DNA of 64,000 bases. Source: an uncultured Agromyces sp. (GTDB lineage: Bacteria > Actinomycetota > Actinomycetes > Actinomycetales > Microbacteriaceae). The stretch spans positions 124,001 to 188,000 of the forward strand of contig CAJXGN010000005.1 of assembly GCA_913053875.1 (NCBI GenBank). Reading direction: 5' to 3'. Positions 1-64,000 of the stretch are shown piece after piece; the stretch's first letter is position 1, and the number at the start of each line of letters is the position of its first letter. The notes under the pieces are model-generated. The model was given only the letters and a program-made list of their open reading frames with translations, ran no database searches and was not told the origin of the DNA. The position numbers and the translations under genes were made by a program.

Positions 1-3000
1 TTCCGGTACACCGTCGACGACGGTCGCCTCGGCGTCGCGGAGGCGCAGGTCGACGTGACCGTGCGCCCGCCGGGGGAGAACCTCCCGCCCGTGCCGCACC
101 GCGAGGCGGCCGTGAGCGTCGAGCAGGGCAGCTCGATCGCCTACAACGTGCTCGCCGACTGGAACGACCCCGACGGCGACGACCTGTACCTCGTCAACGC
201 CTCGCCCACGAGCGGCGACTCGGTGCGTTTCGGCCCCGACGGCTACGTCACGTTCGAGCACCGCACGGGCGAGATCGGCCTGAAGGAGGTGCAGTTCGTC
301 GTCTCCGACGGCGCCGCGACGGCGACCGGCACGCTCACGGTCGACGTCAAGCCCACGGGGAGCCTGAACCCGGTCGGCACCCCCGACCACGCGCAGGTGT
401 TCGCGGGCGAGCAGGTGCTGCTCGAACCGCTCGCGAACGACCTCAGCCCGTCGGGGGCGCCGCTCTCGCTGCTCGGCATCGCCGAGGTCGAGGGGGCGGA
501 TGCCACGGCCAACACCGAACTCGGCACCGTCGCGTTCTCGGCCAACGAGGTCGGCAGCCACCTGTTCACCTACGACCTCGCGGCGGGCGACGCGGTGAGC
601 GTCGGGCTCATCCGCGTCGACGTGCTCGAGCCGCCCGAGGATGCGCTGCCGCCGATCGCGGTGACCGACACCGCGTACCTGCGCGCCGGCGAGCCGACCA
701 GCGTGCCGCTGCTCGCGAACGACACGTCGCCGAACGGACGGGTGCTCGCGGTGCAGTCGGTCGACCTCGACGACGTGGGCGACCTCGTCACGGTGGAGCT
801 GCTCGGCAACGCGGTCGCCCGCGTGACGGCGTCCGAGGCGCTCACGGAGCCGCTGCAGTTCGGCTACACGGTCTCCGACGGCGCCGCGACCGCCGAGGCA
901 TCCGTCGCCGTCGTGCCCGTGCCGCCGCTCGTGAAGCACCAGCCGCCCATCGCGGTGCCCGACAGCGCGACCGTGCGTGCGGGCGACATCGCGACCGTCG
1001 CCGTCACCGCCAACGACGTGCACCCCGACTCCGCGCCCTTCCACGTGGAGGCCGAGCTCGCGGAGGGGCCCGAGGAGGGGCTCGCCTTCGTCACCGGCGA
1101 CACGGTGCGCTTCCAGGCGCCCGACGAGCCCGGCACGTACCGCGTGTCGTACACGATCGCCGACGAGTTCGAGGAGACCGCGACCACCTCCGTGACGTTC
1201 CTCGTCACGCCCTCGGGCGACAACGACGCGCCGTTGCCCGCACCGCTCACGGCACGCACCTTCGCCGGTTCGACCGTCGAGGTCGAGGTGCCCCTCGACG
1301 GCATCGACCCCGACGGCGACTCGGTGACGCTGCGCGGCGTCACCTCGCCGCCGTCGCTCGGCCGCGTCGTCGAGTCGACCAGCACCACATTCACGTACGA
1401 GGCGTTCGGCGGGTCGACGGGCACCGACGCGTTCGAGTACGAGGTCGTCGACACGTCGGGTGCGGTCGCGACGGGCACCGTGCGCATCGGCGTGATCCCG
1501 CGCCCCGAGATCACGCCGCCGCCGAACGCGGTCGACGACGTGGTCGAGCTGCGGCCGGGTCGCACCGGCTCGATCGACGTGCTCGCCAACGACTCCGACC
1601 CGAGCGGCTACGCGATCCGCGTCGACGAGCAGCTCGCGAACGTCGACATGGCGCTCGAGGCGGAGGTGCGCGCGAACCGGGTGGTCGTCACGGCGCCCGA
1701 GCAGGAGGGCGGCTTCTCGCTGCGCTACGAGATCACCAACGGGCACGGCGGCGCCGACGCGGCGTACGTGCAGGTGAAGGTCACCGAGGACGCCCGCATC
1801 GACCCGCCGTCCGCGGAGGACCAGGTGATCGAGCCCGAGGAGGTGCTCGACGTCGACACCGTCACCGTGCACCCGCTCGACGACGCGCAGAATCCCGGCG
1901 GCCTCGTCGACGACCTCGTCGTCACGCTCGAGGGCCCGAACGCGGGCGCCGGCACGGTGCTGCCGAACGGCGCGATCGAGGTCGCGCCGACCGACGAGCG
2001 CCAGGCCGTCGCATACCGGCTCACCAACGAGATCGACGACCTCTCGGCGATGGCGTTCGTGATCGTGCCGCCCGTGCTCGATCCGGAGGCGCTGGCTGCG
2101 GAGGAGGAGGACGAGGAGCAGCCCGAGGAGGAGCAGTTCCCGCTGCCGTACCTCGCCGACATCGGCGAGCAGTTCGTGCGCATGAACGGCCAGCTCTCCT
2201 GGAACCTCGCCGACATCGTCGTCGTGCCGAGCGGCCGGCCGATCGAGGTGCTCTCGGCCGGTGCGACGAACGCCGACGGCAGCCCCGTGCTCGCCGACGC
2301 CGCGACGCTCGCCTACACGCCGGCGACCGACTACCGCGGGCAGGCGTCGGTCACCTTCGAGGTGACGGATGCCCCGGGCACGGCCGAGCAGGCCGAGCGC
2401 ACCGCGTTCCTGACGATCCCGGTCACGGTCGGCTCCGCCGACTTCACCGACGTGCCGCCGACCTTCACGCCGCGCACGGTGCAGCTCGAGGCGGGCGAGG
2501 AGCCGGTGCAGGTCGACCTGCGCGACTCCAGCGCGCACCCGAACCCCGACGTGCTCGCCCGGCTCGCCTACGGCGACCTCGCGGGCGGCACCGCCGACAT
2601 CGTGCCGACGCTCGAGGGCAGCATCCTCACCCTCGAGGCCCCGCTCGGCGTGCAGCCGGGCACGACGGCGACGTTGACCTTCACCGTCGGCTTCGACGAG
2701 TTCAGCGTGCCCGGCTCGGTCGAGGTGACCGTCGTGTCATCGTCGCGGCCGAAGCCCGAGGCGGTCGACGACCAGCTCGAGATGACCCGCGCGCAGACGC
2801 GGCAGGTGAACGTGCTCGCGAACGACTTCAACCCCTTCGCGCCCGACCCGCTGCGCATCGTCGACGCGCAGATCGACCAGGCGAGCGTCGGCAGCAACGC
2901 ATCGGTGTCGTTCACCGGCCAGCACGTGAGCGTGACCACGGGGGCGGCCTTCACCGGCACGCTCAGCGTCGTCTACCGCATCCAGGACGCCACGCGCGAC

Positions 3001-3933
3001 CCCGCGCGCGAGACGCAGGGACGGCTCACGGTCGTCGTGCGCGACGCGCCGGACGCGCCGAACACGCCGACGACCTCGCCGGGCGACGGCAGCGCCACCG
3101 TGCGCTGGAACGCCCCGGCGACCAACAACTCGCCGATCACCGGCTACACCGTCTACTGGTCGGGCGGTGGGTCGCGCAGCTTCGGGGCGGGCGCCGCCGG
3201 CACGAACCAGACCATCACGGGCCTGTCGAACGGCTCGTCGTACCAGTTCTGGGTGACCGCCACGAACGCCATCGGCACTTCGACGGCATCGGCGCGCAGC
3301 ACCGCGATCGTGCCCTACGGCGTGCCGACGGCACCCCGCAGCGTCACGCTGAACGCCTCGCAGACGGGCAACGCCCGCCTGAACATGTCGTGGACCGCGC
3401 CCGCCGACAACGGCGGCCGCGCCGTCACCGAGTACCGGTGGCGATTCACCGAGGGCTCGAGTGCCTCCGGCACGACGACGAGCCGCAGCGACGCGATCAC
3501 GGGCAGCAACGGCACCCGGTACCGCTACGAGGTGCGCGCCTGCAACGCCCGCGGCTGCGGGCCGTGGGCGGCGTCGAACCGCGCCACCCCGACGGCCCCG
3601 CCGCCACCCGAGCCCGGCGGGACCATCTTCAAGGGGTCGCGCTCCACGGTCGCGCAGTGCATGTCGGGCTGCTACTACGTCGGCATCGACTACCACGACT
3701 TCCCGGCCGGCTCGTACCGCATCACGACGTACATCAACGGCAGCAATGCGGGACTCACCGAGAACACGTACTCGATCGGCACGAACGGCTCGGTCGTGAT
3801 CTGGAACAGTCTCGGCATCCGCAACGACGACCGCATCCAGGTGCGATTCGTCCGCACGAGCAACGGCGCGGTGTACTGGTCCGACGCCATCACCAACTGG
3901 GACTCGCTCCCCATCCGCGGGGGGACGCCATGA
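1..3933 (+). CDS. Giant Ig-like/fibronectin III repeat surface protein (5' end missing)
   Basis: Codons are open from base 1, so the left edge cuts the gene and 1310 C-terminal residues are visible. Tandem cadherin/Ig-like beta-sandwich repeats show a recurring signature, P-x-x-A-V-x-D followed about 20 residues later by L/V/T-A-N-D-x-x-P (visible residues about 217-240, 316-340, 508-530, 918-940). A glutamate-rich linker lies near residues 700-713. Two fibronectin type III domains follow at about 1017-1200. The last 100 residues form a separate domain with a close Cys pair (QCMSGC). No LPXTG motif or C-terminal membrane helix is present, so any anchor must be in the missing N-terminus. It heads a translationally coupled MoxR-DUF58-transglutaminase operon. 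An extracellular adhesive or scaffold role is inferred from the repeats. Confidence 0.85.
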   Translation, partial: FRYTVDDGRLGVAEAQVDVTVRPPGENLPPVPHREAAVSVEQGSSIAYNVLADWNDPDGDDLYLVNASPTSGDSVRFGPDGYVTFEHRTGEIGLKEVQFVVSDGAATATGTLTVDVKPTGSLNPVGTPDHAQVFAGEQVLLEPLANDLSPSGAPLSLLGIAEVEGADATANTELGTVAFSANEVGSHLFTYDLAAGDAVSVGLIRVDVLEPPEDALPPIAVTDTAYLRAGEPTSVPLLANDTSPNGRVLAVQSVDLDDVGDLVTVELLGNAVARVTASEALTEPLQFGYTVSDGAATAEASVAVVPVPPLVKHQPPIAVPDSATVRAGDIATVAVTANDVHPDSAPFHVEAELAEGPEEGLAFVTGDTVRFQAPDEPGTYRVSYTIADEFEETATTSVTFLVTPSGDNDAPLPAPLTARTFAGSTVEVEVPLDGIDPDGDSVTLRGVTSPPSLGRVVESTSTTFTYEAFGGSTGTDAFEYEVVDTSGAVATGTVRIGVIPRPEITPPPNAVDDVVELRPGRTGSIDVLANDSDPSGYAIRVDEQLANVDMALEAEVRANRVVVTAPEQEGGFSLRYEITNGHGGADAAYVQVKVTEDARIDPPSAEDQVIEPEEVLDVDTVTVHPLDDAQNPGGLVDDLVVTLEGPNAGAGTVLPNGAIEVAPTDERQAVAYRLTNEIDDLSAMAFVIVPPVLDPEALAAEEEDEEQPEEEQFPLPYLADIGEQFVRMNGQLSWNLADIVVVPSGRPIEVLSAGATNADGSPVLADAATLAYTPATDYRGQASVTFEVTDAPGTAEQAERTAFLTIPVTVGSADFTDVPPTFTPRTVQLEAGEEPVQVDLRDSSAHPNPDVLARLAYGDLAGGTADIVPTLEGSILTLEAPLGVQPGTTATLTFTVGFDEFSVPGSVEVTVVSSSRPKPEAVDDQLEMTRAQTRQVNVLANDFNPFAPDPLRIVDAQIDQASVGSNASVSFTGQHVSVTTGAAFTGTLSVVYRIQDATRDPARETQGRLTVVVRDAPDAPNTPTTSPGDGSATVRWNAPATNNSPITGYTVYWSGGGSRSFGAGAAGTNQTITGLSNGSSYQFWVTATNAIGTSTASARSTAIVPYGVPTAPRSVTLNASQTGNARLNMSWTAPADNGGRAVTEYRWRFTEGSSASGTTTSRSDAITGSNGTRYRYEVRACNARGCGPWAASNRATPTAPPPPEPGGTIFKGSRSTVAQCMSGCYYVGIDYHDFPAGSYRITTYINGSNAGLTENTYSIGTNGSVVIWNSLGIRNDDRIQVRFVRTSNGAVYWSDAITNWDSLPIRGGTP

Positions 3934-3959
3934 CGACCGAACGCGAGGAGACTCCATGA
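3930..3959 (+). other. Nine-codon mini-ORF bridging two genes
   Basis: An ATG at 3930 overlaps the TGA of the Ig-like gene (ATGA). The nine-codon frame ends at 3957-3959, where its TGA overlaps the ATG of the MoxR gene (ATGA again). The mini-ORF carries the GAGGAG ribosome-binding site of the MoxR gene. It could relay terminating ribosomes from one gene to the next, or it could be chance. No peptide function is proposed. Confidence 0.3.
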
Positions 3960-4924
3960 CCGTCACGCAGGAACAGGCCGACTGGTTCCACGACGCCTTC
4001 ACCCGCCTCGTCGGCAACGTCGACCGCGCGATCCTCGGCAAGCGCGACGTGATCCGCCTGGTCGTGACGGCGATGCTCACGGACGGGCACGTGCTGCTCG
4101 AGGACGTGCCGGGCACCGGCAAGACCCAGCTCGCGAAGGCGCTCGCGAACACGCTCGACGGCTCGAACTCGCGCATCCAGTTCACGCCCGACCTGCTGCC
4201 CTCCGACGTCACCGGCGTGACGATCTACGACCAGCACAAGGGCGCCTTCGAGTTCCACCGCGGACCGATCTTCGCGTCGGTCGTGCTCGCCGACGAGATC
4301 AACCGCGCGAGCCCGAAGACCCAGTCGGCGCTGCTCGAGGTCATGGAGGAGGGCCGGGTCACGGTCGACGGCGTCGCGCACGACGTGGGCAGCCCGTTCA
4401 TGGTCATCGCCACGCAGAACCCGGTGGAGCAGGCGGGCACGTACACCCTGCCCGAGGCGCAGCTCGACCGCTTCCTCATCAAGACCTCGCTCGGCTACCC
4501 CGACCACGACACCGCGCTGGCGCTGCTGGTCGACTCGTCGAACCGCTCGCGCTCGCAGGGCGTGTCGCCCATCATCGCGCCCGCATCGATCACCGCGATG
4601 GCGCAGCTCGCGGCCGACGTGCACGTCGACCCGGCGGTGCTCGACTACCTGAACCGCATCGTCGCCGCGACGCGGGAGCACCCCGACACGACGCTCGGCG
4701 TCTCGATGCGCGGTGCGCTCGCGCTCGCGCGTGCCGTGAAGACATGGGCGATCTCGCAGGGGCGCACGTACGCCACCCCCGACGACGTGCGCGAGCTCGC
4801 CGAGCCCGTGCTCGCCCACCGCGTCATCGTCGACCCCGAGTCGTCGTTCCGCGGGGTCACCGCCGCCCAGGTGGTGGGCGGCTGCGTCGCCGAGGTCGAC
4901 CCGCCCGCGTACCGAGCGGCATGA
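3956..4924 (+). CDS. MoxR-family AAA+ ATPase (module 1)
   Basis: A 322-residue MoxR ATPase, a chaperone-like AAA+ family that usually works with a DUF58/vWA partner encoded next to it. Walker A (EDVPGTGKTQ) lies near residue 48, Walker B (LADEINRA) near residue 111, sensor 1 (ATQNPVEQAGT) near 150, and the AAA lid follows. The start is chosen from a GAGGAG site at 3945-3950 and the coupled ATGA at 3956-3959. It overlaps the DUF58 gene by four bases. It resembles the MoxR at 21490 closely in the core ([13 protein letters not shown] in both) but differs at both ends, so the two are paralogues. Substrate unknown; a role in assembling or remodelling envelope proteins is inferred. Confidence 0.93.
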   Translation: MTVTQEQADWFHDAFTRLVGNVDRAILGKRDVIRLVVTAMLTDGHVLLEDVPGTGKTQLAKALANTLDGSNSRIQFTPDLLPSDVTGVTIYDQHKGAFEFHRGPIFASVVLADEINRASPKTQSALLEVMEEGRVTVDGVAHDVGSPFMVIATQNPVEQAGTYTLPEAQLDRFLIKTSLGYPDHDTALALLVDSSNRSRSQGVSPIIAPASITAMAQLAADVHVDPAVLDYLNRIVAATREHPDTTLGVSMRGALALARAVKTWAISQGRTYATPDDVRELAEPVLAHRVIVDPESSFRGVTAAQVVGGCVAEVDPPAYRAA

Positions 4925-6210
4925 CCCAGACCGCTCCACCGGCGCCGCGGCGCCGCGAGTCCGGCTGGGCGAGCGCCGGCCGGGCGCTGCGCAACGGCCT
5001 CGGCAACGCCACGCGCATCGCCGGAGCCGCGTTCGCGCGCGCCGGCCGCGCGATCGCGCCGGTGACGGGCGTGGTCACGCCCACGGGCTGGATCGTGCTC
5101 GCGGCCGCCGCGGGCGCGTTCGTGCTCGCGGGCGTGTTCGGCTGGGTCGAGTTCCTGTTCCTCGGCGCGACGCTCGTCGCGGCCGTGCTGCTCGCGACGG
5201 CGACCCTGTTCGGTCGTGCGCAGTACCGCGTCGAGATCGCGCTCGAACCGGTGCGCGTGGTCGCGGGGGAGCGGGCGATGGGGCGGATGCTCGTCGCGAA
5301 CGCCGCCCAGCGCCAGGCGCCGCCCACGCGCTTGGAGCTGCCCGTCGGCGCGGGCGTCGCCGAGTTCCGCGTGTCGTCCCTGGCGCCCGGCGCCGCGCAG
5401 GAGGAGCTGTTCGCCGTGCCGACCGCGCGTCGCGCCGTGATACCCGCCGGCCCCGCCCTCTCGGTGCGGGGCGACCAGCTCGGGCTGCTCCGCCGCACCG
5501 TGGGCTGGACCGACGTGATCGAGCTGTTCGTGCACCCGGTCACCGCGCGCCTCCAGCCGTCGGCGGCGGGCCTCGTGCGCGACCTCGAGGGCGAGGTCAC
5601 GCCCGTGGTGACCGACAACGACATCTCGTTCCACGCGCTCCGCGCGTACGAGCCGGGCGACCCGCTGCGGAACGTGCACTGGCGCACGACCGCGCGCACG
5701 GGCACGCTCATGGTGCGTCAGTTCGAGGAGACCCGTCGCAGCGAGCTGGTCCTCGTGCAGTCGACGGATGCCGCGCACTACGCATCCGACGACGAGTTCG
5801 AGCTCGCCGTGTCGGTCATGGCCTCGCTCGCCGTGCAGGTGCTGCGCGACGGCACGACCATGCACGTCGTGACGGACGAGCTCCGGCTGCGCACGGCGAC
5901 GCCCACGGCGCTGCTCGACGACGCCTCGCGCATCGAGCCCGTGTCGGGCGTGCACGCGAGCCTCCGCGACCTCGCCCGGGCCCAGACCTCGCGGCTCGCG
6001 GCGCCGAGCGTCGTGCTGCTGGTCGCGGGTTCGCAGCTGCCGGTCGCGGAGTTCCGCAGCGTGCAGCGGCTCTTCGGGGCCGACACGACCGTGCTCGCGT
6101 TCCGTGCCGAGCACGGCGCGCCCTCGGGCATCCGCTCGGTGGGCCTGCCGGTCGCGACGGTGGGTCGCCTCGACGAGCTGGCCGCGATCGTGCGGAGCGT
6201 GCGCGGATGA
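4921..6210 (+). CDS. DUF58 domain protein (module 1)
   Basis: 429 residues. A basic N-terminus is followed by two adjacent hydrophobic segments (about residues 55-95) and then the DUF58 domain with its hallmark R-x-Y-x-x-G-D-P-x-R-x-x-x-W (RAYEPGDPLRNVHW) about residues 241-254. The ATG at 4921 overlaps the MoxR stop (ATGA); an upstream in-frame start inside the MoxR gene is rejected because the operon uses tight couplings. It ends in an ATGA overlap with the transglutaminase-like gene. DUF58 proteins are membrane-tethered vWA-like partners of MoxR ATPases; the exact activity is not known. Confidence 0.9.
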   Translation: MTQTAPPAPRRRESGWASAGRALRNGLGNATRIAGAAFARAGRAIAPVTGVVTPTGWIVLAAAAGAFVLAGVFGWVEFLFLGATLVAAVLLATATLFGRAQYRVEIALEPVRVVAGERAMGRMLVANAAQRQAPPTRLELPVGAGVAEFRVSSLAPGAAQEELFAVPTARRAVIPAGPALSVRGDQLGLLRRTVGWTDVIELFVHPVTARLQPSAAGLVRDLEGEVTPVVTDNDISFHALRAYEPGDPLRNVHWRTTARTGTLMVRQFEETRRSELVLVQSTDAAHYASDDEFELAVSVMASLAVQVLRDGTTMHVVTDELRLRTATPTALLDDASRIEPVSGVHASLRDLARAQTSRLAAPSVVLLVAGSQLPVAEFRSVQRLFGADTTVLAFRAEHGAPSGIRSVGLPVATVGRLDELAAIVRSVRG

Positions 6211-8621
6211 GCGCCGGGCGCCGCCTCACCGCCGCATCGGCGGCCGACGTCGTCGTGCCGCTCGTGCTCGCCGCGCTCGGCGTGCTCGGGTTCGCGACGG
6301 CCTTCGGCGGCTGGGGGTACCTGCTCGCCGGGCTCGGCGGGCTCGCGGTGGGCGCCGGGGCGGGCCTCCTCGGCCGCCGTCTCCCGCTGCTGCCCGCCGT
6401 GCTCGTGGGGGTGCTGGCGTACTTCGCGTTCGGCAGCGCGCTCGCGATGCCCGACGCCGCGCTCTGGCTCGTGGTGCCGACGCCCGAGACGCTCGCCGGG
6501 CTCGTGCTGGGCGCGGTGTGGGGTTGGGCCGACCTCGTCACGCTGCGCGCGCCGGTCGAGGCGCCCGCCTACCTGACCGTCGTGCCGTACGTCGCCGGCT
6601 GGCTCGTGGGGCTCGTGACCGCGCTGCTCGCCACGCGCTGGCTGCCCGGCCGCAGCACCGCACCGCGCCGGGCGCTGCTCCTGGTCGGCCCCGTGCTGCT
6701 GCTGCTCGCCGCGGTGCTCATCGGCACGCAGGACTCGGTGCACGGCGCGCTGCGCGGCACCCTGTTCGCCGCCGTCGCACTGGTCTGGCTCGGCTGGCGC
6801 CGGCGGGACCCGTCCGCACCCGATGCGGCGACGGATGCCGCGGGGTCGCGCCGCCTGGCACGCGCGCGCCTCACCGGCGGCGTCGTGCTCGTCACGGGGG
6901 CGATCGTCGCCGGGGCACTCGCGGCCACGGCCCTCGTGCCGGCCCAGCCCGCGCGCGTCGTGGTGCGCGACCAGGTCGTGCCGCCGTTCGACCCGCTCGA
7001 GTTCGCGAGCCCGCTGGCCGGGTTCCGCGCGTACACGAAGGACCTCGCCGAGACGCCGCTGTTCACCGTCGACGGGCTGCGTGAGGGCGAGTCCGTGCGA
7101 CTGGCGTCGCTCGACTCGTACGACGGTCGGCTGTGGAACGCGGCCGGCCCGGAGGACACCGCCGGGGTCGGCGGGTTCGCGCTCGTCGGCTCGGAGCTGC
7201 CCGAGCCCGCGTTCGGCACGTTCGCCGCCGACGCGCACGAGGTCCGCGTCGAGATCGGCGCCTACGACGACTCCTGGCTGCCCGCGGTCGCCGCTCCGGA
7301 GCAGGTCGTGCTCGAGGGTGCCATCGCCGACCGCACGGAGGACCTGCGGTACGACGCGGCATCGGCGACCGCGGTGCTCATCGGCGGCGTCGACGAGGGC
7401 GACCGGTACCGGCTCACGGTGCGGTCGCCGGTGCTGCCCGACGACGAGGACCTGGTCGACGTGCCGGTCGCGGCGGTGCCGCTGCCGCCCGTCGAGTCGG
7501 TGCCCGACGTGCTCGTCGCGCGCGCCGACCAGTACGTGGGCGACGAGGTCTCGCCGATCGACCAGCTGCGCGCCATCGAGACCGGCCTGCGCACCGAGGG
7601 CTTCCTGAGCCACGGCCTCGCCTCCGATGCGGTCGCGTCGCGCGCGGGCCACGGCGCCGACCGCATGGTCGACCTCTTCACCAGGTCGCAGATGGTCGGC
7701 GACGAGGAGCAGTACGCCTCCGCCATGGCGCTCATGGCCCGGCAGCTCGGCTACCCGGCGCGCGTCGTGATGGGCTTCGCGCCCGAGGTCGGGTCGGATG
7801 CCGCGTCGATCGAGGTCACGGGCGCCGACGTGACCGCGTGGGTCGAGGTCCCGTTCGACGGCATCGGGTGGGTGCCGTTCTTCCCCACGCCCGACGACAC
7901 CGACGTGCCGCAGGAGCAGACGCCCCGCCCCGCCGCCGAGCCGCAGCCGCAGGTGCGGCAGCCACCGCGCGCGCAAGAGCGCGACGAGGACCTGCTGAGC
8001 ACGGTCGAGATCGACGACTCCGAGGACGAGGAGCGTGAGGATCCGTTCGTCGTGCCCGCGTGGGTGTGGATCGTCGCGGGCGTCATCGGCATCCCGCTGC
8101 TGCTCGTGCTCGGCCCGCTCGTCGTGGTCGCGCTGCTGAAGGCCCGTCGCCGGCGGCGTCGCCGCCGGCACCCGCTCGGCGACCGGCGCGCGGCCGGCGC
8201 CTGGGAGGAACTGGCCGACGGCTACGCCGAACTCGGCTACGACGTGCGCCGCCACGCCACTCGCCGCCAGGTCGCGGCCGACCTCGAGCGGCAGCTGCGC
8301 GAGCAGACGTCCGACGCGTCGGCCACGGCGGGCGCCGGGCCCGCAGCCGACGCCGGCTCAGGGGCATCCGTCGCCGTCGCCCTCTCGCCGATCGCGGCCG
8401 ACGTCGACGCCGCGGTGTTCTCCGACGCCCAGATCGACGACGCGCGGGTGCGCGGGCTCTGGGCCCGGGCCGACGGCCACCTGGACGAGGCGCGCCACGC
8501 CTCCGAAGCGTCGCGGCGGCTGCTCAGCCGCTACCGCATCCGCTCCCGGCGCGACTGGAGCCGCGTCGCCGCGGAGGGGGACGGCCCGGCGGCCGGGCCC
8601 GAGGGCGGTGCTAGCCTGTAG
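6207..8621 (+). CDS. Transglutaminase-fold membrane protein, apparent pseudoenzyme (module 1)
   Basis: 804 residues in TgpA-like architecture: several N-terminal membrane helices (about residues 10-240), an extracellular region, a transglutaminase-like core (about 480-565), one membrane helix (about 620-645) and a basic cytoplasmic tail. Aligned by eye with the paralogue at 23853, the catalytic Cys position is Glu500 (context GDEEQYASAM), the His position is Thr543 (DVTAWVEV) and the acidic third position is Phe559 (WVPFFPTP). All three are lost while the surrounding fold motifs, including GIGW, are kept, so a non-catalytic binding or scaffold role is inferred. The start is the ATGA overlap with the DUF58 gene. 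The leuC promoter -10 box lies inside the 3' end. Confidence 0.88.
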   Translation: MSAGRRLTAASAADVVVPLVLAALGVLGFATAFGGWGYLLAGLGGLAVGAGAGLLGRRLPLLPAVLVGVLAYFAFGSALAMPDAALWLVVPTPETLAGLVLGAVWGWADLVTLRAPVEAPAYLTVVPYVAGWLVGLVTALLATRWLPGRSTAPRRALLLVGPVLLLLAAVLIGTQDSVHGALRGTLFAAVALVWLGWRRRDPSAPDAATDAAGSRRLARARLTGGVVLVTGAIVAGALAATALVPAQPARVVVRDQVVPPFDPLEFASPLAGFRAYTKDLAETPLFTVDGLREGESVRLASLDSYDGRLWNAAGPEDTAGVGGFALVGSELPEPAFGTFAADAHEVRVEIGAYDDSWLPAVAAPEQVVLEGAIADRTEDLRYDAASATAVLIGGVDEGDRYRLTVRSPVLPDDEDLVDVPVAAVPLPPVESVPDVLVARADQYVGDEVSPIDQLRAIETGLRTEGFLSHGLASDAVASRAGHGADRMVDLFTRSQMVGDEEQYASAMALMARQLGYPARVVMGFAPEVGSDAASIEVTGADVTAWVEVPFDGIGWVPFFPTPDDTDVPQEQTPRPAAEPQPQVRQPPRAQERDEDLLSTVEIDDSEDEEREDPFVVPAWVWIVAGVIGIPLLLVLGPLVVVALLKARRRRRRRRHPLGDRRAAGAWEELADGYAELGYDVRRHATRRQVAADLERQLREQTSDASATAGAGPAADAGSGASVAVALSPIAADVDAAVFSDAQIDDARVRGLWARADGHLDEARHASEASRRLLSRYRIRSRRDWSRVAAEGDGPAAGPEGGASL
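8609..8617 (+). promoter_or_regulatory. Extended -10 promoter for the leuC leader
   Basis: TG-C-TAGCCT matches an extended -10 element (TGnTANNNT). It lies inside the last codons of the transglutaminase-like gene and ends six bases before the GTG of a short leucine-rich ORF. Transcription would start at or next to that GTG. No -35 element is obvious. Confidence 0.55.
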
Positions 8622-8623
8622 TG

Positions 8624-8674
8624 GTGCAGCACGTTCGGCTCCTCCTTCGTTGCCGCGACGGGTCCTCGTCCTAA
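8624..8674 (+). CDS. Leucine leader peptide of leuCD (attenuation candidate)
   Basis: A 16-residue ORF (MQHVRLLLRCRDGSSS) with three consecutive leucine codons CTC-CTC-CTT at 8639-8647 and a TAA at 8672. It sits 59 bases upstream of leuC, the leucine biosynthetic isopropylmalate isomerase gene. Tandem codons for the pathway's product are the hallmark of ribosome-mediated attenuation. The GTG lies six bases after a TAGCCT box, so the peptide is probably translated from a leaderless mRNA. The left arm of a strong hairpin begins at 8648, directly after the Leu codons, so ribosome stalling would change folding. Predicted from sequence only; no expression evidence. Confidence 0.65.
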   Translation: MQHVRLLLRCRDGSSS

Positions 8675-8700
8675 GGCCTTCCCCGTCGCGGAGTCCAACG
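8648..8700 (+). promoter_or_regulatory. Attenuator-type hairpin upstream of leuC
   Basis: A perfect 10-bp inverted repeat, CCGCGACGGG (8653-8662) with CCCGTCGCGG (8682-8691), extends outward by CGTTG/CAACG (8648-8652 with about 8695-8699) across a small bulge. There is no T-tract, so Rho-dependent or translational attenuation is more likely than intrinsic termination. TCCTCG in the loop (8663-8668) is complementary to CGAGGA in the leuC ribosome-binding site (8718-8723), which gives a possible alternative fold. Confidence 0.55.
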
Positions 8701-8732
8701 TCGGCTGAACACCCCATCGAGGAAGAGCTTCC

Positions 8733-10175
8733 ATGACCGCAGCACCCCCCACCGAGTCGCGCCCGCGCACCCTCGCCGAGAAGGTCTGGGCGTCGCACCT
8801 CGTCCAGGAGGGCGAGGGCGATTCGCCCGACCTGATCTACATCGACCTGCACCTCGTGCACGAGGTCACGAGCCCGCAGGCGTTCGACGGCCTGCGCATG
8901 GCCGGCCGGCCCGTGCGACGACCCGACCTCACGATCGCGACCGAGGACCACAACACCCCGACGATCGGCATCGACAAGCCGATCGCCGACCTCACCAGCC
9001 GCACCCAGATCGAGACCCTGCGCGCGAACGCGAAGGAGTTCGGCATCCGCCTGCACTCGCTCGGCGACGTCGAGCAGGGCATCGTGCACGTCGTCGGGCC
9101 GCAGCTGGGTCTGACCATGCCCGGCATCACCGTGGTGTGCGGCGACTCGCACACCTCCACGCACGGCGCGTTCGGGGCCATGGCGTTCGGCATCGGCACG
9201 AGCGAGGTCGAGCACGTGCTCGCCACGCAGACCCTGCCGCTCAAGCCGTTCAAGACCATGGCGATCAACGTCGAGGGCACGCTCCGCCCGGGCGTCACCG
9301 CGAAGGACATCATCCTCGCCGTCATCGCGAAGATCGGCACCGGCGGCGGCCAGGGCTACGTGCTCGAGTACCGCGGCAGCGCGATCCGCGCGCTGTCGAT
9401 GGACGGCCGCATGACGATCTGCAACATGTCGATCGAGGCCGGCGCCCGTGCGGGCATGGTCGCGCCCGACGACACCACGTTCGACTACCTCAAGGGCCGC
9501 GCGCACGCGCCCGAGGGCGAGGACTGGGACGCCGCGGTCGAGTACTGGAGGACGTTGCCGACCGACGAGGGCGCCGAGTTCGACGCCGAGGTGTTCATCG
9601 ACGCCGACGCGCTCGAGCCGTTCGTCACGTGGGGCACGAACCCCGGCCAGGGCGTGTCGCTCAGCGACCGCGTGCCCGACCCGGCGGCGATCGCCGACCA
9701 GCACGACCGCGCCGCCGCCGAGCGCGCGCTGGCGTACATGGACCTCGAGGCGGGCACGCCGCTGAAGGACATCGCGGTCGATGCCGTGTTCATGGGCTCG
9801 TGCACGAACAGCCGCATCGAGGACCTCCGGGCCTTCGCCTCGATCATCGAGGGCCGGAAGAAGGCCGACGGCGTGCGCGTCATGGTCGTGCCGGGGTCCG
9901 CGCGCGTGCGGCTCGAGGCCGAGGCCGAGGGCCTCGACAAGGTGTTCACCGACTTCGGCGCCGAGTGGCGCTTCGCCGGGTGCTCGATGTGCCTCGGCAT
10001 GAACCCCGACCAGCTCGCACCGGGGGAGCGCTGCGCGTCGACCTCGAACCGCAACTTCGAGGGGCGCCAGGGCAAGGGCGGGCGCACCCACCTGGTCTCC
10101 CCGCTCGTGGCCGCCGCCACCGCCGTGCGCGGCACGCTCTCGAGCCCGTGGGACCTCGAGCAGGAAGGGGCCTGA
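8733..10175 (+). CDS. leuC: 3-isopropylmalate dehydratase large subunit
   Basis: 480 residues, normal for bacterial LeuC. With LeuD it isomerises 2-isopropylmalate to 3-isopropylmalate in cytosolic leucine synthesis. The aconitase-fold features are present: an early DHNTPT segment, [12 protein letters not shown], and the [4Fe-4S] cysteine positions in GSCTNSR and GCSMCLG. The site GAGGAAG precedes the ATG by seven bases. leuD follows after a three-base gap. A leucine-codon leader peptide and hairpin lie directly upstream, and no IclR-type regulator is encoded next to it, so control by attenuation is inferred. Confidence 0.97.
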
Positions 10176-10178
10176 GCC

Positions 10179-10799
10179 ATGGAGAAGTTCGACACCGTGG
10201 TCGGCGTGGGTGTGCCGCTGCGACGCTCCAACGTCGACACCGACCAGATCATCCCCGCCGTCTACCTGAAGCGGGTCACCAAGACCGGCTTCCACGACGC
10301 GCTGTTCGCCGAGTGGCGCAAGGACCCCGAGTTCGTGCTGCACCACCCGCACTACAAGGAGGGGAACGTGCTCGTCGCGGGCCCCGACTTCGGTACCGGG
10401 TCGAGCCGCGAGCACGCCGTGTGGGCGCTGCGCGACTACGGCTTCAAGGTCGTCATCTCATCGCGGTTCGGCGACATCTTCCGCGGCAACTCGGGCAAGC
10501 AGGGCCTGCTCGCCGCGCAGGTAGCGTACGAGGACGTCGAGCGCATCTGGGAGGCGCTGGAGGCCGAGCCGGGAATAGCGGTGACCGTCGATCTGGTTGC
10601 CCGTACGGTGAGCGTCGCCGACCTCACCGTCCCCTTCGACATCGACGACTACACTCGGTGGCGGTTGCTCGAAGGGCTCGACGACATCTCGCTGACCCTC
10701 CGGGACGAGGGGGCCATCGACCGGTTCGAACAGACTCGACCGGCATGGAAGCCGAAGACGCTCCCCGCGAGGGAGCCGGCAGGATCAGGAACACCGTGA
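10179..10799 (+). CDS. leuD: 3-isopropylmalate dehydratase small subunit
   Basis: 206 residues. LeuD supplies the swivel domain of isopropylmalate isomerase. The family motifs [13 protein letters not shown] and [12 protein letters not shown] are intact, and the N-terminal [19 protein letters not shown] segment is typical. It lies three bases after leuC. Its TGA overlaps the GTG proposed for murA (GTGA at 10796-10799), so a leucine pathway gene and a peptidoglycan gene share one coupled transcript. The C-terminal 15 or so residues beyond the conserved core are basic and Pro-rich. Confidence 0.96.
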
Positions 10800-12166
10800 A
10801 CACACTCGTGGACGACGCGAAGCAGCATGGATCGGCCGTCGGGCTCACCGGCGACCGGATCGAGATCGAGGGGGGCAAGCCGCTCCGCGGCCGCATCGAG
10901 CTCAAGGGCGCGAAGAACCTCGTGACCAAGGCCATGGTCGCCGCACTCCTCGGCGACACCCCGAGCGTGCTGCGCAACGTGCCCGACATCTCCGACGTGC
11001 GCATCGTGCGCGGGCTGCTCGAGGTGCACGGCGTCCGGGTGCGCGTGGCCGAGGACGGCGACGGCCTGCTGCTCGACCCGGCCGACGTCGAGTCGGCGCA
11101 CTTCGCCGACATCGACGCCCACGCGGGCTCCAGCCGCATCCCGATCCTGTTCTGCGGGCCGCTGCTGCACCGCCTCGGCGAGGCGTTCATCCCCGACCTC
11201 GGCGGCTGCCGCATCGGCGACCGCCCGATCGACTACCACCTCGAGGTGCTGCGCAACTTCGGCGCGGTGGTCGAGAAGCTGCCGAGCGGCATCCGGATGT
11301 CGGCGCCCGACGGGCTCCGCGGCGCGAAGGTCTCGCTGCCCTATCCGAGCGTGGGGGCGACCGAGCAGGTGCTGCTCACCGCCGTGCGTGCCGACGGCAT
11401 CACCGAGCTCGCGGGCGCCGCCATCGAGCCCGAGATCATGGACCTCATCAACATCCTGCAGAAGATGGGCGCCATCATCTCGGTCGACACCGACCGGGTC
11501 ATCCGCATCGAAGGCGTCGAGCAGCTCACCGGCTACACGCACCGCGCCCTGTTCGACCGCAACGAGGCCGCGAGCTGGGCCGCCGCCGCGCTCGCGACCG
11601 ACGGCGACATCGTCGTCGGCGGGGCGCGCCAGTCCGAGATGCTCACATTCCTCAACGTCTTCCGCAAGGTGGGCGGCGCGTTCGAGATCCAGGACGACGG
11701 CATCCGGTTCTACCACCCGGGCGGCGAGCTCAAGCCCGCGATCATCGAGACCGACGTGCACCCGGGCTTCATGACCGACTGGCAGCAGCCGCTCGTGGTC
11801 GCCCTCACCAAGGCGAACGGCGTCTCGATCGTGCACGAGACGGTCTACGAGCAGCGCTTCGGCTTCGTCGACGCGCTGGTCGAGATGGGCGCGTCGATCG
11901 AGGTGCACCGCGAGTGCCTCGGCGGGCTGCGCTGCCGGTTCGGCCAGCGCAACTTCCGCCACTCGGCGGTCATCTCGGGCCCGTCGCACCTGCGCGGCGC
12001 CGACATCGAGGTGCCCGACCTGCGCGGCGGCTTCAGCCACCTCATCGCGGCGCTGAGCGCCGAGGGTCGGTCGACCGTCAGCAACGTGGGCATCATCGCC
12101 CGCGGCTACGAGGACTTCATCGGCAAGCTGCGCGCGCTCGGCGCGGACTTCCGCCTGCTGGCGTAG
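10796..12166 (+). CDS. murA: UDP-N-acetylglucosamine 1-carboxyvinyltransferase
   Basis: 456 residues from the GTG overlapping the leuD stop. MurA transfers enolpyruvate from PEP to UDP-GlcNAc, the first committed step of peptidoglycan synthesis. Seen here: [16 protein letters not shown] near the N-terminus, and the active-site loop [11 protein letters not shown], with Cys138 at the position that reacts with PEP and fosfomycin. Because this is Cys rather than Asp, the usual fosfomycin-sensitive form is expected. The EPSP-synthase two-lobe pattern continues to the C-terminal GFSHLIAAL. The reading frame stays open far upstream through leuC, but that part is only a shadow; a second GTG at 10808 is an alternative start. 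Confidence 0.93.
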
Positions 12167-12177
12167 GGCTCGACGAT

Positions 12178-12214
12178 CGCCCCGGCTCGCGCCTGCGCGG
12201 CCGATGCCGGGGCG
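12178..12214 (+). terminator. GC hairpin after murA
   Basis: A 9-bp inverted repeat, CGCCCCGGC with GCCGGGGCG, separated by a 19-base loop, begins 12 bases after the murA stop. There is no T-tract, so termination is only suggested by its position between murA and the next promoter. Confidence 0.35.
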
Positions 12215-12229
12215 GCATGCGCCGTCAGC

Positions 12230-12235
12230 CATAAT
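12230..12235 (+). promoter_or_regulatory. -10 box CATAAT of the acyltransferase gene
   Basis: CATAAT is five-sixths of the TATAAT consensus and lies six bases before the GTG at 12242, so the transcript is probably leaderless. It separates the leuCD-murA unit from the acyltransferase-gpsA-ddl unit. Confidence 0.55.
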
Positions 12236-12241
12236 GGGTCG

Positions 12242-13015
12242 GTGCAACAGCAAGCGTCGACCCCCTCGCCCCGCGCGAAGCAGCGTACGGAGCGCAGCAG
12301 GCCCTCGTTCTTCTGGCTGCTCGCGGTACTGATCCTCCCGCCGATGGCGGCGATGGTGAAGATCCGCCTGCACGGCGAGAAGCTGCCCGCCAAGGGTGCA
12401 TTCGTGCTCTCGCCGAATCACTACAGCGAGATCGACCCCGTCGTCATGGGCATGGCGACCTGGTACCTGGGTCGACTCCCGCGCTTCCTCGCCAAGGCAT
12501 CGCTGTTCAAGGTGCCGGTCGTCGGCTGGTTCCTGCGCACGTCGGGGCAGATCCCCGTGGAGCGCGCGGGCTCGCGCAGCCACGCGGCGCTCCGCGCCGC
12601 CGAGGAGCTGGTCGAGAAGGGCCGCATGGTCGTGGTCTATCCGGAGGGCTCGCTCACGCGCGACCCCGAGCTCTGGCCGATGCGCGGCAAGACGGGCGCG
12701 GTGCGCATCGCGCTCGAGCAGGGCATCCCGCTCATCCCCGTCGCCCACTGGGGCACGCAGGAGCTGATGCCGCGCTACGGCAAGAAGCTGCATCCGTTCC
12801 CCCGCAAGACCATCGACGTCGCGGTCGGGAAGCCGGTGGACCTGTCGGCGTTCGCCGACGGCCCGCTCGACCAGGCCACCCTCGCGCGCGCGACGACCGT
12901 CGTGATGGACGAGATCGCCGAGCTGCTGGCGGGCCTGCGCGGCGAGCCCGCGCCGGTCGAGCGCTGGGACCCGAGCAAGCGCGGCCAGACCGAGACGGGG
13001 CGCTTCGATGGCTAG
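12242..13015 (+). CDS. PlsC-like 1-acylglycerol-3-phosphate acyltransferase
   Basis: 257 residues. Acyltransferases of this family attach a second acyl chain to lysophosphatidate at the inner membrane face. The HX4D motif is seen as NHYSEIDP (about residue 60), the FxxR-like block follows, and the glycerol-phosphate-binding motif is VYPEGSLTR (about 130). An N-terminal hydrophobic segment (about 20-40) gives membrane association. The GTG start follows a CATAAT box by six bases and no ribosome-binding site is visible. The 3' end overlaps the gpsA start by eight bases. Pairing with glycerol-3-phosphate dehydrogenase fits phospholipid synthesis. Confidence 0.88.
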   Translation: MQQQASTPSPRAKQRTERSRPSFFWLLAVLILPPMAAMVKIRLHGEKLPAKGAFVLSPNHYSEIDPVVMGMATWYLGRLPRFLAKASLFKVPVVGWFLRTSGQIPVERAGSRSHAALRAAEELVEKGRMVVVYPEGSLTRDPELWPMRGKTGAVRIALEQGIPLIPVAHWGTQELMPRYGKKLHPFPRKTIDVAVGKPVDLSAFADGPLDQATLARATTVVMDEIAELLAGLRGEPAPVERWDPSKRGQTETGRFDG

Positions 13016-14150
13016 GGAACGACGCGTCTTCCGCCATCGCACGCGCGTTGCCGTGCTCGGCGCCGGCAACTGGGGCACGACCTTCGCGAAGATCCTCGCC
13101 GACGGCGGGGCCGACGTCATGCTCTGGGCCCGGCGCTCCGAGCTCGCCGCCGAGATCCAGCACGAGCACCGCAATTCGGCCTACCTGCCGGGCGTCGACC
13201 TGCCGCACTCGCTGCGCGCGACCTCGCGCCTCGACCTCGCGCTCGCGGGCGCGGAGCACGTGTTCGTCTCGGTGCCGAGCCAGGCGCTGCGCGAGAACCT
13301 CGTCGCCGCGCAGCCGCACCTCGGCTCGCGCGCCACGGTCGTGTCGCTCATGAAGGGCGTCGAGAAGTCGACCGGCCTGCGCATGAGCGAGGTCATCAGC
13401 GAGGTGCTGCGGCTGCCGCCCGAGCAGATCGCCGTCATCTCGGGCCCGAACCTCGCCCTCGAGATCGCGAAGGAGCAGCCGACCGCCGCGGTCGTCTCGT
13501 CGTCGAGCCTCGAGACCGCGCAGGCGGTCGCCCGCATCGCGACCAACCCGTACTTCCGCTCGTTCGTGAACACCGACGTCATCGGCACCGAGTTCGGCGG
13601 CGTGCTGAAGAACCTCATCGCCGTGGCGATCGGCATCGTCGACGGCGTCGGCTACGGCGAGAACACGAAGGCGTCGATCATCACCCGCGGGCTCGTCGAG
13701 ATGACCGACTTCGCCGTGGCATCCGGCGCCCAGGCCGAGACCCTCTCGGGGCTCGCGGGCCTGGGCGACCTCATCGCGACCTGTCAGTCGCCGCTCTCCC
13801 GGAACAACACGGCCGGTAGGCTCCTCGGGCAGGGGTATCGGCTCGCCGACGTGGTCAAGCAGATGCAGCAGACCACGGAGGGTCTCGCCTCGGTCGGGCC
13901 GGTGCTCGAACTCGCCGCCGCTCGCGGCGTGGAGATGCCCATCGTCGAGCAGGTCCGCCAGGTGCTGGCGGGCGAGCTCGAGCCGAAGGACATCGCGCCG
14001 CACCTCACGACCGACCCCGACGACGACCCGAAGGGCGAAAGGAACACGCATGGACAGGCGCAGGGTGGCGGTGCTCTTCGGAGGACGTTCCAGCGAGCAC
14101 TCGATCAGCTGCGCGACGGCGGGAGGGGTGCTCCGGGCGATCGATCGTGA
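13008..14150 (+). CDS. gpsA: NAD(P)H-dependent glycerol-3-phosphate dehydrogenase
   Basis: 380 residues. GpsA reduces dihydroxyacetone phosphate to sn-glycerol-3-phosphate for phospholipid synthesis. The Rossmann motif VLGAGNWGTT (about residue 15), the substrate-site NPYFR segment, and GGVLKNLIAVAIG with the catalytic lysine (about 203) are intact. The family core ends near residue 345. The frame continues about 33 residues further and overlaps the ddl gene by 101 bases; this tail (GGGALRRTFQ...) has no family counterpart that I recognise. Either the stop codon was lost or the overlap is a coupling device. The start overlaps the acyltransferase end. Confidence 0.93.
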   Translation: MARERRVFRHRTRVAVLGAGNWGTTFAKILADGGADVMLWARRSELAAEIQHEHRNSAYLPGVDLPHSLRATSRLDLALAGAEHVFVSVPSQALRENLVAAQPHLGSRATVVSLMKGVEKSTGLRMSEVISEVLRLPPEQIAVISGPNLALEIAKEQPTAAVVSSSSLETAQAVARIATNPYFRSFVNTDVIGTEFGGVLKNLIAVAIGIVDGVGYGENTKASIITRGLVEMTDFAVASGAQAETLSGLAGLGDLIATCQSPLSRNNTAGRLLGQGYRLADVVKQMQQTTEGLASVGPVLELAAARGVEMPIVEQVRQVLAGELEPKDIAPHLTTDPDDDPKGERNTHGQAQGGGALRRTFQRALDQLRDGGRGAPGDRS

Positions 14151-15141
14151 TCGCTACGACGTGATCCCCGTCGGCATCACGCGCGAGGGCGCGTTCGTGC
14201 TCGAGGCCGACGATCCCGAGCGGTTCGCCCTCGATCCCGCCCACCTGCCCGAGGTCGTCGACAACGGCACCCGAGTGCAGTGGCCTGAGAGCACCGCGTC
14301 CCGCGAACTGCGGGTGACGGATGCCACGGGCACGCGCTCGCTCGGCGAGGTCGACGTCGTATTCCCGATCCTGCATGGGCGGTTCGGCGAGGACGGCACC
14401 GTGCAGGGCCTCCTCGAGCTCGCCGGGCTGCCGTACGTGGGCAACGGCGTGCTCGCGTCGGCCATCGCCATGGACAAGCACGTCGCCAAGACGGTGCTCG
14501 AGGGCGCCGGCATCCCGGTCGCCCCCTGGGTGACGGTCACGCGACCCGCGCTCGCCGCGAACCGCGACCTGTGGGAGCGGCGCATTCGGGCGCTCGGCCT
14601 GCCGGTGTTCGTCAAGCCCGCGCGGGCCGGCTCGTCGGTGGGCGTGACGAAGGTCGCCGACTGGTCGGAGCTCGACGCGGCGCTCGAGACGGCGTTCGCC
14701 GAGGACCGCACCGTGCTGGTCGAGCAGGCGATGACCGGTCGTGAGATCGAGTGCGGCGTGCTCGAGGGCCGTGCGGGGGAGCCGGCGCGCGTGAGCGTGG
14801 CCGGCGAGATCGTCGTCACGGGCCGCGAGTTCTACGACTTCGAGGCGAAGTACCTCGACGCGCCGGGCATCGACCTGGTCTGCCCGGCCGACCTCGGCGA
14901 GGGCGAGCTCGACGAGCTGCGGCGGGTCGCGCAGCGCGCCTTCGACGCCATCGGCGGCGAGGGGCTCGCCCGCGTCGACGTCTTCCTGACCGGCGAGGGC
15001 TTCGTCGTCAACGAGGTGAACACTATGCCCGGGTTCACCCCGATTTCGATGTTCCCGACCTGCTGGCAGCACTCCGGGCTGACCTATCCCGAACTCATCA
15101 CCGAGCTCGTCGAGACGGGCGCCGAGCGCGGGCCGCGATAG
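14050..15141 (+). CDS. ddl: D-alanine--D-alanine ligase
   Basis: 363 residues, typical length. Ddl makes the D-Ala-D-Ala dipeptide for the peptidoglycan stem in an ATP-dependent reaction. ATP-grasp features: FGGRSSEHSISC at the N-terminus, the ATP-binding KPARAGSSVGVTKV, and the C-terminal metal-binding NEVNTMPG. The start is ATG 14050 with GAAAGGA at 14037-14043, which makes the gene begin inside the extended 3' end of gpsA in another frame. The omega-loop region and active-site residues look intact. Confidence 0.96.
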   Translation: MDRRRVAVLFGGRSSEHSISCATAGGVLRAIDRDRYDVIPVGITREGAFVLEADDPERFALDPAHLPEVVDNGTRVQWPESTASRELRVTDATGTRSLGEVDVVFPILHGRFGEDGTVQGLLELAGLPYVGNGVLASAIAMDKHVAKTVLEGAGIPVAPWVTVTRPALAANRDLWERRIRALGLPVFVKPARAGSSVGVTKVADWSELDAALETAFAEDRTVLVEQAMTGREIECGVLEGRAGEPARVSVAGEIVVTGREFYDFEAKYLDAPGIDLVCPADLGEGELDELRRVAQRAFDAIGGEGLARVDVFLTGEGFVVNEVNTMPGFTPISMFPTCWQHSGLTYPELITELVETGAERGPR

Positions 15142-15188
15142 CCCGCCCGACACGCCCGATCGCCCTCGACCGGCCCGCACCCGCGTGC

Positions 15189-15194
15189 CAAGAT
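15189..15194 (+). promoter_or_regulatory. -10 box CAAGAT before the PPOX-fold gene
   Basis: CAAGAT ends six bases before the ATG at 15201, the same geometry seen at other leaderless starts in this window. It is a weak match to consensus. Confidence 0.35.
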
Positions 15195-15200
15195 GAGGGT

Positions 15201-15632
15201 ATGGCCGACAACGGTGCACCGATCGTCGAACTGAGCAGCGAGGAGTGCTGGGCGCTCCTGGTCGAGAACGAGCTGGGGCGATTGGCGGTGTCCATCGCCG
15301 ACCAGCCCGAGATCTTCCCGGTCAACTACGCGGCGTCCGACGGCGGCATCCTCATCCGCACGGCGGAGGGCACCAAGCTCTTCGCGGTGACGGTGAACCA
15401 CCGTGTCGCGTTCGAGATCGACGACCGCAGCGAGCAGGAGGGCTGGAGCGTCGTCGTCAAGGGCCACGCCCGCACGCTCGAGCACGAGGACGAGATCGCA
15501 GCGGCCGAGCAGGAGCCCCTCACGCCGTGGATCCAGACCGTGAAGCGCAACTTCGTGCGCATCGAGGTCGACGAGATCACCGGGCGTCGGGTGCGGTTCG
15601 GCACCGAGCCGGAGCCCGACTTCACGATCTGA
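15201..15632 (+). CDS. Pyridoxamine 5'-phosphate oxidase-fold protein
   Basis: 143 residues. The pattern is that of the small split-barrel flavin/heme/F420-binding families: an N-terminal helix (LSSEECWALLVENELGRLAV), the strand pair FPVNYAASDG, and a central TAEGTKLFAV segment. The ATG at 15201 is chosen because a -10-like box lies just upstream; the frame runs open into ddl but that is shadow coding. Substrate and cofactor cannot be assigned from sequence. It stands alone between ddl and a reverse-strand lipoprotein, and its stop is 10 bases from the end of that gene. Confidence 0.8.
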   Translation: MADNGAPIVELSSEECWALLVENELGRLAVSIADQPEIFPVNYAASDGGILIRTAEGTKLFAVTVNHRVAFEIDDRSEQEGWSVVVKGHARTLEHEDEIAAAEQEPLTPWIQTVKRNFVRIEVDEITGRRVRFGTEPEPDFTI

Positions 15633-15642
15633 CGCGGGCGCG

Positions 15643-16140
15643 TCACTCCTCCTCGAGCAGCTCCTCGGCCCCGAGGCATCCCCCGTCTGCCGGCACGGAT
15701 GACACGGCCAGCGCCAGGTCCGCCAGCGCGGTCGTGCCCGAGGCGAGGTCGGAGTCGACGATGACCTCGGTGGCGGGAACGCGCCCGTAGGTCGTGAAGA
15801 CGTAGTTCGGCGCGTCGGTCTCGTCGATGATCCAGTCCACGCCGTTCACGTCGACGCATTCGAGCGTGGTCGGCCCGGGAGGCTCGACGCCGCAGCGCAG
15901 CAGCACCGCGGCGGGGTCGCCCCAGGCGCCCGTGCCCTGCGCGTCCGTGGGGCGCTGCTCGTGCCCCGAGACCTCGTCGGGCAGGCGCACCACGATGTCG
16001 GCGCAGCCGACCTCGATCGCGTCGGCAGCGGGTTCGAGCGCGACCGTGCGGGTGCAGCCGGCGAGCGAGAGGGCGAGGGGCACGCAGGCCAGCGCGGCGA
16101 CGATGGCTCGAGCGGGCCCGGCGGGGGAGTGATGCATCAC
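15643..16140 (-). CDS. DUF3515 family lipoprotein
   Basis: 165 residues. A basic n-region, hydrophobic core and lipobox LAGC (cleavage before about Cys29) mark an exported lipoprotein. The remainder (CADIVVRLPDEV, TGAWGDPAAVLLRCG, VFTTYGR) matches the actinobacterial DUF3515 family, whose function is unknown. Two in-frame ATGs open the gene; the outer one lies five bases after a reverse-strand TAGCCT box. It is divergent from thiL with only 21 bases between the start codons. The acidic C-terminus ends in a run of Glu. Confidence 0.82.
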   Translation of the reverse strand: MMHHSPAGPARAIVAALACVPLALSLAGCTRTVALEPAADAIEVGCADIVVRLPDEVSGHEQRPTDAQGTGAWGDPAAVLLRCGVEPPGPTTLECVDVNGVDWIIDETDAPNYVFTTYGRVPATEVIVDSDLASGTTALADLALAVSSVPADGGCLGAEELLEEE

Positions 16141-16161
16141 CGATCAGGCTACCGTGAGTGC
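16141..16161. promoter_or_regulatory. Overlapping divergent leaderless promoters
   Basis: The whole gap between two opposed start codons is 21 bases. On the plus strand TACCGT (16150-16155) ends six bases before the thiL ATG. On the minus strand TAGCCT (plus coordinates 16146-16151) ends five bases before the DUF3515 ATG. The two -10 boxes share two bases, so RNA polymerase probably cannot melt both at once. Confidence 0.5.
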
Positions 16162-17175
16162 ATGCCCTCCAGCCCCGAGCCCGGCTCCGACGCGGGCGGC
16201 CCGGACTCCATCGGCGCCCTCGCCGAACAGGCCGTGCTCGGTCGCATCGTCTCCCGGCTCCCGGCGGTCCCGGCGGCGGAGGTGGGGCCGGGCGATGACG
16301 CCGCCGTGGTGGCGAGTCCCGACGGCAGGTTCGTGGTGACGACCGACCTGATGGTGCACGGCCCCGACTTCCGGCTGGCGTGGTCACGGCCCGACGACCT
16401 GGGCTGGAAGGCCGCCGCGACCAACCTCTCCGACGTGGCCGCGATGGGTGCGCGCCCCACGGCGCTCGTCGTCGCACTGGCCGCGCCGGCCGACACCGAC
16501 GTCGCCGTGCTCGAGGGCATCGCCGACGGGCTGCGCGAGGCGTGCGCGGCGCTCGCGCCGGGGTGCGGCGTGGTGGGCGGCGACCTGTCCGTCTCGCGCA
16601 CCCTCACGATCGCGGTGACCGCGTTCGGCGACCTCGGTTCTCGGGCGCCGGTGCGGCGATCGGGCGCGCGCCCGGGCGACGTGGTCGCGCACGCCGGCCG
16701 GCGCGGCGATGCGGCGCGCGGGCTCGCACTGCTGTTCGCGCGGGCCGTCGACGGCGACGACGAGCCCGACCGCGGGCGCGCCGAGGCGCTGCGCGCGGCG
16801 CACCCCGACCTCGTCGAGGCGCAGCTGCGGCCGCGGCCGCCGGTGTCGGCGGGTGTCGACGCTGCGCTCGCGGGCGCGACCGCGATGCTCGACGTCTCCG
16901 ACGGACTGGCGCGCGATGCGGCGCGCATCGCCGCGGCGAGCGGCGTGGGCATCGACTTCGACTCGGCGGCGCTCGGCGCCGCCGAGGGGCCGACGGTGTT
17001 CGGCGCGGAGGACCACGGGCTGCTCGCCACGTTCCCCGCCGACGCGGCCGTGCCCGACGGGTTCGACACGATCGGGCGGGTCACCGATGACGCCGGAACG
17101 GTGTCGGTCGACGGCGCCTCGATCGAGCCTGTGGGCTGGGACCCCTACGAGGACTGGAACGGCGTAACGGGCTGA
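16162..17175 (+). CDS. thiL: Thiamine-monophosphate kinase
   Basis: 337 residues. ThiL phosphorylates thiamine monophosphate to the active cofactor thiamine diphosphate. PurM-like kinase motifs are present: GPGDDAAVV (about residue 43), TTDLMVHGPDF, the NLSDVAAMGARP segment and the C-terminal-domain MLDVSDGLARDAARIA. The ATG at 16162 follows a TACCGT box by six bases; the frame is open upstream but lies antisense to DUF3515. Its 3' end overlaps the convergent rsmD by 31 bases. Confidence 0.93.
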   Translation: MPSSPEPGSDAGGPDSIGALAEQAVLGRIVSRLPAVPAAEVGPGDDAAVVASPDGRFVVTTDLMVHGPDFRLAWSRPDDLGWKAAATNLSDVAAMGARPTALVVALAAPADTDVAVLEGIADGLREACAALAPGCGVVGGDLSVSRTLTIAVTAFGDLGSRAPVRRSGARPGDVVAHAGRRGDAARGLALLFARAVDGDDEPDRGRAEALRAAHPDLVEAQLRPRPPVSAGVDAALAGATAMLDVSDGLARDAARIAAASGVGIDFDSAALGAAEGPTVFGAEDHGLLATFPADAAVPDGFDTIGRVTDDAGTVSVDGASIEPVGWDPYEDWNGVTG

Positions 17176-17774
17176 CGGTCGGCGTCGGCGTCCGGGTCGG
17201 GCCCGGGCGCGGCATCCGCCCACCACACCGTCGTCTCGCCGTAGTCGCGTCGGCGGTCGGGTTCGATGCCCGCCGGCCACTCCGGCTCGGGGCTGCGGGC
17301 GCTGCGCTCGACGACCACGATCGCGTCGGGCGCGAGCAGCGGCATGAGCGCCGCGAGGTCGGCCGCGAGCTCGCCGTCGCCCAGCTCGTACGGCGGATCG
17401 GAGAAGACCACGTCGTAGCCGCCGGCCGAGTCGTGCTCGAGGTGGCTGCGCACGGAGCGGGCGACCACGTCGATCCGCGGCGGCCGGGCGTCCCGCGCCG
17501 CGCGGAGCAGCGCGTCGGCGTTGCGCCGGCACACGGCGGCCGCCGGCTTCGCGCGTTCGACGAGCACGACGGATGCCGCGCCGCGACTGGCCGCCTCGAG
17601 CCCGAGCGCGCCCGAGCCGGCGTAGAGGTCGAGCACGCGCGCCCCCGCGAGCGCGTCGCGTGCCTCGAGCGCCGAGAAGATCGCCTCGCGCACGCGGTCG
17701 CTCGTCGGGCGCGTCCCCGATCGGGGCACCTGGAGCGTGAGGGAGCCGGCGAACCCGGCGACGATGCGCGTCAT
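17145..17774 (-). CDS. rsmD: 16S rRNA (guanine(966)-N(2))-methyltransferase
   Basis: 209 residues, usual length. RsmD methylates G966 of 16S rRNA using SAM. Motif I (VLDLYAGSGALGLEA) binds SAM and FSDPPYEL is the N-methyltransferase DPPY motif. The start at 17774 is preferred to an ATG at 17786 because that second ATG lies within a TATGCT -10 box on the reverse strand (17782-17787), seven bases before the chosen start. Its 3' end overlaps thiL by 31 bases in convergent orientation. The gene is divergent from the TPR gene. The last 20 or so residues are a low-complexity Asp/Ala-rich tail. Confidence 0.92.
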   Translation of the reverse strand: MTRIVAGFAGSLTLQVPRSGTRPTSDRVREAIFSALEARDALAGARVLDLYAGSGALGLEAASRGAASVVLVERAKPAAAVCRRNADALLRAARDARPPRIDVVARSVRSHLEHDSAGGYDVVFSDPPYELGDGELAADLAALMPLLAPDAIVVVERSARSPEPEWPAGIEPDRRRDYGETTVWWADAAPGPDPDADADRQPVTPFQSS

Positions 17775-17840
17775 CGCGGCGAGCATACCGATCGGCCCGT
17801 GCGCGCCGCCAACGTCGCCGCGCGCTGCCATGATGGAGGC
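17775..17840. promoter_or_regulatory. Divergent promoter region rsmD / TPR gene
   Basis: 66 bases between opposed starts. Minus strand: TATGCT (17782-17787), seven bases before the rsmD ATG. Plus strand: CATGAT (17829-17834), six bases before the GTG of the TPR gene. Both have the leaderless geometry. Confidence 0.5.
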
Positions 17841-18755
17841 GTGGACGTCGAGACCGCGCGCAGCCGTGCCGCAGACCAGCAGCTCCTCGATGCGATGTGG
17901 GACTTCGGATCCCCCGAGGCGTCGGAGGAGCGGTTCCGCGACGCCTCCGACGACGACTCGTACGACGCGCACCATCGCGCGATCATGGCGACCCAGCTCG
18001 CCCGCGCCCTCGGCCTCCAGTCGAAGTTCGACGAGGCGGACGCCGTGCTCGACGCCCTCGCGGAGACCGGGGCGGAGCCCGCGGCCGGTGCGCACGCGGC
18101 GTCGCCCGCGGAGGCATCCGACGACTCCCCGGAGCGCACCGGCGCCCCGGAACGCACCGACGAGACCGACGCACCCGCCGAGGGCACGTACGAGGGCGAC
18201 GACGCCGCGGCACTCGCCCGCGAGGCCGGCGAGATCCGGGCGCGCATCGAGCTCGAGCGCGGCCGGCTGCTCGTCACCCGCGGTGCACCCGCCGATGCGG
18301 TCGCGCACTTCACCCGCGCGGTGCGCGAGGCGGCCGGTGCCGACGTGCCGTTCCTGGTGCTCGACGCACTGCACATGCTCGCCCTCGCCGACACCGGGCA
18401 CGAGCGCGAGTGGGCCGAGGAGGGCCTCGCGCTCGTCGGCCGCAGCGGCGACCGGCGGCTGAAGCGCTGGGGGGTCGCGCTGCACAACAACCTCGGCTGG
18501 ACGCTGCACGAGTCCGGCGACGCCGAGGCGGCGCTCGAGCAGTTCGAGTCGGCCCTCGCGTTCGCGAACGAGCACGGGTCGGCCGAGCAGCGGCACGTCG
18601 CGCGCTGGGCCGTCGGGCGCTGCCTGCGCACGCTCGGCCGCGACGACGAGGCGCTGGCGATCCAGCGCGAGCTCGCCGAGCAGCGCCCCGACGACGAGTT
18701 CGTGCAGGACGAGATCGCGGCGCTCACGGGGACGGAGCCGCAGGCCGGGGCATGA
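17841..18755 (+). CDS. Tetratricopeptide-repeat protein
   Basis: 304 residues. TPR-like helix pairs occur in the N-terminal part (ATQLARALGLQSKFDEADAV) and strongly at about 200-290 (ALHNNLGWTLHESGDAEAAL, WAVGRCLRTLGRDDEAL). They are separated by an acidic, Glu/Asp/Ala/Pro-rich insert (about 72-125). No signal peptide, so a cytosolic protein-interaction role is likely. The GTG start lies six bases after CATGAT; an apparent GGAGG is only two bases from the GTG, too close to act as a normal site. The stop overlaps the recG start (ATGA), which links it to DNA repair, though the partner is unknown. Confidence 0.82.
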   Translation: MDVETARSRAADQQLLDAMWDFGSPEASEERFRDASDDDSYDAHHRAIMATQLARALGLQSKFDEADAVLDALAETGAEPAAGAHAASPAEASDDSPERTGAPERTDETDAPAEGTYEGDDAAALAREAGEIRARIELERGRLLVTRGAPADAVAHFTRAVREAAGADVPFLVLDALHMLALADTGHEREWAEEGLALVGRSGDRRLKRWGVALHNNLGWTLHESGDAEAALEQFESALAFANEHGSAEQRHVARWAVGRCLRTLGRDDEALAIQRELAEQRPDDEFVQDEIAALTGTEPQAGA

Positions 18756-20950
18756 GCGCAGCGGATGCCCCGGGGCGGGCCGGTCTCGACACCAAGCTCG
18801 ACGGGCTGCTGGGGGGCCGCACCTCGGGCGCCCTGAAGCGGGCGTTCGGCCACGTCACGGCGGGCGACCTGCTCGGTCACTACCCGCGTCGCTACGCGCG
18901 CCGCGGCGAGCTCACCGCGCTCTCGGAGCTGCCCCTCGACGAGAACGTGACGATCGTCGCCGAGGTGCTCGAGGTGCGCGAGCGCAGCATGCGCCAGCGG
19001 CGCGGCAGCATCCTGGAGGCGACCATCTCCGACGGCACGGGCGTGCTGACGCTCACGTTCTTCAACCAGAAGTGGCGTGCGGCGGAGCTCGTGCCCGGCG
19101 CGCGCGGGGTGTTCGCGGGCAAGGTGACCTCGTACCGCGGGGCACGGCAGCTCGCCCACCCCGACTACGAGCTGTTCGAGCGGTCGGGCGACGACCCCGA
19201 CGCCAAGCGCTGGGCCGAGACGCCCATCCCGATCTACCCGGCGACCTCGACGATCGCGAGCTGGCAGGTCGCGAAGGCGGTCGGGCTCGTGCTCGACGCG
19301 CTGGGCGACGTCGACGACCCGATCCCCGAGTCGGTGCGGACTGCGCGCGGCCTGGTCGGCTTCCGCGAGGCGCTCGAGGGCGTGCACCGGCCCGAGCAGG
19401 AGCGCGACTGGTCGCGTGCCCGCACCGCGCTGCGGTTCCAGGAGGCGTTCGTGCTCCAGGCGGCGCTGCTCGGGCGGCGCGCCGAGCGGAAGGCGCGCCG
19501 GACCGTGCGGCGCGAGGCCGCGCCCGACGGCCTGCTCGCGCGATTCGACGACGTGCTGCCGTTCGAGCTGACCGGCGACCAGCGCGCCGTCGGCGCCGAG
19601 GTCGCCAAGGACCTGGCCTCGGGCATGCCGATGAACCGGCTCGTGCAGGGCGAGGTGGGCTCGGGCAAGACGCTCGTCGCGCTGCGGGCCATGCTCGCGG
19701 TCGCCGAATCGGGCGGCCAGACCGCGCTGCTCGCACCGACCGAGGTGCTCGCCGCGCAGCACCTGCGCTCGATCTCGCGCGTGCTCGGGCCCGACCTGTC
19801 GGCCGAGCTCATGCCGACCCTCGTGACCGGGCAGTTGCCGGCAGCCGAGCGCAAGCGCGCGCTGCTGCGCGCGGCCTCGGGCCAGGCGCGCATCGTCGTC
19901 GGCACGCACGCGCTGCTCGGCGACACCGTGACGTTCGCCGACCTGGGCCTCGTCGTCGTCGACGAGCAGCACCGGTTCGGCGTCGACCAGCGCGAGGCGC
20001 TCCGCGTCAAGGGGGCGGAGCCGCCGCACGTGCTCGTGCTGACCGCGACGCCGATTCCGCGCACGGTGGCGATGACCGTGTTCGGCGACCTCGACGTCAG
20101 CACCATCCGGGAGCTGCCGGGCGGGCGGCCGGGCATCGAGTCGTTCGTCGTGCCGCTCGCAGAGCGCCCGGGCTGGTTCGGACGGGTCTGGGCGCGCGTC
20201 GCCGAGGAGGTCGCGAAGGGGCATCGGGCCTTCGTGGTGTGCCCGGCCATCGAGGCCAAGCAGGTCGAGGACGCCGACGCGGTCGACCTCGGGCCCGCCG
20301 ACGGCGAGTCCGAGGCGTCCGGCGCCCCGCCGGTTCCCCTCGCCTCGGTGCTCGACGTGATCGCACGGCTCGCCGAGGCGCCCGAGATGCGGGGCCTCGC
20401 CATCGCCCCGCTGCACGGCCGCATGTCGAGCGATGAGAAGGAGCAGGCGATGCGCGCGTTCGCGGCCGGCGAGCTCGACGTGCTGGTCGCGACCACGGTG
20501 ATCGAGGTGGGCGTCGACGTGCCGGACGCGTCGACGATGGTCGTGCTCGACGCCGAGCGCTTCGGCGTGTCGCAGCTGCACCAGTTGCGCGGCCGGGTCG
20601 GCCGGGGCAGCGTGCCGGGGCTCTGCCTGCTCGTGACGAACGCGCCCGAGGGCACCGTGGCGCGCGAGCGCGTGGACGCGGTCGCGGCCACGACCGACGG
20701 GTTCGAGCTCGCCCGCGTCGACCTCGACCTGCGGCAGGAGGGTGACGTGCTGGGCAGCAACCAGTCGGGCGGGCGGTCGTCGCTGCGGCTGCTCCGGGTC
20801 GCGCGCGACGGCGACCTGATCGTGGCCGCGCGCGAGCTCGCGCAGGGCCTGCTCGACGACGACCCGGTGCTCGCGTCGCACCCGGCGCTCGTGGCCGCGG
20901 TGCGGCGCCGTCTCGACGAGACGGAGTCGCAGTTCCTGAACAAGGCCTGA
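18752..20950 (+). CDS. recG: ATP-dependent DNA helicase RecG
   Basis: 732 residues. RecG remodels stalled replication forks and branch-migrates Holliday junctions. An N-terminal wedge/OB region (about 60-160) is followed by SF2 motifs: I GEVGSGKT (about residue 297), II DEQH, III LTATPIPRT, V VATTVIEVGVDVP and VI HQLRGRVGRG. The start ATG at 18752 overlaps the TPR stop. A modest insert rich in Glu/Ala (about 500-525) precedes the second helicase domain. The next gene, coaD, follows after a 51-base gap with its own signals. Confidence 0.96.
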   Translation: MSAADAPGRAGLDTKLDGLLGGRTSGALKRAFGHVTAGDLLGHYPRRYARRGELTALSELPLDENVTIVAEVLEVRERSMRQRRGSILEATISDGTGVLTLTFFNQKWRAAELVPGARGVFAGKVTSYRGARQLAHPDYELFERSGDDPDAKRWAETPIPIYPATSTIASWQVAKAVGLVLDALGDVDDPIPESVRTARGLVGFREALEGVHRPEQERDWSRARTALRFQEAFVLQAALLGRRAERKARRTVRREAAPDGLLARFDDVLPFELTGDQRAVGAEVAKDLASGMPMNRLVQGEVGSGKTLVALRAMLAVAESGGQTALLAPTEVLAAQHLRSISRVLGPDLSAELMPTLVTGQLPAAERKRALLRAASGQARIVVGTHALLGDTVTFADLGLVVVDEQHRFGVDQREALRVKGAEPPHVLVLTATPIPRTVAMTVFGDLDVSTIRELPGGRPGIESFVVPLAERPGWFGRVWARVAEEVAKGHRAFVVCPAIEAKQVEDADAVDLGPADGESEASGAPPVPLASVLDVIARLAEAPEMRGLAIAPLHGRMSSDEKEQAMRAFAAGELDVLVATTVIEVGVDVPDASTMVVLDAERFGVSQLHQLRGRVGRGSVPGLCLLVTNAPEGTVARERVDAVAATTDGFELARVDLDLRQEGDVLGSNQSGGRSSLRLLRVARDGDLIVAARELAQGLLDDDPVLASHPALVAAVRRRLDETESQFLNKA

Positions 20951-20954
20951 GACT

Positions 20955-20998
20955 CTCCACCTGCCCGTCACGGCCACCCCGCGCGCATTAGTGTGGAG
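20955..20998 (+). promoter_or_regulatory. Inverted repeat covering the coaD ribosome-binding site
   Basis: CTCCAC (20955-20960) can pair with GTGGAG (20993-20998), which contains the coaD Shine-Dalgarno bases. The 32-base loop is long, so the pairing is only a candidate for start-site masking. An ATTAGT box at 20987-20992 could be a weak -10 element. Confidence 0.25.
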
Positions 20999-21001
20999 GA
21001 C

Positions 21002-21493
21002 ATGCGCAGGATCGCCGTCGTCCCCGGGTCGTTCGATCCCATCACGCTCGGGCACCTCGACGTGATCTCGCGAGCAGCCGGACTGTGGGACGAGGTGCAC
21101 GTCGTCGTCGTGCACAACCCCGACAAGTCCGCCCTGCTGCCCATCGCGCAGCGCGTCTCGCTGCTCGAGCGTGCGATCGCCGACGCCCGCATCGACGGCG
21201 AGGTGGTCGTCGCGTCCTGGAGCGTGGGCCTGCTCGTCGACTACTGCACCGACGTGGGTGCATCCGTGCTCGTCAAGGGCATCCGCTCGCAGGTCGACGT
21301 GGCGTACGAGACGCCCATGGCCATCGTGAACCGCGACCTCGCCGCGGTCGAGACGGTCTTCCTGCTGCCCGACCCGGCGAACGCGCACGTGTCGAGCTCC
21401 CTCGTGCGGCAGGTGTCGGCGCTCGGGGGCGACGTCGCCCCGTACGTGCCCCCGGTCGTGGCCGAGTACCTGCAGGGGGCGACGGCGCCGTGA
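21002..21493 (+). CDS. coaD: Phosphopantetheine adenylyltransferase
   Basis: 163 residues, standard size. CoaD makes dephospho-CoA from 4'-phosphopantetheine and ATP, the penultimate step of CoA synthesis. The nucleotidyltransferase motif [13 protein letters not shown] with T-x-G-H is at residues 8-20, the phosphate-binding KGIR near 90, and VSSSLVR near 130. The ATG at 21002 is preferred to an in-frame GTG nine bases upstream, which falls in the GGAGG site. Its stop overlaps the GTG of a MoxR ATPase, coupling a CoA gene to an envelope module. Confidence 0.95.
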
Positions 21494-22506
21494 GCAGCGA
21501 CGGCATGCACACGACGGTCGCCGGCACCCCGATGCCGGCCGACACGGTCGGGGCGTCCGCGCAGCGCATCGTGGCGAACGTCGAGTCGGTCATCGACGGC
21601 AAGCACAACGCCGTCACGCACGCGCTCACGGTGCTGCTCGCGGAGGGCCACCTGCTCATCGAGGACGTCCCGGGGGTCGGCAAGACGGTGCTCGCGAAGG
21701 CGCTCGCGCGCTCGGTGGACTGCAGCGTCAGCCGCATCCAGTTCACCCCCGACCTGCTGCCCTCCGACGTCACGGGCGTGTCGGTGTTCGACCAGTCGAC
21801 CCGGCAGTTCGCGTTCAAGCCGGGCCCCGTCTTCGCGAACATCGTGATCGGCGACGAGATCAACCGTGCGAGCCCGAAGACGCAGTCGGCGCTGCTCGAG
21901 TGCATGGAGGAGCACCAGGTCACGGTCGACGGCACGACCTACCCGCTGCCCGAGCCGTTCACCGTGGTCGCGACCCAGAACCCGATCGAGATGGAGGGCA
22001 CCTACGCCCTGCCCGAGGCGCAGCGCGACCGCTTCATGGCGCGCATCTCGATGGGGTACCCCGACTCGGCGAGCGAGCTGGAGATGCTCGGCACGCGCGA
22101 GACGTCGAGCCCGCTCGACGCGATCGGGGCGGTGGTGTCGGATGCCGAGCTGCGCGCGATGATCGTGGCGGTCCGCAACGTGTTCGTGTCGATGCCCGTC
22201 AAGGAGTACGCCGTGGCGATCGTCCGCGCGACGCGCGACGACCGGGAGCTCCGCCTGGGCGCGAGCCCGCGCGCCACGCTCCAGCTCGTGCGCGCCGCGA
22301 AGGCCCGCGCGGCCATGCAGGGACGCGAGTTCGCGCTGCCCGACGACGTCGACGCACTCGCGGCACCCGTGCTCGGCCACCGGCTCGTCCCGACGAGCCG
22401 CGCGCTCGGGCAGCACCACAACGACGGCGACCTGCTCATCGCCGAGATCGTCGACCGCATCGTCCGGGCGACGCCCGTTCCCCTCGGGGCGGCCGCGGGG
22501 CGGTGA
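21490..22506 (+). CDS. MoxR-family AAA+ ATPase (module 2)
   Basis: 338 residues from the GTG overlapping the coaD stop (an in-frame ATG at 21505 is an alternative). Walker [10 protein letters not shown] (about residue 58), Walker [10 protein letters not shown], sensor 1 [11 protein letters not shown] and the C-terminal lid are all present. It is a paralogue of the ATPase at 3956: the segment [13 protein letters not shown] and the following [16 protein letters not shown] are shared. The DUF58 gene begins four bases after its stop. Together with DUF58 and transglutaminase genes it forms the usual actinobacterial MoxR-DUF58-TgpA cassette; the substrate is unknown. Confidence 0.93.
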
Positions 22507-22510
22507 CCCG

Positions 22511-23863
22511 ATGACGGGCGGTGTCGGAGCGCGCCTGGCCGAGTGGCCCAGGCCGACCCGCCGTGGCGGCGCGCTGATCGCCGTGGGCGCGATCGTGTTC
22601 GTCAACGCGCTCGTGCTCGACCGTCGCGACTTCATCCTCTTCGGGCTCATCGGCGTCGCCGTGCCGCTGGTCGCGCTCGCGTACACGGCCTGGCGGGTGC
22701 CCCGCCTCGACGTCGGGCGCAGCTTCGTGCCCGGCATCGTGTCCGCGGGCGGCACGGTCACGGCGTCGGCCGTCGTGCGCAACCGCGGACGGCGCACGCT
22801 CGACGGCGCGCGCTGGCGCGACACGGCGCCGCGACTGGAGTCGCCGATGGAGTCGGTGCTCCCGCCCCTCGGCCGCTGGGAGGGAGGCCCGCCGGGCGGC
22901 AGCGACACGGTGCGCCTCGAGTACACGCTCCGGCTCCCGCGGCGAGGCGTGTTCACCGCCGGTCCGCTCCGGGTCTCGCTCACCGACCCGTTCGGGCTGG
23001 CCCGCATCGAGCGCGGCTACGGGCGCACGCACGACCTGGTCGCGACACCCCGCACGACCGCGCTCGGCGCGTCCGCCGGCGGCCCCGCCAGCCTCGACGG
23101 CGTGCTGCTCGAGCTGCAGCGGCAGTCGCACCCGAACGCCGACGAGCTGATCGCCCGCGAGTACCGGCACGGCGACCCGATGCGGCGGGTGAACTGGCCC
23201 GCGACAGCGCGCGCCGGCGAGATCATGGTGCGCCAGGAGGAGCAGCGCAGCGATCCGGATGCGCGCCTGATCGTCGACACGGCCCTGCACGGCCGGGGTC
23301 GCACGTCGTTCGCCTCGGGCGACGACCGCTACCACCATCCGTTCGAGCTGGGCATCGAGCTCGCGGCGTCGATCGGGGTGCACCTGCTGCGCGGCGGCTT
23401 CCGCCTGACCGTCAGCGAGACCGGGCCGAGCCAGCTCGAGCCCGGTCCCCGGCGACGCGCCGGCGGCCTCTTCGGCGACACGCCCGTCGAGTACCAGGGC
23501 GGCGTCGGGGAGCGGGCCTTCCTCGAGGGGCTCGCCCACCTCGACACCCCGGGCGGTCGCGGCGGGTCAGCGACCGACCGCTCCGGTGCCCCGCACGACG
23601 ACGTGCGGCGCGCCAGCGGTCGCGAGCGGCGTCCCGCGTTCGCAGTGCTCGTGGACATCGCGCCCGAGGAGGCGGTGGCGCTGGCCGCGATGCGCCCGGC
23701 GTTCGAACCCGCGGTCGCCTTCGTGCAGGAGGGCGTGCGCCGCACCCTCGTGACCGACCTCGAGGAGGCGGGCTGGCGGTGCATCCCCGTGCGCACCGCG
23801 AACGACATCCCCGAGGCCTGGCACTCGCTCGCGCACGACCAGGGGGCCGCCGATGCGCGCTGA
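22511..23863 (+). CDS. DUF58 domain protein (module 2)
   Basis: 450 residues. Two membrane segments near the N-terminus (about 20-65) precede a beta-rich region and the DUF58 signature REYRHGDPMRRVNW (about residues 214-227). The C-terminal third is a vWA-like region. It lies four bases after the MoxR gene and overlaps the transglutaminase gene by 11 bases. Counterpart of the gene at 4921; the two differ outside the signature. Likely couples the cytosolic ATPase to membrane substrates, by analogy with MoxR-associated DUF58 proteins. Confidence 0.9.
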   Translation: MTGGVGARLAEWPRPTRRGGALIAVGAIVFVNALVLDRRDFILFGLIGVAVPLVALAYTAWRVPRLDVGRSFVPGIVSAGGTVTASAVVRNRGRRTLDGARWRDTAPRLESPMESVLPPLGRWEGGPPGGSDTVRLEYTLRLPRRGVFTAGPLRVSLTDPFGLARIERGYGRTHDLVATPRTTALGASAGGPASLDGVLLELQRQSHPNADELIAREYRHGDPMRRVNWPATARAGEIMVRQEEQRSDPDARLIVDTALHGRGRTSFASGDDRYHHPFELGIELAASIGVHLLRGGFRLTVSETGPSQLEPGPRRRAGGLFGDTPVEYQGGVGERAFLEGLAHLDTPGGRGGSATDRSGAPHDDVRRASGRERRPAFAVLVDIAPEEAVALAAMRPAFEPAVAFVQEGVRRTLVTDLEEAGWRCIPVRTANDIPEAWHSLAHDQGAADAR

Positions 23864-26186
23864 GACCCCGCCGCTCACGCTGCCGCAGTCGGCGGCGCTC
23901 GTGTCCACCGCCTTCCTGCTCGTCGCGGTCGCCCTCACCTCGCTCGGGCCGCTGCTTGCGGGCTCCGCGTGGTGGTGGCTCTGCGCCGTGGTCGCCGCGG
24001 TCGTGTTCGCCTCCGGTCTCGGCCTGCGGCTGCTCCGGGTGCCGGCGTCGCTCGTGCCGGTGCTCGAGCTCGTCGTGCTGGTGCTCGTGCTCACGCTGTT
24101 CTTCGGCGCCGGCACGGCGATCGCGGGTGTGCTGCCCACGGGCGCGACGTTCGCGCACTTCGGCGAGCTCGCCGCGGCGGGCCAGACCTCGATCGTGCAG
24201 CAGTCGACACCGGCGATCGCCGTGCCGGGCATCCTCTTCGTGCTCGCACTCGCGACGGGGCTCGTGGCGGTCGTGGTCGACATCGTGGTCGTCTCGCTCC
24301 GCGTCGTGGCGCTCGCCGCCGTGCCCGCGCTGCTCCCCGTGGCGGTGCCGGGCTTCATCGTCGAGGGCGGCACCGACTTCTGGACCGTGCTCCTGACGGG
24401 CGCGGCCTACCTGCTGCTGCTGCGCGTCGACGTCGCCGTGCGACGTCGCGGCGAGCTCGACCGCGAGCCCGAGGGCGAGACCGCGCCGCGGATCACGCAG
24501 CCGCGTCGCGCGTCGGCGGGCTCCACGGTGGGGGCGACGCTGGGGCTCGCCGGCGTCGGCCTGCTGACCGCCGCGGTGCTGGCGCAGGCGACCCCGAGCA
24601 TCAGCAACCCGTACCTGTTCGGCACGGGCGACCGCGGCCCGCTCTTCTCGCGCGGGGTCAACCCGTTCATCGACCTCGGGGAGGACCTCCGGCGCCCCGA
24701 GCCGCTGCCGGCGTTTCACTATTCGGGCACCGGCCGCGAGCGGCCGTACTTCACGCTGCTCACGCTCGACCGCTTCGAGGGAGACGTGTGGTCGGCTTCC
24801 GAGGAGCCGCTCGTCGAGGAGCAGACGGTCGACGTGTTCCCGGCGCCGCCGGGACTCGACCTGGGCGTCGCCCGCAGCCTGGTGCGCACGACGGTCGTGG
24901 TCGACGAGGTCGCGACCACCTGGCTGCCCGTGCCGTACCCGGCCCGCTCGATCCAGGGCCTGCGCGGCTCGTGGTTCTGGGAGGCCGACTCGTTCGCCGT
25001 CGCGAGCGCCGACGACGACACCCTGGGCCAGCGGTACGTGGTGACCCACCTCGACCTCGATCCGACGCCGGAGCAGCTCCGCACCGCGAGCCGTGCGCTG
25101 CCGGACGAGCTCGAGCCGTACCTCGAGCTGCCCGGTGGCGTGCCGGAGATCATCACGACGACGACCGAGGAGGTGACGGCGTCGGCCGGGTCCCCGTACG
25201 ACGCCGCCGTGCTCATCCAGCGCCACCTGCGCGGGTCCGACTTCTCGTACTCGACCGAGGCACCCGTCGAGGAGGGCTACGAGGGCGGCGGCTTCGACGT
25301 GATCGCCGAGTTCCTCGAGGTCGGCGAGGGCTACTGCGTGCACTTCGCCTCGGCCATGGCGGTGATGGCCCGCGAGGCGGGCATCCCGGCGCGCATCTCG
25401 CTGGGCTATACGGCGGGCTCGCGGGGCGTGGGCACGCTCGCGGGCGAGGCCCGCTACGACGTCGACACGCACGACCTGCACGCGTGGCCCGAGCTGTACT
25501 TCGAGGGCATCGGCTGGATGCCGTTCGAGCCGACGCCCGGGCGGGGCTCCGTGCCCGAGTACTCGCGGGTCTCGGTGCTGGCCGACCCCGGCGCCACTCG
25601 GGCACCGCTGCCGACCCCCGGCGCCCCGGCGACCGAGGGCGCCCCGGTGCTGCCCGAAGAGCCGGTCGACGGATCCACCGCAGCTCCCGTGACGGACTCG
25701 GGCGCGCCGCTCGCCCGGCTCGCGCTCGTCGCGCTGGCGGTGGCGCTCGCGCTGGCGCTGCCGGCCGTGATCCGCAGGCTGGTGCGCGCGTGGCGCCGGC
25801 GGCGAGCCTGGGACGGAGCGGATGCCGCTGCGGCGGCGTGGGCCGAGGTGGAGGCGACCGCGGTCGACATCGGCGACCCGCCGACCCCGTTCGAGTCCGC
25901 GCGCGGCTTCGCCGACCGCCTGCTCGCGCGCGACGGCGTGGCGGACGACGCGGATGCGCGCGCCGCGCTCGAGCGACTCCTCGCGGGGGTCGAGCGTCAT
26001 CGGTACGGGCCTCGGCCCGCACCAGCGCCCGACCATCCGCTCACGCACGACCTCGACCTGGTCGTGCACGCCCTCGAACGCGGCCTCCAGCCGGCCGAGC
26101 GCTTCCGCGCGCTGGTCGTGCCGACGTCGCTCGCGAGCCCGCGCGAATCGCTCGCGCAGCGCCGCCCGAGCACCGCGGGCGCGTAG
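23853..26186 (+). CDS. TgpA-like membrane transglutaminase with intact triad (module 2)
   Basis: 777 residues: about six N-terminal membrane helices (residues 10-240), an extracytoplasmic transglutaminase core, one further helix (about 620-640) and a C-terminal DUF4129-like domain (about 650-730). The core keeps Cys495 in GEGYCVHFAS, His543 in DLHAWPEL and an acidic third residue, Glu559, in WMPFEPTP. It is therefore expected to be a catalytically competent papain-like transglutaminase or protease acting outside the membrane, in contrast to the paralogue at 6207. The start lies inside the DUF58 gene (11-base overlap). The C-terminus ends two bases after the -10 box of the next gene begins. 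Confidence 0.9.
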   Translation: MRAETPPLTLPQSAALVSTAFLLVAVALTSLGPLLAGSAWWWLCAVVAAVVFASGLGLRLLRVPASLVPVLELVVLVLVLTLFFGAGTAIAGVLPTGATFAHFGELAAAGQTSIVQQSTPAIAVPGILFVLALATGLVAVVVDIVVVSLRVVALAAVPALLPVAVPGFIVEGGTDFWTVLLTGAAYLLLLRVDVAVRRRGELDREPEGETAPRITQPRRASAGSTVGATLGLAGVGLLTAAVLAQATPSISNPYLFGTGDRGPLFSRGVNPFIDLGEDLRRPEPLPAFHYSGTGRERPYFTLLTLDRFEGDVWSASEEPLVEEQTVDVFPAPPGLDLGVARSLVRTTVVVDEVATTWLPVPYPARSIQGLRGSWFWEADSFAVASADDDTLGQRYVVTHLDLDPTPEQLRTASRALPDELEPYLELPGGVPEIITTTTEEVTASAGSPYDAAVLIQRHLRGSDFSYSTEAPVEEGYEGGGFDVIAEFLEVGEGYCVHFASAMAVMAREAGIPARISLGYTAGSRGVGTLAGEARYDVDTHDLHAWPELYFEGIGWMPFEPTPGRGSVPEYSRVSVLADPGATRAPLPTPGAPATEGAPVLPEEPVDGSTAAPVTDSGAPLARLALVALAVALALALPAVIRRLVRAWRRRRAWDGADAAAAAWAEVEATAVDIGDPPTPFESARGFADRLLARDGVADDADARAALERLLAGVERHRYGPRPAPAPDHPLTHDLDLVVHALERGLQPAERFRALVVPTSLASPRESLAQRRPSTAGA

Positions 26187-26189
26187 AAT
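26184..26189 (+). promoter_or_regulatory. -10 box TAGAAT of the DUF177-rpmF unit
   Basis: TAGAAT overlaps the stop codon of the transglutaminase gene and ends eight bases before the GTG of the DUF177 gene. This gives the ribosomal-protein transcript its own start, probably leaderless. Confidence 0.55.
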
Positions 26190-26197
26190 CGTGCCTC

Positions 26198-26761
26198 GTG
26201 GCATCCACGAGCAGTCCCTACCGCATCGACATCCGCGACCTCATCGGCCGCCCGGGCCAGATGCGCGAGCAGCGCATCGAGGCATCCGTTCCCGAGGCGC
26301 TGGGGGAGGGGCTCGTCTCGGTCGGCGAGGGCGATCCCATCGAGATCGACCTCCGGCTGGAGTCGGTGCACGAGGGCATCCTGGCCTCCGCGGAGGTCGA
26401 CGCGACCGCCAACGGGCAGTGCGGGCGCTGCCTCCGAGACATCTCCCTGCCGGTCGAAGTCGAGTTCCAGGAGCTTTTCGCGTATCATTCCGGTGAAGCT
26501 TTCGAGTATGAGGTTCAAGACGACCACGTGGATCTTGAACCGCTCATCCGCGATGCGGTGGTCCTGGCACTGCCGTTCCAGCCGGTGTGCCGGCCGGATT
26601 GCCCGGGTCTCGACCCAGAGACCGGGCTTCGGCTGGAGGAACACCCGGAACTCGCCGCGAGAGAACACCGCGACCCGCGGTGGGACGCGCTCGCGGACTT
26701 CGAGGCTTCCACGGACCCTGGCTCGGACACGTCCTCCGATGCCGACCAGCAGAGAGATTGA
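26198..26761 (+). CDS. DUF177/YceD family protein
   Basis: 187 residues. YceD/DUF177 proteins are encoded beside rpmF in most bacteria and have been linked to 23S rRNA accumulation. Cysteines in QCGRCLR and CRPDCPG, the family's likely metal-binding pairs, are present about 65 residues apart. The GTG at 26198 is preferred because it follows a TAGAAT box; the open frame upstream is antisense-like shadow of the transglutaminase gene. The rpmF ATG lies nine bases after its stop with an AGAGAGAG ribosome-binding site. C-terminus acidic and Ser/Asp rich. Confidence 0.88.
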   Translation: MASTSSPYRIDIRDLIGRPGQMREQRIEASVPEALGEGLVSVGEGDPIEIDLRLESVHEGILASAEVDATANGQCGRCLRDISLPVEVEFQELFAYHSGEAFEYEVQDDHVDLEPLIRDAVVLALPFQPVCRPDCPGLDPETGLRLEEHPELAAREHRDPRWDALADFEASTDPGSDTSSDADQQRD

Positions 26762-26770
26762 GAGAGAGTC

Positions 26771-26974
26771 ATGGCTGTTCCCAAGCGGAAGAAGTCGCGC
26801 GCCAACACCCACGCACGCCGTTCGCAGTGGAAGGCGCAGGCCCCTGCGCTCGTGAAGACCGTCGAGAACGGCAAGGTCACCTACAGCCTCCCGCACCGCG
26901 CGAAGGTCGTGGAGGACTCGGCCGGTACCCCGCTGTTCCTGGAGTACAAGGGCCGCAAGGTCGCCGACGTCTGA
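26771..26974 (+). CDS. rpmF: 50S ribosomal protein L32
   Basis: 67 residues. The N-terminus [20 protein letters not shown] is characteristic of L32. The C-terminal part has no CxxC zinc-ribbon pair, so this is a zinc-independent (C-minus) form. It sits between the DUF177 gene and rnc, the conserved order. Ribosome-binding site GAGAGAG is six or so bases upstream. Such zinc-free L32 can serve when zinc is scarce, but whether a second, zinc-binding copy exists cannot be judged here. Confidence 0.97.
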
Positions 26975-27005
26975 TCGGCACCCCGAAGCTGACGACGAAC
27001 GACCG

Positions 27006-27713
27006 GTGGTGACGGAGCGGAGCACCCGGGAGCCGGCGGGCCTCGACGCACTGCAGCGCACGCTGCAGGTCGAGCTCGACCAGGACCTCCTGCTGCTCGC
27101 CCTCACGCACCGGTCGTTCGCGTACGAGAACGGCGGCATCCCGACGAACGAGCGCCTCGAGTTCCTCGGCGACTCGATCCTCGGGCAGGCCGTCACCGTC
27201 TCGCTCTACCGCGACCACCCCGACCTCGACGAGGGCGACCTCGCGAAGCGCCGCGCGAGCCTGGTCTCGAGCGTCGCGCTGGCCGAGGTCGCGCGCACGA
27301 TCGGCCTCGGGCCGTACATCCGCCTCGGTCGTGGCGAGACCATGACCGGCGGACATGACAAGGCGTCGATCCTGGCCGACACGGTCGAGGCGATCATCGG
27401 CGCGACCTTCCTCGATGCGGGGCCGGACGCGGCGACCGACCTGGTGCTGCGGCTGATCGGCCCGCTCATGGCCGACCCCGAGCGGTTCGGCGCAGCCATG
27501 GACCCGAAGACGAGCCTGCAGGAGATCGCGGCCCGCTGCGGTGCGCCGGCGCCCGCCTACACGGTGACCGAGTCGGGCCCCGACCACAACAAGGTGTTCG
27601 CCGCGACCGTCGCCGTGGGCGACCTCGTGACGGGCACCGGCTCGGGCACGAGCAAGAAGCAGGCCGAGATGGCCGCCGCGCTCGACGCCTGGACCCGCAT
27701 CAGCGCCGACTGA
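27006..27713 (+). CDS. rnc: Ribonuclease III
   Basis: 235 residues. RNase III cleaves double-stranded RNA in rRNA maturation and decay. The signature [13 protein letters not shown] (about residues 46-58) carries catalytic acidic residues, and the second acidic site DTVEAIIGA is near 120. The C-terminal double-stranded RNA-binding domain (about 160-235) ends in [18 protein letters not shown]. Tandem GTG codons at 27006 and 27009 make the exact start uncertain by one residue. mutM starts two bases after the stop. Confidence 0.95.
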
Positions 27714-27715
27714 GC

Positions 27716-28642
27716 ATGCCCGAGCTGCCCGAGGTCGAGGTCGTCCGGGCGGGCCTCGCACCGGCCGTCACCGGTTCCCGCGTGCTCGGCGTGGAGGTGT
27801 TCGAGCCGCGTTCGCTGCGACGGCACGACCCGACGTCGGGTGCGTTCGACGAACTCCTCACGGGCGCCCGCATCGAGGCGGCGGCGCGGCGCGGCAAGTT
27901 CCTCTGGATGCCGCTCGACACGGGGCGCGCCCTGCTCGCGCACCTCGGCATGAGCGGCCAACTGCTGCTGCGCACGCCCGATGCGCCCCTCGTGCCGCTG
28001 CTGCGTGCGCGCATCCACGTCGCATCGCCCGCGCACGGCGACCTCGCCGTCGACTTCGTCGACCAGCGCATCTTCGGCTCGCTCGCGGTCGAGCGCATGG
28101 TCGAGACCGGCGACGGCGCGCCTGCGGGCTTCTCGGGCGAGGCGGGCGAGACGGATGCCCCGTGGCGCACGCGCCTCCCGGTGCCCGTCGCGCACATCGC
28201 CCGCGACCCGCTCGATCCGGCGTTCGACGACCGCCGGTTCCTCGCCGCGCTCGCGACCCGCCGCACGGGCGTCAAGCGCGCCCTGCTCGACCAGAACCTG
28301 GTCAGCGGCATCGGCAACATCTACGCCGACGAGGCACTCTGGGCGGCGCGCGTGCACTACGACGAGCCGTCGAACGCCGTCGGGCCGCGCCGGTCTCGGC
28401 GCCTGCTCGCGGCCGTGCGCGAGGTGTTCGAGCGCGCCCTGGCCGAGGGTGGCACGAGCTTCGACGCCCAGTACGTCAACGTCAACGGGGCATCCGGCTA
28501 CTTCGCCCACTCGCTCAACGCCTACGGGCAGCAGGGCCGCCCGTGCCCGCGCTGCGGCACCCTCATCGTGCGCGAGCAGTTCATGAACCGCTCGTCGCAC
28601 CGCTGCCCGCGCTGCCAGCGGCGCCCGCGCGCGTCGGGCTGA
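27716..28642 (+). CDS. mutM: Formamidopyrimidine-DNA glycosylase
   Basis: 308 residues. MutM removes 8-oxoguanine and formamidopyrimidines and nicks the strand. The N-terminus MPELPEVE supplies the catalytic proline (after Met removal) and the glutamate, ARRGKFLWM holds the conserved lysine (about 61), NIYADEALW is the helix-two-turn-helix, and the C-terminal zinc finger is CPRCGT...CPRCQR. The 3' end overlaps a convergent GNAT gene by 62 bases, covering the zinc-finger codons. rnc-mutM-smc-ftsY-ffh is a common actinobacterial order. Confidence 0.96.
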
Positions 28643-29717
28643 CGTCGTCGGCGCGCCCGTGGCCGCCGCCCGCCTCGACGCGCCGCTGCCACGCGGCGGA
28701 GTAGGCCGCGGTGCGGAATCCGAGCGCGATGTTGATCGCGAGCATGTGCTCGTTCTCGTCGGCGTTCCAGGTGTAGATGCGCGTGCGTTCGGGGGCGTGC
28801 TCGGCCAGGGCCCGGTGGTTCGCCTGCTTGACCCGCATGCCGAGCCCGCGACCACGGTGCGCGGCGACGACCAGGGTGTCGCCCTGGTAGGCGCAGGCCT
28901 TGTCGTGGGGCAGCTCGAGCTCCGTGTACCCGGCCACGTCACCGTCGTCGGCCACCGCCGCGGCGACGAGCAGCCCGTCGCCCGACTCGCGGCGCTGCGC
29001 CTCGAAGGTGCGCACGCGCGCGGCGTCCCAGTGCTCGGGGTCGATCGTGAGGTCCGCGGCCGGTACGTCGAGCGCCATGCGGGTCTTCGCCGCAGCGTAC
29101 GCGTCGACCAGCTCGTCGGGTGCGTGGCCGATCCACGTGACGAGCCGGTAGCCGGGAACCGGTTCGGGCTCGGGCACCGCGACGCCGGCGAGGTCGAGCA
29201 CGCTCATGCGCTCGATCTGCCCGAGCGCGTAGCCGTGGCGGGTGAAGAAGGCGGCGCGCGGGTCGGCGGCCGGCACGACGGCGTCGCCGACGGATGCCGC
29301 GAGGCGGGGTCCGCCCAGCTCGAGCGTCGACGCGGGGTGGTCGCTCCAGCTGATGAGCACCCGCCGACCCGCGTCCAGCGCGATGCGTTCGCACTCGGCG
29401 AGCAGCCACGAGCCGATGCCGCGTCGGCGCTGCGCGGCCGGCACGACGGCGTACACGATCGCGGTCTCGGCGTCGTCGCCCGCCTCCCACTCCACGACCG
29501 CGGCGCCCACGGCGTCGTCCCCGTCGAGCGCGAGCAGCGGGATGCGGCGCACGTACCCCGAGCGGAACCGCGGCAGCACGGTTCGCGCGTCCTGCGTGAG
29601 GTCGTCGTTGCCCCAGAGGTCCGCCTCGACCTCGCGCATGAGCTCGACGTACCGCTCGAAGTGCGCCGCACCGCGGGTGCCGAGGCGTTCGGGCACGTGC
29701 ACCCGTTCGATCCGCAT
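28581..29717 (-). CDS. GNAT-family N-acetyltransferase with two GNAT domains
   Basis: 378 residues. Two GNAT folds are seen: an N-terminal one with the acetyl-CoA loop [10 protein letters not shown] (about residue 95) and a C-terminal one with [11 protein letters not shown] (about 295), followed by [18 protein letters not shown], a typical GNAT end. The acceptor is unknown. After about residue 345 the chain becomes Gly/Ala/Ser-rich; these codons are antisense to the mutM zinc finger, so the tail may be non-functional run-on. A GCAGGA site lies about four bases before the ATG. It is divergent from smc. Confidence 0.87.
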
Positions 29718-29795
29718 CGATCCTGCTCCGAATCCGCCGCGCGAGTGCGCAGCCGACGAGCCTACCGCCTGCGTGGTTCGCGGGGAAGAGTCCGG

Positions 29796-29801
29796 TACCG
29801 T
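29796..29801 (+). promoter_or_regulatory. -10 box TACCGT for smc
   Basis: TACCGT lies 55 bases before the smc GTG in the divergent GNAT/smc gap (29718-29856). A reverse-strand TAGGCT (about 29759-29764) may serve the GNAT gene. Both are matches by eye only. Confidence 0.35.
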
Positions 29802-29856
29802 AGTCGCGGGCGATCCGCGGGCCGGTCGGGTCGCCGTTCGTCAACGGGGGAACCAC

Positions 29857-32800
29857 GTGTACCTGAAGAGCCTGACCCTCAAGGGGTTCAAGTCCTTCGC
29901 ACAGCCCACCGTCTTCGCGTTCGAGCCGGGCGTCACCTGCGTCGTCGGGCCGAACGGATCCGGCAAGTCCAACGTCGTCGACGCCCTCGCCTGGGTCATG
30001 GGCGAGCAGGGCGCGAAGACGCTTCGCGGCGGCAAGATGGAGGACGTCATCTTCGCCGGCACCTCGAGCCGCGGGCCACTCGGTCGCGCCGAGGTCGCGC
30101 TCACGATCGACAACAGCGACGGCGCGCTGCCGATCGAGTACACCGAGGTGCAGATCAGCCGCACGCTGTTCCGCAACGGCACGAGCGAGTACGCCATCAA
30201 CGGCGAGGCGTGCCGCCTGCTCGACGTGCAGGAGCTGCTGAGCGACTCCGGCCTCGGCCGCGAGATGCACGTCATCGTGGGGCAGGGCCAGCTCGACAAC
30301 GTGCTGCACGCGAGCGCCGACGACCGGCGCGGCTTCATCGAGGAGGCCGCGGGCATCCTGAAGCACCGGCGTCGCAAGGAGAAGACCCTCCGCAAGCTCG
30401 ACGCGATGGAGACCAACCTCACCCGCCTGTCCGACCTGGCGGGCGAGATCCGCCGGCAGCTGAAGCCGCTCGGCCGACAGGCCGAGGTCGCACGCCAGGC
30501 GCAGTCGATCGCCGCGATCGTGCGGGATGCCCGTGCGCGACTGCTCGCCGACGAGGTGGTCGGCCTGCGCCGCACGCTCGACGCGCACTCGCGCACCGAG
30601 GCGGAACGGCACTCCGAGCGGCTCGTGCTGCAGGACCAGCTCGAGCAGCGTCAGGCGCGCGTGACCCGCCTCGAGCAGGCGCAGCAGTCGGTCGCGGTCG
30701 ACGACGCCCGCCGGGTCGAGTTCGGCCTCGAGCAGGCGCAGGAGCGACTGCGCGGGCTGCACACGCTCGCGAACCAGCGCCTCGCACTGCTCGGGCGGGA
30801 CGGCGACGAGCCGGATGCCGCCCCCACCGTCTCGCAGGCGGCCATCGACGAGGCACGAGCCGAGCTCGAGCGGGTCCAGGAGGCCGTCGCGACCGCCGCC
30901 TCGGGGCTCGAGCAGGCGCAGCAGGCCACGGTCGCCGCACGCCGCGCGCTCGATGCCACCGACGAGGACGTCGCCGCCCAGAGCGCCGCCGTCTCGCGCT
31001 ACGACCTCGAGCTCGCCGCCTTGTCGGGCCGCGCCGACACCGCAGCGTCGCGGCTCGCGACCGTGCGCGGTGAGGTGCTCCGGCAGGAGAACGCGCTGGC
31101 CGCGGCATCCGACCGTGCGGCCGCCGCGGCGACTGCGCTGGCCGAGCTGGAGTCGACCGCATCGCTGAGCCAGGACGGCGAGACCGACCTCGACGAGGCG
31201 TACGAGCTCGCCCAGGCCGCGGTGTTCGAGGCCGAGGGCGAGATCGAGCGCATCCGCGAGGGCCTGCACGAGCGCGAGCGCGAGCGCGACGCGCTCACGG
31301 CGAAGGTCGGCGCGCTCTCCCTCGCGCTCGACCAGCGCGACGGGTCCGCCGCACTGGTCGAGGCGGGTCGCGACGGCGTGCGCGGCCTGCTCGCCGAGCA
31401 CGTCCACGTGCAGCCCGGCTACGAGGCCGCGATCGCGGCCGCGCTGGGCACGCTCACCGACGCGGTGCTGGCCGACGATCGCGACGCCGCGCTCGATGCG
31501 CTCGCGCACGCGCGCACGCACGACCTCGGACGTGTCGAGCTCGCGATCGCGGAGACCGTGCCCGTCGCCGCACCGGTCGCGGTCGACGGGCTGACGCCGG
31601 CGGCATCCGTCGTTACCGCCCCGCCCGGGGTCGCCGCGCTGCTCGCGCAGACGGTGATCGCCGACGACGTGGACGCCGCCCGCGCCGCCGCTGGCGCGCT
31701 CGACGCCGACGACGTGACGGTCGTCACGCGCGACGGCGACGTGATCGGCCGCTACGTCATCCGCGGCGGATCGGGCGAGGGCCGCAGCCGAATCGAGCTG
31801 ATCGCCGAGCGCGACGCCGCCGACGCCCGGCTCGGGGAAGTGCGTTCCGAGCTGGAGCGACGCCGGTTCGAGCTCGCCGAGCAGCGCTCCGCGCACGAGA
31901 CGGCGAAGCAGCAGTCGGCGCAGGCGCTCACGGCGCTGCGCGAGTACGACGCGCAGCTCGCCGCACAGACCGAGCGCCTGAACAAGGCCCGAGTCACCGC
32001 CGACGCGGCCGCCGCAGAGACCGAGCGCCTCGCCGAGTCGGCCCGCACCTCCGCCGAGCGCGTCGCCGAGGCCGAGCAGGCGTCCACCGACGCGAAGGCG
32101 GCCCTCGAGCAGGCGCGCGCGACGCCGCGCCCCGTGCTCGACCTCACGGCCCGCGACGCGGGTGCCGCGGCCCTCGAAGCCGCGCGCGAGGGCGAGGTCG
32201 AGGCTCGCCTCGCGCTCGAGACCGCGCGTGAACGCGTGCGCAGCGAGCAGGCGCGCATCGCGTCGCTCGAGCGACGGCGGGAGGCCGAGCGGCGCCAGGC
32301 CGAGGAGGCCGCGCGCCGGGCCGTCATCCGCCGCCGCCAATACGAGGCCGCCCGCGGGGTGGCCGACGCGCTGCCGGCCGTGCTCGCCGCCGTCGACGCG
32401 TCCGTGTCCGAGGCGCGCATCCGCCTGGCCCGCGCCGAAGACGAGCGACGCGGCCAGAACGAGGAGCTCAACGCGCTGCGCCGCGACGAGGCGAGCGTGC
32501 GCGAGCGCCTGCAGTCGATCACCGAGGACGTGCACGGACTCGAGCTGCAGATCTACGAGAAGAAGCTGCACGTGTCGTCGCTGCTCGAGCGCGCGCAGTC
32601 GGAGCTGGGCCTCGCCGAGGGCGTGCTGGTCGACGAGTACGGCCCCGACCAGCCGGTGCCGAGCGACGAGGAGGACGGCGAGGACGCCCCGTTCGACCGC
32701 GCGGTGCAGCAGCGCCGGCTGAAGGGCGCCGAGCGCATGCTCGCACAGCTCGGCCGCGTCAACCCGCTCGCGCTCGAGGAGTTCGCGGCGCTCGAGCAGC

Positions 32801-33360
32801 GGCACGCGTTCCTCACCGAGCAGCTCGCCGACCTCACGAAGACCCGGGCCGACCTCATCACGATCATCGAGGAGATCGACCGCAAGATGGTCTCGATCTT
32901 CGAGGCCGCGTTCGAGGACACCAGGGCCGCGTTCGGCGAGGTGTTCCCGGTGCTCTTCCCGGGCGGTACGGGCAGCATCTCCCTGACCGACCCCGACGAC
33001 CTGCTGTCGAGCGGCATCGAGGTCTCGGTGAAGCCCGCGGGCAAGAAGATCGAGCGGCTCTCGCTCCTCTCGGGCGGCGAGCGCTCGCTCGCCGCGGTCG
33101 CGCTGCTCATCGCGATCTTCAAGGCGCGCCCCAGCCCGTTCTACATCCTCGACGAGGTCGAGGCGGCGCTCGACGACGCGAACCTCGGGCGCCTCCTCAC
33201 GGTCATCGAGGAGCTGCGCGACGACAGCCAGCTCATCGTCATCACGCACCAGAAGCGCACGATGGAGATCGCCGACGCGCTCTACGGCGTCTCGATGCGG
33301 CAGGACGGCGTCTCCGCCGTCGTCGGCCAGCGCGTGCGCGAGGAGCTCGCGAGCGCCTGA
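29857..33360 (+). CDS. smc: Chromosome segregation protein SMC
   Basis: 1167 residues, standard SMC length. SMC dimers with ScpAB extrude DNA loops and organise the chromosome. The N-terminal head has Walker A GPNGSGKSN (about residue 32). Long coiled coils flank a hinge at about 510-650 (LLAEHVHVQPGYEAAIAAALG). The C-terminal head holds the ABC signature LSGGERSLAAVAL and Walker B ILDEVEAALDD. The GTG at 29857 gives the family N-terminus MYLKSLTLKGFKSF and follows a G-rich site; the frame is open upstream but antisense to the GNAT gene. ftsY follows after 52 bases. Confidence 0.97.
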   Translation: MYLKSLTLKGFKSFAQPTVFAFEPGVTCVVGPNGSGKSNVVDALAWVMGEQGAKTLRGGKMEDVIFAGTSSRGPLGRAEVALTIDNSDGALPIEYTEVQISRTLFRNGTSEYAINGEACRLLDVQELLSDSGLGREMHVIVGQGQLDNVLHASADDRRGFIEEAAGILKHRRRKEKTLRKLDAMETNLTRLSDLAGEIRRQLKPLGRQAEVARQAQSIAAIVRDARARLLADEVVGLRRTLDAHSRTEAERHSERLVLQDQLEQRQARVTRLEQAQQSVAVDDARRVEFGLEQAQERLRGLHTLANQRLALLGRDGDEPDAAPTVSQAAIDEARAELERVQEAVATAASGLEQAQQATVAARRALDATDEDVAAQSAAVSRYDLELAALSGRADTAASRLATVRGEVLRQENALAAASDRAAAAATALAELESTASLSQDGETDLDEAYELAQAAVFEAEGEIERIREGLHERERERDALTAKVGALSLALDQRDGSAALVEAGRDGVRGLLAEHVHVQPGYEAAIAAALGTLTDAVLADDRDAALDALAHARTHDLGRVELAIAETVPVAAPVAVDGLTPAASVVTAPPGVAALLAQTVIADDVDAARAAAGALDADDVTVVTRDGDVIGRYVIRGGSGEGRSRIELIAERDAADARLGEVRSELERRRFELAEQRSAHETAKQQSAQALTALREYDAQLAAQTERLNKARVTADAAAAETERLAESARTSAERVAEAEQASTDAKAALEQARATPRPVLDLTARDAGAAALEAAREGEVEARLALETARERVRSEQARIASLERRREAERRQAEEAARRAVIRRRQYEAARGVADALPAVLAAVDASVSEARIRLARAEDERRGQNEELNALRRDEASVRERLQSITEDVHGLELQIYEKKLHVSSLLERAQSELGLAEGVLVDEYGPDQPVPSDEEDGEDAPFDRAVQQRRLKGAERMLAQLGRVNPLALEEFAALEQRHAFLTEQLADLTKTRADLITIIEEIDRKMVSIFEAAFEDTRAAFGEVFPVLFPGGTGSISLTDPDDLLSSGIEVSVKPAGKKIERLSLLSGGERSLAAVALLIAIFKARPSPFYILDEVEAALDDANLGRLLTVIEELRDDSQLIVITHQKRTMEIADALYGVSMRQDGVSAVVGQRVREELASA

Positions 33361-33399
33361 CGCAGGTCGACCCCGCCCGACCGCACGTCCACGAGACCG

Positions 33400-33405
33400 T
33401 AGGCT
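33400..33405 (+). promoter_or_regulatory. -10 box TAGGCT of ftsY
   Basis: TAGGCT ends seven bases before the ftsY ATG. No ribosome-binding site lies between them, which fits a leaderless transcript. Confidence 0.5.
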
Positions 33406-33412
33406 GTTCGAC

Positions 33413-34291
33413 ATGGCAGAACGCGCATCCTGGTCGCTCGGTTCGCGGCTCCGGAACGTCTTCCAGGCGAGGGTCATCGACGAGGACACGTGGGACGACC
33501 TCGAGACCGCCCTGATCACCGCCGACTTCGGGCCCGACCTCACCGAGGAGATCGTCGAGCACCTGCAGGCGCAGGTCGAGCGGTATCGCACGACCGACCC
33601 GAGGGACGTGCAGCGGATGCTCCGCGAGACCATCGAGGAACGGCTGTCGAAGTACGACCCCACCCTGCGCCTCAGCGAGCGGCCCGCGGTCGTGCTGGTC
33701 GTGGGAGTGAACGGCGTCGGCAAGACGACGACCATCGGCAAGTTCGCTCGCTTCCTCGGCACCTACGGGCGCAGCGTCGTCGTCGGCGCCGCCGACACGT
33801 TCCGCGCGGCGGCGGTCGACCAGCTCGCGACCTGGGCCGAGCGCGCGGGCGCCCAGGTGGTGCGCCCCGAGCGCGAGGGGCAGGATCCGGCGGCGGTCGC
33901 GTTCCAGACCGTCGAGCGCGCCAAGCGCGACGGCATCGAGATCGTGCTCATCGACACCGCCGGTCGCCTCCAGACCAAGGGCGGGCTCATGGACGAGCTC
34001 GCGAAGGTGCGTCGCGTGGTCGAGAAGCAGGCGCCGGTCGCCGAGGTGCTGCTCGTGCTCGACGCGACGACGGGCCAGAACGGCCTCGCGCAGGCACAGG
34101 CGTTCATCGAGCACGCGGGCGTGACCGGCCTCGTCATCACCAAGCTCGACGGGTCGGCCAAGGGCGGCTTCGTGCTCAACGTGCAGGACCGCACGGGCCT
34201 GCCGATCAAGCTCATCGGCCAGGGCGAGGGCATCGGCGACCTCACGGGCTTCACCCCGCACGTCTTCGCCCAGAACCTCATCGGCGAGTAG
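33413..34291 (+). CDS. ftsY: Signal recognition particle receptor FtsY (NG domain only)
   Basis: 292 residues. FtsY is the SRP receptor GTPase that docks ribosome-nascent chain complexes to the translocon. The N domain (about 1-85) and G domain carry G1 GVNGVGKTTT, the DTFRAAA insertion-box start, G3 DTAGR and G4 TKLDG. There is no long acidic A domain and no N-terminal membrane helix such as many FtsY proteins have, so membrane targeting must use the short N-terminal amphipathic helix (SWSLGSRLRNVFQ). Start supported by a TAGGCT box seven bases upstream. Confidence 0.95.
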   Translation: MAERASWSLGSRLRNVFQARVIDEDTWDDLETALITADFGPDLTEEIVEHLQAQVERYRTTDPRDVQRMLRETIEERLSKYDPTLRLSERPAVVLVVGVNGVGKTTTIGKFARFLGTYGRSVVVGAADTFRAAAVDQLATWAERAGAQVVRPEREGQDPAAVAFQTVERAKRDGIEIVLIDTAGRLQTKGGLMDELAKVRRVVEKQAPVAEVLLVLDATTGQNGLAQAQAFIEHAGVTGLVITKLDGSAKGGFVLNVQDRTGLPIKLIGQGEGIGDLTGFTPHVFAQNLIGE

Positions 34292-34312
34292 CGTCTGACG
34301 CAGGGGGTGGAG

Positions 34313-34807
34313 ATGTCCATCGAGCACGAGTACTTCGGGATCGTCGGCGGGGACGGCGGGTCCTACTGGTCGGAGGTCGTCGACTGCGGCGACCAGCAGG
34401 TGGAGGTCGTGCTGCAGGCCGACGGCGACGAGCTGGCCGCCGACGCGCTGGACGTGGCGGCGGGCATGATCAGCGGCATCGAGGACCTCGATGCCGACGT
34501 GCGCGAGGCGTTCGTGGCCGAGCTCGCCCGTGCGTCGACGCCGACCGCGCAGTTCCTCGCGCTCGTGCAGGAGACGCTCGAGCCGGAGGAGATCGAGGAC
34601 GCGATCGCGCGTGAGTCGGGCGATCGCGAGATCGACATCCTGCGGTCGCTCGTGCTCGAACGGGTCGAGTTCCGGCCCGCGAACGGCGGCGAGGACGAGG
34701 CGTTCGCGGTGTTCGAGTACTCGTTCGCCGCGGACGAGTCCGACGCACGGCTGCTCGCGTCGGTGGACCGCGACTCCGACGTCGTCGAGGTGCTGCTCGA
34801 GGACTGA
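34313..34807 (+). CDS. Small acidic protein of unknown function between ftsY and ffh
   Basis: 164 residues with a strongly acidic composition and no signal peptide or membrane helix. I do not recognise the family with confidence; a DUF2004-type assignment is possible. The N-terminus MSIEHEYFGIVGGDGG reads like a beta-strand start, and the middle is helical and Glu/Asp rich. AGGGGG at 34302-34307 is five bases before the ATG at 34313; a GTG at 34307 is an in-frame alternative. It lies 21 bases after ftsY and 47 before ffh, so the two SRP GTPases flank it. A targeting link is only positional. Confidence 0.72.
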   Translation: MSIEHEYFGIVGGDGGSYWSEVVDCGDQQVEVVLQADGDELAADALDVAAGMISGIEDLDADVREAFVAELARASTPTAQFLALVQETLEPEEIEDAIARESGDREIDILRSLVLERVEFRPANGGEDEAFAVFEYSFAADESDARLLASVDRDSDVVEVLLED

Positions 34808-34838
34808 GCCCGGGGCGAGGGCGGGCGGATGCCTCGCG

Positions 34839-34844
34839 TAGACT
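34839..34844 (+). promoter_or_regulatory. -10 box TAGACT of ffh
   Basis: TAGACT lies ten bases before the ffh ATG, giving a very short or absent 5' leader. The same hexamer recurs before lepB, frr and the transglycosylase-like gene. Confidence 0.5.
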
Positions 34845-34854
34845 TGCACCCACC

Positions 34855-36432
34855 ATGGCTACCTTCGGAACCCTGTCCGACCGTCTTGCCGAGACGTTCA
34901 AGAACCTCCGCACCAAGGGCAAGCTGTCCGCGGCCGACGTCGACGGCACCGTCCGCGAGATCCGCCGCGCGCTGCTCGAGGCCGACGTGGCGCTGCCCGT
35001 CGTCAAGGAGTTCACCGCGACGGTGCGCGAGCGCGCGCTCGGCGACGAGGTCAGCCGGGCGCTGAACCCCGCCCAGCAGGTCGTGCAGATCGTCAACGAG
35101 GAGCTCGTCGGCATCCTCGGCGGCCAGCAGCGCCGACTGCAGTTCGCGAAGACCCCGCCGACCGTGATCATGCTCGCGGGCCTCCAGGGCGCCGGAAAGA
35201 CGACGCTCGCGGGCAAGCTCGCGAAGTGGCTCAAGAAGGACGGCCACACGCCGATGCTCGTGGCCGCCGACCTCCAGCGCCCCAACGCGGTCAACCAGCT
35301 CCAGGTGGTCGGCGAGCAGGCGGGCGTCACCGTGTTCGCCCCCGAGCCCGGCAACGGCGTCGGCGACCCGGTGAAGGTCGCCAAGGACGCCGTCGCGCAG
35401 GCCACGCGCGCCCAGCACGACACCGTCATCATCGACACCGCGGGTCGCCTGGGCGTCGACGCGGAGCTCATGAAGCAGGCCGCGAACATCCGCAAGGCGA
35501 CGAACCCCGACGAGGTGCTGTTCGTCATCGACGCCATGATCGGCCAGGACGCGGTCGCGACCGCCAAGGCGTTCCAGGAGGGTGTCGACTTCACGGGCGT
35601 CGTGCTGTCGAAGCTCGACGGCGACGCGCGCGGCGGTGCCGCGCTCTCCGTGGCATCCGTCACCGGGCGTCCCATCATCTTCGCGTCCACCGGCGAGGGC
35701 CTCGACGACTTCGAGCCGTTCCACCCCGACCGCATGGCGAGCCGCATCCTCGACCTCGGCGACATCCTCACGCTCATCGAGCAGGCCCAGCAGGCCTTCG
35801 ACGAGGAGGAGGCGGCCAAGGTCGCCGAGAAGATCGCGAGCGAGCAGTTCACGCTCGACGACTTCCTCAAGCAGATGCAGCAGCTGCGCGGCGCCGGGAA
35901 CATCAAGAAGATGATGGGCATGCTGCCGGGCATGGGCTCGATGAAGCAGCAGCTCGACGACTTCGACGAGCGCGAGATCGTGCGCACCGAGGCGATCATC
36001 CAGTCGATGACCCCGGCCGAGCGCACCAACCCGAAGCTGCTCAACGGATCGCGTCGCCTGCGCATCGCCAAGGGCTCGGGCATGACCGTGACCGACGTGA
36101 ACCAGCTCGTGCAGCGCTTCGAGCAGGCCGCGAAGATGATGAAGACCGTCGCACGGGGCGGCACGCCGCAGATCCCGGGCATGGGTCCCATGCCGGGCGG
36201 CGGCGGCCACGGCCAGGGCAAGCGCAAGAAGGGCGGCAAGAAGCCGCAAGGCTCGCGCTCGGGCAACCCGGCCAAGCGCGCCGCCGAGAACGCCGCGATC
36301 GCGGAGGGCCGCTCGGCCGCGCCGTCGGCCGCGCCGACCGGATCCGGCTTCGGCCTCGGCGGCGGCGGTGCGCAGGGCGCGCCGTCGGAGGAGGAGCTGC
36401 AGGCGCTGCAGAAGTTCCTCGGTCGCGGCTGA
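34855..36432 (+). CDS. ffh: Signal recognition particle protein Ffh (SRP54)
   Basis: 525 residues. Ffh binds signal sequences and 4.5S RNA and delivers nascent membrane proteins to FtsY. The N domain is followed by the G domain with G1 GLQGAGKTT (about residue 107), DTAGRLG and [10 protein letters not shown]. The methionine-rich M domain (about 330-440, [15 protein letters not shown]) holds the RNA-binding site. The C-terminus beyond it is a Gly/Lys-rich extension (about 445-525) longer than in E. coli and likely disordered. Start codon follows a TAGACT box. Confidence 0.97.
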
Positions 36433-36517
36433 GGCGCGTCGAGCAGATGATGACGGGTCCGGCCCACGGCCCACGGTGTGCTCCGGGGGGAGCCGGTCCC
36501 GAAGGAGGGGGCAGCAG

Positions 36518-37951
36518 ATGACCATGCAGAGTGCCGACTACCGCGAGAGCGGGCTCGACTTCGGCCGCGACTTCGTGTTCGGCTCGGCCACGGCGTCGTA
36601 CCAGATCGAGGGCGCGGTGCGCGAGGACGGCCGCGGCCCGTCGATCTGGGACACCTTCAGCCACACGCCGGGCAAGGTCTGGAACGGCGATACCGGCGAC
36701 GTTGCCTGCGACCACTACCACCGGGTCGAGGAGGACCTCGACCTCATGCAGCAGCTGGGGCTCGAGTCGTACCGATTCTCGATCGCGTGGCCGCGCATCC
36801 AGCCGACCGGCACCGGGCCCGCGAACGAGGCGGGTCTCGCGTTCTACGACAGGCTCGTCGACGGGCTGCTTGCCCGGGGCATCCGCCCGATCGCGACCCT
36901 GTACCACTGGGACCTGCCGCAGCCGCTCGAGGACGCCGGCGGATGGACCAGCCGCGAGACCTCGTTCGCCTTCGCCGAGTACGCCCGCATCGTCGGCGAG
37001 CGCCTGGGCGACCGCGTGCAGATGTGGACCACGCTCAACGAGCCCTGGTGCTCGGCGTACCTCGGCTACGGCTCGGGTGCGCACGCGCCCGGCCGCACCG
37101 ACGGCGCCGCGGCGCTCGCGGCCGTGCACCACCTGAACCTCGCGCACGGGCTCGCGGTCCAGGCGCTGCGCGAGGTCGTCACCAACGACCCCGAGTTCTC
37201 GATCACGCTCAACCTCCACGTCGTGCGCCCCGACGGCCCGACCGGCGCCGAGGCGGCGCGGCGCATCGACGGGCTCGCCAACCGCGTGTTCCTCGACCCG
37301 ATGCTGCGCGGGACGTACCCGGCCGATGTCATGGAGGACACGGCCGGCGTCACCGACTGGTCGTTCGTGCACGACGGCGACCTCGAGCAGATCCACCAGC
37401 CGGTCGACCTCATCGGCGTGAACTACTACTCGACCGTGACCGTGCGCATGTGGGACGGCACGGGGGAGAAGGTCGTCGCCGACGGCCACAAGGACATGGG
37501 CGGCACCGCGTGGCCGGGCGCCGACGACGTCGAGTTCCTCGTGCAGCCGGGACCGTACACCGCGATGGGCTGGAACATCGACCCCTCGGGCCTCGAGGAC
37601 CTGCTGTTCTCGCTGCACGAGCAGTTCCCCGGCACGCCGCTCATGGTCACCGAGAACGGCGCGGCGTTCGACGACGAGGTCGTCGACGGCGGCGACGGGC
37701 CGCGCGTGCACGACGACGACCGCATCGACTACCTGCGCCGGCACTTCACGGCGGCCCACCGCGCGAGGGCGCGCGGCGTCGACCTGCGCGGCTACCAGGT
37801 GTGGTCGCTCATGGACAACTTCGAGTGGGGCTACGGGTACTCGAAGCGGTTCGGCATCGTGCGCGTCGACTACGACACGCTCGAGCGCATCCCGAAGGAC
37901 AGCGCACGCTGGTACGCGGAGCTCATCCGCACGCGCCGCATCCCCGGCTGA
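36518..37951 (+). CDS. GH1 family beta-glucosidase
   Basis: 477 residues. Glycoside hydrolase family 1 (beta-glucosidase type), a (beta/alpha)8 barrel with retaining mechanism. The acid/base is Glu175 in TLNEPW and the nucleophile Glu379 in VTENGAAF. The N-terminal family signature [15 protein letters not shown] is complete, and the C-terminal [18 protein letters not shown] aglycone/substrate segment is intact. No signal peptide, so it hydrolyses imported oligoglucosides in the cytosol. AGGAGGGG ends seven bases before the ATG. It has no adjacent sugar transporter or LacI regulator, which is unusual for GH1 genes. Confidence 0.95.
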
Positions 37952-37961
37952 CCGGCGCGGC

Positions 37962-39134
37962 TCACTGCTGCCCGGCGACGCCCTCGCGCAGCTCGCGGGC
38001 GAGGTGCCGCACGACCGCGGTCAGGTCGTCGTCGGCCGCTGCCGCCGCGCGCAGCTGCCGCTGGTAGCTCGCGCCGTGCTCGAGCATCGTGCGCACGCCT
38101 CGCAGCTCGTCCGCGCAGCCGAGGCGCCGCGAGATCGGCTCGAGCACCGTGACCAGCTCGGCGATGTCGTCGGCGACGGGGCGCTGCGTTCCCGCGAGGT
38201 CGACGATCGCGCGCGCGTCCATGCCGTACCGGGCCGCACGCCACTTGTTCTCGCGGATGAACCACGGCTGCAGCACGGGCAGCGACTCGCCCTCGTCGAG
38301 CCGGGTGCTCATCCACTCGACCAGGCACTGCACGAGGGCGGCGATCGACGCGATCTCGGCGGACGTGGAGACCCCGTCGCAGACCCGCACCTCGATCGTG
38401 CCCCAGCGTGCGGAGGGGCGGATGTCCCAGCGCACCTCGGTCTGCTCCTCCACGATGCCCGTGCGGATGAGGTCGTCGACGTGCCGCTCGTACGCCTCCC
38501 AGTCGGGCAGGGGGTACGGCAGCCCCGCGGTCGGGAGCTGTTGGAACATGAGCGCGCGGTTCGACGCGTACCCGGTCTCCACGCCCGCCCAGTACGGGCT
38601 CGACGCCGACAGCGCCTGGAGATGCGGGATGTACCGCATGAGGCCGTCCATGATGGGCAGCGCCTTGTCGCGGTCCTCGATGCCGACGTGCACGTGGATG
38701 CCCCAGATCATCATGTTGCGGCCCCACCACTGGGTGCGCTCGATGAGCTTGTGGTACCTCGGCTTGTCCGTGACGGCCTGCTGGAACCAGCGGCCGAACG
38801 GGTGCGAGCCCGCGCAGATCACCTCGTACTCGCCGAGCTGGTCGATCACGCGGCGCACGATCGCGAGCTGCTGCTCGAGGTCGGCCACGGCGTCGGCCAC
38901 CCGATCGTGCACGCCCGTGACGAGCTCGACGGTGTTGCGCAGCAGTTCTGCGGTGATGCGGGATGCCACGGGGTCGTCGCCCTGCTCGGCGAGCACCGCG
39001 AGCACGCGATCGCCGACGGGTGCGAGCTCGCCCGACAGGCGGTCGACGATCGCGACCTCCCATTCGATGCCCACGGTCGAACGGGCCGAGTCCGCGAACG
39101 GGATCCGGGGCGGTGTGTCGCTGCGGGTCTCCAT
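37962..39134 (-). CDS. YbdK-type carboxylate-amine ligase (GCS2 family)
   Basis: 390 residues from the ATG at 39134. The GCS2/YbdK family contains weak gamma-glutamylcysteine ligase-like enzymes. Motifs: [11 protein letters not shown] at the N-terminus (metal/glutamate site), [17 protein letters not shown] and the C-terminal [17 protein letters not shown]. The true amine substrate is unproven for most members. A GGAGGAG site is 12 bases upstream, slightly long; the frame is open a further 20 codons. It converges with the GH1 gene, leaving ten bases between the stops, and is divergent from rpsP. Confidence 0.88.
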
Positions 39135-39392
39135 GTGCGCGAGGCGCTCCTCCCGGGTCGCCGCTCGGCGACCGCGCTGGTGACATCGTCGCACGCCGGG
39201 GGCCGTCGGTCACGCCCCCGGGGCATCCGTCGTCGATTCACGGATCGGCCGGAAATCTGCAAGAATGGTCCGTCGAGTTCCGTTGCGCCCGACCCTCTAT
39301 CCGGCGCTCGGAACGAATCAGAGCTTCCGCCGAGTGTGCACCCCACGCTCACGGCTGTCAGTTCGTCTCACTACAACACACACGGGAGAATC
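39135..39392 (+). promoter_or_regulatory. rpsP promoter and 5' leader
   Basis: A 258-base gap without a gene. A promoter TTCACG (39237-39242), 18-base spacer, AAGAAT (39261-39266) fits the plus strand, giving a leader of about 120 bases. Inside it CTCGG (39307-39311) can pair with CCGAG (39330-39334), with GGAA/TTCC adding inner pairs. The S16-operon leader may be structured, but no known leader class is recognised. GGGAGA sits three bases before the GTG. Confidence 0.45.
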
Positions 39393-39797
39393 GTGGCTGT
39401 CAAGATCCGTCTGAAGCGCCTGGGGAAGATCCGGGCGCCGTACTACCGCATCGTCGTCGCCGACTCGCGCACCAAGCGCGACGGTCGCGTGATCGAGGAG
39501 ATCGGCAAGTACCACCCCACCGAGGAGCCCTCGTTCATCGAGGTCGACTCCGAGCGCGCGCAGTACTGGCTGGGCGTCGGCGCGCAGCCGACCCCGCAGG
39601 TCCTCGCCATCCTCAAGCTCACCGGCGACTGGGGCACCTTCAAGGGTGACAAGAAGGCCGTCAGCACCGTCAAGACCGCCGAGCCGAAGGCCGCCTACGT
39701 GGCCGACGAGTCGAAGAAGCCGGTCCTGAAGCCGAAGACCGAGAAGCCGGCCGAGCCCGCTGCCGAGGCCGACGAGGCCGCCGCGGACGAGGCGTAG
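39393..39797 (+). CDS. rpsP: 30S ribosomal protein S16
   Basis: 134 residues; the S16 core is the first 80 or so ([20 protein letters not shown] and [15 protein letters not shown]). The C-terminal 50 residues are an Ala/Glu/Lys-rich extension ([17 protein letters not shown]) common in actinobacterial S16 and probably disordered. GTG start preceded by GGGAGA. First gene of the rpsP-khpA-rimM-trmD operon; khpA begins four bases after its stop. Confidence 0.97.
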
Positions 39798-39801
39798 TCC
39801 G

Positions 39802-40038
39802 ATGCTGGCACCCGCGCTCGAACACCTGGTCAAGGGGATCGTCGATCACCCCGACGACGTTCGCGTCGTGACCGCCTCGTCGACGCGCGGGGAGGTCCTC
39901 GAGGTCCACGTGAACCCCGAGGACCTCGGCCGGGTCATCGGCCGTGCGGGCCGCACGGCCAAGGCCCTGCGCACGCTCGTGACCGCCCTCGCCGACGGCC
40001 GACGCGTGCGCGTCGACGTCGTCGACACCGACCGCTGA
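39802..40038 (+). CDS. khpA: KhpA-type KH-domain RNA-binding protein
   Basis: 78 residues, a single KH domain with the GxxG loop in VIGRAGRTAKAL. KhpA-class proteins bind RNA, usually with a Jag/KhpB partner, and affect cell division and sRNA-type regulation in other bacteria. The position between rpsP and rimM is conserved. It lies one base upstream of the rimM GTG, so translation is coupled. Confidence 0.93.
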   Translation: MLAPALEHLVKGIVDHPDDVRVVTASSTRGEVLEVHVNPEDLGRVIGRAGRTAKALRTLVTALADGRRVRVDVVDTDR

Positions 40039-40039
40039 C

Positions 40040-40630
40040 GTGGCCTCCACGCCGCGCACGCAGCTGCGCGTCGGTCGGTTGACCAAGGCGCACGGTCTCA
40101 AGGGCGCCATCAAGCTCGAGCTCTACACCGACGACCCCGAGCGCCGCTTCGTTCCGGGCGCCGAGTTCTCGCTGCAGGTGCCCACGTCGAGCCCGTGGCA
40201 CGGCAAGCACATCACGCTGACCGAGCTGCGCTGGTACAACGGGCATCCGGTCGGGTTCTTCGAGGGCGTCGCCGATCGCACCGCGGCCGAGACCCTCATC
40301 AAGGCGATCCTCTGGGTCGACCAGGACGACGCCGACGACGAGCCCGAGGACGACGCCTGGTACGACCACCAGCTGGTCGGCCTCGCGGTCGTGCGCGACG
40401 GCGAGCGCATCGGCACCGTCAAGCACGTCGACCACCTGCCCGCGCAGGACCTGCTCGTGATCTCGATGGGCAGCCGCGAGGTCATGGTGCCCTTCGTGTC
40501 GGCGATCGTGCCCGAGGTCGACGTCGAGGCGGGCACCGTCACGGTGACACCGCCGCCGGGCCTGCTCGAGGAGCTGCCCGAGGCGTCGACCGACGCGTCG
40601 CCCGAGGCGTCGCCCGACGACACCGACTAG
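40040..40630 (+). CDS. rimM: Ribosome maturation factor RimM
   Basis: 196 residues. RimM assists 30S maturation by binding S19 at the 3' head domain. The N-terminal barrel begins LRVGRLTKAHGLKGAIKLE, and the PRC-barrel follows at about 105-175 (WYDHQLVGLAV, VMVPFVSAIVPEVD). An acidic linker (about 92-104) and an Asp/Ser/Pro-rich C-terminal tail are extra to the core. GTG start one base after khpA; trmD begins nine bases after its stop. Confidence 0.94.
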   Translation: MASTPRTQLRVGRLTKAHGLKGAIKLELYTDDPERRFVPGAEFSLQVPTSSPWHGKHITLTELRWYNGHPVGFFEGVADRTAAETLIKAILWVDQDDADDEPEDDAWYDHQLVGLAVVRDGERIGTVKHVDHLPAQDLLVISMGSREVMVPFVSAIVPEVDVEAGTVTVTPPPGLLEELPEASTDASPEASPDDTD

Positions 40631-40639
40631 GAGCGGCCG

Positions 40640-41350
40640 ATGCGCATCGACATCGTCACGATCTTCCCCGAGTTCTTCCGGGTGCTCGACGTGTCGCTGC
40701 TCGGCAAGGCACGCACGTCGGGCCTGCTCGACGTGCGCGCGCACGACCTGCGCGACCACGCGCACGACCGGCACCGCACGGTCGACGACACCCCGTACGG
40801 CGGGGGAGCGGGCATGGTCATGAAGCCCGAGCCGTGGGGCGAAGCGCTCGACGGCATCCTCGACGAGGCCGCTGCGGCGGGCGGCCCGGTGCCGACGCTC
40901 ATCGTGCCGTCGCCGGCCGGCGAGCCGTTCCGCCAGCCGATCGCCGCCGAGCTGGCGCAGCTCGACCACCTGGTGTTCGCCTGCGGCCGCTACGAGGGCA
41001 TCGACCAGCGCGTGGTCGACCACTACGACGAGCGGATGCCGGTGCGCCTGCTGAGCCTCGGCGACTACGTGCTGAACGGGGGCGAGGTGGCCGCGATGGC
41101 CATGGTCGAGGCCATCGGCCGACTCGTTCCCGGTGTCGTGGGCAATCCCGAGAGCCTCGTCGAGGAGTCGCACCAGGACGGCCTGCTCGAGTACCCGAGC
41201 TACACCAAGCCGCAGGTCTGGCGCGGACTCGAGGTGCCCGACGTGCTGCGCAGCGGCAACCACGGCGCCGTCGCCGCGTGGCGCCACGAGCAGCGGATCG
41301 AGCGCACGCGGCGCGTCCGCCCCGACCTGCTCGGCGACGACGACGCCTGA
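40640..41350 (+). CDS. trmD: tRNA (guanine(37)-N(1))-methyltransferase
   Basis: 236 residues. TrmD makes m1G37 next to the anticodon and prevents frameshifting. The SPOUT trefoil-knot SAM site is seen as [18 protein letters not shown], with the upstream YEGIDQRV and [14 protein letters not shown], and the C-terminal tRNA domain contains [11 protein letters not shown]. Preceded by GGAGCGG. Last gene of the rpsP operon; a GC hairpin follows. Confidence 0.97.
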
Positions 41351-41423
41351 TCCGCCGGCCGCCGCGACGGTCCGCCCGCGACGTCGTCGGTGCGAGCAGC
41401 CGCCACGCCGGTCGTCTTCCGCA

Positions 41424-41438
41424 CCCCCCGACCGGGGG
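41424..41438 (+). terminator. GC hairpin after trmD
   Basis: CCCCC-GACC-GGGGG (41425-41438) forms a compact hairpin 74 bases after the trmD stop. It lacks a T-tract but precedes the next promoter, so it may end the rpsP operon. Confidence 0.35.
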
Positions 41439-41452
41439 AGGATTCACGCGCA

Positions 41453-41498
41453 CGAAACATCCGGGTGCTCAGCCGGAAACACGCCTTTCATAGTTTCG
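41453..41498 (+). promoter_or_regulatory. AT-rich promoter with GAAAC boxes before the CbiX-type gene
   Basis: Within a strongly GC-rich region this stretch is clearly AT-richer. GAAAC occurs at 41454-41458 and 41476-41480 and inverted (GTTTC) at 41493-41497; CGAAAC/GTTTCG form an inverted repeat. A -10-like CATAGT (41489-41494) overlaps the last box. This layout suggests a repressor or activator site, but no regulator is identified. Confidence 0.4.
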
Positions 41499-41545
41499 AG
41501 ACGCGCGAGAGCACGCGCGACGGCGACGGGAAGGCGGGTCCGGGA

Positions 41546-42322
41546 ATGGTCGGGGAGGAGTCGACGCAGGCGATCGGCTCCGACGGCGACACCCCGCCGC
41601 TCACCCTCCTCGCGGTGACCCACGGCTCGCCGTCGCCCGACAACCGGGCCGCGATCATCGGCCTCGTCGACGCCGTCGCGAGCCGGCGCGACGACCTCGA
41701 CGTGGGCATCGGCTTCGTCGACGCGCAGCACACAGACGTCGCATCGGCGGTCGCGCGCAGCGTGCACGCACCCGATGCGGTGATCGTGCCGCTCGTGCTG
41801 TCGGCCGGGTACCACGTGCGCACCGGTCTCGCCGCCGGCCTCGACCAGGTCGAGTCGCGCGAGGTCGCGATGGCCGCCGCGCTCGGGCCCGACGCGCGCA
41901 TCGTCGACGTGCTCGCGACCCGACTCGAATCCGCGGGCCTGCGACCGGCCGACTCCGTCGTGCTCGCCGCGGCCGGGTCGAACGACCCCAAGGCCGTGCG
42001 CGAGTGCTTCGATACCGGGCGACGCCTCGCCGCCCGGCTCGGCCGACCCGTCACGGTCGGCTTCATCGCGGCCGCGATGCCGCGCCTGCACGACGCCATC
42101 GAGATGGTGCGCGAGGTGCACGCGGGTTCGCGCGTGGTGGTGGCGACCTACCTGCTCGCGCCCGGCCACTTCAACGACGCCGTGGCGACGGCGGGCGCCG
42201 ACGTGGTGGCGCCGCCGCTCATCGTGCCCGGCGAGTCCGTCGCATCCGAACTGGTCGACCTGGTGCTCGACCGCTACGACGACGCGACCGTGCTCGTGCG
42301 CAACGGCGGCGCGGCGGGCTGA
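41546..42322 (+). CDS. CbiX/SirB-type sirohydrochlorin chelatase-like protein
   Basis: 258 residues from ATG 41546. Short-form chelatase halves are duplicated: VTHGSPSPDNRAAI with the metal-binding His near residue 28, and the mid-chain LVLSAGYHVRTGL with a second His (about 98), followed by a second domain (LAAAGSNDP, ATYLLAPGHFND). Such enzymes insert Fe or Co into sirohydrochlorin for siroheme or cobalamin. No sulfite reductase, cysG or other cob gene is next to it. The start is uncertain because the frame is open further upstream; it ends 13 bases before the convergent map stop. Confidence 0.83.
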   Translation: MVGEESTQAIGSDGDTPPLTLLAVTHGSPSPDNRAAIIGLVDAVASRRDDLDVGIGFVDAQHTDVASAVARSVHAPDAVIVPLVLSAGYHVRTGLAAGLDQVESREVAMAAALGPDARIVDVLATRLESAGLRPADSVVLAAAGSNDPKAVRECFDTGRRLAARLGRPVTVGFIAAAMPRLHDAIEMVREVHAGSRVVVATYLLAPGHFNDAVATAGADVVAPPLIVPGESVASELVDLVLDRYDDATVLVRNGGAAG

Positions 42323-42335
42323 CCCGGCCGACCGG

Positions 42336-43103
42336 TCAGTCGCGCGCGGTCAGTACGACCGGCCCGTCCTCGGTCACCGCGATGGTGTGCTCCGAGTGCG
42401 CGCCGCGCGAGCCATCGGCGCTGCGCAGCGTCCAGCCGTCGGGGTCGGTGAAGATGCGGTCGGTGGTCTCGAGGAACCACGGCTCGATCGCGATCACGAG
42501 GCCGGGCTTCAGCGGCAGCCCGCGCCGCGCCCGGCCGTCGTTCGGCACGTGCGGGTCGCCGTGCATGGTGCGGCCGACGCCGTGCCCACCGAAGTCGGTG
42601 TTGATCGAGTACCCCTCGGCGCGCGCGATCTCGGCGATCGCGGCCGAGATGTCGCCGATGCGGTTGCCGACGGTCGCTGCGGCGATGCCCGCGTCGAGCG
42701 CCCTGCGGGTCGTGTCGATGAGGCGCAGGTCCTCCTCGCGGGGCGAGCCGACCACGATCGACGCGGCCGAGTCGGAGACCCAGCCGTCGACGGAGGCCGC
42801 GAAGTCCACGCTCAGCAGGTCGCCGTCGCGCAGCCGGTAATCGCGGGGGAGGCCGTGCAGCACCGCGTCGTTGACCGACGTGCAGAGCACCTTGCCGAAC
42901 GGGCTGGCGCCGAACGACGGGTGGTAGTCGATGTAGCACGACTCGGCGCCGGCCTTCCGGATCATCTCGTGCGCGAGCGCGTCCAGCTCCAGCAGGTTCA
43001 CGCCGACCGCGGCCTTCGCCAGCATCGCCTCGATGACGGATGCCACGAAGCGGCCCGCGGGTCGCATCTGCTCGATCTCGGCCGGTGTCCTCAGTTCGAT
43101 CAC
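42336..43103 (-). CDS. map: Methionine aminopeptidase, type I
   Basis: 255 residues from the GTG at 43103. MAP removes N-terminal Met from new proteins. Dinuclear-metal ligand regions are seen: LLSVDFAASVDGWVSD (Asp pair), GGHGVGR (His), IEPW (Glu) and SEHTIAV (Glu). The upstream-open frame to 43685 is shadow. AGGGAG precedes the GTG by a few bases. It is divergent from the small membrane protein gene. Actinobacteria often carry two map genes; whether this is MapA or MapB cannot be told here. Confidence 0.94.
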   Translation of the reverse strand: MIELRTPAEIEQMRPAGRFVASVIEAMLAKAAVGVNLLELDALAHEMIRKAGAESCYIDYHPSFGASPFGKVLCTSVNDAVLHGLPRDYRLRDGDLLSVDFAASVDGWVSDSAASIVVGSPREEDLRLIDTTRRALDAGIAAATVGNRIGDISAAIAEIARAEGYSINTDFGGHGVGRTMHGDPHVPNDGRARRGLPLKPGLVIAIEPWFLETTDRIFTDPDGWTLRSADGSRGAHSEHTIAVTEDGPVVLTARD

Positions 43104-43178
43104 GGCTCTCCCTTCCCACCTCCCATTCTGTCGGGTGCGCGCTGGGCGAACGCCGAGCGCGCGCCCAGCGGCGGCGGT

Positions 43179-43184
43179 TACGCT
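43179..43184 (+). promoter_or_regulatory. -10 box TACGCT of the small membrane protein gene
   Basis: TACGCT ends six bases before the ATG at 43191, the leaderless geometry used repeatedly in this window. Confidence 0.5.
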
Positions 43185-43190
43185 GGATCC

Positions 43191-43706
43191 ATGCTCCTCC
43201 GGAAGGTCTTCTACCGTTGGCAGTTCATCGCGGCGTTCGTGCTGCCCGCCTGGCTGTTCGTCGGCTGGGGCATCTGGGGCGAGAGCGCGTGGGGCATCCT
43301 CGGCCTGCTCATTGCGGCTCCCGCCTCGTTCCTCTCGCTGATCGTCGTGGCCGGCGTCACCGCCGCGCGCGCGACGGCGCGTCAGGAGCGCGCGGTGTCG
43401 TGGATCGACGTGGGCATCATGACCGCCTGGCATCTCGCCCTCATCGGGGTCGGCTTCTCGGGCCCGACCGCCGGCACGTTCGCGGTGTTCGCCGTGCTGC
43501 TGGCGCTCGTGGCGTTCTGGTCGGCCGTCTGGCAGCTGCTGCGCGACAGCGCCCGACGCGCCCAGGCGACCTTCGCGGAGTTCGAGCGCCAGGCGCAGAT
43601 GCCGCCGCAGGCGGGCGCGCGCCCGCAACAGCCGAGCACGGGCCCCCGCCGCGGCCCGGACGACGGCGACGTCATCATCGTGCACGAGGTGCGCGACCCC
43701 TCGTAG
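43191..43706 (+). CDS. Small membrane protein of unknown function
   Basis: 171 residues. Four hydrophobic stretches (about residues 11-27, 33-54, 70-85 and 88-112) suggest three or four membrane helices, followed by a soluble, Pro/Gln/Arg-rich tail ending [12 protein letters not shown]. No known domain is recognised. The ATG follows a TACGCT box by six bases, with no ribosome-binding site. It lies between map (divergent) and rplS; the rplS promoter begins 26 bases after its stop. Confidence 0.8.
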
Positions 43707-43731
43707 GCGCGTGCCGCGCGCGGCATCCGCT

Positions 43732-43893
43732 TTGCCGTTGCGGCCCGGCCATGGCAGAATGGTCGATCGTGCTGCCGCACGACTCTGCCTCCGGGGAGTG
43801 CGCAGGGTGCGATCGCGCCCGGCGAGGCGGCACCATTCACTTCCATTTCATCAACCGTGTTCGACCGGTGGCGGGCACAGAGAGCGACTCATC
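43732..43893 (+). promoter_or_regulatory. rplS promoter and long 5' leader
   Basis: TTGCCG (43732-43737), a 17-base spacer and CAGAAT (43755-43760) form the best -35/-10 pair in the window. Transcription from about 43767 gives a leader of roughly 127 bases before rplS. GGTGC (43806-43810) pairs with GCACC (43830-43834). A ribosomal-protein autoregulatory leader is possible but matches no class I know. A short ATG frame starting at 43751 overlaps the -10 box and is not taken as a gene. Confidence 0.55.
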
Positions 43894-44241
43894 ATGCACA
43901 TCCTCGATTCCGTCGACGCGGCCAGCATCCGTTCCGACATCCCCGAGTTCCGCCCGGGCGACACCGTCAAGGTGCACGTCAACATCGTCGAGGGCACCCG
44001 CTCGCGCATCCAGGTCTTCCAGGGCGTCGTCATCGGCCGCTCGGGCGAGGGCGTGCGCGAGACCTTCACCGTGCGCAAGGTGAGCTTCCAGGTCGGCGTC
44101 GAGCGCACCTTCCCGGTGCACTCGCCGGTCATCGACCACATCGAGGTCGTCACCCGCGGCGACGTGCGCCGCGCGAAGCTGTACTACCTCCGCAACCTCC
44201 GCGGCAAGAAGGCGAAGATCCGCGAGAAGCGCGAGTCCTGA
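43894..44241 (+). CDS. rplS: 50S ribosomal protein L19
   Basis: 115 residues. The L19 core is complete: [20 protein letters not shown], the [11 protein letters not shown] strand and the C-terminal [20 protein letters not shown] 43894 gives the family N-terminus. It has its own strong promoter and a long leader. In many bacteria rplS sits in the rpsP operon; here it is about 2.5 kb downstream, separated by cbiX-type, map and membrane-protein genes. Confidence 0.97.
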
Positions 44242-44270
44242 ACCGCACCCCGTTCCGGGAACACGATCGG

Positions 44271-44308
44271 CCGAGCTCCCCGCGCATAGACTTGCACGGG
44301 GAGCTCGG
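44271..44308 (+). promoter_or_regulatory. 11-bp inverted repeat with a -10 box in its loop, upstream of lepB
   Basis: CCGAGCTCCCC (44271-44281) and GGGGAGCTCGG (44298-44308) are perfect inverted repeats around a 16-base loop. The loop contains TAGACT (44287-44292), a recurrent -10 hexamer here. The right arm and the Gs that follow also form the lepB ribosome-binding region. It could be an operator, an rplS terminator, or both. A smaller GTTCC-G-GGAAC hairpin lies just upstream at about 44252-44262. Confidence 0.5.
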
Positions 44309-44315
44309 GGGGTGA

Positions 44316-45053
44316 ATGACTGAAGACATCGACGCCTCCGCACGCGCGGACGAGGCACGTGGGCGACGCCGCCGAGGGGTGCTGCTGTTCATCCGCGACC
44401 TCCTCATCATCTTCGTCGTCGCGGTCCTGGTGTCGTTCCTCATCAAGACCTACCTGATCCGGTCGTTCTACATCCCGTCGCAGTCGATGGAGCAGACGCT
44501 GCTCGTCGACGACCGCATCATCGTCAACGAACTGGTGCCCGACGTCATGCCGCTCTCGCGCGGCGACGTCGTCGTCTTCCAGGACCCGGGCGGCTGGCTC
44601 ACGGCGCGTCCGGAGCCGGATCAGCCCCCGCTCGTCGCAGCGGCCGACTGGTTCCTCTCGCTGGTCGGGCTCTCCGCGTCCGACAGCAACGACCACCTCA
44701 TCAAGCGCGTCATCGGGCTGCCCGGCGACCACGTCGTGTGCTGCAACGCGCTCGGCCAGGTGAGCATCAACGGCGTGCCGCTCGACGAGCCGTACATCAC
44801 CCTGCCGGATGGCGAGACCGAGGCGTCGGGCGACGACTTCGACGTCGTCGTGCCCGATGACGCCCTCTGGGTCATGGGCGACAACCGCTACAACTCGAAG
44901 GACTCGCGGTACAACCAGGACACGCCGCTCGAGGGCTTCGTCCCGGTCGAGAACCTGGTCGGGCGCGCGTTCGTCATCAGCTGGCCCATCGACCGCTGGT
45001 CGTGGCTCGGCGACTATCCTGAGGTCTTCGCAGGCATCCCCGACCCGGAGTGA
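44316..45053 (+). CDS. lepB: Signal peptidase I
   Basis: 245 residues. Type I signal peptidase, which releases exported proteins from their signal peptides on the outer membrane face. A basic N-terminus precedes one membrane helix (about 22-46). The catalytic Ser57 is in PSQSMEQ and the general base Lys130 in LIKRVIGLPGD; box E (GDNRYNSKDSR) is complete. Two unusual adjacent Cys (VCCN) follow the Lys box. ATG preceded by a run of Gs; rnhB follows after four bases. Confidence 0.95.
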   Translation: MTEDIDASARADEARGRRRRGVLLFIRDLLIIFVVAVLVSFLIKTYLIRSFYIPSQSMEQTLLVDDRIIVNELVPDVMPLSRGDVVVFQDPGGWLTARPEPDQPPLVAAADWFLSLVGLSASDSNDHLIKRVIGLPGDHVVCCNALGQVSINGVPLDEPYITLPDGETEASGDDFDVVVPDDALWVMGDNRYNSKDSRYNQDTPLEGFVPVENLVGRAFVISWPIDRWSWLGDYPEVFAGIPDPE

Positions 45054-45057
45054 CCCG

Positions 45058-45744
45058 ATGGCAGCAGGCAAGGCGCCCACGATGACGCTGGAGCGCGGGC
45101 TGCTCGCCGACGGCGCACCGCTCGTGCTCGCCTGCGACGAGGTCGGCCGCGGGGCGCTCGCCGGACCGGTGACGGTCGGGCTCGTGGTCGTCGGCATCGA
45201 GACGAAGCGGATGCCCGCGGGCCTGCGCGACTCGAAGCTGCTGCCCGAGCCCCGACGCGACCTGCTCGCGCCGCGCGCGGCGAGGTGGGTGCGCGCCTCG
45301 GCGGTGGGTGAGGCGAGTGCGAGCGAGATCGACGAGCTCGGCATCATGGCCTGCCTGGGCCTCGCCGGTTCGCGGGCGTACGCCGAGCTCGAGGCATCCG
45401 TCGACCTGCCCCACGGTGCGCCGCTGCTGCTCGACGGCAACCACGACTGGCTGAGCGCGCACATCGCGCGCCGGGCGCGGGTCATCACCCGCATCAAGGC
45501 CGACCGCGACTGCGCGTCGGTCTCGGCGGCATCCGTCATCGCCAAGGTGCACCGCGACACGGGCATGCGGCGCGCCCACGACGAGACGCCCCGCTACGGC
45601 TGGGACGAGAACAAGGGGTACTCGACCCGCGCGCACTTCGCGGCGATCGCCGAGCACGGCCCGCACGCGCTGCACCGGAAGACGTGGCTGCATCCGGAAC
45701 GTGCCGTGGAGGCGCCGCCCCTGTTCGACCTCGGCGTAGGATGA
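45058..45744 (+). CDS. rnhB: Ribonuclease HII
   Basis: 228 residues. RNase HII nicks at ribonucleotides embedded in DNA. The DEDD acid set is recognisable: CDEVGRGALAGP (Asp-Glu), LDGNHDW (Asp) and KADRDCASVSAASVIAKVHRD (Asp). The extra-long C-terminus ends in HRKTWLHPERA. The start at 45058 is the first ATG after lepB; the frame is open upstream within lepB. The order lepB-rnhB-DUF2469 is the actinobacterial standard. Confidence 0.95.
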   Translation: MAAGKAPTMTLERGLLADGAPLVLACDEVGRGALAGPVTVGLVVVGIETKRMPAGLRDSKLLPEPRRDLLAPRAARWVRASAVGEASASEIDELGIMACLGLAGSRAYAELEASVDLPHGAPLLLDGNHDWLSAHIARRARVITRIKADRDCASVSAASVIAKVHRDTGMRRAHDETPRYGWDENKGYSTRAHFAAIAEHGPHALHRKTWLHPERAVEAPPLFDLGVG

Positions 45745-45750
45745 ACCGCG

Positions 45751-46074
45751 ATGGATGAAGACGAGTTCGAGGACTACGACCGCGAGGTCGAGCTTGCCCT
45801 CTACCGCGAGTATCGCGACATCGTGTCGCAGTTCCAGTACGTGGTCGAGACCGAGCGCCGCTTCTACCTCGCGAACGAGGTCGAGCTGGTGCGTCGCGAC
45901 ACCGAGCACGACTTCTACTTCGAGCTCACGATGAAGGACGTCTGGGTCTGGGACGTCTACCGCGCCGACCGCTTCGTGAAGTCGGTGCGCGTGCTCACGT
46001 TCAAGGACGTCAACATCGAGGAACTCGCGAGCCGCGACTTCGAGCTGCCCAAGGAGCTCGCCCTCGACGAGTAG
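45751..46074 (+). CDS. DUF2469 family protein
   Basis: 107 residues, acidic. MDEDEFEDYDREVELALYRE and the conserved RFYLANEVELVRR, EMKDVWVWDVYR-type middle mark DUF2469, an actinobacterial protein almost always encoded after rnhB. Function unknown; it has no signal peptide or membrane helix. Six bases separate it from rnhB, so it is in the same operon. A 110-base gap with a small hairpin follows. Confidence 0.9.
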   Translation: MDEDEFEDYDREVELALYREYRDIVSQFQYVVETERRFYLANEVELVRRDTEHDFYFELTMKDVWVWDVYRADRFVKSVRVLTFKDVNIEELASRDFELPKELALDE

Positions 46075-46095
46075 GCGCTCGTCGTCTCCTGCACA

Positions 46096-46112
46096 GGCGC
46101 TCGTGAGGCGCC
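46096..46112 (+). terminator. Small hairpin after the rnhB operon
   Basis: GGCGC-TCGTGAG-GCGCC, five base pairs with a seven-base loop, lies 22 bases after the DUF2469 stop. No T-tract; a weak terminator candidate. The rest of the gap (46113-46184) holds a GGAGG site for yraN. Confidence 0.3.
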
Positions 46113-46184
46113 GATCGGGTTCCTGCCCGCTCGCTCCCTGATCGGGGCGGATGCGCGCTGCCAGCCTCTCCTCGGAGGTGGCGC

Positions 46185-46544
46185 ATGGCACGCAAGGACG
46201 AGGTGGGCGCGCGCGGCGAGACGATCGCGGCGGCGTACCTGGAGGAGCTCGGCTACGACGTGGTCGACCGCAACTGGCGGCACGGCCGGCGCGGTGAGAT
46301 CGACCTGGTCGCCCGCGACGGCGACGAGACCGTGTTCGTGGAGGTGAAGACGCGGTCGGGCACCGCGTTCGGGCACCCGCTCGAGGCGGTGACGGCCGAC
46401 AAGCTCGCGCGGCTGCGCATGCTCGCGGGGGCGTGGTGCCGGTCGGCGCGGGTGGTGTCGTCGTCGATCCGCATCGATGCGGTCTCGGTGCTGCTGCCGC
46501 CGGGCCGCGCGGTCGACATCGAGCACGTGCGGGGCGTCGGCTGA
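46185..46544 (+). CDS. yraN: UPF0102 protein YraN
   Basis: 119 residues, endonuclease-like fold of the UPF0102 family. Nuclease-type residues are seen in GEIDLVARDG and FVEVKTRSG. The biological role is not settled; it is linked by gene order to yifB and dprA. CGGAGG precedes the ATG by seven bases. Its TGA overlaps the yifB ATG by one base (TGATG). Confidence 0.93.
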   Translation: MARKDEVGARGETIAAAYLEELGYDVVDRNWRHGRRGEIDLVARDGDETVFVEVKTRSGTAFGHPLEAVTADKLARLRMLAGAWCRSARVVSSSIRIDAVSVLLPPGRAVDIEHVRGVG

Positions 46545-48082
46545 TGCCCGTCGCACGCACCCGCGCGATGGCGCTGCTCGGGCTGTCGGGCTCGCCCGTC
46601 GACGTCGAGGCCGACCTGTCGGCGCAGCTGCCCGCGCTCGTCATCATCGGGCTGGCCGACACCGCGCTCTCCGAGGCGCGCGAGCGCGTGCGGTCGGCGG
46701 CGATCAATGCCGGATGCCCCCTGCCGGCGCGCCGGCTCACCGTGAACCTCTCTCCCGCGACGCTGCCGAAGCACGGGTCGTCGTTCGACCTGGCCATCGC
46801 GCTCGCGTGCCTGGGCGCGGCCGACGGCGTGGACCGCGGCTCGATCGAGCGCGTCGTGCATCTGGGCGAACTCGCACTCGACGGGCGGCTGCGCCCGGTC
46901 GACGGCGTGCTGCCCGCGGTGCTCGCGGCGCGGAACGCCGGGTGCGACACGGTCATGGTGCCCGCGGGCAACCGCGAGGAGGCGGAGCTCGTCGCGGGGG
47001 TGCGCGTCATCGCCGTCGCGGGACTGCGCGAGGCGGTCGAGTGGCACGGCGGCACGCTCGACGGGGGCGCGGGCGCGCTCGAGCCGATCGTGCGCGAGCC
47101 CGCGGCCGAACCGGTCGAGGACACCGGCGACCTGGCCGAGGTGGCCGGCAACCCGGAAGCGGTCGAGGCGCTGGTGGCCGCGGCTGCGGGCGGCCACCAC
47201 CTGTCGATGATCGGGCCGCCGGGTGCGGGCAAGACCATGCTCGCGGCGCGGCTGCCTGCGCTGCTGCCCGACCTCGTGCCCGAGCAGGCGCTCGAGGTGG
47301 CGTCGATCCGCTCGCTCGGCGGGCAGGGCATCGGGTCGGCGCTGCCGTCGCGTCCGCCGCTCGAGAGCCCGCACCACACGGCGAGCTCCGCGGCCATGGC
47401 GGGCGGCGGCTCGCGGGTCATCCGGCCCGGCGCGGTCACGCGTGCGGCGCACGGCGTACTCGTCCTCGACGAGGCGCCCGAGTTCCCGGCGCGGGTGCTC
47501 GATGTGCTGCGCCAGCCGCTCGAATCGGGCGTCATCGAGATCCACCGCGCGAACGCGGTCGCGCGCTTCCCGGCGTCGTTCCAGCTCGTGCTCGCGTCGA
47601 ACCCGTGCCCGTGCGGGCAGTACGGCGCTCCGGGCGACTCCTGCACCTGCCCGCCGCTGACGCGACGCCGCTACCTCGGCCGACTCTCCGGGCCGTTGCT
47701 CGACCGGGTCGACATCCGCCTGGTGGTGCGGCGGGTGTCGGCCGCCGACCTGCGCGAGCAGGGAGCGGGGCTGAGCACTGCGGAGGCGCGACGGCGCGTG
47801 GCCGAGGCGCGCGGCGCGGCCGCCGAGCGCCTCTCCGCGACGCCGTGGCGCACCAACGCACGCGTGCCCGGCCCGTGGCTGCGCACGGCGGGCGGGATGC
47901 GGCTCGCGCCCGCCGCGACCCGGCGGCTCGACCAGTCGCTCGAACGCGGGGGCATCACGATGCGCGGCTACGACCGCGTGGTGCGGATGTCGTGGACCCT
48001 CGCCGATCTCGACGGGGCGACCAGCCCCTCCCGCGAGCACGTGGGCCGCGCGCTCGCCATGCGCGAGGCGGCGGCCGCATGA
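46544..48082 (+). CDS. yifB: YifB family Mg-chelatase-like AAA ATPase (ComM-like)
   Basis: 512 residues. ComM/YifB proteins are branch-migrating AAA+ helicases in natural transformation in some bacteria. The N-terminal ChlI-like domain (VDVEADLSAQLPALVIIGLAD, NLSPATLPKHGSSFDLAIAL) precedes the ATPase with Walker A GPPGAGKTM (about residue 225), the VLVLDEAPEFP Walker B, and four or more Cys in ASNPCPCGQYGAPGDSCTCPP, the zinc-like cluster of this family. Start ATG overlaps the yraN stop; dprA overlaps the stop (ATGA). Confidence 0.94.
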   Translation: MPVARTRAMALLGLSGSPVDVEADLSAQLPALVIIGLADTALSEARERVRSAAINAGCPLPARRLTVNLSPATLPKHGSSFDLAIALACLGAADGVDRGSIERVVHLGELALDGRLRPVDGVLPAVLAARNAGCDTVMVPAGNREEAELVAGVRVIAVAGLREAVEWHGGTLDGGAGALEPIVREPAAEPVEDTGDLAEVAGNPEAVEALVAAAAGGHHLSMIGPPGAGKTMLAARLPALLPDLVPEQALEVASIRSLGGQGIGSALPSRPPLESPHHTASSAAMAGGGSRVIRPGAVTRAAHGVLVLDEAPEFPARVLDVLRQPLESGVIEIHRANAVARFPASFQLVLASNPCPCGQYGAPGDSCTCPPLTRRRYLGRLSGPLLDRVDIRLVVRRVSAADLREQGAGLSTAEARRRVAEARGAAAERLSATPWRTNARVPGPWLRTAGGMRLAPAATRRLDQSLERGGITMRGYDRVVRMSWTLADLDGATSPSREHVGRALAMREAAAA

Positions 48083-49293
48083 GCCGCGCGGGAGACCTCG
48101 CGGCGGCCGCCGGACGCATGCCGGTCGTCCGCGGGTCCGACGACGACCCGGCCGCCGTGCTCGCGGTCGCGACGCTCATGCACCTCGCCGAGCCCGGCGA
48201 CGGCACGGCCGGCGCGCTCGTGGCCGCACTCGGCCCGCGTCGCGTCGTCGAGTCGCTCCTCGCCGGCGAGTCGGCCGACGCGCTCGCGCGCGCCGCCGCG
48301 GAGGCCGGGGTCGAGCTCGAGCCGGCACTCGTCGCCCGTGGCCTCGGGCGGTGGCTGCCGCGACTCGACCTGCCCGCTGCGGCGCGATCGGTCGCGCAGG
48401 CCGCGCGGAGCGGGGCACGTCTGGTACTGCCCGGGGACCATGACTGGCCGTCCGGCCTCGATGATCTCGGCCCGCATGCGCCGCCCGGACTGTGGGTGCG
48501 CGGCACGCCGCACGCGCTCGACGCACTGGGCCGCTCGATCGCGCTCGTCGGCGCCCGCGCGGCGACCGGCTACGGCGAACACGTCACGACGCAAGCGGCC
48601 GCGGGGCTCGCCGACCGCGGATTCGCCGTCGTCTCCGGCGCAGCCTACGGCATCGACGCGCGGGCCCATCGCGCGACCCTCGCCTCCGACGGCACCACCG
48701 TCGCGTTCCTCGCGGGCGGGGTGGACCGCCCGTACCCGGCGGCGCACGACTCGCTGCTCGCCGACATCGCCACCCGCGGGGCGGTCGTCTCGGAGGTGCC
48801 GTGCGGCGCCGCGCCCACCAAGTGGCGCTTCCTGCAGCGCAACCGGCTCATCGCCGCCACGGCGAACGCGACGGTCGTGCTCGAGGCGGGGCGTCGCTCG
48901 GGCTCGCTCAACACGGCGGGCCACGCTGCTGCGCTGGGGCGGCCGCTCGGGGCGGTGCCCGGGCCCGTCACGAGTCCCGCGTCGGCCGGCTGCCACCGCC
49001 TGTTGCGCGAGTACGACGCGGTCTGCGTGACGGATGCCTCCGAGATGGCCGAGCTCGCCGGAGACACCCCGCCCGGCTCATCCGCCCAGCCGCTGCTCGG
49101 CGAGCTGGCGCCCGACGAGCTCCGCGCCCTCGACGCCCTCGCCCCGCGCACTGCCCGCAGCGTCGACGACATCGCCCGCCGGGCGGGCCTCGAGCCCACC
49201 CGCGCGCGGGCGGCCCTCGCGGGGCTCGAGGCGCTGGGTGCGGCGACTACGCGGGACGCCCGCTGGGTGCGGACGAGCGCGATGCCGACGTGA
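48079..49293 (+). CDS. dprA: DNA-processing protein DprA
   Basis: 404 residues. DprA loads RecA on incoming single-stranded DNA during transformation. The Rossmann-like domain (about 150-330) has IALVGARAATGYGE, VVSGAAYGIDARAHRA, LAGGVDRPYP and RNRLIAA. The C-terminal winged-helix (about 345-400) is typical. The N-terminal SAM-like helical domain is longer than usual. With yraN and yifB it forms a coupled DNA-processing unit; no comEA/comEC gene is in this window, so transformation cannot be concluded. Confidence 0.94.
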   Translation: MSRAGDLAAAAGRMPVVRGSDDDPAAVLAVATLMHLAEPGDGTAGALVAALGPRRVVESLLAGESADALARAAAEAGVELEPALVARGLGRWLPRLDLPAAARSVAQAARSGARLVLPGDHDWPSGLDDLGPHAPPGLWVRGTPHALDALGRSIALVGARAATGYGEHVTTQAAAGLADRGFAVVSGAAYGIDARAHRATLASDGTTVAFLAGGVDRPYPAAHDSLLADIATRGAVVSEVPCGAAPTKWRFLQRNRLIAATANATVVLEAGRRSGSLNTAGHAAALGRPLGAVPGPVTSPASAGCHRLLREYDAVCVTDASEMAELAGDTPPGSSAQPLLGELAPDELRALDALAPRTARSVDDIARRAGLEPTRARAALAGLEALGAATTRDARWVRTSAMPT

Positions 49294-49367
49294 ACGCGCG
49301 AGTCGCGTCGGCATCGCGCCGCCGCGCGCTCCGGCGTGGGGCGTGGACGCCGGCGTCGCGACGTCGC

Positions 49368-49373
49368 TAGCAT
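49368..49373 (+). promoter_or_regulatory. -10 box TAGCAT before the secreted-protein gene
   Basis: TAGCAT sits in the 178-base gap after dprA and would give a leader of about 90 bases before the GTG at 49472. A second TAGCA follows ten bases later. No -35 is evident. Confidence 0.35.
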
Positions 49374-49471
49374 CGGGTAGCAACTCGACCGATGTCGAGG
49401 ACCATCGGGTCGTCCGGGGGGAGCTGGCGCGGTGGGTCCGATCCGAGCAGCGCGACCCGAGAGCGAGCATC

Positions 49472-50086
49472 GTGGACGAAGCACCCCGCACCCCCGAGAC
49501 CGGCGGACCGAGCCGGCGTACCGTCAACCGGGCCCTGGCCTGGTCCGTTCCGGCGGTCGCCGTGGCCGCGTCCGTGCCGGCGTTCGCCGCGTCCGGGCCG
49601 CCGCCGACCGTGCTCGTCGGGGTGGCCTGCAAGATCCCGGGTGCCAGCCAGTCCCGGTGCGACCCGGAGATCAGCCAGGGCATCTTCGCCGGCGACTTCA
49701 CGAAGGCGTTCGCGATCCCGCTCCAGATCACGAACACGACGTCGGAGGACCTCGTGATCAAGCCGAGCATCACCGTGACCAACGTCCGTGACGGAGCCGG
49801 CAACCCCGGCCTCCCGTTCGTCGTGCAGGGCATCTACCCCGACTACTGCACGCCGATCGCGCCCGGCGAGACCGCGGACGTCCTCGTCTACGCGAACTCC
49901 GACAACAGCGAGAACGACGACGTCTACGCCGACCTCACCATCTACTGGGGTCACGACTGCACCGACAACGACCACCTCCCGATCTTCATCCCGGACCTCT
50001 ACGCGCCGGCGTTCCCGCCGTGCTCCTCGAACACCCCGTTCCCGGAGGGGGCGCCGACGTGCACGCCGCCCTTCTACCAGAACTGA
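49472..50086 (+). CDS. Secreted six-cysteine protein of unknown function
   Basis: 204 residues from the GTG at 49472. The N-terminus has an Arg pair (SRRTVNRALAW), then a hydrophobic core (SVPAVAVAASVPAFA) ending in an AxA-type site before ASG, like Tat- or Sec-exported wall proteins of this family of bacteria. The mature chain holds six Cys, which could form three disulfides, and a beta-rich pattern (LQITNTTSEDLVIKPSITVT). No domain is recognised. The start codon is a judgement: the frame is open upstream, but the GTG places the signal peptide correctly. Confidence 0.72.
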   Translation: MDEAPRTPETGGPSRRTVNRALAWSVPAVAVAASVPAFAASGPPPTVLVGVACKIPGASQSRCDPEISQGIFAGDFTKAFAIPLQITNTTSEDLVIKPSITVTNVRDGAGNPGLPFVVQGIYPDYCTPIAPGETADVLVYANSDNSENDDVYADLTIYWGHDCTDNDHLPIFIPDLYAPAFPPCSSNTPFPEGAPTCTPPFYQN

Positions 50087-50097
50087 ACCTCGCAGCC

Positions 50098-50123
50098 GGT
50101 CGGGCCGTTCCCCGGGAACGACC
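50098..50123 (+). terminator. Hairpin after the secreted-protein gene
   Basis: CGTTCC-CCG-GGAACG (50106-50120) with outer GGTCG/CGACC-type pairing across a bulge lies about 12 bases after the stop codon. It has no T-tract. Confidence 0.4.
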
Positions 50124-50178
50124 TCGCTCCGACGCCGCGGGAGCCCGCGCCGCGGTCGACCTCGGTGCGCTTCCTGCA

Positions 50179-50184
50179 TAGGCT
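50179..50184 (+). promoter_or_regulatory. -10 box TAGGCT of the phosphodiesterase gene
   Basis: TAGGCT gives a leader of about 42 bases; GGAGGAG (50221-50227) is the ribosome-binding site for the GTG at 50233. Confidence 0.4.
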
Positions 50185-50232
50185 GGCGACGGGCGCCGCG
50201 CCAGCCGTCGGCAGCGCCCGGGAGGAGCGCAC

Positions 50233-51150
50233 GTGTCGAGGATCCCGCTCGGGCAGGACGAGGCCCCCACGCACGTCATCGCGCACCTGAGCGACTCGCA
50301 CTTCCTCGCCGGCGGCGCTCCGCTGCACGGGGCGATCGACACGGATCGCACGTTCGCCCGCGCGCTCGAGCAGGTCGAGGCATCCGCTCGCCCGATCGAC
50401 GCGATCGTGCTGACGGGCGACATCGCCGACCTCGGCGAGACCGAGGCGTACGCGCGCATCCGGGGCATGGTCGAGCCGGCGGCCGAACGCATCGGCGCCG
50501 AGGTCGTCTGGGTCATGGGCAACCACGACGAGCGCACCCCGTTCCGCGCCGGGCTGCTGCAGGCGGGCCGGGCGCAGGGCAGCGGGGAGGACCCCGTCGA
50601 CTACGTCGTCGACGTCGCCGGTCTCCGCATCGTCGCGCTCGACTCCACCGACGGCGGGTACCACCACGGCCGCCTCGACGAGGCGCAACTCGACTGGCTG
50701 GCCGGCGTACTCGGCGACGCCCCCGAGCACGGCGCGGTGATCGCACTGCATCACCCGCCGCTGGCCACGCCGCTCCCGGTCATGGAGGTGCTCGAACTCC
50801 AGCACCGCGACGCGTTCGCGCGCGTGGTCGCCGCCGCGGGCGACCGCGTCCGCGGCATCCTCGCCGGGCACATGCACTACGGGTCGTCGGGCGTGTTCGC
50901 CGGGGCGCCGGTGTCGGTCGCCGCCGCCACCGCGTACACGATGGACCTCTCGGCGCCGGCCCGCGAACTCGTCGGCGTCGATGCCGGCCAGGCGTTCGCG
51001 CTCGTCGAGGTGCGGCCCACGGGCCTCATCTCGGCCACGGTGCCGATCGGCCGCCCCACGCGGGTGTCCGGCTTCGACGGCGAGTTCCTCGACCGGCTGG
51101 AGGCGCTCGCCCCGGAGGAGCGCATCGAGCTGTTCTCCCGCAAGCGGTGA
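50233..51150 (+). CDS. Calcineurin-like metallophosphoesterase (CpdA-type)
   Basis: 305 residues. A dinuclear-metal phosphoesterase of the CpdA/3',5'-cyclic-nucleotide phosphodiesterase group. Metal ligands in order: HLSDSHF (Asp, His), LTGDIAD (Asp), MGNHDER (Asn, His), LHHPPL (His), and AGHMHYG (His, His). No signal peptide, so it acts in the cytosol. The natural substrate (cAMP, phospholipid or nucleotide) cannot be decided from motifs. GTG start with a strong GGAGGAG site. xerC follows after 41 bases. Confidence 0.9.
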   Translation: MSRIPLGQDEAPTHVIAHLSDSHFLAGGAPLHGAIDTDRTFARALEQVEASARPIDAIVLTGDIADLGETEAYARIRGMVEPAAERIGAEVVWVMGNHDERTPFRAGLLQAGRAQGSGEDPVDYVVDVAGLRIVALDSTDGGYHHGRLDEAQLDWLAGVLGDAPEHGAVIALHHPPLATPLPVMEVLELQHRDAFARVVAAAGDRVRGILAGHMHYGSSGVFAGAPVSVAAATAYTMDLSAPARELVGVDAGQAFALVEVRPTGLISATVPIGRPTRVSGFDGEFLDRLEALAPEERIELFSRKR

Positions 51151-51179
51151 GTCGCCCGGCCCGCGCGCGGGCCGGGCGG

Positions 51180-51185
51180 GATGCT
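51180..51185 (+). promoter_or_regulatory. -10-like box GATGCT before xerC
   Basis: GATGCT ends six bases before the xerC ATG. The geometry matches other starts here, but the box is a weak match and a G-rich site is also present. Confidence 0.3.
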
Positions 51186-51191
51186 GGGGGC

Positions 51192-52112
51192 ATGCGACAG
51201 GCTGCGGCCGTCGAACGCTACCTCGACGAACTGGGCGCCGTGCGCGGTCTGAGCCCGCGCACCGTCGACTCGTACGCGTCCGACCTGGCCGACCTGAGCC
51301 GGTTCGCAGGTGATCGGGGGGTGGCGGATGCCGCGGGGCTCGACCTCGACCTGCTGCGGGATTGGCTCTACGAGGCCACCGAGCGCGGCCTCGCCCGCGC
51401 GACGATCGCGCGCCGCGCCGCTGCCGCGCGCGGCTACACGGCCTGGCTGACGCGCAGGGGAGTGCGCGACGACGACCCGGGCGCGCGCCTTCGTGCGCCG
51501 AAGACCCGTCGCTCGCTCCCGCGCGTCGTCTCGACGACGCAGGCGGCGGAGCTGCTCGCGGACGCCGCTGCGCGTGCCGCGGACGGCGACCCGGTCGCGC
51601 TGCGAGACGTCGCGATGCTCGAGCTGCTCTACGCCTCGGGCATCCGCGTGTCGGAGCTCACCGGCCTCGACGTCGACGACATCGACCGCTGGCGTCGCAC
51701 TGCCCGTGTGCTCGGCAAGGGCGGCAAGGAGCGGGTGGTGCCGTACGGCGCCCCCGCCGCCGATGCACTCGAGCGCTGGCTGCGCACCGGTCGTGTCGTG
51801 CTGCTCGCACGAGGGGCCGGCGGGTCGGATGCGGCCGCCGCGGCGTTCCTCGGCGCGAAGGGCGCGCGCATCTCCCCGCGGATCGTGCACCGCCTCGTCT
51901 CCGACGTGCTCGACGCCTTCCCGGGCGGCGGGCCCGCCGGACCGCACACGCTGCGGCACGCGGCCGCGACGCACCTGCTCGACGGCGGCGCCGACCTCCG
52001 TACCGTGCAGGAGATGCTCGGCCATGCGAGCCTCGGCACCACGCAGATCTACACGCACGTCTCGGCAGAGCGCCTCAAGGAGAGCTACCGGCTCGCGCAC
52101 CCGCGCGCCTGA
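51192..52112 (+). CDS. xerC: Tyrosine recombinase XerC
   Basis: 306 residues. XerC resolves chromosome dimers at dif with XerD. The N-terminal SAM-like DNA-binding domain (about 1-95) precedes the catalytic domain: Arg in ASGIRVSELTG, Lys in LGKGGKERVV, HxxR in HTLRHAAATHLL, His in LGHASLGTTQ and the nucleophile Tyr in IYTHVS. The gene is not next to a phage or integron, and its place before rpsB is the usual chromosomal one. The start is ATG 51192; the frame is open upstream. Confidence 0.92.
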   Translation: MRQAAAVERYLDELGAVRGLSPRTVDSYASDLADLSRFAGDRGVADAAGLDLDLLRDWLYEATERGLARATIARRAAAARGYTAWLTRRGVRDDDPGARLRAPKTRRSLPRVVSTTQAAELLADAAARAADGDPVALRDVAMLELLYASGIRVSELTGLDVDDIDRWRRTARVLGKGGKERVVPYGAPAADALERWLRTGRVVLLARGAGGSDAAAAAFLGAKGARISPRIVHRLVSDVLDAFPGGGPAGPHTLRHAAATHLLDGGADLRTVQEMLGHASLGTTQIYTHVSAERLKESYRLAHPRA

Positions 52113-52130
52113 CGCACCGGGCTCCGGTGC

Positions 52131-52733
52131 TCAGTCGAGCGGCAGCAGCACCGCCCGCGGCACACCGCCGAGGAACACCAGCGGCGAGACGTACCGCCCG
52201 TCGACGCGTGCTCCGAGATGGAGGCAGTCGGCGCAGTGTCCGCCCGTCGATCGGGCGCCGAGCACCTCGCCGGCCCGCACGACCTCGCCGACCGCGACCG
52301 AGGGGGCGACCGGCTCGAGCGTCAAGACCACCCCGTCGCCGTGGTCGACGGTGACGAGCGTACGGTCGCCGACCCAGCCCGCGAACGCGACCACGCCGTC
52401 GTCGGGTGCGAGCACCGGGTCGCCCTCGGCCGCGGCGAGGTCGATGCCGCGGTGCCCGGCCGAGTACACCGTGTCGCCGGCGCGGTAGCCCGTGACGACC
52501 GAGATCGGCGCGGCGACCGGCCACCGCCACGCGGCGTCCGGGGACACGACGGAGGCGGTCGCGCCGGCGGCGGCCGCGGGGGAGGCGGGCACCACGAGCG
52601 GGTCTCGCCCCGACGCTGCGGGGCTCGCCGTGGCGACCCCGGGTGCGAGCAGGCAGGCGAGCAGCGCGACGGCGACTGCGGCGGGGAGCGCGAGGCGGAG
52701 CGTGCGGCCCGGGCGGGCGGGGGAAGCGGTCAT
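52131..52733 (-). CDS. M23-like peptidase-fold exported protein
   Basis: 200 residues from ATG 52733. An N-terminal signal-type helix (LALPAAVAVALLACLLAPG) is followed by an M23/LytM fold. The zinc HxxxD motif is GHRGIDLA and the mid-domain His is in VDHGDG. The usual HxH is CLH (HCADCLHLGARV), with Cys in place of the first His. This variant is frequent in actinobacterial homologues at this locus, so activity may be altered or lost. It probably binds or cuts peptidoglycan. It converges with xerC with 18 bases between stops and is divergent from the rpsB leader. Confidence 0.85.
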   Translation of the reverse strand: MTASPARPGRTLRLALPAAVAVALLACLLAPGVATASPAASGRDPLVVPASPAAAAGATASVVSPDAAWRWPVAAPISVVTGYRAGDTVYSAGHRGIDLAAAEGDPVLAPDDGVVAFAGWVGDRTLVTVDHGDGVVLTLEPVAPSVAVGEVVRAGEVLGARSTGGHCADCLHLGARVDGRYVSPLVFLGGVPRAVLLPLD

Positions 52734-52829
52734 GCCGACACCCTCGCGGAGGTGCGGACGCGGGCTCCGTGGCATCCGCTCGCCTGGCCCGAACCGGCCC
52801 GCGTGCGGAGCTGGGGAGGAGCCTCGCTG

Positions 52830-52992
52830 TGATATCGTGGCCGGAGCACCCCGGTCTCCGGGGTGACTTCGCGTGCCCGTGAGGCGACACCCTCCATCAG
52901 TCCCGTTCGGAAGAACGGGTGGAGTCGTGCGCCGGGCACCAGGGTCCGCGCCGCCGGCGCGAACGACAACTGAGAACAGAAGGAGTACGGCC
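52830..52992 (+). promoter_or_regulatory. rpsB promoter and three-hairpin 5' leader
   Basis: An extended -10, TGATATCGT (52830-52838), would start RNA near 52845. Three hairpins follow. CACCCCGG-TCT-CCGGGGTG (52847-52865). CCCGTTC-GGAA-GAACGGG (52902-52919), whose GNRA-type loop sits on an outer CTCCA/TGGAG stem (52892-52896 with 52920-52924). CGCGCC-GCC-GGCGCG (52947-52961). This looks like a structured ribosomal-protein leader; binding of S2 is inference. Confidence 0.55.
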
Positions 52993-53892
52993 ATGGCCGT
53001 CGTCACCATTCGCCAGCTGCTCGACAGCGGCGTGCACTTCGGGCACCAGACCCGTCGCTGGAACCCCAAGATGAAGCGATTCATCTTCACCGAGCGTTCC
53101 GGCATCTACATCATCGACCTGCAGCAGTCGCTCGCCTACATCGACAAGGCCTACGACTTCGTCAAGGAGACGGTCGCCCACGGCGGCACCATCCTCTTTG
53201 TCGGCACCAAGAAGCAGGCGCAGGAGTCGATCGCCGAGCAGGCGACGCGCGTGGGCCAGCCCTACGTGAACCAGCGCTGGCTCGGCGGCCTCCTCACCAA
53301 CTTCCAGACGGTGTCGAAGCGCCTCGCCCGCATGAAGGAGCTCGAGGAGCTCGACTACGAGGGCACCACCTCGGGCTTCACCAAGAAGGAGCTGCTGCTC
53401 AAGAAGCGCGAGCTCGACAAGCTGCACAAGTCGCTCGGCGGCATCCGCAACCTCGCGAAGACCCCGTCGGCCCTCTGGGTGGTCGACACCAAGAAGGAGC
53501 ACCTCGCGATCGACGAGGCGAAGAAGCTCGGCATCCCCGTTATCGCGATCCTCGACACCAACTGCGACCCCGACGAGGTGCAGTACCCCATCCCGGGCAA
53601 CGACGACGCGATCCGCTCGGTGAGCCTGCTCACCCGCATCGTCGCCGACGCCGCGGCCGAGGGCCTCATCCAGCGTCACCAGAAGCCCGAGGAGGGCGCC
53701 GAGGCCGCCGAGCCGCTCGCCGAGTGGGAGCAGGAGCTCCTCCAGGCGCAGACGCCGGAGCAGTCGTCGGCCGAGACCGACAAGGTCGACGGCCCCACCG
53801 CTGAGGCCCAGGAGGTCGCCGAGGTTCCCGACGTCGTCGCCGCAGAGGCCGCGACCGAGGCCCCGGCCGCCGACGAGGCCGCCGCCAAGTAG
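52993..53892 (+). CDS. rpsB: 30S ribosomal protein S2
   Basis: 299 residues. The S2 core (about 1-230) has [27 protein letters not shown], the [11 protein letters not shown] motif and the DTNCDP segment. A C-terminal acidic Ala/Glu-rich extension of about 65 residues is typical for actinobacteria and probably disordered. AGAAGGAG precedes the ATG. tsf follows after 38 bases; both end at the terminator after tsf. Confidence 0.97.
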
Positions 53893-53930
53893 TCCACCCG
53901 AGACACATCGAGCAAGGAGAAGCAGAGCGA

Positions 53931-54761
53931 ATGGCAAACGTCAGCATCGCCGACATCAAGGCGCTGCGCGAGCAGCTCGGCACCGGCATGAGCGACACCA
54001 AGGCCGCCCTCGTCGAGGCGGACGGTGACCTCGAGAAGGCGACCGAGATCCTGCGCCTCAAGGGCGCCAAGGGCAACGCGAAGCGCGCCGACCGCTCGAC
54101 CTCGGAGGGCCTCGTGGCCGCGACCGAGAACGGCAACGGCACCGCCACGCTCATCGAGCTGGCCTGCGAGACCGACTTCGTCGCCAAGGGCGACAAGTTC
54201 ATCGCCCTCGCCGACCGCGTGCTCGCGGCCGTCGCGGCCGCCGGCGCCGACTCGGTCGAGGCGGCGCTCGCCGCTCCCGCCGAGGGCAAGACGGTCGCCG
54301 ACGTGATCAGCGAAGAGGCCGCCATCCTCGGCGAGAAGGTCGAGCTTCGCCGCGTCGCGCTCGTGCAGGGCGAGCAGTTCTCGATCTACCTGCACAAGAC
54401 GTCGAAGGACCTGCCCCCGCAGGTCGGCGTCGTGCTCGGCTTCGCCGGCGACGACGCGGAGACCGCTCGCTCGGTCGCGCAGCACATCTCGTTCGCCGCG
54501 CCGGAGTACCTCACCCGTGAGGACGTCCCGGCTGAGGCCGTCGAGAAGGAGCGCGCGCTCGTGGAGCAGATCACGCGCGAGGAGGGCAAGCCGGAGGCGG
54601 CGCTGCCCAAGATCGTCGAGGGTCGCCTGGGCGCCTACTTCAAGCAGGTCGCACTGCTCGAGCAGGACTACGCCAAGGACAACAAGCTGAAGGTGAGCAA
54701 CGTGCTCTCCGACGCCGGGCTCACCGTGAGCGGCTTCGCCCGCTTCAAGGTCGGCGCCTGA
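53931..54761 (+). CDS. tsf: Elongation factor Ts
   Basis: 276 residues. EF-Ts exchanges GDP for GTP on EF-Tu. The N-terminal UBA-like helices (IKALREQLGTGMSDTKAALVEA) and the TDFVAKGDKF exchange motif are present; the core ends near residue 270. ATG preceded by AAGGAG. It shares a transcript with rpsB and is followed by a strong intrinsic terminator. Confidence 0.97.
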   Translation: MANVSIADIKALREQLGTGMSDTKAALVEADGDLEKATEILRLKGAKGNAKRADRSTSEGLVAATENGNGTATLIELACETDFVAKGDKFIALADRVLAAVAAAGADSVEAALAAPAEGKTVADVISEEAAILGEKVELRRVALVQGEQFSIYLHKTSKDLPPQVGVVLGFAGDDAETARSVAQHISFAAPEYLTREDVPAEAVEKERALVEQITREEGKPEAALPKIVEGRLGAYFKQVALLEQDYAKDNKLKVSNVLSDAGLTVSGFARFKVGA

Positions 54762-54772
54762 TCGAATGAGAG

Positions 54773-54810
54773 GGAGTCCGGATCGCGCATCGCGATCCGG
54801 GCTCCTTTTT
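54773..54810 (+). terminator. Rho-independent terminator after tsf
   Basis: A 10-bp perfect stem CCGGATCGCG/CGCGATCCGG with a CAT loop (54778-54800), extended by GGAG/CTCC and one wobble pair to about 15 bp, is followed by TTTTT at 54806-54810. The only textbook intrinsic terminator in the window; it ends the rpsB-tsf unit. Confidence 0.92.
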
Positions 54811-54847
54811 CATGCCCGTCGCAGTGGGCGGCCGGCATGCGCATGGG

Positions 54848-54853
54848 TAACGT
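54848..54853 (+). promoter_or_regulatory. -10 box TAACGT of pyrH
   Basis: TAACGT 25 bases before the ATG at 54879 gives a short leader containing AAGGA and GGGGG. It lies downstream of an earlier in-frame ATG (54837), which supports the later start. Confidence 0.45.
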
Positions 54854-54878
54854 GGTGCTGACAGGAAGGACACGGGGG

Positions 54879-55613
54879 ATGGCTGGTACGAACACGCGCA
54901 GGCGCGTCCTGTTGAAGCTCTCGGGGGAGGCGTTCGGCGGTGGGTCGCTCGGCGTGAACCCCGACGTGGTGAGCGCGCTCGCGCGCGAGATCGCCGAGGC
55001 GGCCGAGCAGGTCGAGATCGCGGTGGTGGTCGGCGGCGGCAACTTCTTCCGAGGCGCCGAGCTCTCGCAGCGCGGCATGGACCGCGGTCGAGCCGACTAC
55101 ATGGGCATGCTCGGCACGGTCATGAACGCGCTCGCCCTGCAGGACTTCCTCGAGCAGGCGGGCGCCGAGACCCGCGTGCAGTCCGCGATCGAGATGACCC
55201 AGGTCGCGGAGCCCTACATCCCGCGCCGCGCGGAACGTCACCTCGAGAAGGGGCGCGTCGTCATCTTCGGTGCCGGCGCCGGCCTGCCGTACTTCTCGAC
55301 CGACACGGTCGCGGCGCAGCGCGCGCTCGAGATCGGCGCCGACGTCGTGCTCGTCGCCAAGAACGGCGTGGACGGCGTGTACACCGACGACCCGCGCACC
55401 AACCCCGACGCGGTCAAGATCGACTCGATCAGCTACCAGGACGCGCTCCAGCGCGGCCTCAAGGTGGTCGACTCGACCGCGTTCAGCCTCTGCATGGACA
55501 ACGGCATGCCCATGCAGGTGTTCGGCATGCAGCCGAGCGGCAACGTCACCGCCGCCATCCTGGGCAGCGACCTGGGCACGCTCGTCGGCAACGGCGCGGC
55601 CGCGGCGGGGTAG
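54879..55613 (+). CDS. pyrH: UMP kinase
   Basis: 244 residues from ATG 54879. PyrH phosphorylates UMP to UDP, a hexameric amino-acid-kinase-fold enzyme. [14 protein letters not shown] at the N-terminus, [11 protein letters not shown], and [20 protein letters not shown] and [15 protein letters not shown] in the nucleotide-binding part are complete. An upstream in-frame ATG at 54837 would add 14 residues but precedes the likely promoter. frr follows after 52 bases with its own -10 box. Confidence 0.95.
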
Positions 55614-55629
55614 CCCGGCGCCCCACGAC

Positions 55630-55635
55630 TAGACT
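55630..55635 (+). promoter_or_regulatory. -10 box TAGACT of frr
   Basis: TAGACT, followed by a 24-base leader or so with GAAGGAG (55654-55660) ahead of the GTG at 55666. Confidence 0.5.
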
Positions 55636-55665
55636 GTCCCGAGCAGCGAAACCGAAGGAGTCCAC

Positions 55666-56220
55666 GTGATCGCGGATGTACTGTCCGATGCCTCGACCCG
55701 CATGAACAAGGCCGTCGAAGTCGCCAAGGACGACTTCGCGACCGTGCGCACGGGGCGCGCCAACCCCCAGCTGTTCCAGAAGATCATGGTCAGCTACTAC
55801 GGCACGCCGACCCCGCTGAACCAGCTCGCGTCCCTGCAGAACCCCGAGGCGCGCACGCTCGTCGTCACTCCGTACGACAAGAGCGCCCTGCGCGACATCG
55901 AGCAGGCGATCCGCGACACCCCGAACCTCGGCGCGAACCCGAACAACGACGGCAACATCATCCGCGTCACCCTGCCGGAGCTCACCGAGGAGCGCCGCAA
56001 GGAGTACGTGAAGCTCGTGCGGTCGAAGGCGGAGGACGCCCGCGTCTCGGTGCGCAACATCCGTCGCACCGCCAAGAGCGACCTCGAGTCGCTCAAGGGC
56101 GAGGTCGGCGACGACGAGGTCGTGCGCGGCGAGAAGGAGCTCGAGCAGGTCACCAAGACGCACGTCGACGCGATCGACGAGGCGCTCAAGCGCAAGGAAG
56201 CCGAACTCCTCGAGGTCTGA
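55666..56220 (+). CDS. frr: Ribosome-recycling factor
   Basis: 184 residues, exact family length. RRF splits post-termination ribosomes with EF-G. Features: the N-terminal helix, [27 protein letters not shown] and [13 protein letters not shown], forming the tRNA-like three-helix bundle and hinge. GTG start with GAAGGAG. cdsA begins eight bases after its stop. Confidence 0.97.
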
Positions 56221-56228
56221 GGGCGAGG

Positions 56229-57209
56229 ATGACAGAGCCCGACGACACCAACGACATCGATCCGGGTCAGCCGGGCGCGCCCTCCGAGCGGCGGGCGCAC
56301 ATGCAGGCGCGACGGGTCGAGCTCGAGCGACAGTTCGAGGCGACGCGCGCGCAGTTCGACGCCACGCAGGAGCGCATCCAGGCGCGCACCGGGCGCAACC
56401 TGCTGCTCGCGATCGCCATCGGGCTCGTGCTCGGCGGCGGCCTGCTGGTCAGCCTGCTCATCGTCAAGGAACTGTTCATGGTGTTCGCCGGCCTCCTGGT
56501 CGGCTTCACCACGGCCGAGCTCGCGACCGCGCTCCGCCGCGCCGGCTACGCCGTGCCGCGGATCCCGACCGTGGTCGGCGCAGTGGCGGTCGTGCCCGTC
56601 GCGTACTACGGCGGGGTCGCGGGCCAGCTCATCGGCGTCCTCGGCGCGATCCTCCTGGTCAGCGCCTGGCGCGTGGTGGAACAGCTCATCCCCGCGACGC
56701 GGCGCGACTCGAAGCTCGTGCCAGACCTGTCGGCGGGCGTGTTCGTGCAGGTGTACGTCACGTTCCTCGCGGCGTTCGTCGTCGTGCTGACCGCGCAGGA
56801 CGGCGGCCAGTGGTGGGCGCTCGGCTTCATCGTGATCGTGGTGCTCGCCGACACCGGCGCCTACGCCGCCGGACTGACGCTCGGGAAGCACCCCATGGCG
56901 CCCGTGATCAGCCCGAAGAAGACCTGGGAGGGCTTCGCGGGCGGCGCCGTCACGTGCCTCGTCGCGGGCGTGCTCGTCGGCCTGTTCATGCTCGGCACCA
57001 CGTGGTGGTTCGGCCTGCTGTTCGGCGCCGCGATCTTCCTCTCCGCGACGCTCGGCGACCTGGCCGAGTCGCTCATCAAGCGCGACATCGGCATCAAGGA
57101 CATGAGCTCCAAGCTCCCGGGCCACGGCGGGTTCCTCGACCGGCTCGACTCGATCCTGCCGTCGGCCGCGGTCGCCTTCACAGCCTTCCTGCTCTTCTCC
57201 GGCGTCTGA
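56229..57209 (+). CDS. cdsA: Phosphatidate cytidylyltransferase
   Basis: 326 residues. CdsA converts phosphatidate and CTP to CDP-diacylglycerol for phospholipid synthesis. After a 55-residue soluble, Arg/Gln-rich N-terminal region there are about eight membrane helices. The signature LIKRDIGIKDMSSKLPGHGGFLDRLDS is intact near the C-terminus (residues about 282-308), with PKKTWEGF before it. It lies eight bases after frr, probably co-transcribed. Confidence 0.95.
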   Translation: MTEPDDTNDIDPGQPGAPSERRAHMQARRVELERQFEATRAQFDATQERIQARTGRNLLLAIAIGLVLGGGLLVSLLIVKELFMVFAGLLVGFTTAELATALRRAGYAVPRIPTVVGAVAVVPVAYYGGVAGQLIGVLGAILLVSAWRVVEQLIPATRRDSKLVPDLSAGVFVQVYVTFLAAFVVVLTAQDGGQWWALGFIVIVVLADTGAYAAGLTLGKHPMAPVISPKKTWEGFAGGAVTCLVAGVLVGLFMLGTTWWFGLLFGAAIFLSATLGDLAESLIKRDIGIKDMSSKLPGHGGFLDRLDSILPSAAVAFTAFLLFSGV

Positions 57210-57211
57210 GG

Positions 57212-57217
57212 CAGAAT
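57212..57217 (+). promoter_or_regulatory. -10 box CAGAAT of the DivIVA-repeat gene
   Basis: CAGAAT ends six bases before the GTG at 57224, the leaderless geometry; the same hexamer is the rplS -10 box. Confidence 0.5.
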
Positions 57218-57223
57218 AGTCCG

Positions 57224-57775
57224 GTGCACTCGACCTTCCCGCGCGTCAGGCGTCCCCGGCTCGGCTACCACGTCGAGCAGGTCGATGCGTTCCTCGCACG
57301 GGCGCGACGCGCCTACGACGGCGTCGGCGGCGAGGCCGACGCGCTCGCGGCCGAGGACATCCGCCTGACGGCGTTCTCGATGCAGAAGGGCGGCTACTCG
57401 ACCGCGCACGTCGACGCGGCGCTGGAGCGCCTCGAGGACGCCTTCGCCGCGCGCGAGCGCCAGCGCGCGGCCGCCGACCAGGGCGAGGGGGAGTGGATCA
57501 ACGAGGCCCGCGCGACCGCGCAGGTCGTGATCAACCGCCTCGCGCGCCCCGAGGGCCACCGCTTCGACCGGGTGTCCTTCCTCGCCGTCGGCTACAGCAC
57601 CCGCGAGGTCGACCGGTTCGCGCAGAAGCTCATGCGCTACTTCCGCGACGGCGCGCCGATCAGCGTCGACGACGTGCGCACCGTGGTGTTCCGCCCGCAG
57701 CGCGGGGGCTACCGCGAGGTGCAGGTCGACCTCGTGCTCGACGCCGTCGTCGACGTCATGCTGGCCGTGCGATGA
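57224..57775 (+). CDS. Small protein with repeated DivIVA-like segments
   Basis: 183 residues. The short DivIVA-like motif G-Y-x-x-x-x-V-D is repeated: RLGYHVEQVDAFLARA (about 13-28), GGYSTAHVDAALERL (about 60-74), VGYSTREVDRFAQKLM (about 118-133) and GGYREVQVDLVLDAV (about 162-176). DivIVA/Wag31 proteins bind curved membrane and direct polar growth. There is no long coiled coil, so it resembles a stack of membrane-binding units. It follows cdsA by 14 bases. Role in polar envelope growth is inferred. Confidence 0.82.
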   Translation: MHSTFPRVRRPRLGYHVEQVDAFLARARRAYDGVGGEADALAAEDIRLTAFSMQKGGYSTAHVDAALERLEDAFAARERQRAAADQGEGEWINEARATAQVVINRLARPEGHRFDRVSFLAVGYSTREVDRFAQKLMRYFRDGAPISVDDVRTVVFRPQRGGYREVQVDLVLDAVVDVMLAVR

Positions 57776-57813
57776 CCCGCCGCGCGCGTCGCGACCACGC
57801 CCGCGGGCTCCGC

Positions 57814-57819
57814 TAGACT
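57814..57819 (+). promoter_or_regulatory. -10 box TAGACT of the transglycosylase-like gene
   Basis: TAGACT ends nine bases before the GTG at 57829. Confidence 0.45.
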
Positions 57820-57828
57820 CGCCCTATC

Positions 57829-58524
57829 GTGGGCAGGCACTCAGGGCATCCGCCGAACTCAGCCATTGCACCGGCGGCGCGTCCGCCGGTGCGTCGTCGT
57901 ACGACCGCTTCCGCTCCGGAGCGGCCCGCAGCCGCCCGCCGCTCTGCGAAGCAGGCCGTGACCGTCGTGTTCGCCTTCGCGGCATCCGTCTCGTTCGTGC
58001 TCGTGCAGCTCGTCGACCCGTATGCGGGCGCGACCGCGTCGGGCGACTACCGCACGAGCGGTGACCGCTTCGGCGGCGAGGCGACCCAGGCGGTGGAGGT
58101 CACGGGCGACTACGACTTCACGGCGACGCGGAACGAGTACGTCGTCGAGGCGAAGCCCGAGCCGGCAGCCGTCGCCGAGACGCCCCTCACCCTCGCCGCA
58201 CCGCCCGCCGTCGTCCCCGACCCGGGCTCGGCGCAGGCCTACGCGGCCACCGCGGTCGCGGCCCGCGGCTGGGGTTCCGGCGAGTTCGACTGCCTCGTCG
58301 CGCTCTGGAACAAGGAGTCGGGCTGGCGGGTCAACGCGATGAACCCGTACAGCGGCGCGTACGGCATCCCCCAGGCCCTGCCGGGCTCGAAGATGGCCAC
58401 GGCGGGCGCCGACTGGCAGACGAACGCCGCGACGCAGATCGAGTGGGGCCTGGGCTACATCGCCGGCCGGTACGGCACGCCGTGCGGCGCATGGTCGCAC
58501 TCGCAGTCGGTCGGCTGGTACTAG
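57829..58524 (+). CDS. Exported lytic-transglycosylase-like protein
   Basis: 231 residues. A basic, Pro/Arg/Ser-rich N-terminus of about 44 residues leads into a signal or anchor helix (about 45-62). After a low-complexity region the C-terminal domain (about 140-231) is an SLT/Rpf-like lysozyme fold: the catalytic Glu is in WNKESGWRV, followed by GAYGIPQALPGSKMATAG. Homologous enzymes cleave the glycan strands of peptidoglycan. The GTG follows a TAGACT box by nine bases. Confidence 0.88.
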   Translation: MGRHSGHPPNSAIAPAARPPVRRRTTASAPERPAAARRSAKQAVTVVFAFAASVSFVLVQLVDPYAGATASGDYRTSGDRFGGEATQAVEVTGDYDFTATRNEYVVEAKPEPAAVAETPLTLAAPPAVVPDPGSAQAYAATAVAARGWGSGEFDCLVALWNKESGWRVNAMNPYSGAYGIPQALPGSKMATAGADWQTNAATQIEWGLGYIAGRYGTPCGAWSHSQSVGWY

Positions 58525-58532
58525 GCGGGCGG

Positions 58533-58838
58533 ATGCCTCGCAGCAATCGCCGCCGCGGCAGCCGTCGCGCACGTGAACAGGACGCCGAGCCGCTCGACGT
58601 CGAGCGCCTCCGCGCCGGCTGGAAGCGCACCGAGCATCGTCGCGACGGCGAATGGTTCGTGCAGCCCGTCTCCGAGGCGCAGGCGAACAAGCCGTACACC
58701 TGCCCGGGGTGCGGCCTGCAGGTCGACCCGGGTACCGCGCACGTGGTGGCCTGGCGCGCCGACGGCGTGCTCGGCGACGCGGCCGACCTCGCCGCGCGAC
58801 GGCACTGGCACACGCACTGCTGGAAGGTGAAGCCATGA
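58533..58838 (+). CDS. Small Cys/His zinc-ribbon-like protein
   Basis: 101 residues. The N-terminus is very basic (RSNRRRGSRRAR), the middle has the conserved GWKRTEHRRDGEWFVQP and QANKPYTCPGCG, and the C-terminus RRHWHTHCW. CxxC plus HxHxC would form one zinc site. Homologues in this family of bacteria are often labelled ATP/GTP-binding, but no P-loop is visible. It probably binds nucleic acid. It overlaps the next gene by four bases (ATGA at 58835). Confidence 0.78.
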   Translation: MPRSNRRRGSRRAREQDAEPLDVERLRAGWKRTEHRRDGEWFVQPVSEAQANKPYTCPGCGLQVDPGTAHVVAWRADGVLGDAADLAARRHWHTHCWKVKP

Positions 58839-59569
58839 CGAGCGAGACGAACGGAACCGAGATCCGCGCGGGCGCCGAGTTGCCCGCTCGGCGCGAGGAG
58901 GTCGAGCTCGAGACGAGCGACGGCCTCACCCTGGTGGGCGAGCTGGCGCTGCCGGAGAGCGGCGAGCCGACGGCGACGCTCGTGACGCTGCATCCGCTGC
59001 CCACCGCCGGCGGGTTCATGGACTCGCACATCCTGCGCAAGGCCGCCGCCCGGCTGCCCGCGCTCGCGAACGTCGCCGTGCTGCGGTTCAACACGCGCGG
59101 CACCGAGTCGCCGCGCGGGCGGAGCGAGGGCGCGTTCGACCACGGCGAGGCGGAGCGGCACGACGTCGACGCCGCGATGGCGTTCGTCGCCGAGCGCGGC
59201 CTGCCGCGCCCGTGGCTCGTCGGCTGGTCGTTCGGCACCGAACTGGCCCTGAAGTACGGACGGCCGCACGACGTCGAGGGGCTCATCCTGCTCTCGCCGC
59301 CGCTGCACCGCACCGACGACGAGGAGCTGCAGGCGTGGGCGGGCGACGAGCGGCGCATCGTCGCGCTCATCCCCGAGCACGACGACTTCCTGCAGCCCGA
59401 CGAGGCACGCGTGCGGTTCTCGCTCGTGCCCCACCTCGAGCTCATCGCGGTCGAGGACGGCCGGCACCTCTGGGTGGGGGAGACGCAGACGCGCCGTGTG
59501 CTCGACGAGATCGTGCGGGTCGTGGCCCCGTCGGTGCCGGTGCCGCTGCCGACGCGCTGGCCCGCCTGA
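58835..59569 (+). CDS. Alpha/beta hydrolase
   Basis: 244 residues. Alpha/beta-hydrolase fold with nucleophile Ser in GWSFGTELAL (about residue 131), oxyanion-side LHPLPTAGG (about 52), and the C-terminal His in EDGRHLW (about 211). No signal peptide. Acidic residue candidate PEHDDFLQP (about 180). The substrate is unknown. The ATG overlaps the zinc-ribbon gene stop. It converges with the AI-2E-family gene, 45 bases apart; that gap holds no clear hairpin. Confidence 0.87.
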   Translation: MTSETNGTEIRAGAELPARREEVELETSDGLTLVGELALPESGEPTATLVTLHPLPTAGGFMDSHILRKAAARLPALANVAVLRFNTRGTESPRGRSEGAFDHGEAERHDVDAAMAFVAERGLPRPWLVGWSFGTELALKYGRPHDVEGLILLSPPLHRTDDEELQAWAGDERRIVALIPEHDDFLQPDEARVRFSLVPHLELIAVEDGRHLWVGETQTRRVLDEIVRVVAPSVPVPLPTRWPA

Positions 59570-59614
59570 GCGTCGCCGGGCCGGGGGTGCGGATGCCCCG
59601 GGGCATCCGCTCGC

Positions 59615-60679
59615 TCAGCGCTCGTTCTGCCGGGGGATGATGACCTGCTTGATGATCAGCAGGATCGACGCGGCCACGGGGATCGCGATGAGCGCGCCGA
59701 GCACGCCGAGCAGCGAGCCTCCCGCGAGCGCGGCGACGACGACCACGGCGCCCGGCACCTGGACCGCCCGGTTCATGATGTGCGGGCTGAGCACGTACGC
59801 CTCGACCTGCATGTAGATCACGTAGTAGATGGCCGCGACGAGTGCCGTCAGCGGTGAGCCGATGCCGGGGATCAGCGAGACGAGCACGATGATCACCGAG
59901 CCCGTCAGCGTGCCGACCAGCGGGATCAGCGAGAGCACGAACGCCACGAACGCGAGCACCGCCGGGAACGGCGCCTGGATGATGGAGAGGAAGATGAAGC
60001 TCGCGACGCCGTTGATCGAGGCCAGCGAGACCTGGCCGACCACGAAGCGGCCGACCGACTGCGTGATCTGCTCCGTGAGGTCGGCGAACCGTGCGCGGCG
60101 CGACGCGGGCACCAGCTGGTAGGTCGCCCGCTTCATCGAGTTGAGCGAGGCCGTGAAGTAGAGCGTCAGGATCAGCACGACTATGCCGCCGAACACGGCC
60201 GCGCCGATGCTGAACGCCACCGCGAGCACGCCGCCCGCGAGCTCGGCGACGCTCGCCGGGTCGTTCACGAGGTCGACGGCCGCGTCGGAGATGCCCTGGA
60301 GGATGTCCTCGACCCGGAGCATCGGGAACTGCTGGCTGAGGACGTCGACGAGCTCGCCCGACTCGATGCGCCGGAAGATCACGGGGATCTGGTCGATCAG
60401 CTGGCCGACCTCGTCGACGATGATCGGCACGACCGCGAGCACCAGTCCCGTGACGAGCGCGACGACGGCCGCCATCACCGTGATGATGGCGGCCCAACGC
60501 GGGAAGCCGCGCCGTTCCAGCCAGGTCACGACGGGGTCGAGACCGAGGGCGAGGAACAGCGCGGCCCCGATGTACGTGATGATCGTCGAGAGGCTGACGA
60601 CCGACAGGATGATGAGCAGGCCCAGGCCGACACCGAGGGTGCCGACCAGGCCGAGGCGGAACGCGTTCTGGATCTTCAC
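59615..60679 (-). CDS. AI-2E family transporter-like membrane protein
   Basis: 354 residues from the GTG at 60679. The AI-2 exporter-like superfamily (PF01594 type) has about eight membrane helices: two or three at the N-terminus, a large region (about 90-150) outside the helices, and a conserved C-terminal half (FVVGQVSLASINGV, IPLVGTLTGSVIIV). Members transport various solutes, including Na+/H+ exchange in some bacteria; the substrate is not predictable. It lies 25 bases downstream of the coiled-coil gene and is probably co-transcribed. Confidence 0.88.
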   Translation of the reverse strand: MKIQNAFRLGLVGTLGVGLGLLIILSVVSLSTIITYIGAALFLALGLDPVVTWLERRGFPRWAAIITVMAAVVALVTGLVLAVVPIIVDEVGQLIDQIPVIFRRIESGELVDVLSQQFPMLRVEDILQGISDAAVDLVNDPASVAELAGGVLAVAFSIGAAVFGGIVVLILTLYFTASLNSMKRATYQLVPASRRARFADLTEQITQSVGRFVVGQVSLASINGVASFIFLSIIQAPFPAVLAFVAFVLSLIPLVGTLTGSVIIVLVSLIPGIGSPLTALVAAIYYVIYMQVEAYVLSPHIMNRAVQVPGAVVVVAALAGGSLLGVLGALIAIPVAASILLIIKQVIIPRQNER

Positions 60680-60704
60680 GAGCCGCGGACCGCCTCTCCG
60701 CCGC

Positions 60705-62318
60705 CTACTTGGAGGAGTTGGCGGCCACCTGCTCTGCCTGGGTCAAGACGCCGCGGAGGCTCTCGAAGTAGCCGGCGACCGCGTCACGCTCGATCCTAAT
60801 CTGCGACAGGCGGTCCTCGGCGTCAGCCACGAGGGCGCGCGTGCGCTCGTCGGCCTCGGCGATCATCTTGCGTGCCTGCTCGTTGGCGGCTGCGATGCGC
60901 TCGCGCGCCTCCTCGTCGGCGCGCTCGCGCGACTTGAGGATGTCGGAGCGCAGCTCCGCCTCGAGGCGCTCGTTCTCGGCGCGGCTCTCCTCGGTGCGGG
61001 CGATCGCCTCGGCGAGCTCGGCGTTCGCGTCGTCGAGGAACTTCTGCGTCTCGGCCACGGCCTGGCGGTGCGCGGTGAGCAGCTCCTGCTCGGCGTCGTC
61101 GCGCTTGGCGGTGAGCTCTGCGTCGAGGTCGGTGCGGGCCTGCTCGATCTCGCGGCGCATCCGGGTGACCTCGTGCGTGGTCTTCTTGCGCATCGCGGCG
61201 AGCTGGTTGTCGAGCTCGATGCGGGCGCCCTCGGCCTCCGCCTCGAAGTCGGCGCGGGACTGGTCCTGCTCGAGCGCGAGGTCGGCGCGGGCCTGGTCGA
61301 GTCCGGCCTCGTGGCGGGCGCGCACGCGCTCGAGCTCGTGCTCGAGCTTGAGCTTGGCGGTCTCGGCCTCGCGCTCGAGGTCGACCTTCACCTGCTCGCG
61401 CTCCTGCTCGATGCCCTCGCGCGCGGCGTCGATCTCGCGCTGCAGGTCGGCGCGCGCCTGCTCCATCTCGTGCGCGAGGGCGACGCGGCCCTCGGCGGCC
61501 TCGGCCTCGATGCCGGCGCGCGACTCGGCGCTCTCGCGCTCGAGGTCGAGACGGGCCTGCTCGGTCTCGCGGGCGAGGTCGAGGCGGGCCTGCTCGGTCT
61601 CCTTGGCGAGCTCGGCCCGAGCGCGGTCGAGCTCGATGGCCACCTCGGCGCGGGTCTGCTCGGTCTCCTCGGCGAGGCCCTCGGCGGTGCGGCGGGCCTC
61701 CTCGGCCTCGGTGTTCGCCTCCTGCAGGACCTTCGCGGCCTCGCGCTCGGCCTCCGAGCGCATCGCGTCGGACTCGCGCTTGGCGGTGGTGCGCAGCTCG
61801 GCGGCCTCGGTAGCGATCGCCCCCCGGATCGCGGCCGCGTCGCGCGCGGCGTCCTGCCGCAGCTGCTCGCTGTGGTCGTGGGCGCGGGCGACCATGTCGT
61901 CGGCCTCGGCGCGTGCGTTCTCGAGCGTGCGCGTCGCCTGGGCGCGCGCCTCCGAGACGGTGCGCTCGGCGAACTCCTGGGCGTCGGAGCGCAGCAGCGC
62001 GACCTCGTCGTCGGCTGCGCGGCGCAGCTTCTCGGCGTCGATGTCGGCCTGCGCGATGAGGCGCGTCGACTGCTCCTCGGCCACGCGCAGCGTGTTCTCG
62101 AGCTTCGTGCCGAGGCCGGAGAACGTCGGGTTGCCGACCTCCTCGAGCTCGGCGTTCAGGTCGTCGATGCGGGCGACGAGGCGCTTGACCTCCTTGCCCT
62201 GCTCGGCGAGCTGGGTGTTCGCGTTGAGGAGTTCCCGTCGCAGGTCGACGAGTGCCTTGTCGACCTCGTCCTTGTCGTATCCGCGGAACACCTGCGTGAA
62301 TTCGGTCTCCTCGACCAT
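60705..62318 (-). CDS. DivIVA-like N-terminus with long coiled coil (FilP/Scy-like)
   Basis: 537 residues. The first 60 residues contain a DivIVA-like segment (FRGYDKDEVDKALVDLRREL). Residues about 65-530 form an almost uninterrupted coiled coil with repeating blocks such as ARETEQARLDLERE and EQARAD. It is Glu/Ala/Arg-rich and lacks any membrane helix. FilP and Scy in Streptomyces, which form cytoskeletal filaments at growing poles, share this architecture. The start ATG 62318 has GGAGGAG just upstream and a TACAAT -10 box on the reverse strand (62378-62383). A polar scaffold role is inferred. Confidence 0.85.
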   Translation of the reverse strand: MVEETEFTQVFRGYDKDEVDKALVDLRRELLNANTQLAEQGKEVKRLVARIDDLNAELEEVGNPTFSGLGTKLENTLRVAEEQSTRLIAQADIDAEKLRRAADDEVALLRSDAQEFAERTVSEARAQATRTLENARAEADDMVARAHDHSEQLRQDAARDAAAIRGAIATEAAELRTTAKRESDAMRSEAEREAAKVLQEANTEAEEARRTAEGLAEETEQTRAEVAIELDRARAELAKETEQARLDLARETEQARLDLERESAESRAGIEAEAAEGRVALAHEMEQARADLQREIDAAREGIEQEREQVKVDLEREAETAKLKLEHELERVRARHEAGLDQARADLALEQDQSRADFEAEAEGARIELDNQLAAMRKKTTHEVTRMRREIEQARTDLDAELTAKRDDAEQELLTAHRQAVAETQKFLDDANAELAEAIARTEESRAENERLEAELRSDILKSRERADEEARERIAAANEQARKMIAEADERTRALVADAEDRLSQIRIERDAVAGYFESLRGVLTQAEQVAANSSK

Positions 62319-62553
62319 GTCTCCTCCGGGGGGTGGGGTGGCTGGCCCGCGAACAGGGGGTGAGGCGGGCCCGTCCGATTGTACGGGAGGCGCCTCGGTG
62401 GGAGGGCACTCGTGTGCACAGCCATCGGTTGGCCAACTCCCAGCCTCGGCCGATATCGTGGAACGTTGTGTCGCTCGCGACAGGCGGATGCACCGGAGCC
62501 CGAACCGGTGCCGGATCCGCGGGCGACCGACTCCCCGACCTGAAGGAGACTCG
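62319..62553. promoter_or_regulatory. Divergent promoter region coiled-coil / membrane protein
   Basis: No gene in these 235 bases. Minus strand: TACAAT (62378-62383), a near-consensus -10 for the coiled-coil gene, with a leader of about 52 bases. Plus strand: TATCGT within GATATCGTGG (62452-62461), with TTGGCC (62429-62434) upstream as a possible -35. AAGGAG (62543-62548) is the ribosome-binding site for the TTG start. GATATCGTGG also occurs at the rpsB promoter (52831-52840). Confidence 0.5.
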
Positions 62554-64000
62554 TTGCGCTTCGTACTCGCGCTGGTTGCGTTCATCGGCGCCGCGCTGAT
62601 GATCGGCGCCGGCATCGCGCAGCGCACGGTGCTCCTCGAGCCCGACAGCGTCGTGCTCGACGTCACCGTCGAGAACCCCTCGAACTACATGGTCGTCGAG
62701 CCCGAGGCGCTCGCCGCCCACGCCGGCCAGCAGTCGTTCACGGTCAGCGGCTCTCCGCAGGTGTTCCTCGCGTACGGCCGCACCGACGATGTGCTCGCCT
62801 GGATCGGCGACACCTCGTACACCAGCATCGGCTTCGACGAGGAGGACGGCGTGCTCACCTCGTCGCTCATCACGCCGGCCGCCGACCCGGGTGCGGCGCC
62901 CGCGCCGGAGACCGACCCCGACGCGCCAGCGAGCGAGGAGGAGGACGCGGACTCCGACGAGCCCGAGGAGAACCCGGATGCCACGGGCGACCCGTCCGGC
63001 TCCGACCTGTGGCTCGACCAGTTCACCGACGAGAACCTGCTGCGCACGACCGTCGACCTCCCCGAGGGCATCACCGTGCTGCTCGCCGCCGACGGCACCG
63101 AGAGCGCCCCGTCGCGCATCGGCATCTCGTGGCCGCTCGACAACTCGACGCCGTGGGCCGGCCCGCTGATCGCCGGCGGCTCGCTGCTGTTCCTGATCGG
63201 CCTGTTCTTCCTCCTCACCGGGATCCGTCGCCACCGCCGCTCGCGCGGCCCGCGCCGGAACGTCCCGAAGGGTCCCCGCCGCCTCCCGAGCGCACCGAAG
63301 CCCACCGCCAAGCAGGTCGGGCGCGGCTCGGGCCGGCGCGCGATCGGCCGCTCGCGGATCGCGGTCGTGCCCGTCGTGGCGATCTCGGCGTTCGCACTCA
63401 CCGGCTGCTCGGCCGACTACTGGCCGGACTTCGACGCCATGGCCACGTCGTCGCCCACCGCGGAGCCGACGCCCACCGCCGAGGGCGAGGAGGAGCCCGT
63501 CGTGCAGGAGGTGACGCCGCCGGCCGTCACGGTCGCGCAGATGGAGCGCATCATGCGCCGCATCGCGGTGCTCGCGGGCGACGCCGACGCCGAGCGCGAC
63601 GAGTCGCTGCTCTCCGACCGGTTCACCGGGCCCGCGTTCGACGCGCGAGAGGCGAACTACGCGATCCGCTCGTCGCTCGACGACTACGCCGCGCCCGCCG
63701 CGATCCGCGCGTCGCCGCTCACGCTCATCCTCCCGCAGCAGGCGAACCTCTGGCCGCGCACGGTGATGGTCGTCACCCAGAACGAGGACGACCCGACCGA
63801 GGCGCCGATCGCACTCGTGCTCGAGCAGGACGAGCCGCGCGAGAACTACCACATCGTGTACGAGATGGCGCTCGCGCCCGACGCGCAGGTGCCGCCGGTC
63901 GCACCGGCGAGCATCGGCGCGCCGATCATCTCGCCCGAGTTCAAGGGCCTGCTCCTGCCGCCCGGCGAGGTCGCGGCCGCCTACGCGGACGTGCTGCTGA
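62554..64000 (+). CDS. Large membrane protein with an internal lipobox (3' end missing)
   Basis: The gene starts at TTG 62554 with AAGGAG five bases upstream and runs open to the window edge (482 codons). A membrane helix (about 2-22) is followed by an extracytoplasmic region with a Glu/Asp/Pro-rich stretch (about 115-150) and a second helix (about 205-225). A very basic Arg/Lys-rich segment (about 226-265) leads to a third hydrophobic segment ending in ALTGC (Cys about residue 285), a classic lipobox form. The rest is extracytoplasmic. No domain is recognised. The layout resembles a membrane protein fused to a lipoprotein. Confidence 0.78.
   Translation, partial: MRFVLALVAFIGAALMIGAGIAQRTVLLEPDSVVLDVTVENPSNYMVVEPEALAAHAGQQSFTVSGSPQVFLAYGRTDDVLAWIGDTSYTSIGFDEEDGVLTSSLITPAADPGAAPAPETDPDAPASEEEDADSDEPEENPDATGDPSGSDLWLDQFTDENLLRTTVDLPEGITVLLAADGTESAPSRIGISWPLDNSTPWAGPLIAGGSLLFLIGLFFLLTGIRRHRRSRGPRRNVPKGPRRLPSAPKPTAKQVGRGSGRRAIGRSRIAVVPVVAISAFALTGCSADYWPDFDAMATSSPTAEPTPTAEGEEEPVVQEVTPPAVTVAQMERIMRRIAVLAGDADAERDESLLSDRFTGPAFDAREANYAIRSSLDDYAAPAAIRASPLTLILPQQANLWPRTVMVVTQNEDDPTEAPIALVLEQDEPRENYHIVYEMALAPDAQVPPVAPASIGAPIISPEFKGLLLPPGEVAAAYADVLL

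Follow-up and report, generated by a model that had tools for sequence, protein, structure and literature searches.

The window, a stretch of 64,000 nucleotides from an uncultured Agromyces sp. whose genome comprises 3.5 Mb in 26 contigs, carries two divergently oriented genes whose start codons lie close together. Positions 15643 to 16137 of the minus strand encode a DUF3515 protein (PF12028) of 164 amino acids, a probable lipoprotein judged by eye from its LAGC lipobox, and positions 16162 to 17175 of the plus strand encode the thiamine-phosphate kinase ThiL, of 337 amino acids (TIGR01379, 222 bits, cut-off 184). The intergenic gap spans 16138-16161, or 16141-16161 if DUF3515 is read from GTG 16140. 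Inside it, the ten-letter core AGGCTACCGT at 16146-16155, which follows the pattern ANNNTANNNT, reads as two opposed -10 boxes of the form TANNNT and was therefore annotated as a candidate bidirectional promoter box. The putative thiL box is TACCGT (16150-16155, plus strand), located 6 nt from ATG 16162, and the putative DUF3515 box is TAGCCT (16146-16151, minus strand), located 8 nt from ATG 16137 and 5 nt from GTG 16140. The two hexamers overlap at one TA step, 16150-16151, which by geometry supplies T-12 and A-11 of each strand. An earlier note on this DNA had described opposed TAGCCT and TACCGT boxes sharing two bases, and both were found, with the TA common to the two.

According to the spacing rule described below, transcription of thiL is predicted to start at the A of its ATG (16162, plus strand) and that of DUF3515 within 16137-16140 (minus strand), A16137 being preferred. 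Assuming discriminators of 6 nt to both sides, the box geometry predicts transcript starts 23 bp apart, the start codons being 25 bp apart (22 bp with GTG 16140). No -35 element was found at the box. A sigma-70 promoter and terminator scan of 15500-16800 returned no promoter-like sites, a result that is uninformative because the promoters expected here are GC-rich and consist of a -10 element only. A hairpin at the gap was no more stable than in shuffled sequences (z 0.06), and an Rfam search of 15000-17500 at gathering scores gave no matches, hence no riboswitch; control of thiL by a TPP riboswitch was set aside on this result.

In order to define the background of leaderless promoters in the family, we drew random 20-kb stretches from genomes of the family, 80 stretches from 80 genomes, and ran on them a home-made gene finder based on codon usage, which gave 1458 genes, 1144 of which were tested. 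TANNNT stood 6-7 nt ahead of a candidate start in 170 of the 1144 genes, compared to 14-33 at fourteen control distances; at 5, 6, 7, 8 and 9 nt the counts were 4, 120, 51, 15 and 14 genes, respectively. The spacing rule in Microbacteriaceae genomes is thus sharp. Both genes of our locus carry TANNNT a few nucleotides ahead of a start codon, as expected for actinobacterial leaderless genes, the 8 nt of DUF3515 being less usual than the 6 nt of thiL. Such genes are described as having TANNNT some 10 bp ahead of the start codon (PMC3160421, PMC3898074) and no conserved -35 (PMC3898074).

Searches for DUF3515 were positive in 59 of the 60 genomes at genus level, in 113 of the 120 at family level and in 162 of the 197 at class level. 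From these searches together with 80 named thiL loci we collected 292 loci, of which 25 had no thiL match and 24 no DUF3515 match. The other 243 had both genes in divergent orientation; with L061 dropped for its overlapping anchors, 220 distinct loci were left. Fifty class-level loci had been fetched; the 26 distinct divergent ones were set aside, leaving 194 family loci. Duplicates were removed only if the stretch between the anchors was identical and near-identical strains stay among the 194, so the tree test given below serves as a safeguard for the counts. Of the 194 loci, 183 yielded a leaderless -10 box for each gene and 151 had the TA in common; the other 43 lack the shared form. The partner base A-16 occurred in only 7 of the 170 random leaderless promoters, which argues that the sharing is not due to chance. 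The earlier note's reading of the gap as two opposed leaderless promoters with bases in common, which remains a prediction, is therefore strongly supported by this comparison.

The anchors were at most 240 bp apart in 176 loci, and 144 of these had the whole compact form, with a start-to-start distance of 24-26 bp in 137. The core was AGGCTACCGT in 117 of the 144 and AGGCTAGCGT in 10, a degree of identity exceeding what TANNNT alone needs. Among 256 combinations of letters at positions 0, 4, 5 and 9, A, T, A, T ranked first (144 loci, followed by 131 and 98), and from the column table the runners-up appear to be the same conserved block in shifted register. Of the 57 coded genera, 49 have at least one member with the compact form, which was present in none of the 26 distinct divergent loci outside the family; the named Agromyces loci comprise three compact and five apart. 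The excess of identity in the box could mean that something further also binds it beyond the two -10 elements, through an extra protein contact; our guess is that the inner letters are so constant since every base serves the two promoters at once.

The search for AGGCTANCGT-N5-9-RTG gave a single match in the 3.5-Mb genome, at DUF3515/thiL, and five matches for the backwards-read control pattern, and A-16 occurred together with G-14 and C-9 in one of the 170 random leaderless promoters. With a single pre-start site in the genome and 1/170 in the random set, AGGCTANCGT was ruled out as a generic promoter motif.

The DUF3515 frame (15643-16140) offers two adjacent in-frame starts, GTG 16140 and ATG 16137. 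Of the 144 compact relatives, 108 have a minus-strand spacer of 7 nt, 28 one of 8 nt and a single one a spacer of 5 nt, the value nearest 7 being taken where two starts were possible. A 5-nt spacer is at background level, whereas 8 nt is weakly favoured and is seen in 28 of the 144 relatives, so that the start is probably better placed at ATG 16137 than at GTG 16140, which makes the gap 24 bases and not 21. Spacers of about 5-6 nt had been proposed for both genes by the earlier note; this holds for thiL (6 nt), and for DUF3515 the 5 nt apply only with GTG 16140, the likelier ATG 16137 standing 8 nt away, off the commonest 7-nt spacer. Both spacers of the locus (6 and 8 nt) are thus off-centre. 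In practice, a two-way box helps to fix start codons, since both starts lie about 25 bp apart around it. In three members of the genus (G008, G040 and G044) a longer frame gave a further, weak DUF3515 match that did not reach the family cut-off.

The strongest evidence comes from a natural experiment that the family offers, as the boxes were found apart in some loci, with 13 bp to about 2 kb between them. We fixed the DUF3515 -10 box from its own gene alone and then read the base at the position of the opposite T-7. All 151 loci with an in-frame thiL start 5-9 nt beyond the site had T there, compared to 5 of the 34 in which thiL starts elsewhere. With the thiL -10 box as anchor, the partner A-16 was present in all 154 cases of the first kind versus 12 of 38 thiL promoters standing apart. 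On a tree of 192 ThiL proteins (two short ones were dropped), with both traits available in 183 for the DUF3515 side and 190 for the thiL side, the arrangement changed at least 15 times. After correction for the tree, the DUF3515 side gave six supported independent pairs, on average 5.6 in the same direction and none in the opposite one (median p 0.031, range 0.031-0.125). The thiL side was not significant (seven pairs, 2.7 in the same direction, none opposite and 4.3 without difference). T-7 follows the arrangement, both between compact and separated loci and in the tree-corrected DUF3515-side test, and we read these comparisons as evidence that both predicted -10 boxes are in use where the genes abut.

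The same geometry was found at a second gene pair. Among 203 divergent pairs in the 80 random stretches, of which 12 had candidate starts 20-30 bp apart, only one had a compact shared box, located between a gene for a LysR-type substrate-domain protein and DUF5997 (L327, 12959-12968); boxes with the two A and the two T arranged in any of the five other ways were absent from the 203 pairs. A DUF5997 match was obtained in 38 of 60 genomes of the family, and the best 30 of these 38 together with L327 were examined (L327, L373-L402). The TA-shared geometry was present in 8 of the 30 divergent loci, or in 7 of 29 without the discovery locus. These shared boxes have several differing core sequences with an offset identical to that at DUF3515/thiL, and no other overlapping offset was seen among the examined pairs in which both boxes were found. 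TA-sharing with other core letters indicates that the shape recurs. The rule ANGNTANCNT, with G at -14 on both strands, fits the DUF3515/thiL locus; it was rejected as a general rule, as it does not fit the LysR/DUF5997 cores. In the genome of the window itself (L379, G000:C9 near 75282-75659), the stretch before DUF5997 is AAGGCTATACGCT, where a possible TAGCCT (minus strand, 4 nt from ATG) abuts TACGCT (plus strand) and the TA is not shared.

Opposed -10 elements that overlap within a shared near-symmetric sequence, here ANNNTANNNT, are what defines the bidirectional promoters of Warman and Grainger (PMC12825309, PMC10268837), which have a near-symmetric -10 region read in both directions and starts a few tens of bp apart. 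According to PMC12825309, the divergent starts are most often 18 bp apart, with 10 and 23 bp also common, and 24% of the E. coli bidirectional promoters lie between divergent genes and yield two mRNAs. Judged by its layout, the DUF3515/thiL box would most likely fall into the published 23-bp class. It departs from the class as described there in several respects: neither mRNA is expected to have a leader, the promoter fills almost all of the gap, no -35 element was seen, and most of a family keeps the box at one gene pair. The TANNNT close to the start codon is the feature shared with the actinobacterial leaderless genes of PMC3160421 and PMC3898074, each of which, as described there, has its own box, whereas the present one would serve two genes. 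A further likeness is to prpD/Rv1129c of M. tuberculosis, also a pair of divergent genes, both leaderless, which go up together in starvation according to PMC3898074, where closely juxtaposed divergent promoters are called common. Among the titles listed in searches of the open-licence PubMed Central literature we found no direct precedent for the DUF3515/thiL pair or for a promoter both leaderless and bidirectional, nor any start-site map for Microbacteriaceae.

Taken together, we propose, with a probability of roughly 80%, that the gap is a minimal bidirectional sigmaA-type promoter giving two leaderless mRNAs, which would provide compact co-expression with nearly independent basal outputs and no switch. 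One near-symmetric box of 10 bp would offer a -10 element to each strand, with the central TA common to both, such that T-12 of one promoter would pair with A-11 of the other and vice versa. RNA polymerase would bind the box in either orientation and then melt it, and transcription would begin at, or a few bases from, the start codon to produce the leaderless thiL and DUF3515 mRNAs. As the TA step consists of the same base pairs in both directions, polymerase would engage one way or the other. A single polymerase at a time is likely on the box, both from the geometry and by analogy with this promoter type, for which PMC12825309 states that binding is mutually exclusive. Near-independent expression at ordinary basal activity is our best guess, because five E. 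coli bidirectional promoters transcribed in vitro fired at a basal level too low for competition (PMC12825309) and there is, as judged from conservation, no sign of an activator here. The analysis itself establishes the sequence, the geometry, the conservation in most family loci and the loss of the partner base once the genes are separated; the use of sigmaA, the start sites, leaderless translation, steric exclusion and the lack of strong coupling are the parts of this model that we infer.

The earlier note had gone further and proposed a built-in switch between the lipoprotein and thiamine activation, in which the promoters would fire at each other's expense and the cell would make either DUF3515 or ThiL. 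The shared bases do make simultaneous occupancy unlikely, and in PMC12825309 divergent repression appears once one direction is strongly activated; however, the same source reports that weakening one direction hardly affected the other at all five basal promoters, the divergent leaderless pair of M. tuberculosis rises together (PMC3898074), the Rfam search, riboswitches included, was empty, and there is no evident reason for opposing the two proteins. The switch is not supported, given the weak basal competition at those five promoters; it is among the least supported readings and we consider it very unlikely. A stronger contender, whose chance we put somewhat short of even, is neutral packing: compaction of the genome would have pushed two ordinary leaderless promoters into each other, and their overlap, itself of no effect, would be kept only because each box is needed. 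It is favoured by the loss of the partner base in most separated loci (T-7 in 5 of 34), which implies that neither gene alone needs the overlap. The shared form nevertheless persists in 151 of the 194 loci even though decoupled lineages exist, the inner letters of the box are unusually fixed, and the TA-sharing offset recurs at LysR/DUF5997, all of which speak against mere packing. This account and the bidirectional promoter proposed above agree on the molecules and differ on why the overlap is kept, so that the confidences placed in them are not exclusive.

Two other explanations were considered. The box could be mainly the operator of a transcription factor, its -10-like letters being incidental, as might be suspected from core letters that are near-invariant beyond the needs of a -10 and from the lack of a second AGGCTANCGT-N5-9-RTG in the genome. 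We regard this as very unlikely, since the presence of T-7 goes with where the thiL start codon lies (151 of 151 against 5 of 34), the spacers fit the general leaderless rule and LysR/DUF5997 has the same geometry with different core letters. Also very unlikely is the expression of one or both genes from leadered promoters located elsewhere, within the neighbouring gene: the two possible starts of DUF3515 leave some room for it, whereas by eye no clear Shine-Dalgarno run precedes either start and the spacing is tight and conserved.

Beyond the single locus, it is possible, although we hold it more probably wrong than right, that selection preserves in Microbacteriaceae a recurring type of minimal promoter for gene pairs, in which a symmetric box of about 10 bp would drive two leaderless mRNAs from about 24 bp of regulatory DNA, with the outputs coupled via polymerase orientation. 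If so, DUF3515/thiL would be the most conserved case found and LysR/DUF5997 the second, and the coupling through orientation could fix the ratio of the two products or lower noise. What is known of bidirectional promoters comes mainly from transcript maps, made in a small number of species. In the present case two genes, one of them for thiamine-phosphate kinase, seem to rely on ten common bases in the majority of the family members examined. The arrangement changes on the tree, at least 15 in number, show the outcome when the need for two-way firing changes, and on so small a locus one can ask whether an overlap of promoters links the two genes or only saves space.

Among the loci with the genes apart, about 2 kb separate DUF3515 from thiL in L063 (937-3000), L077, L084, L098, L112, L183, L193, L196, L201-L203 and L205 (window's genus), and at these loci each gene has a separate leaderless -10 box. 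In L063, each strand of this 2-kb stretch has an open frame of about 620-650 codons, and the frames overlap.
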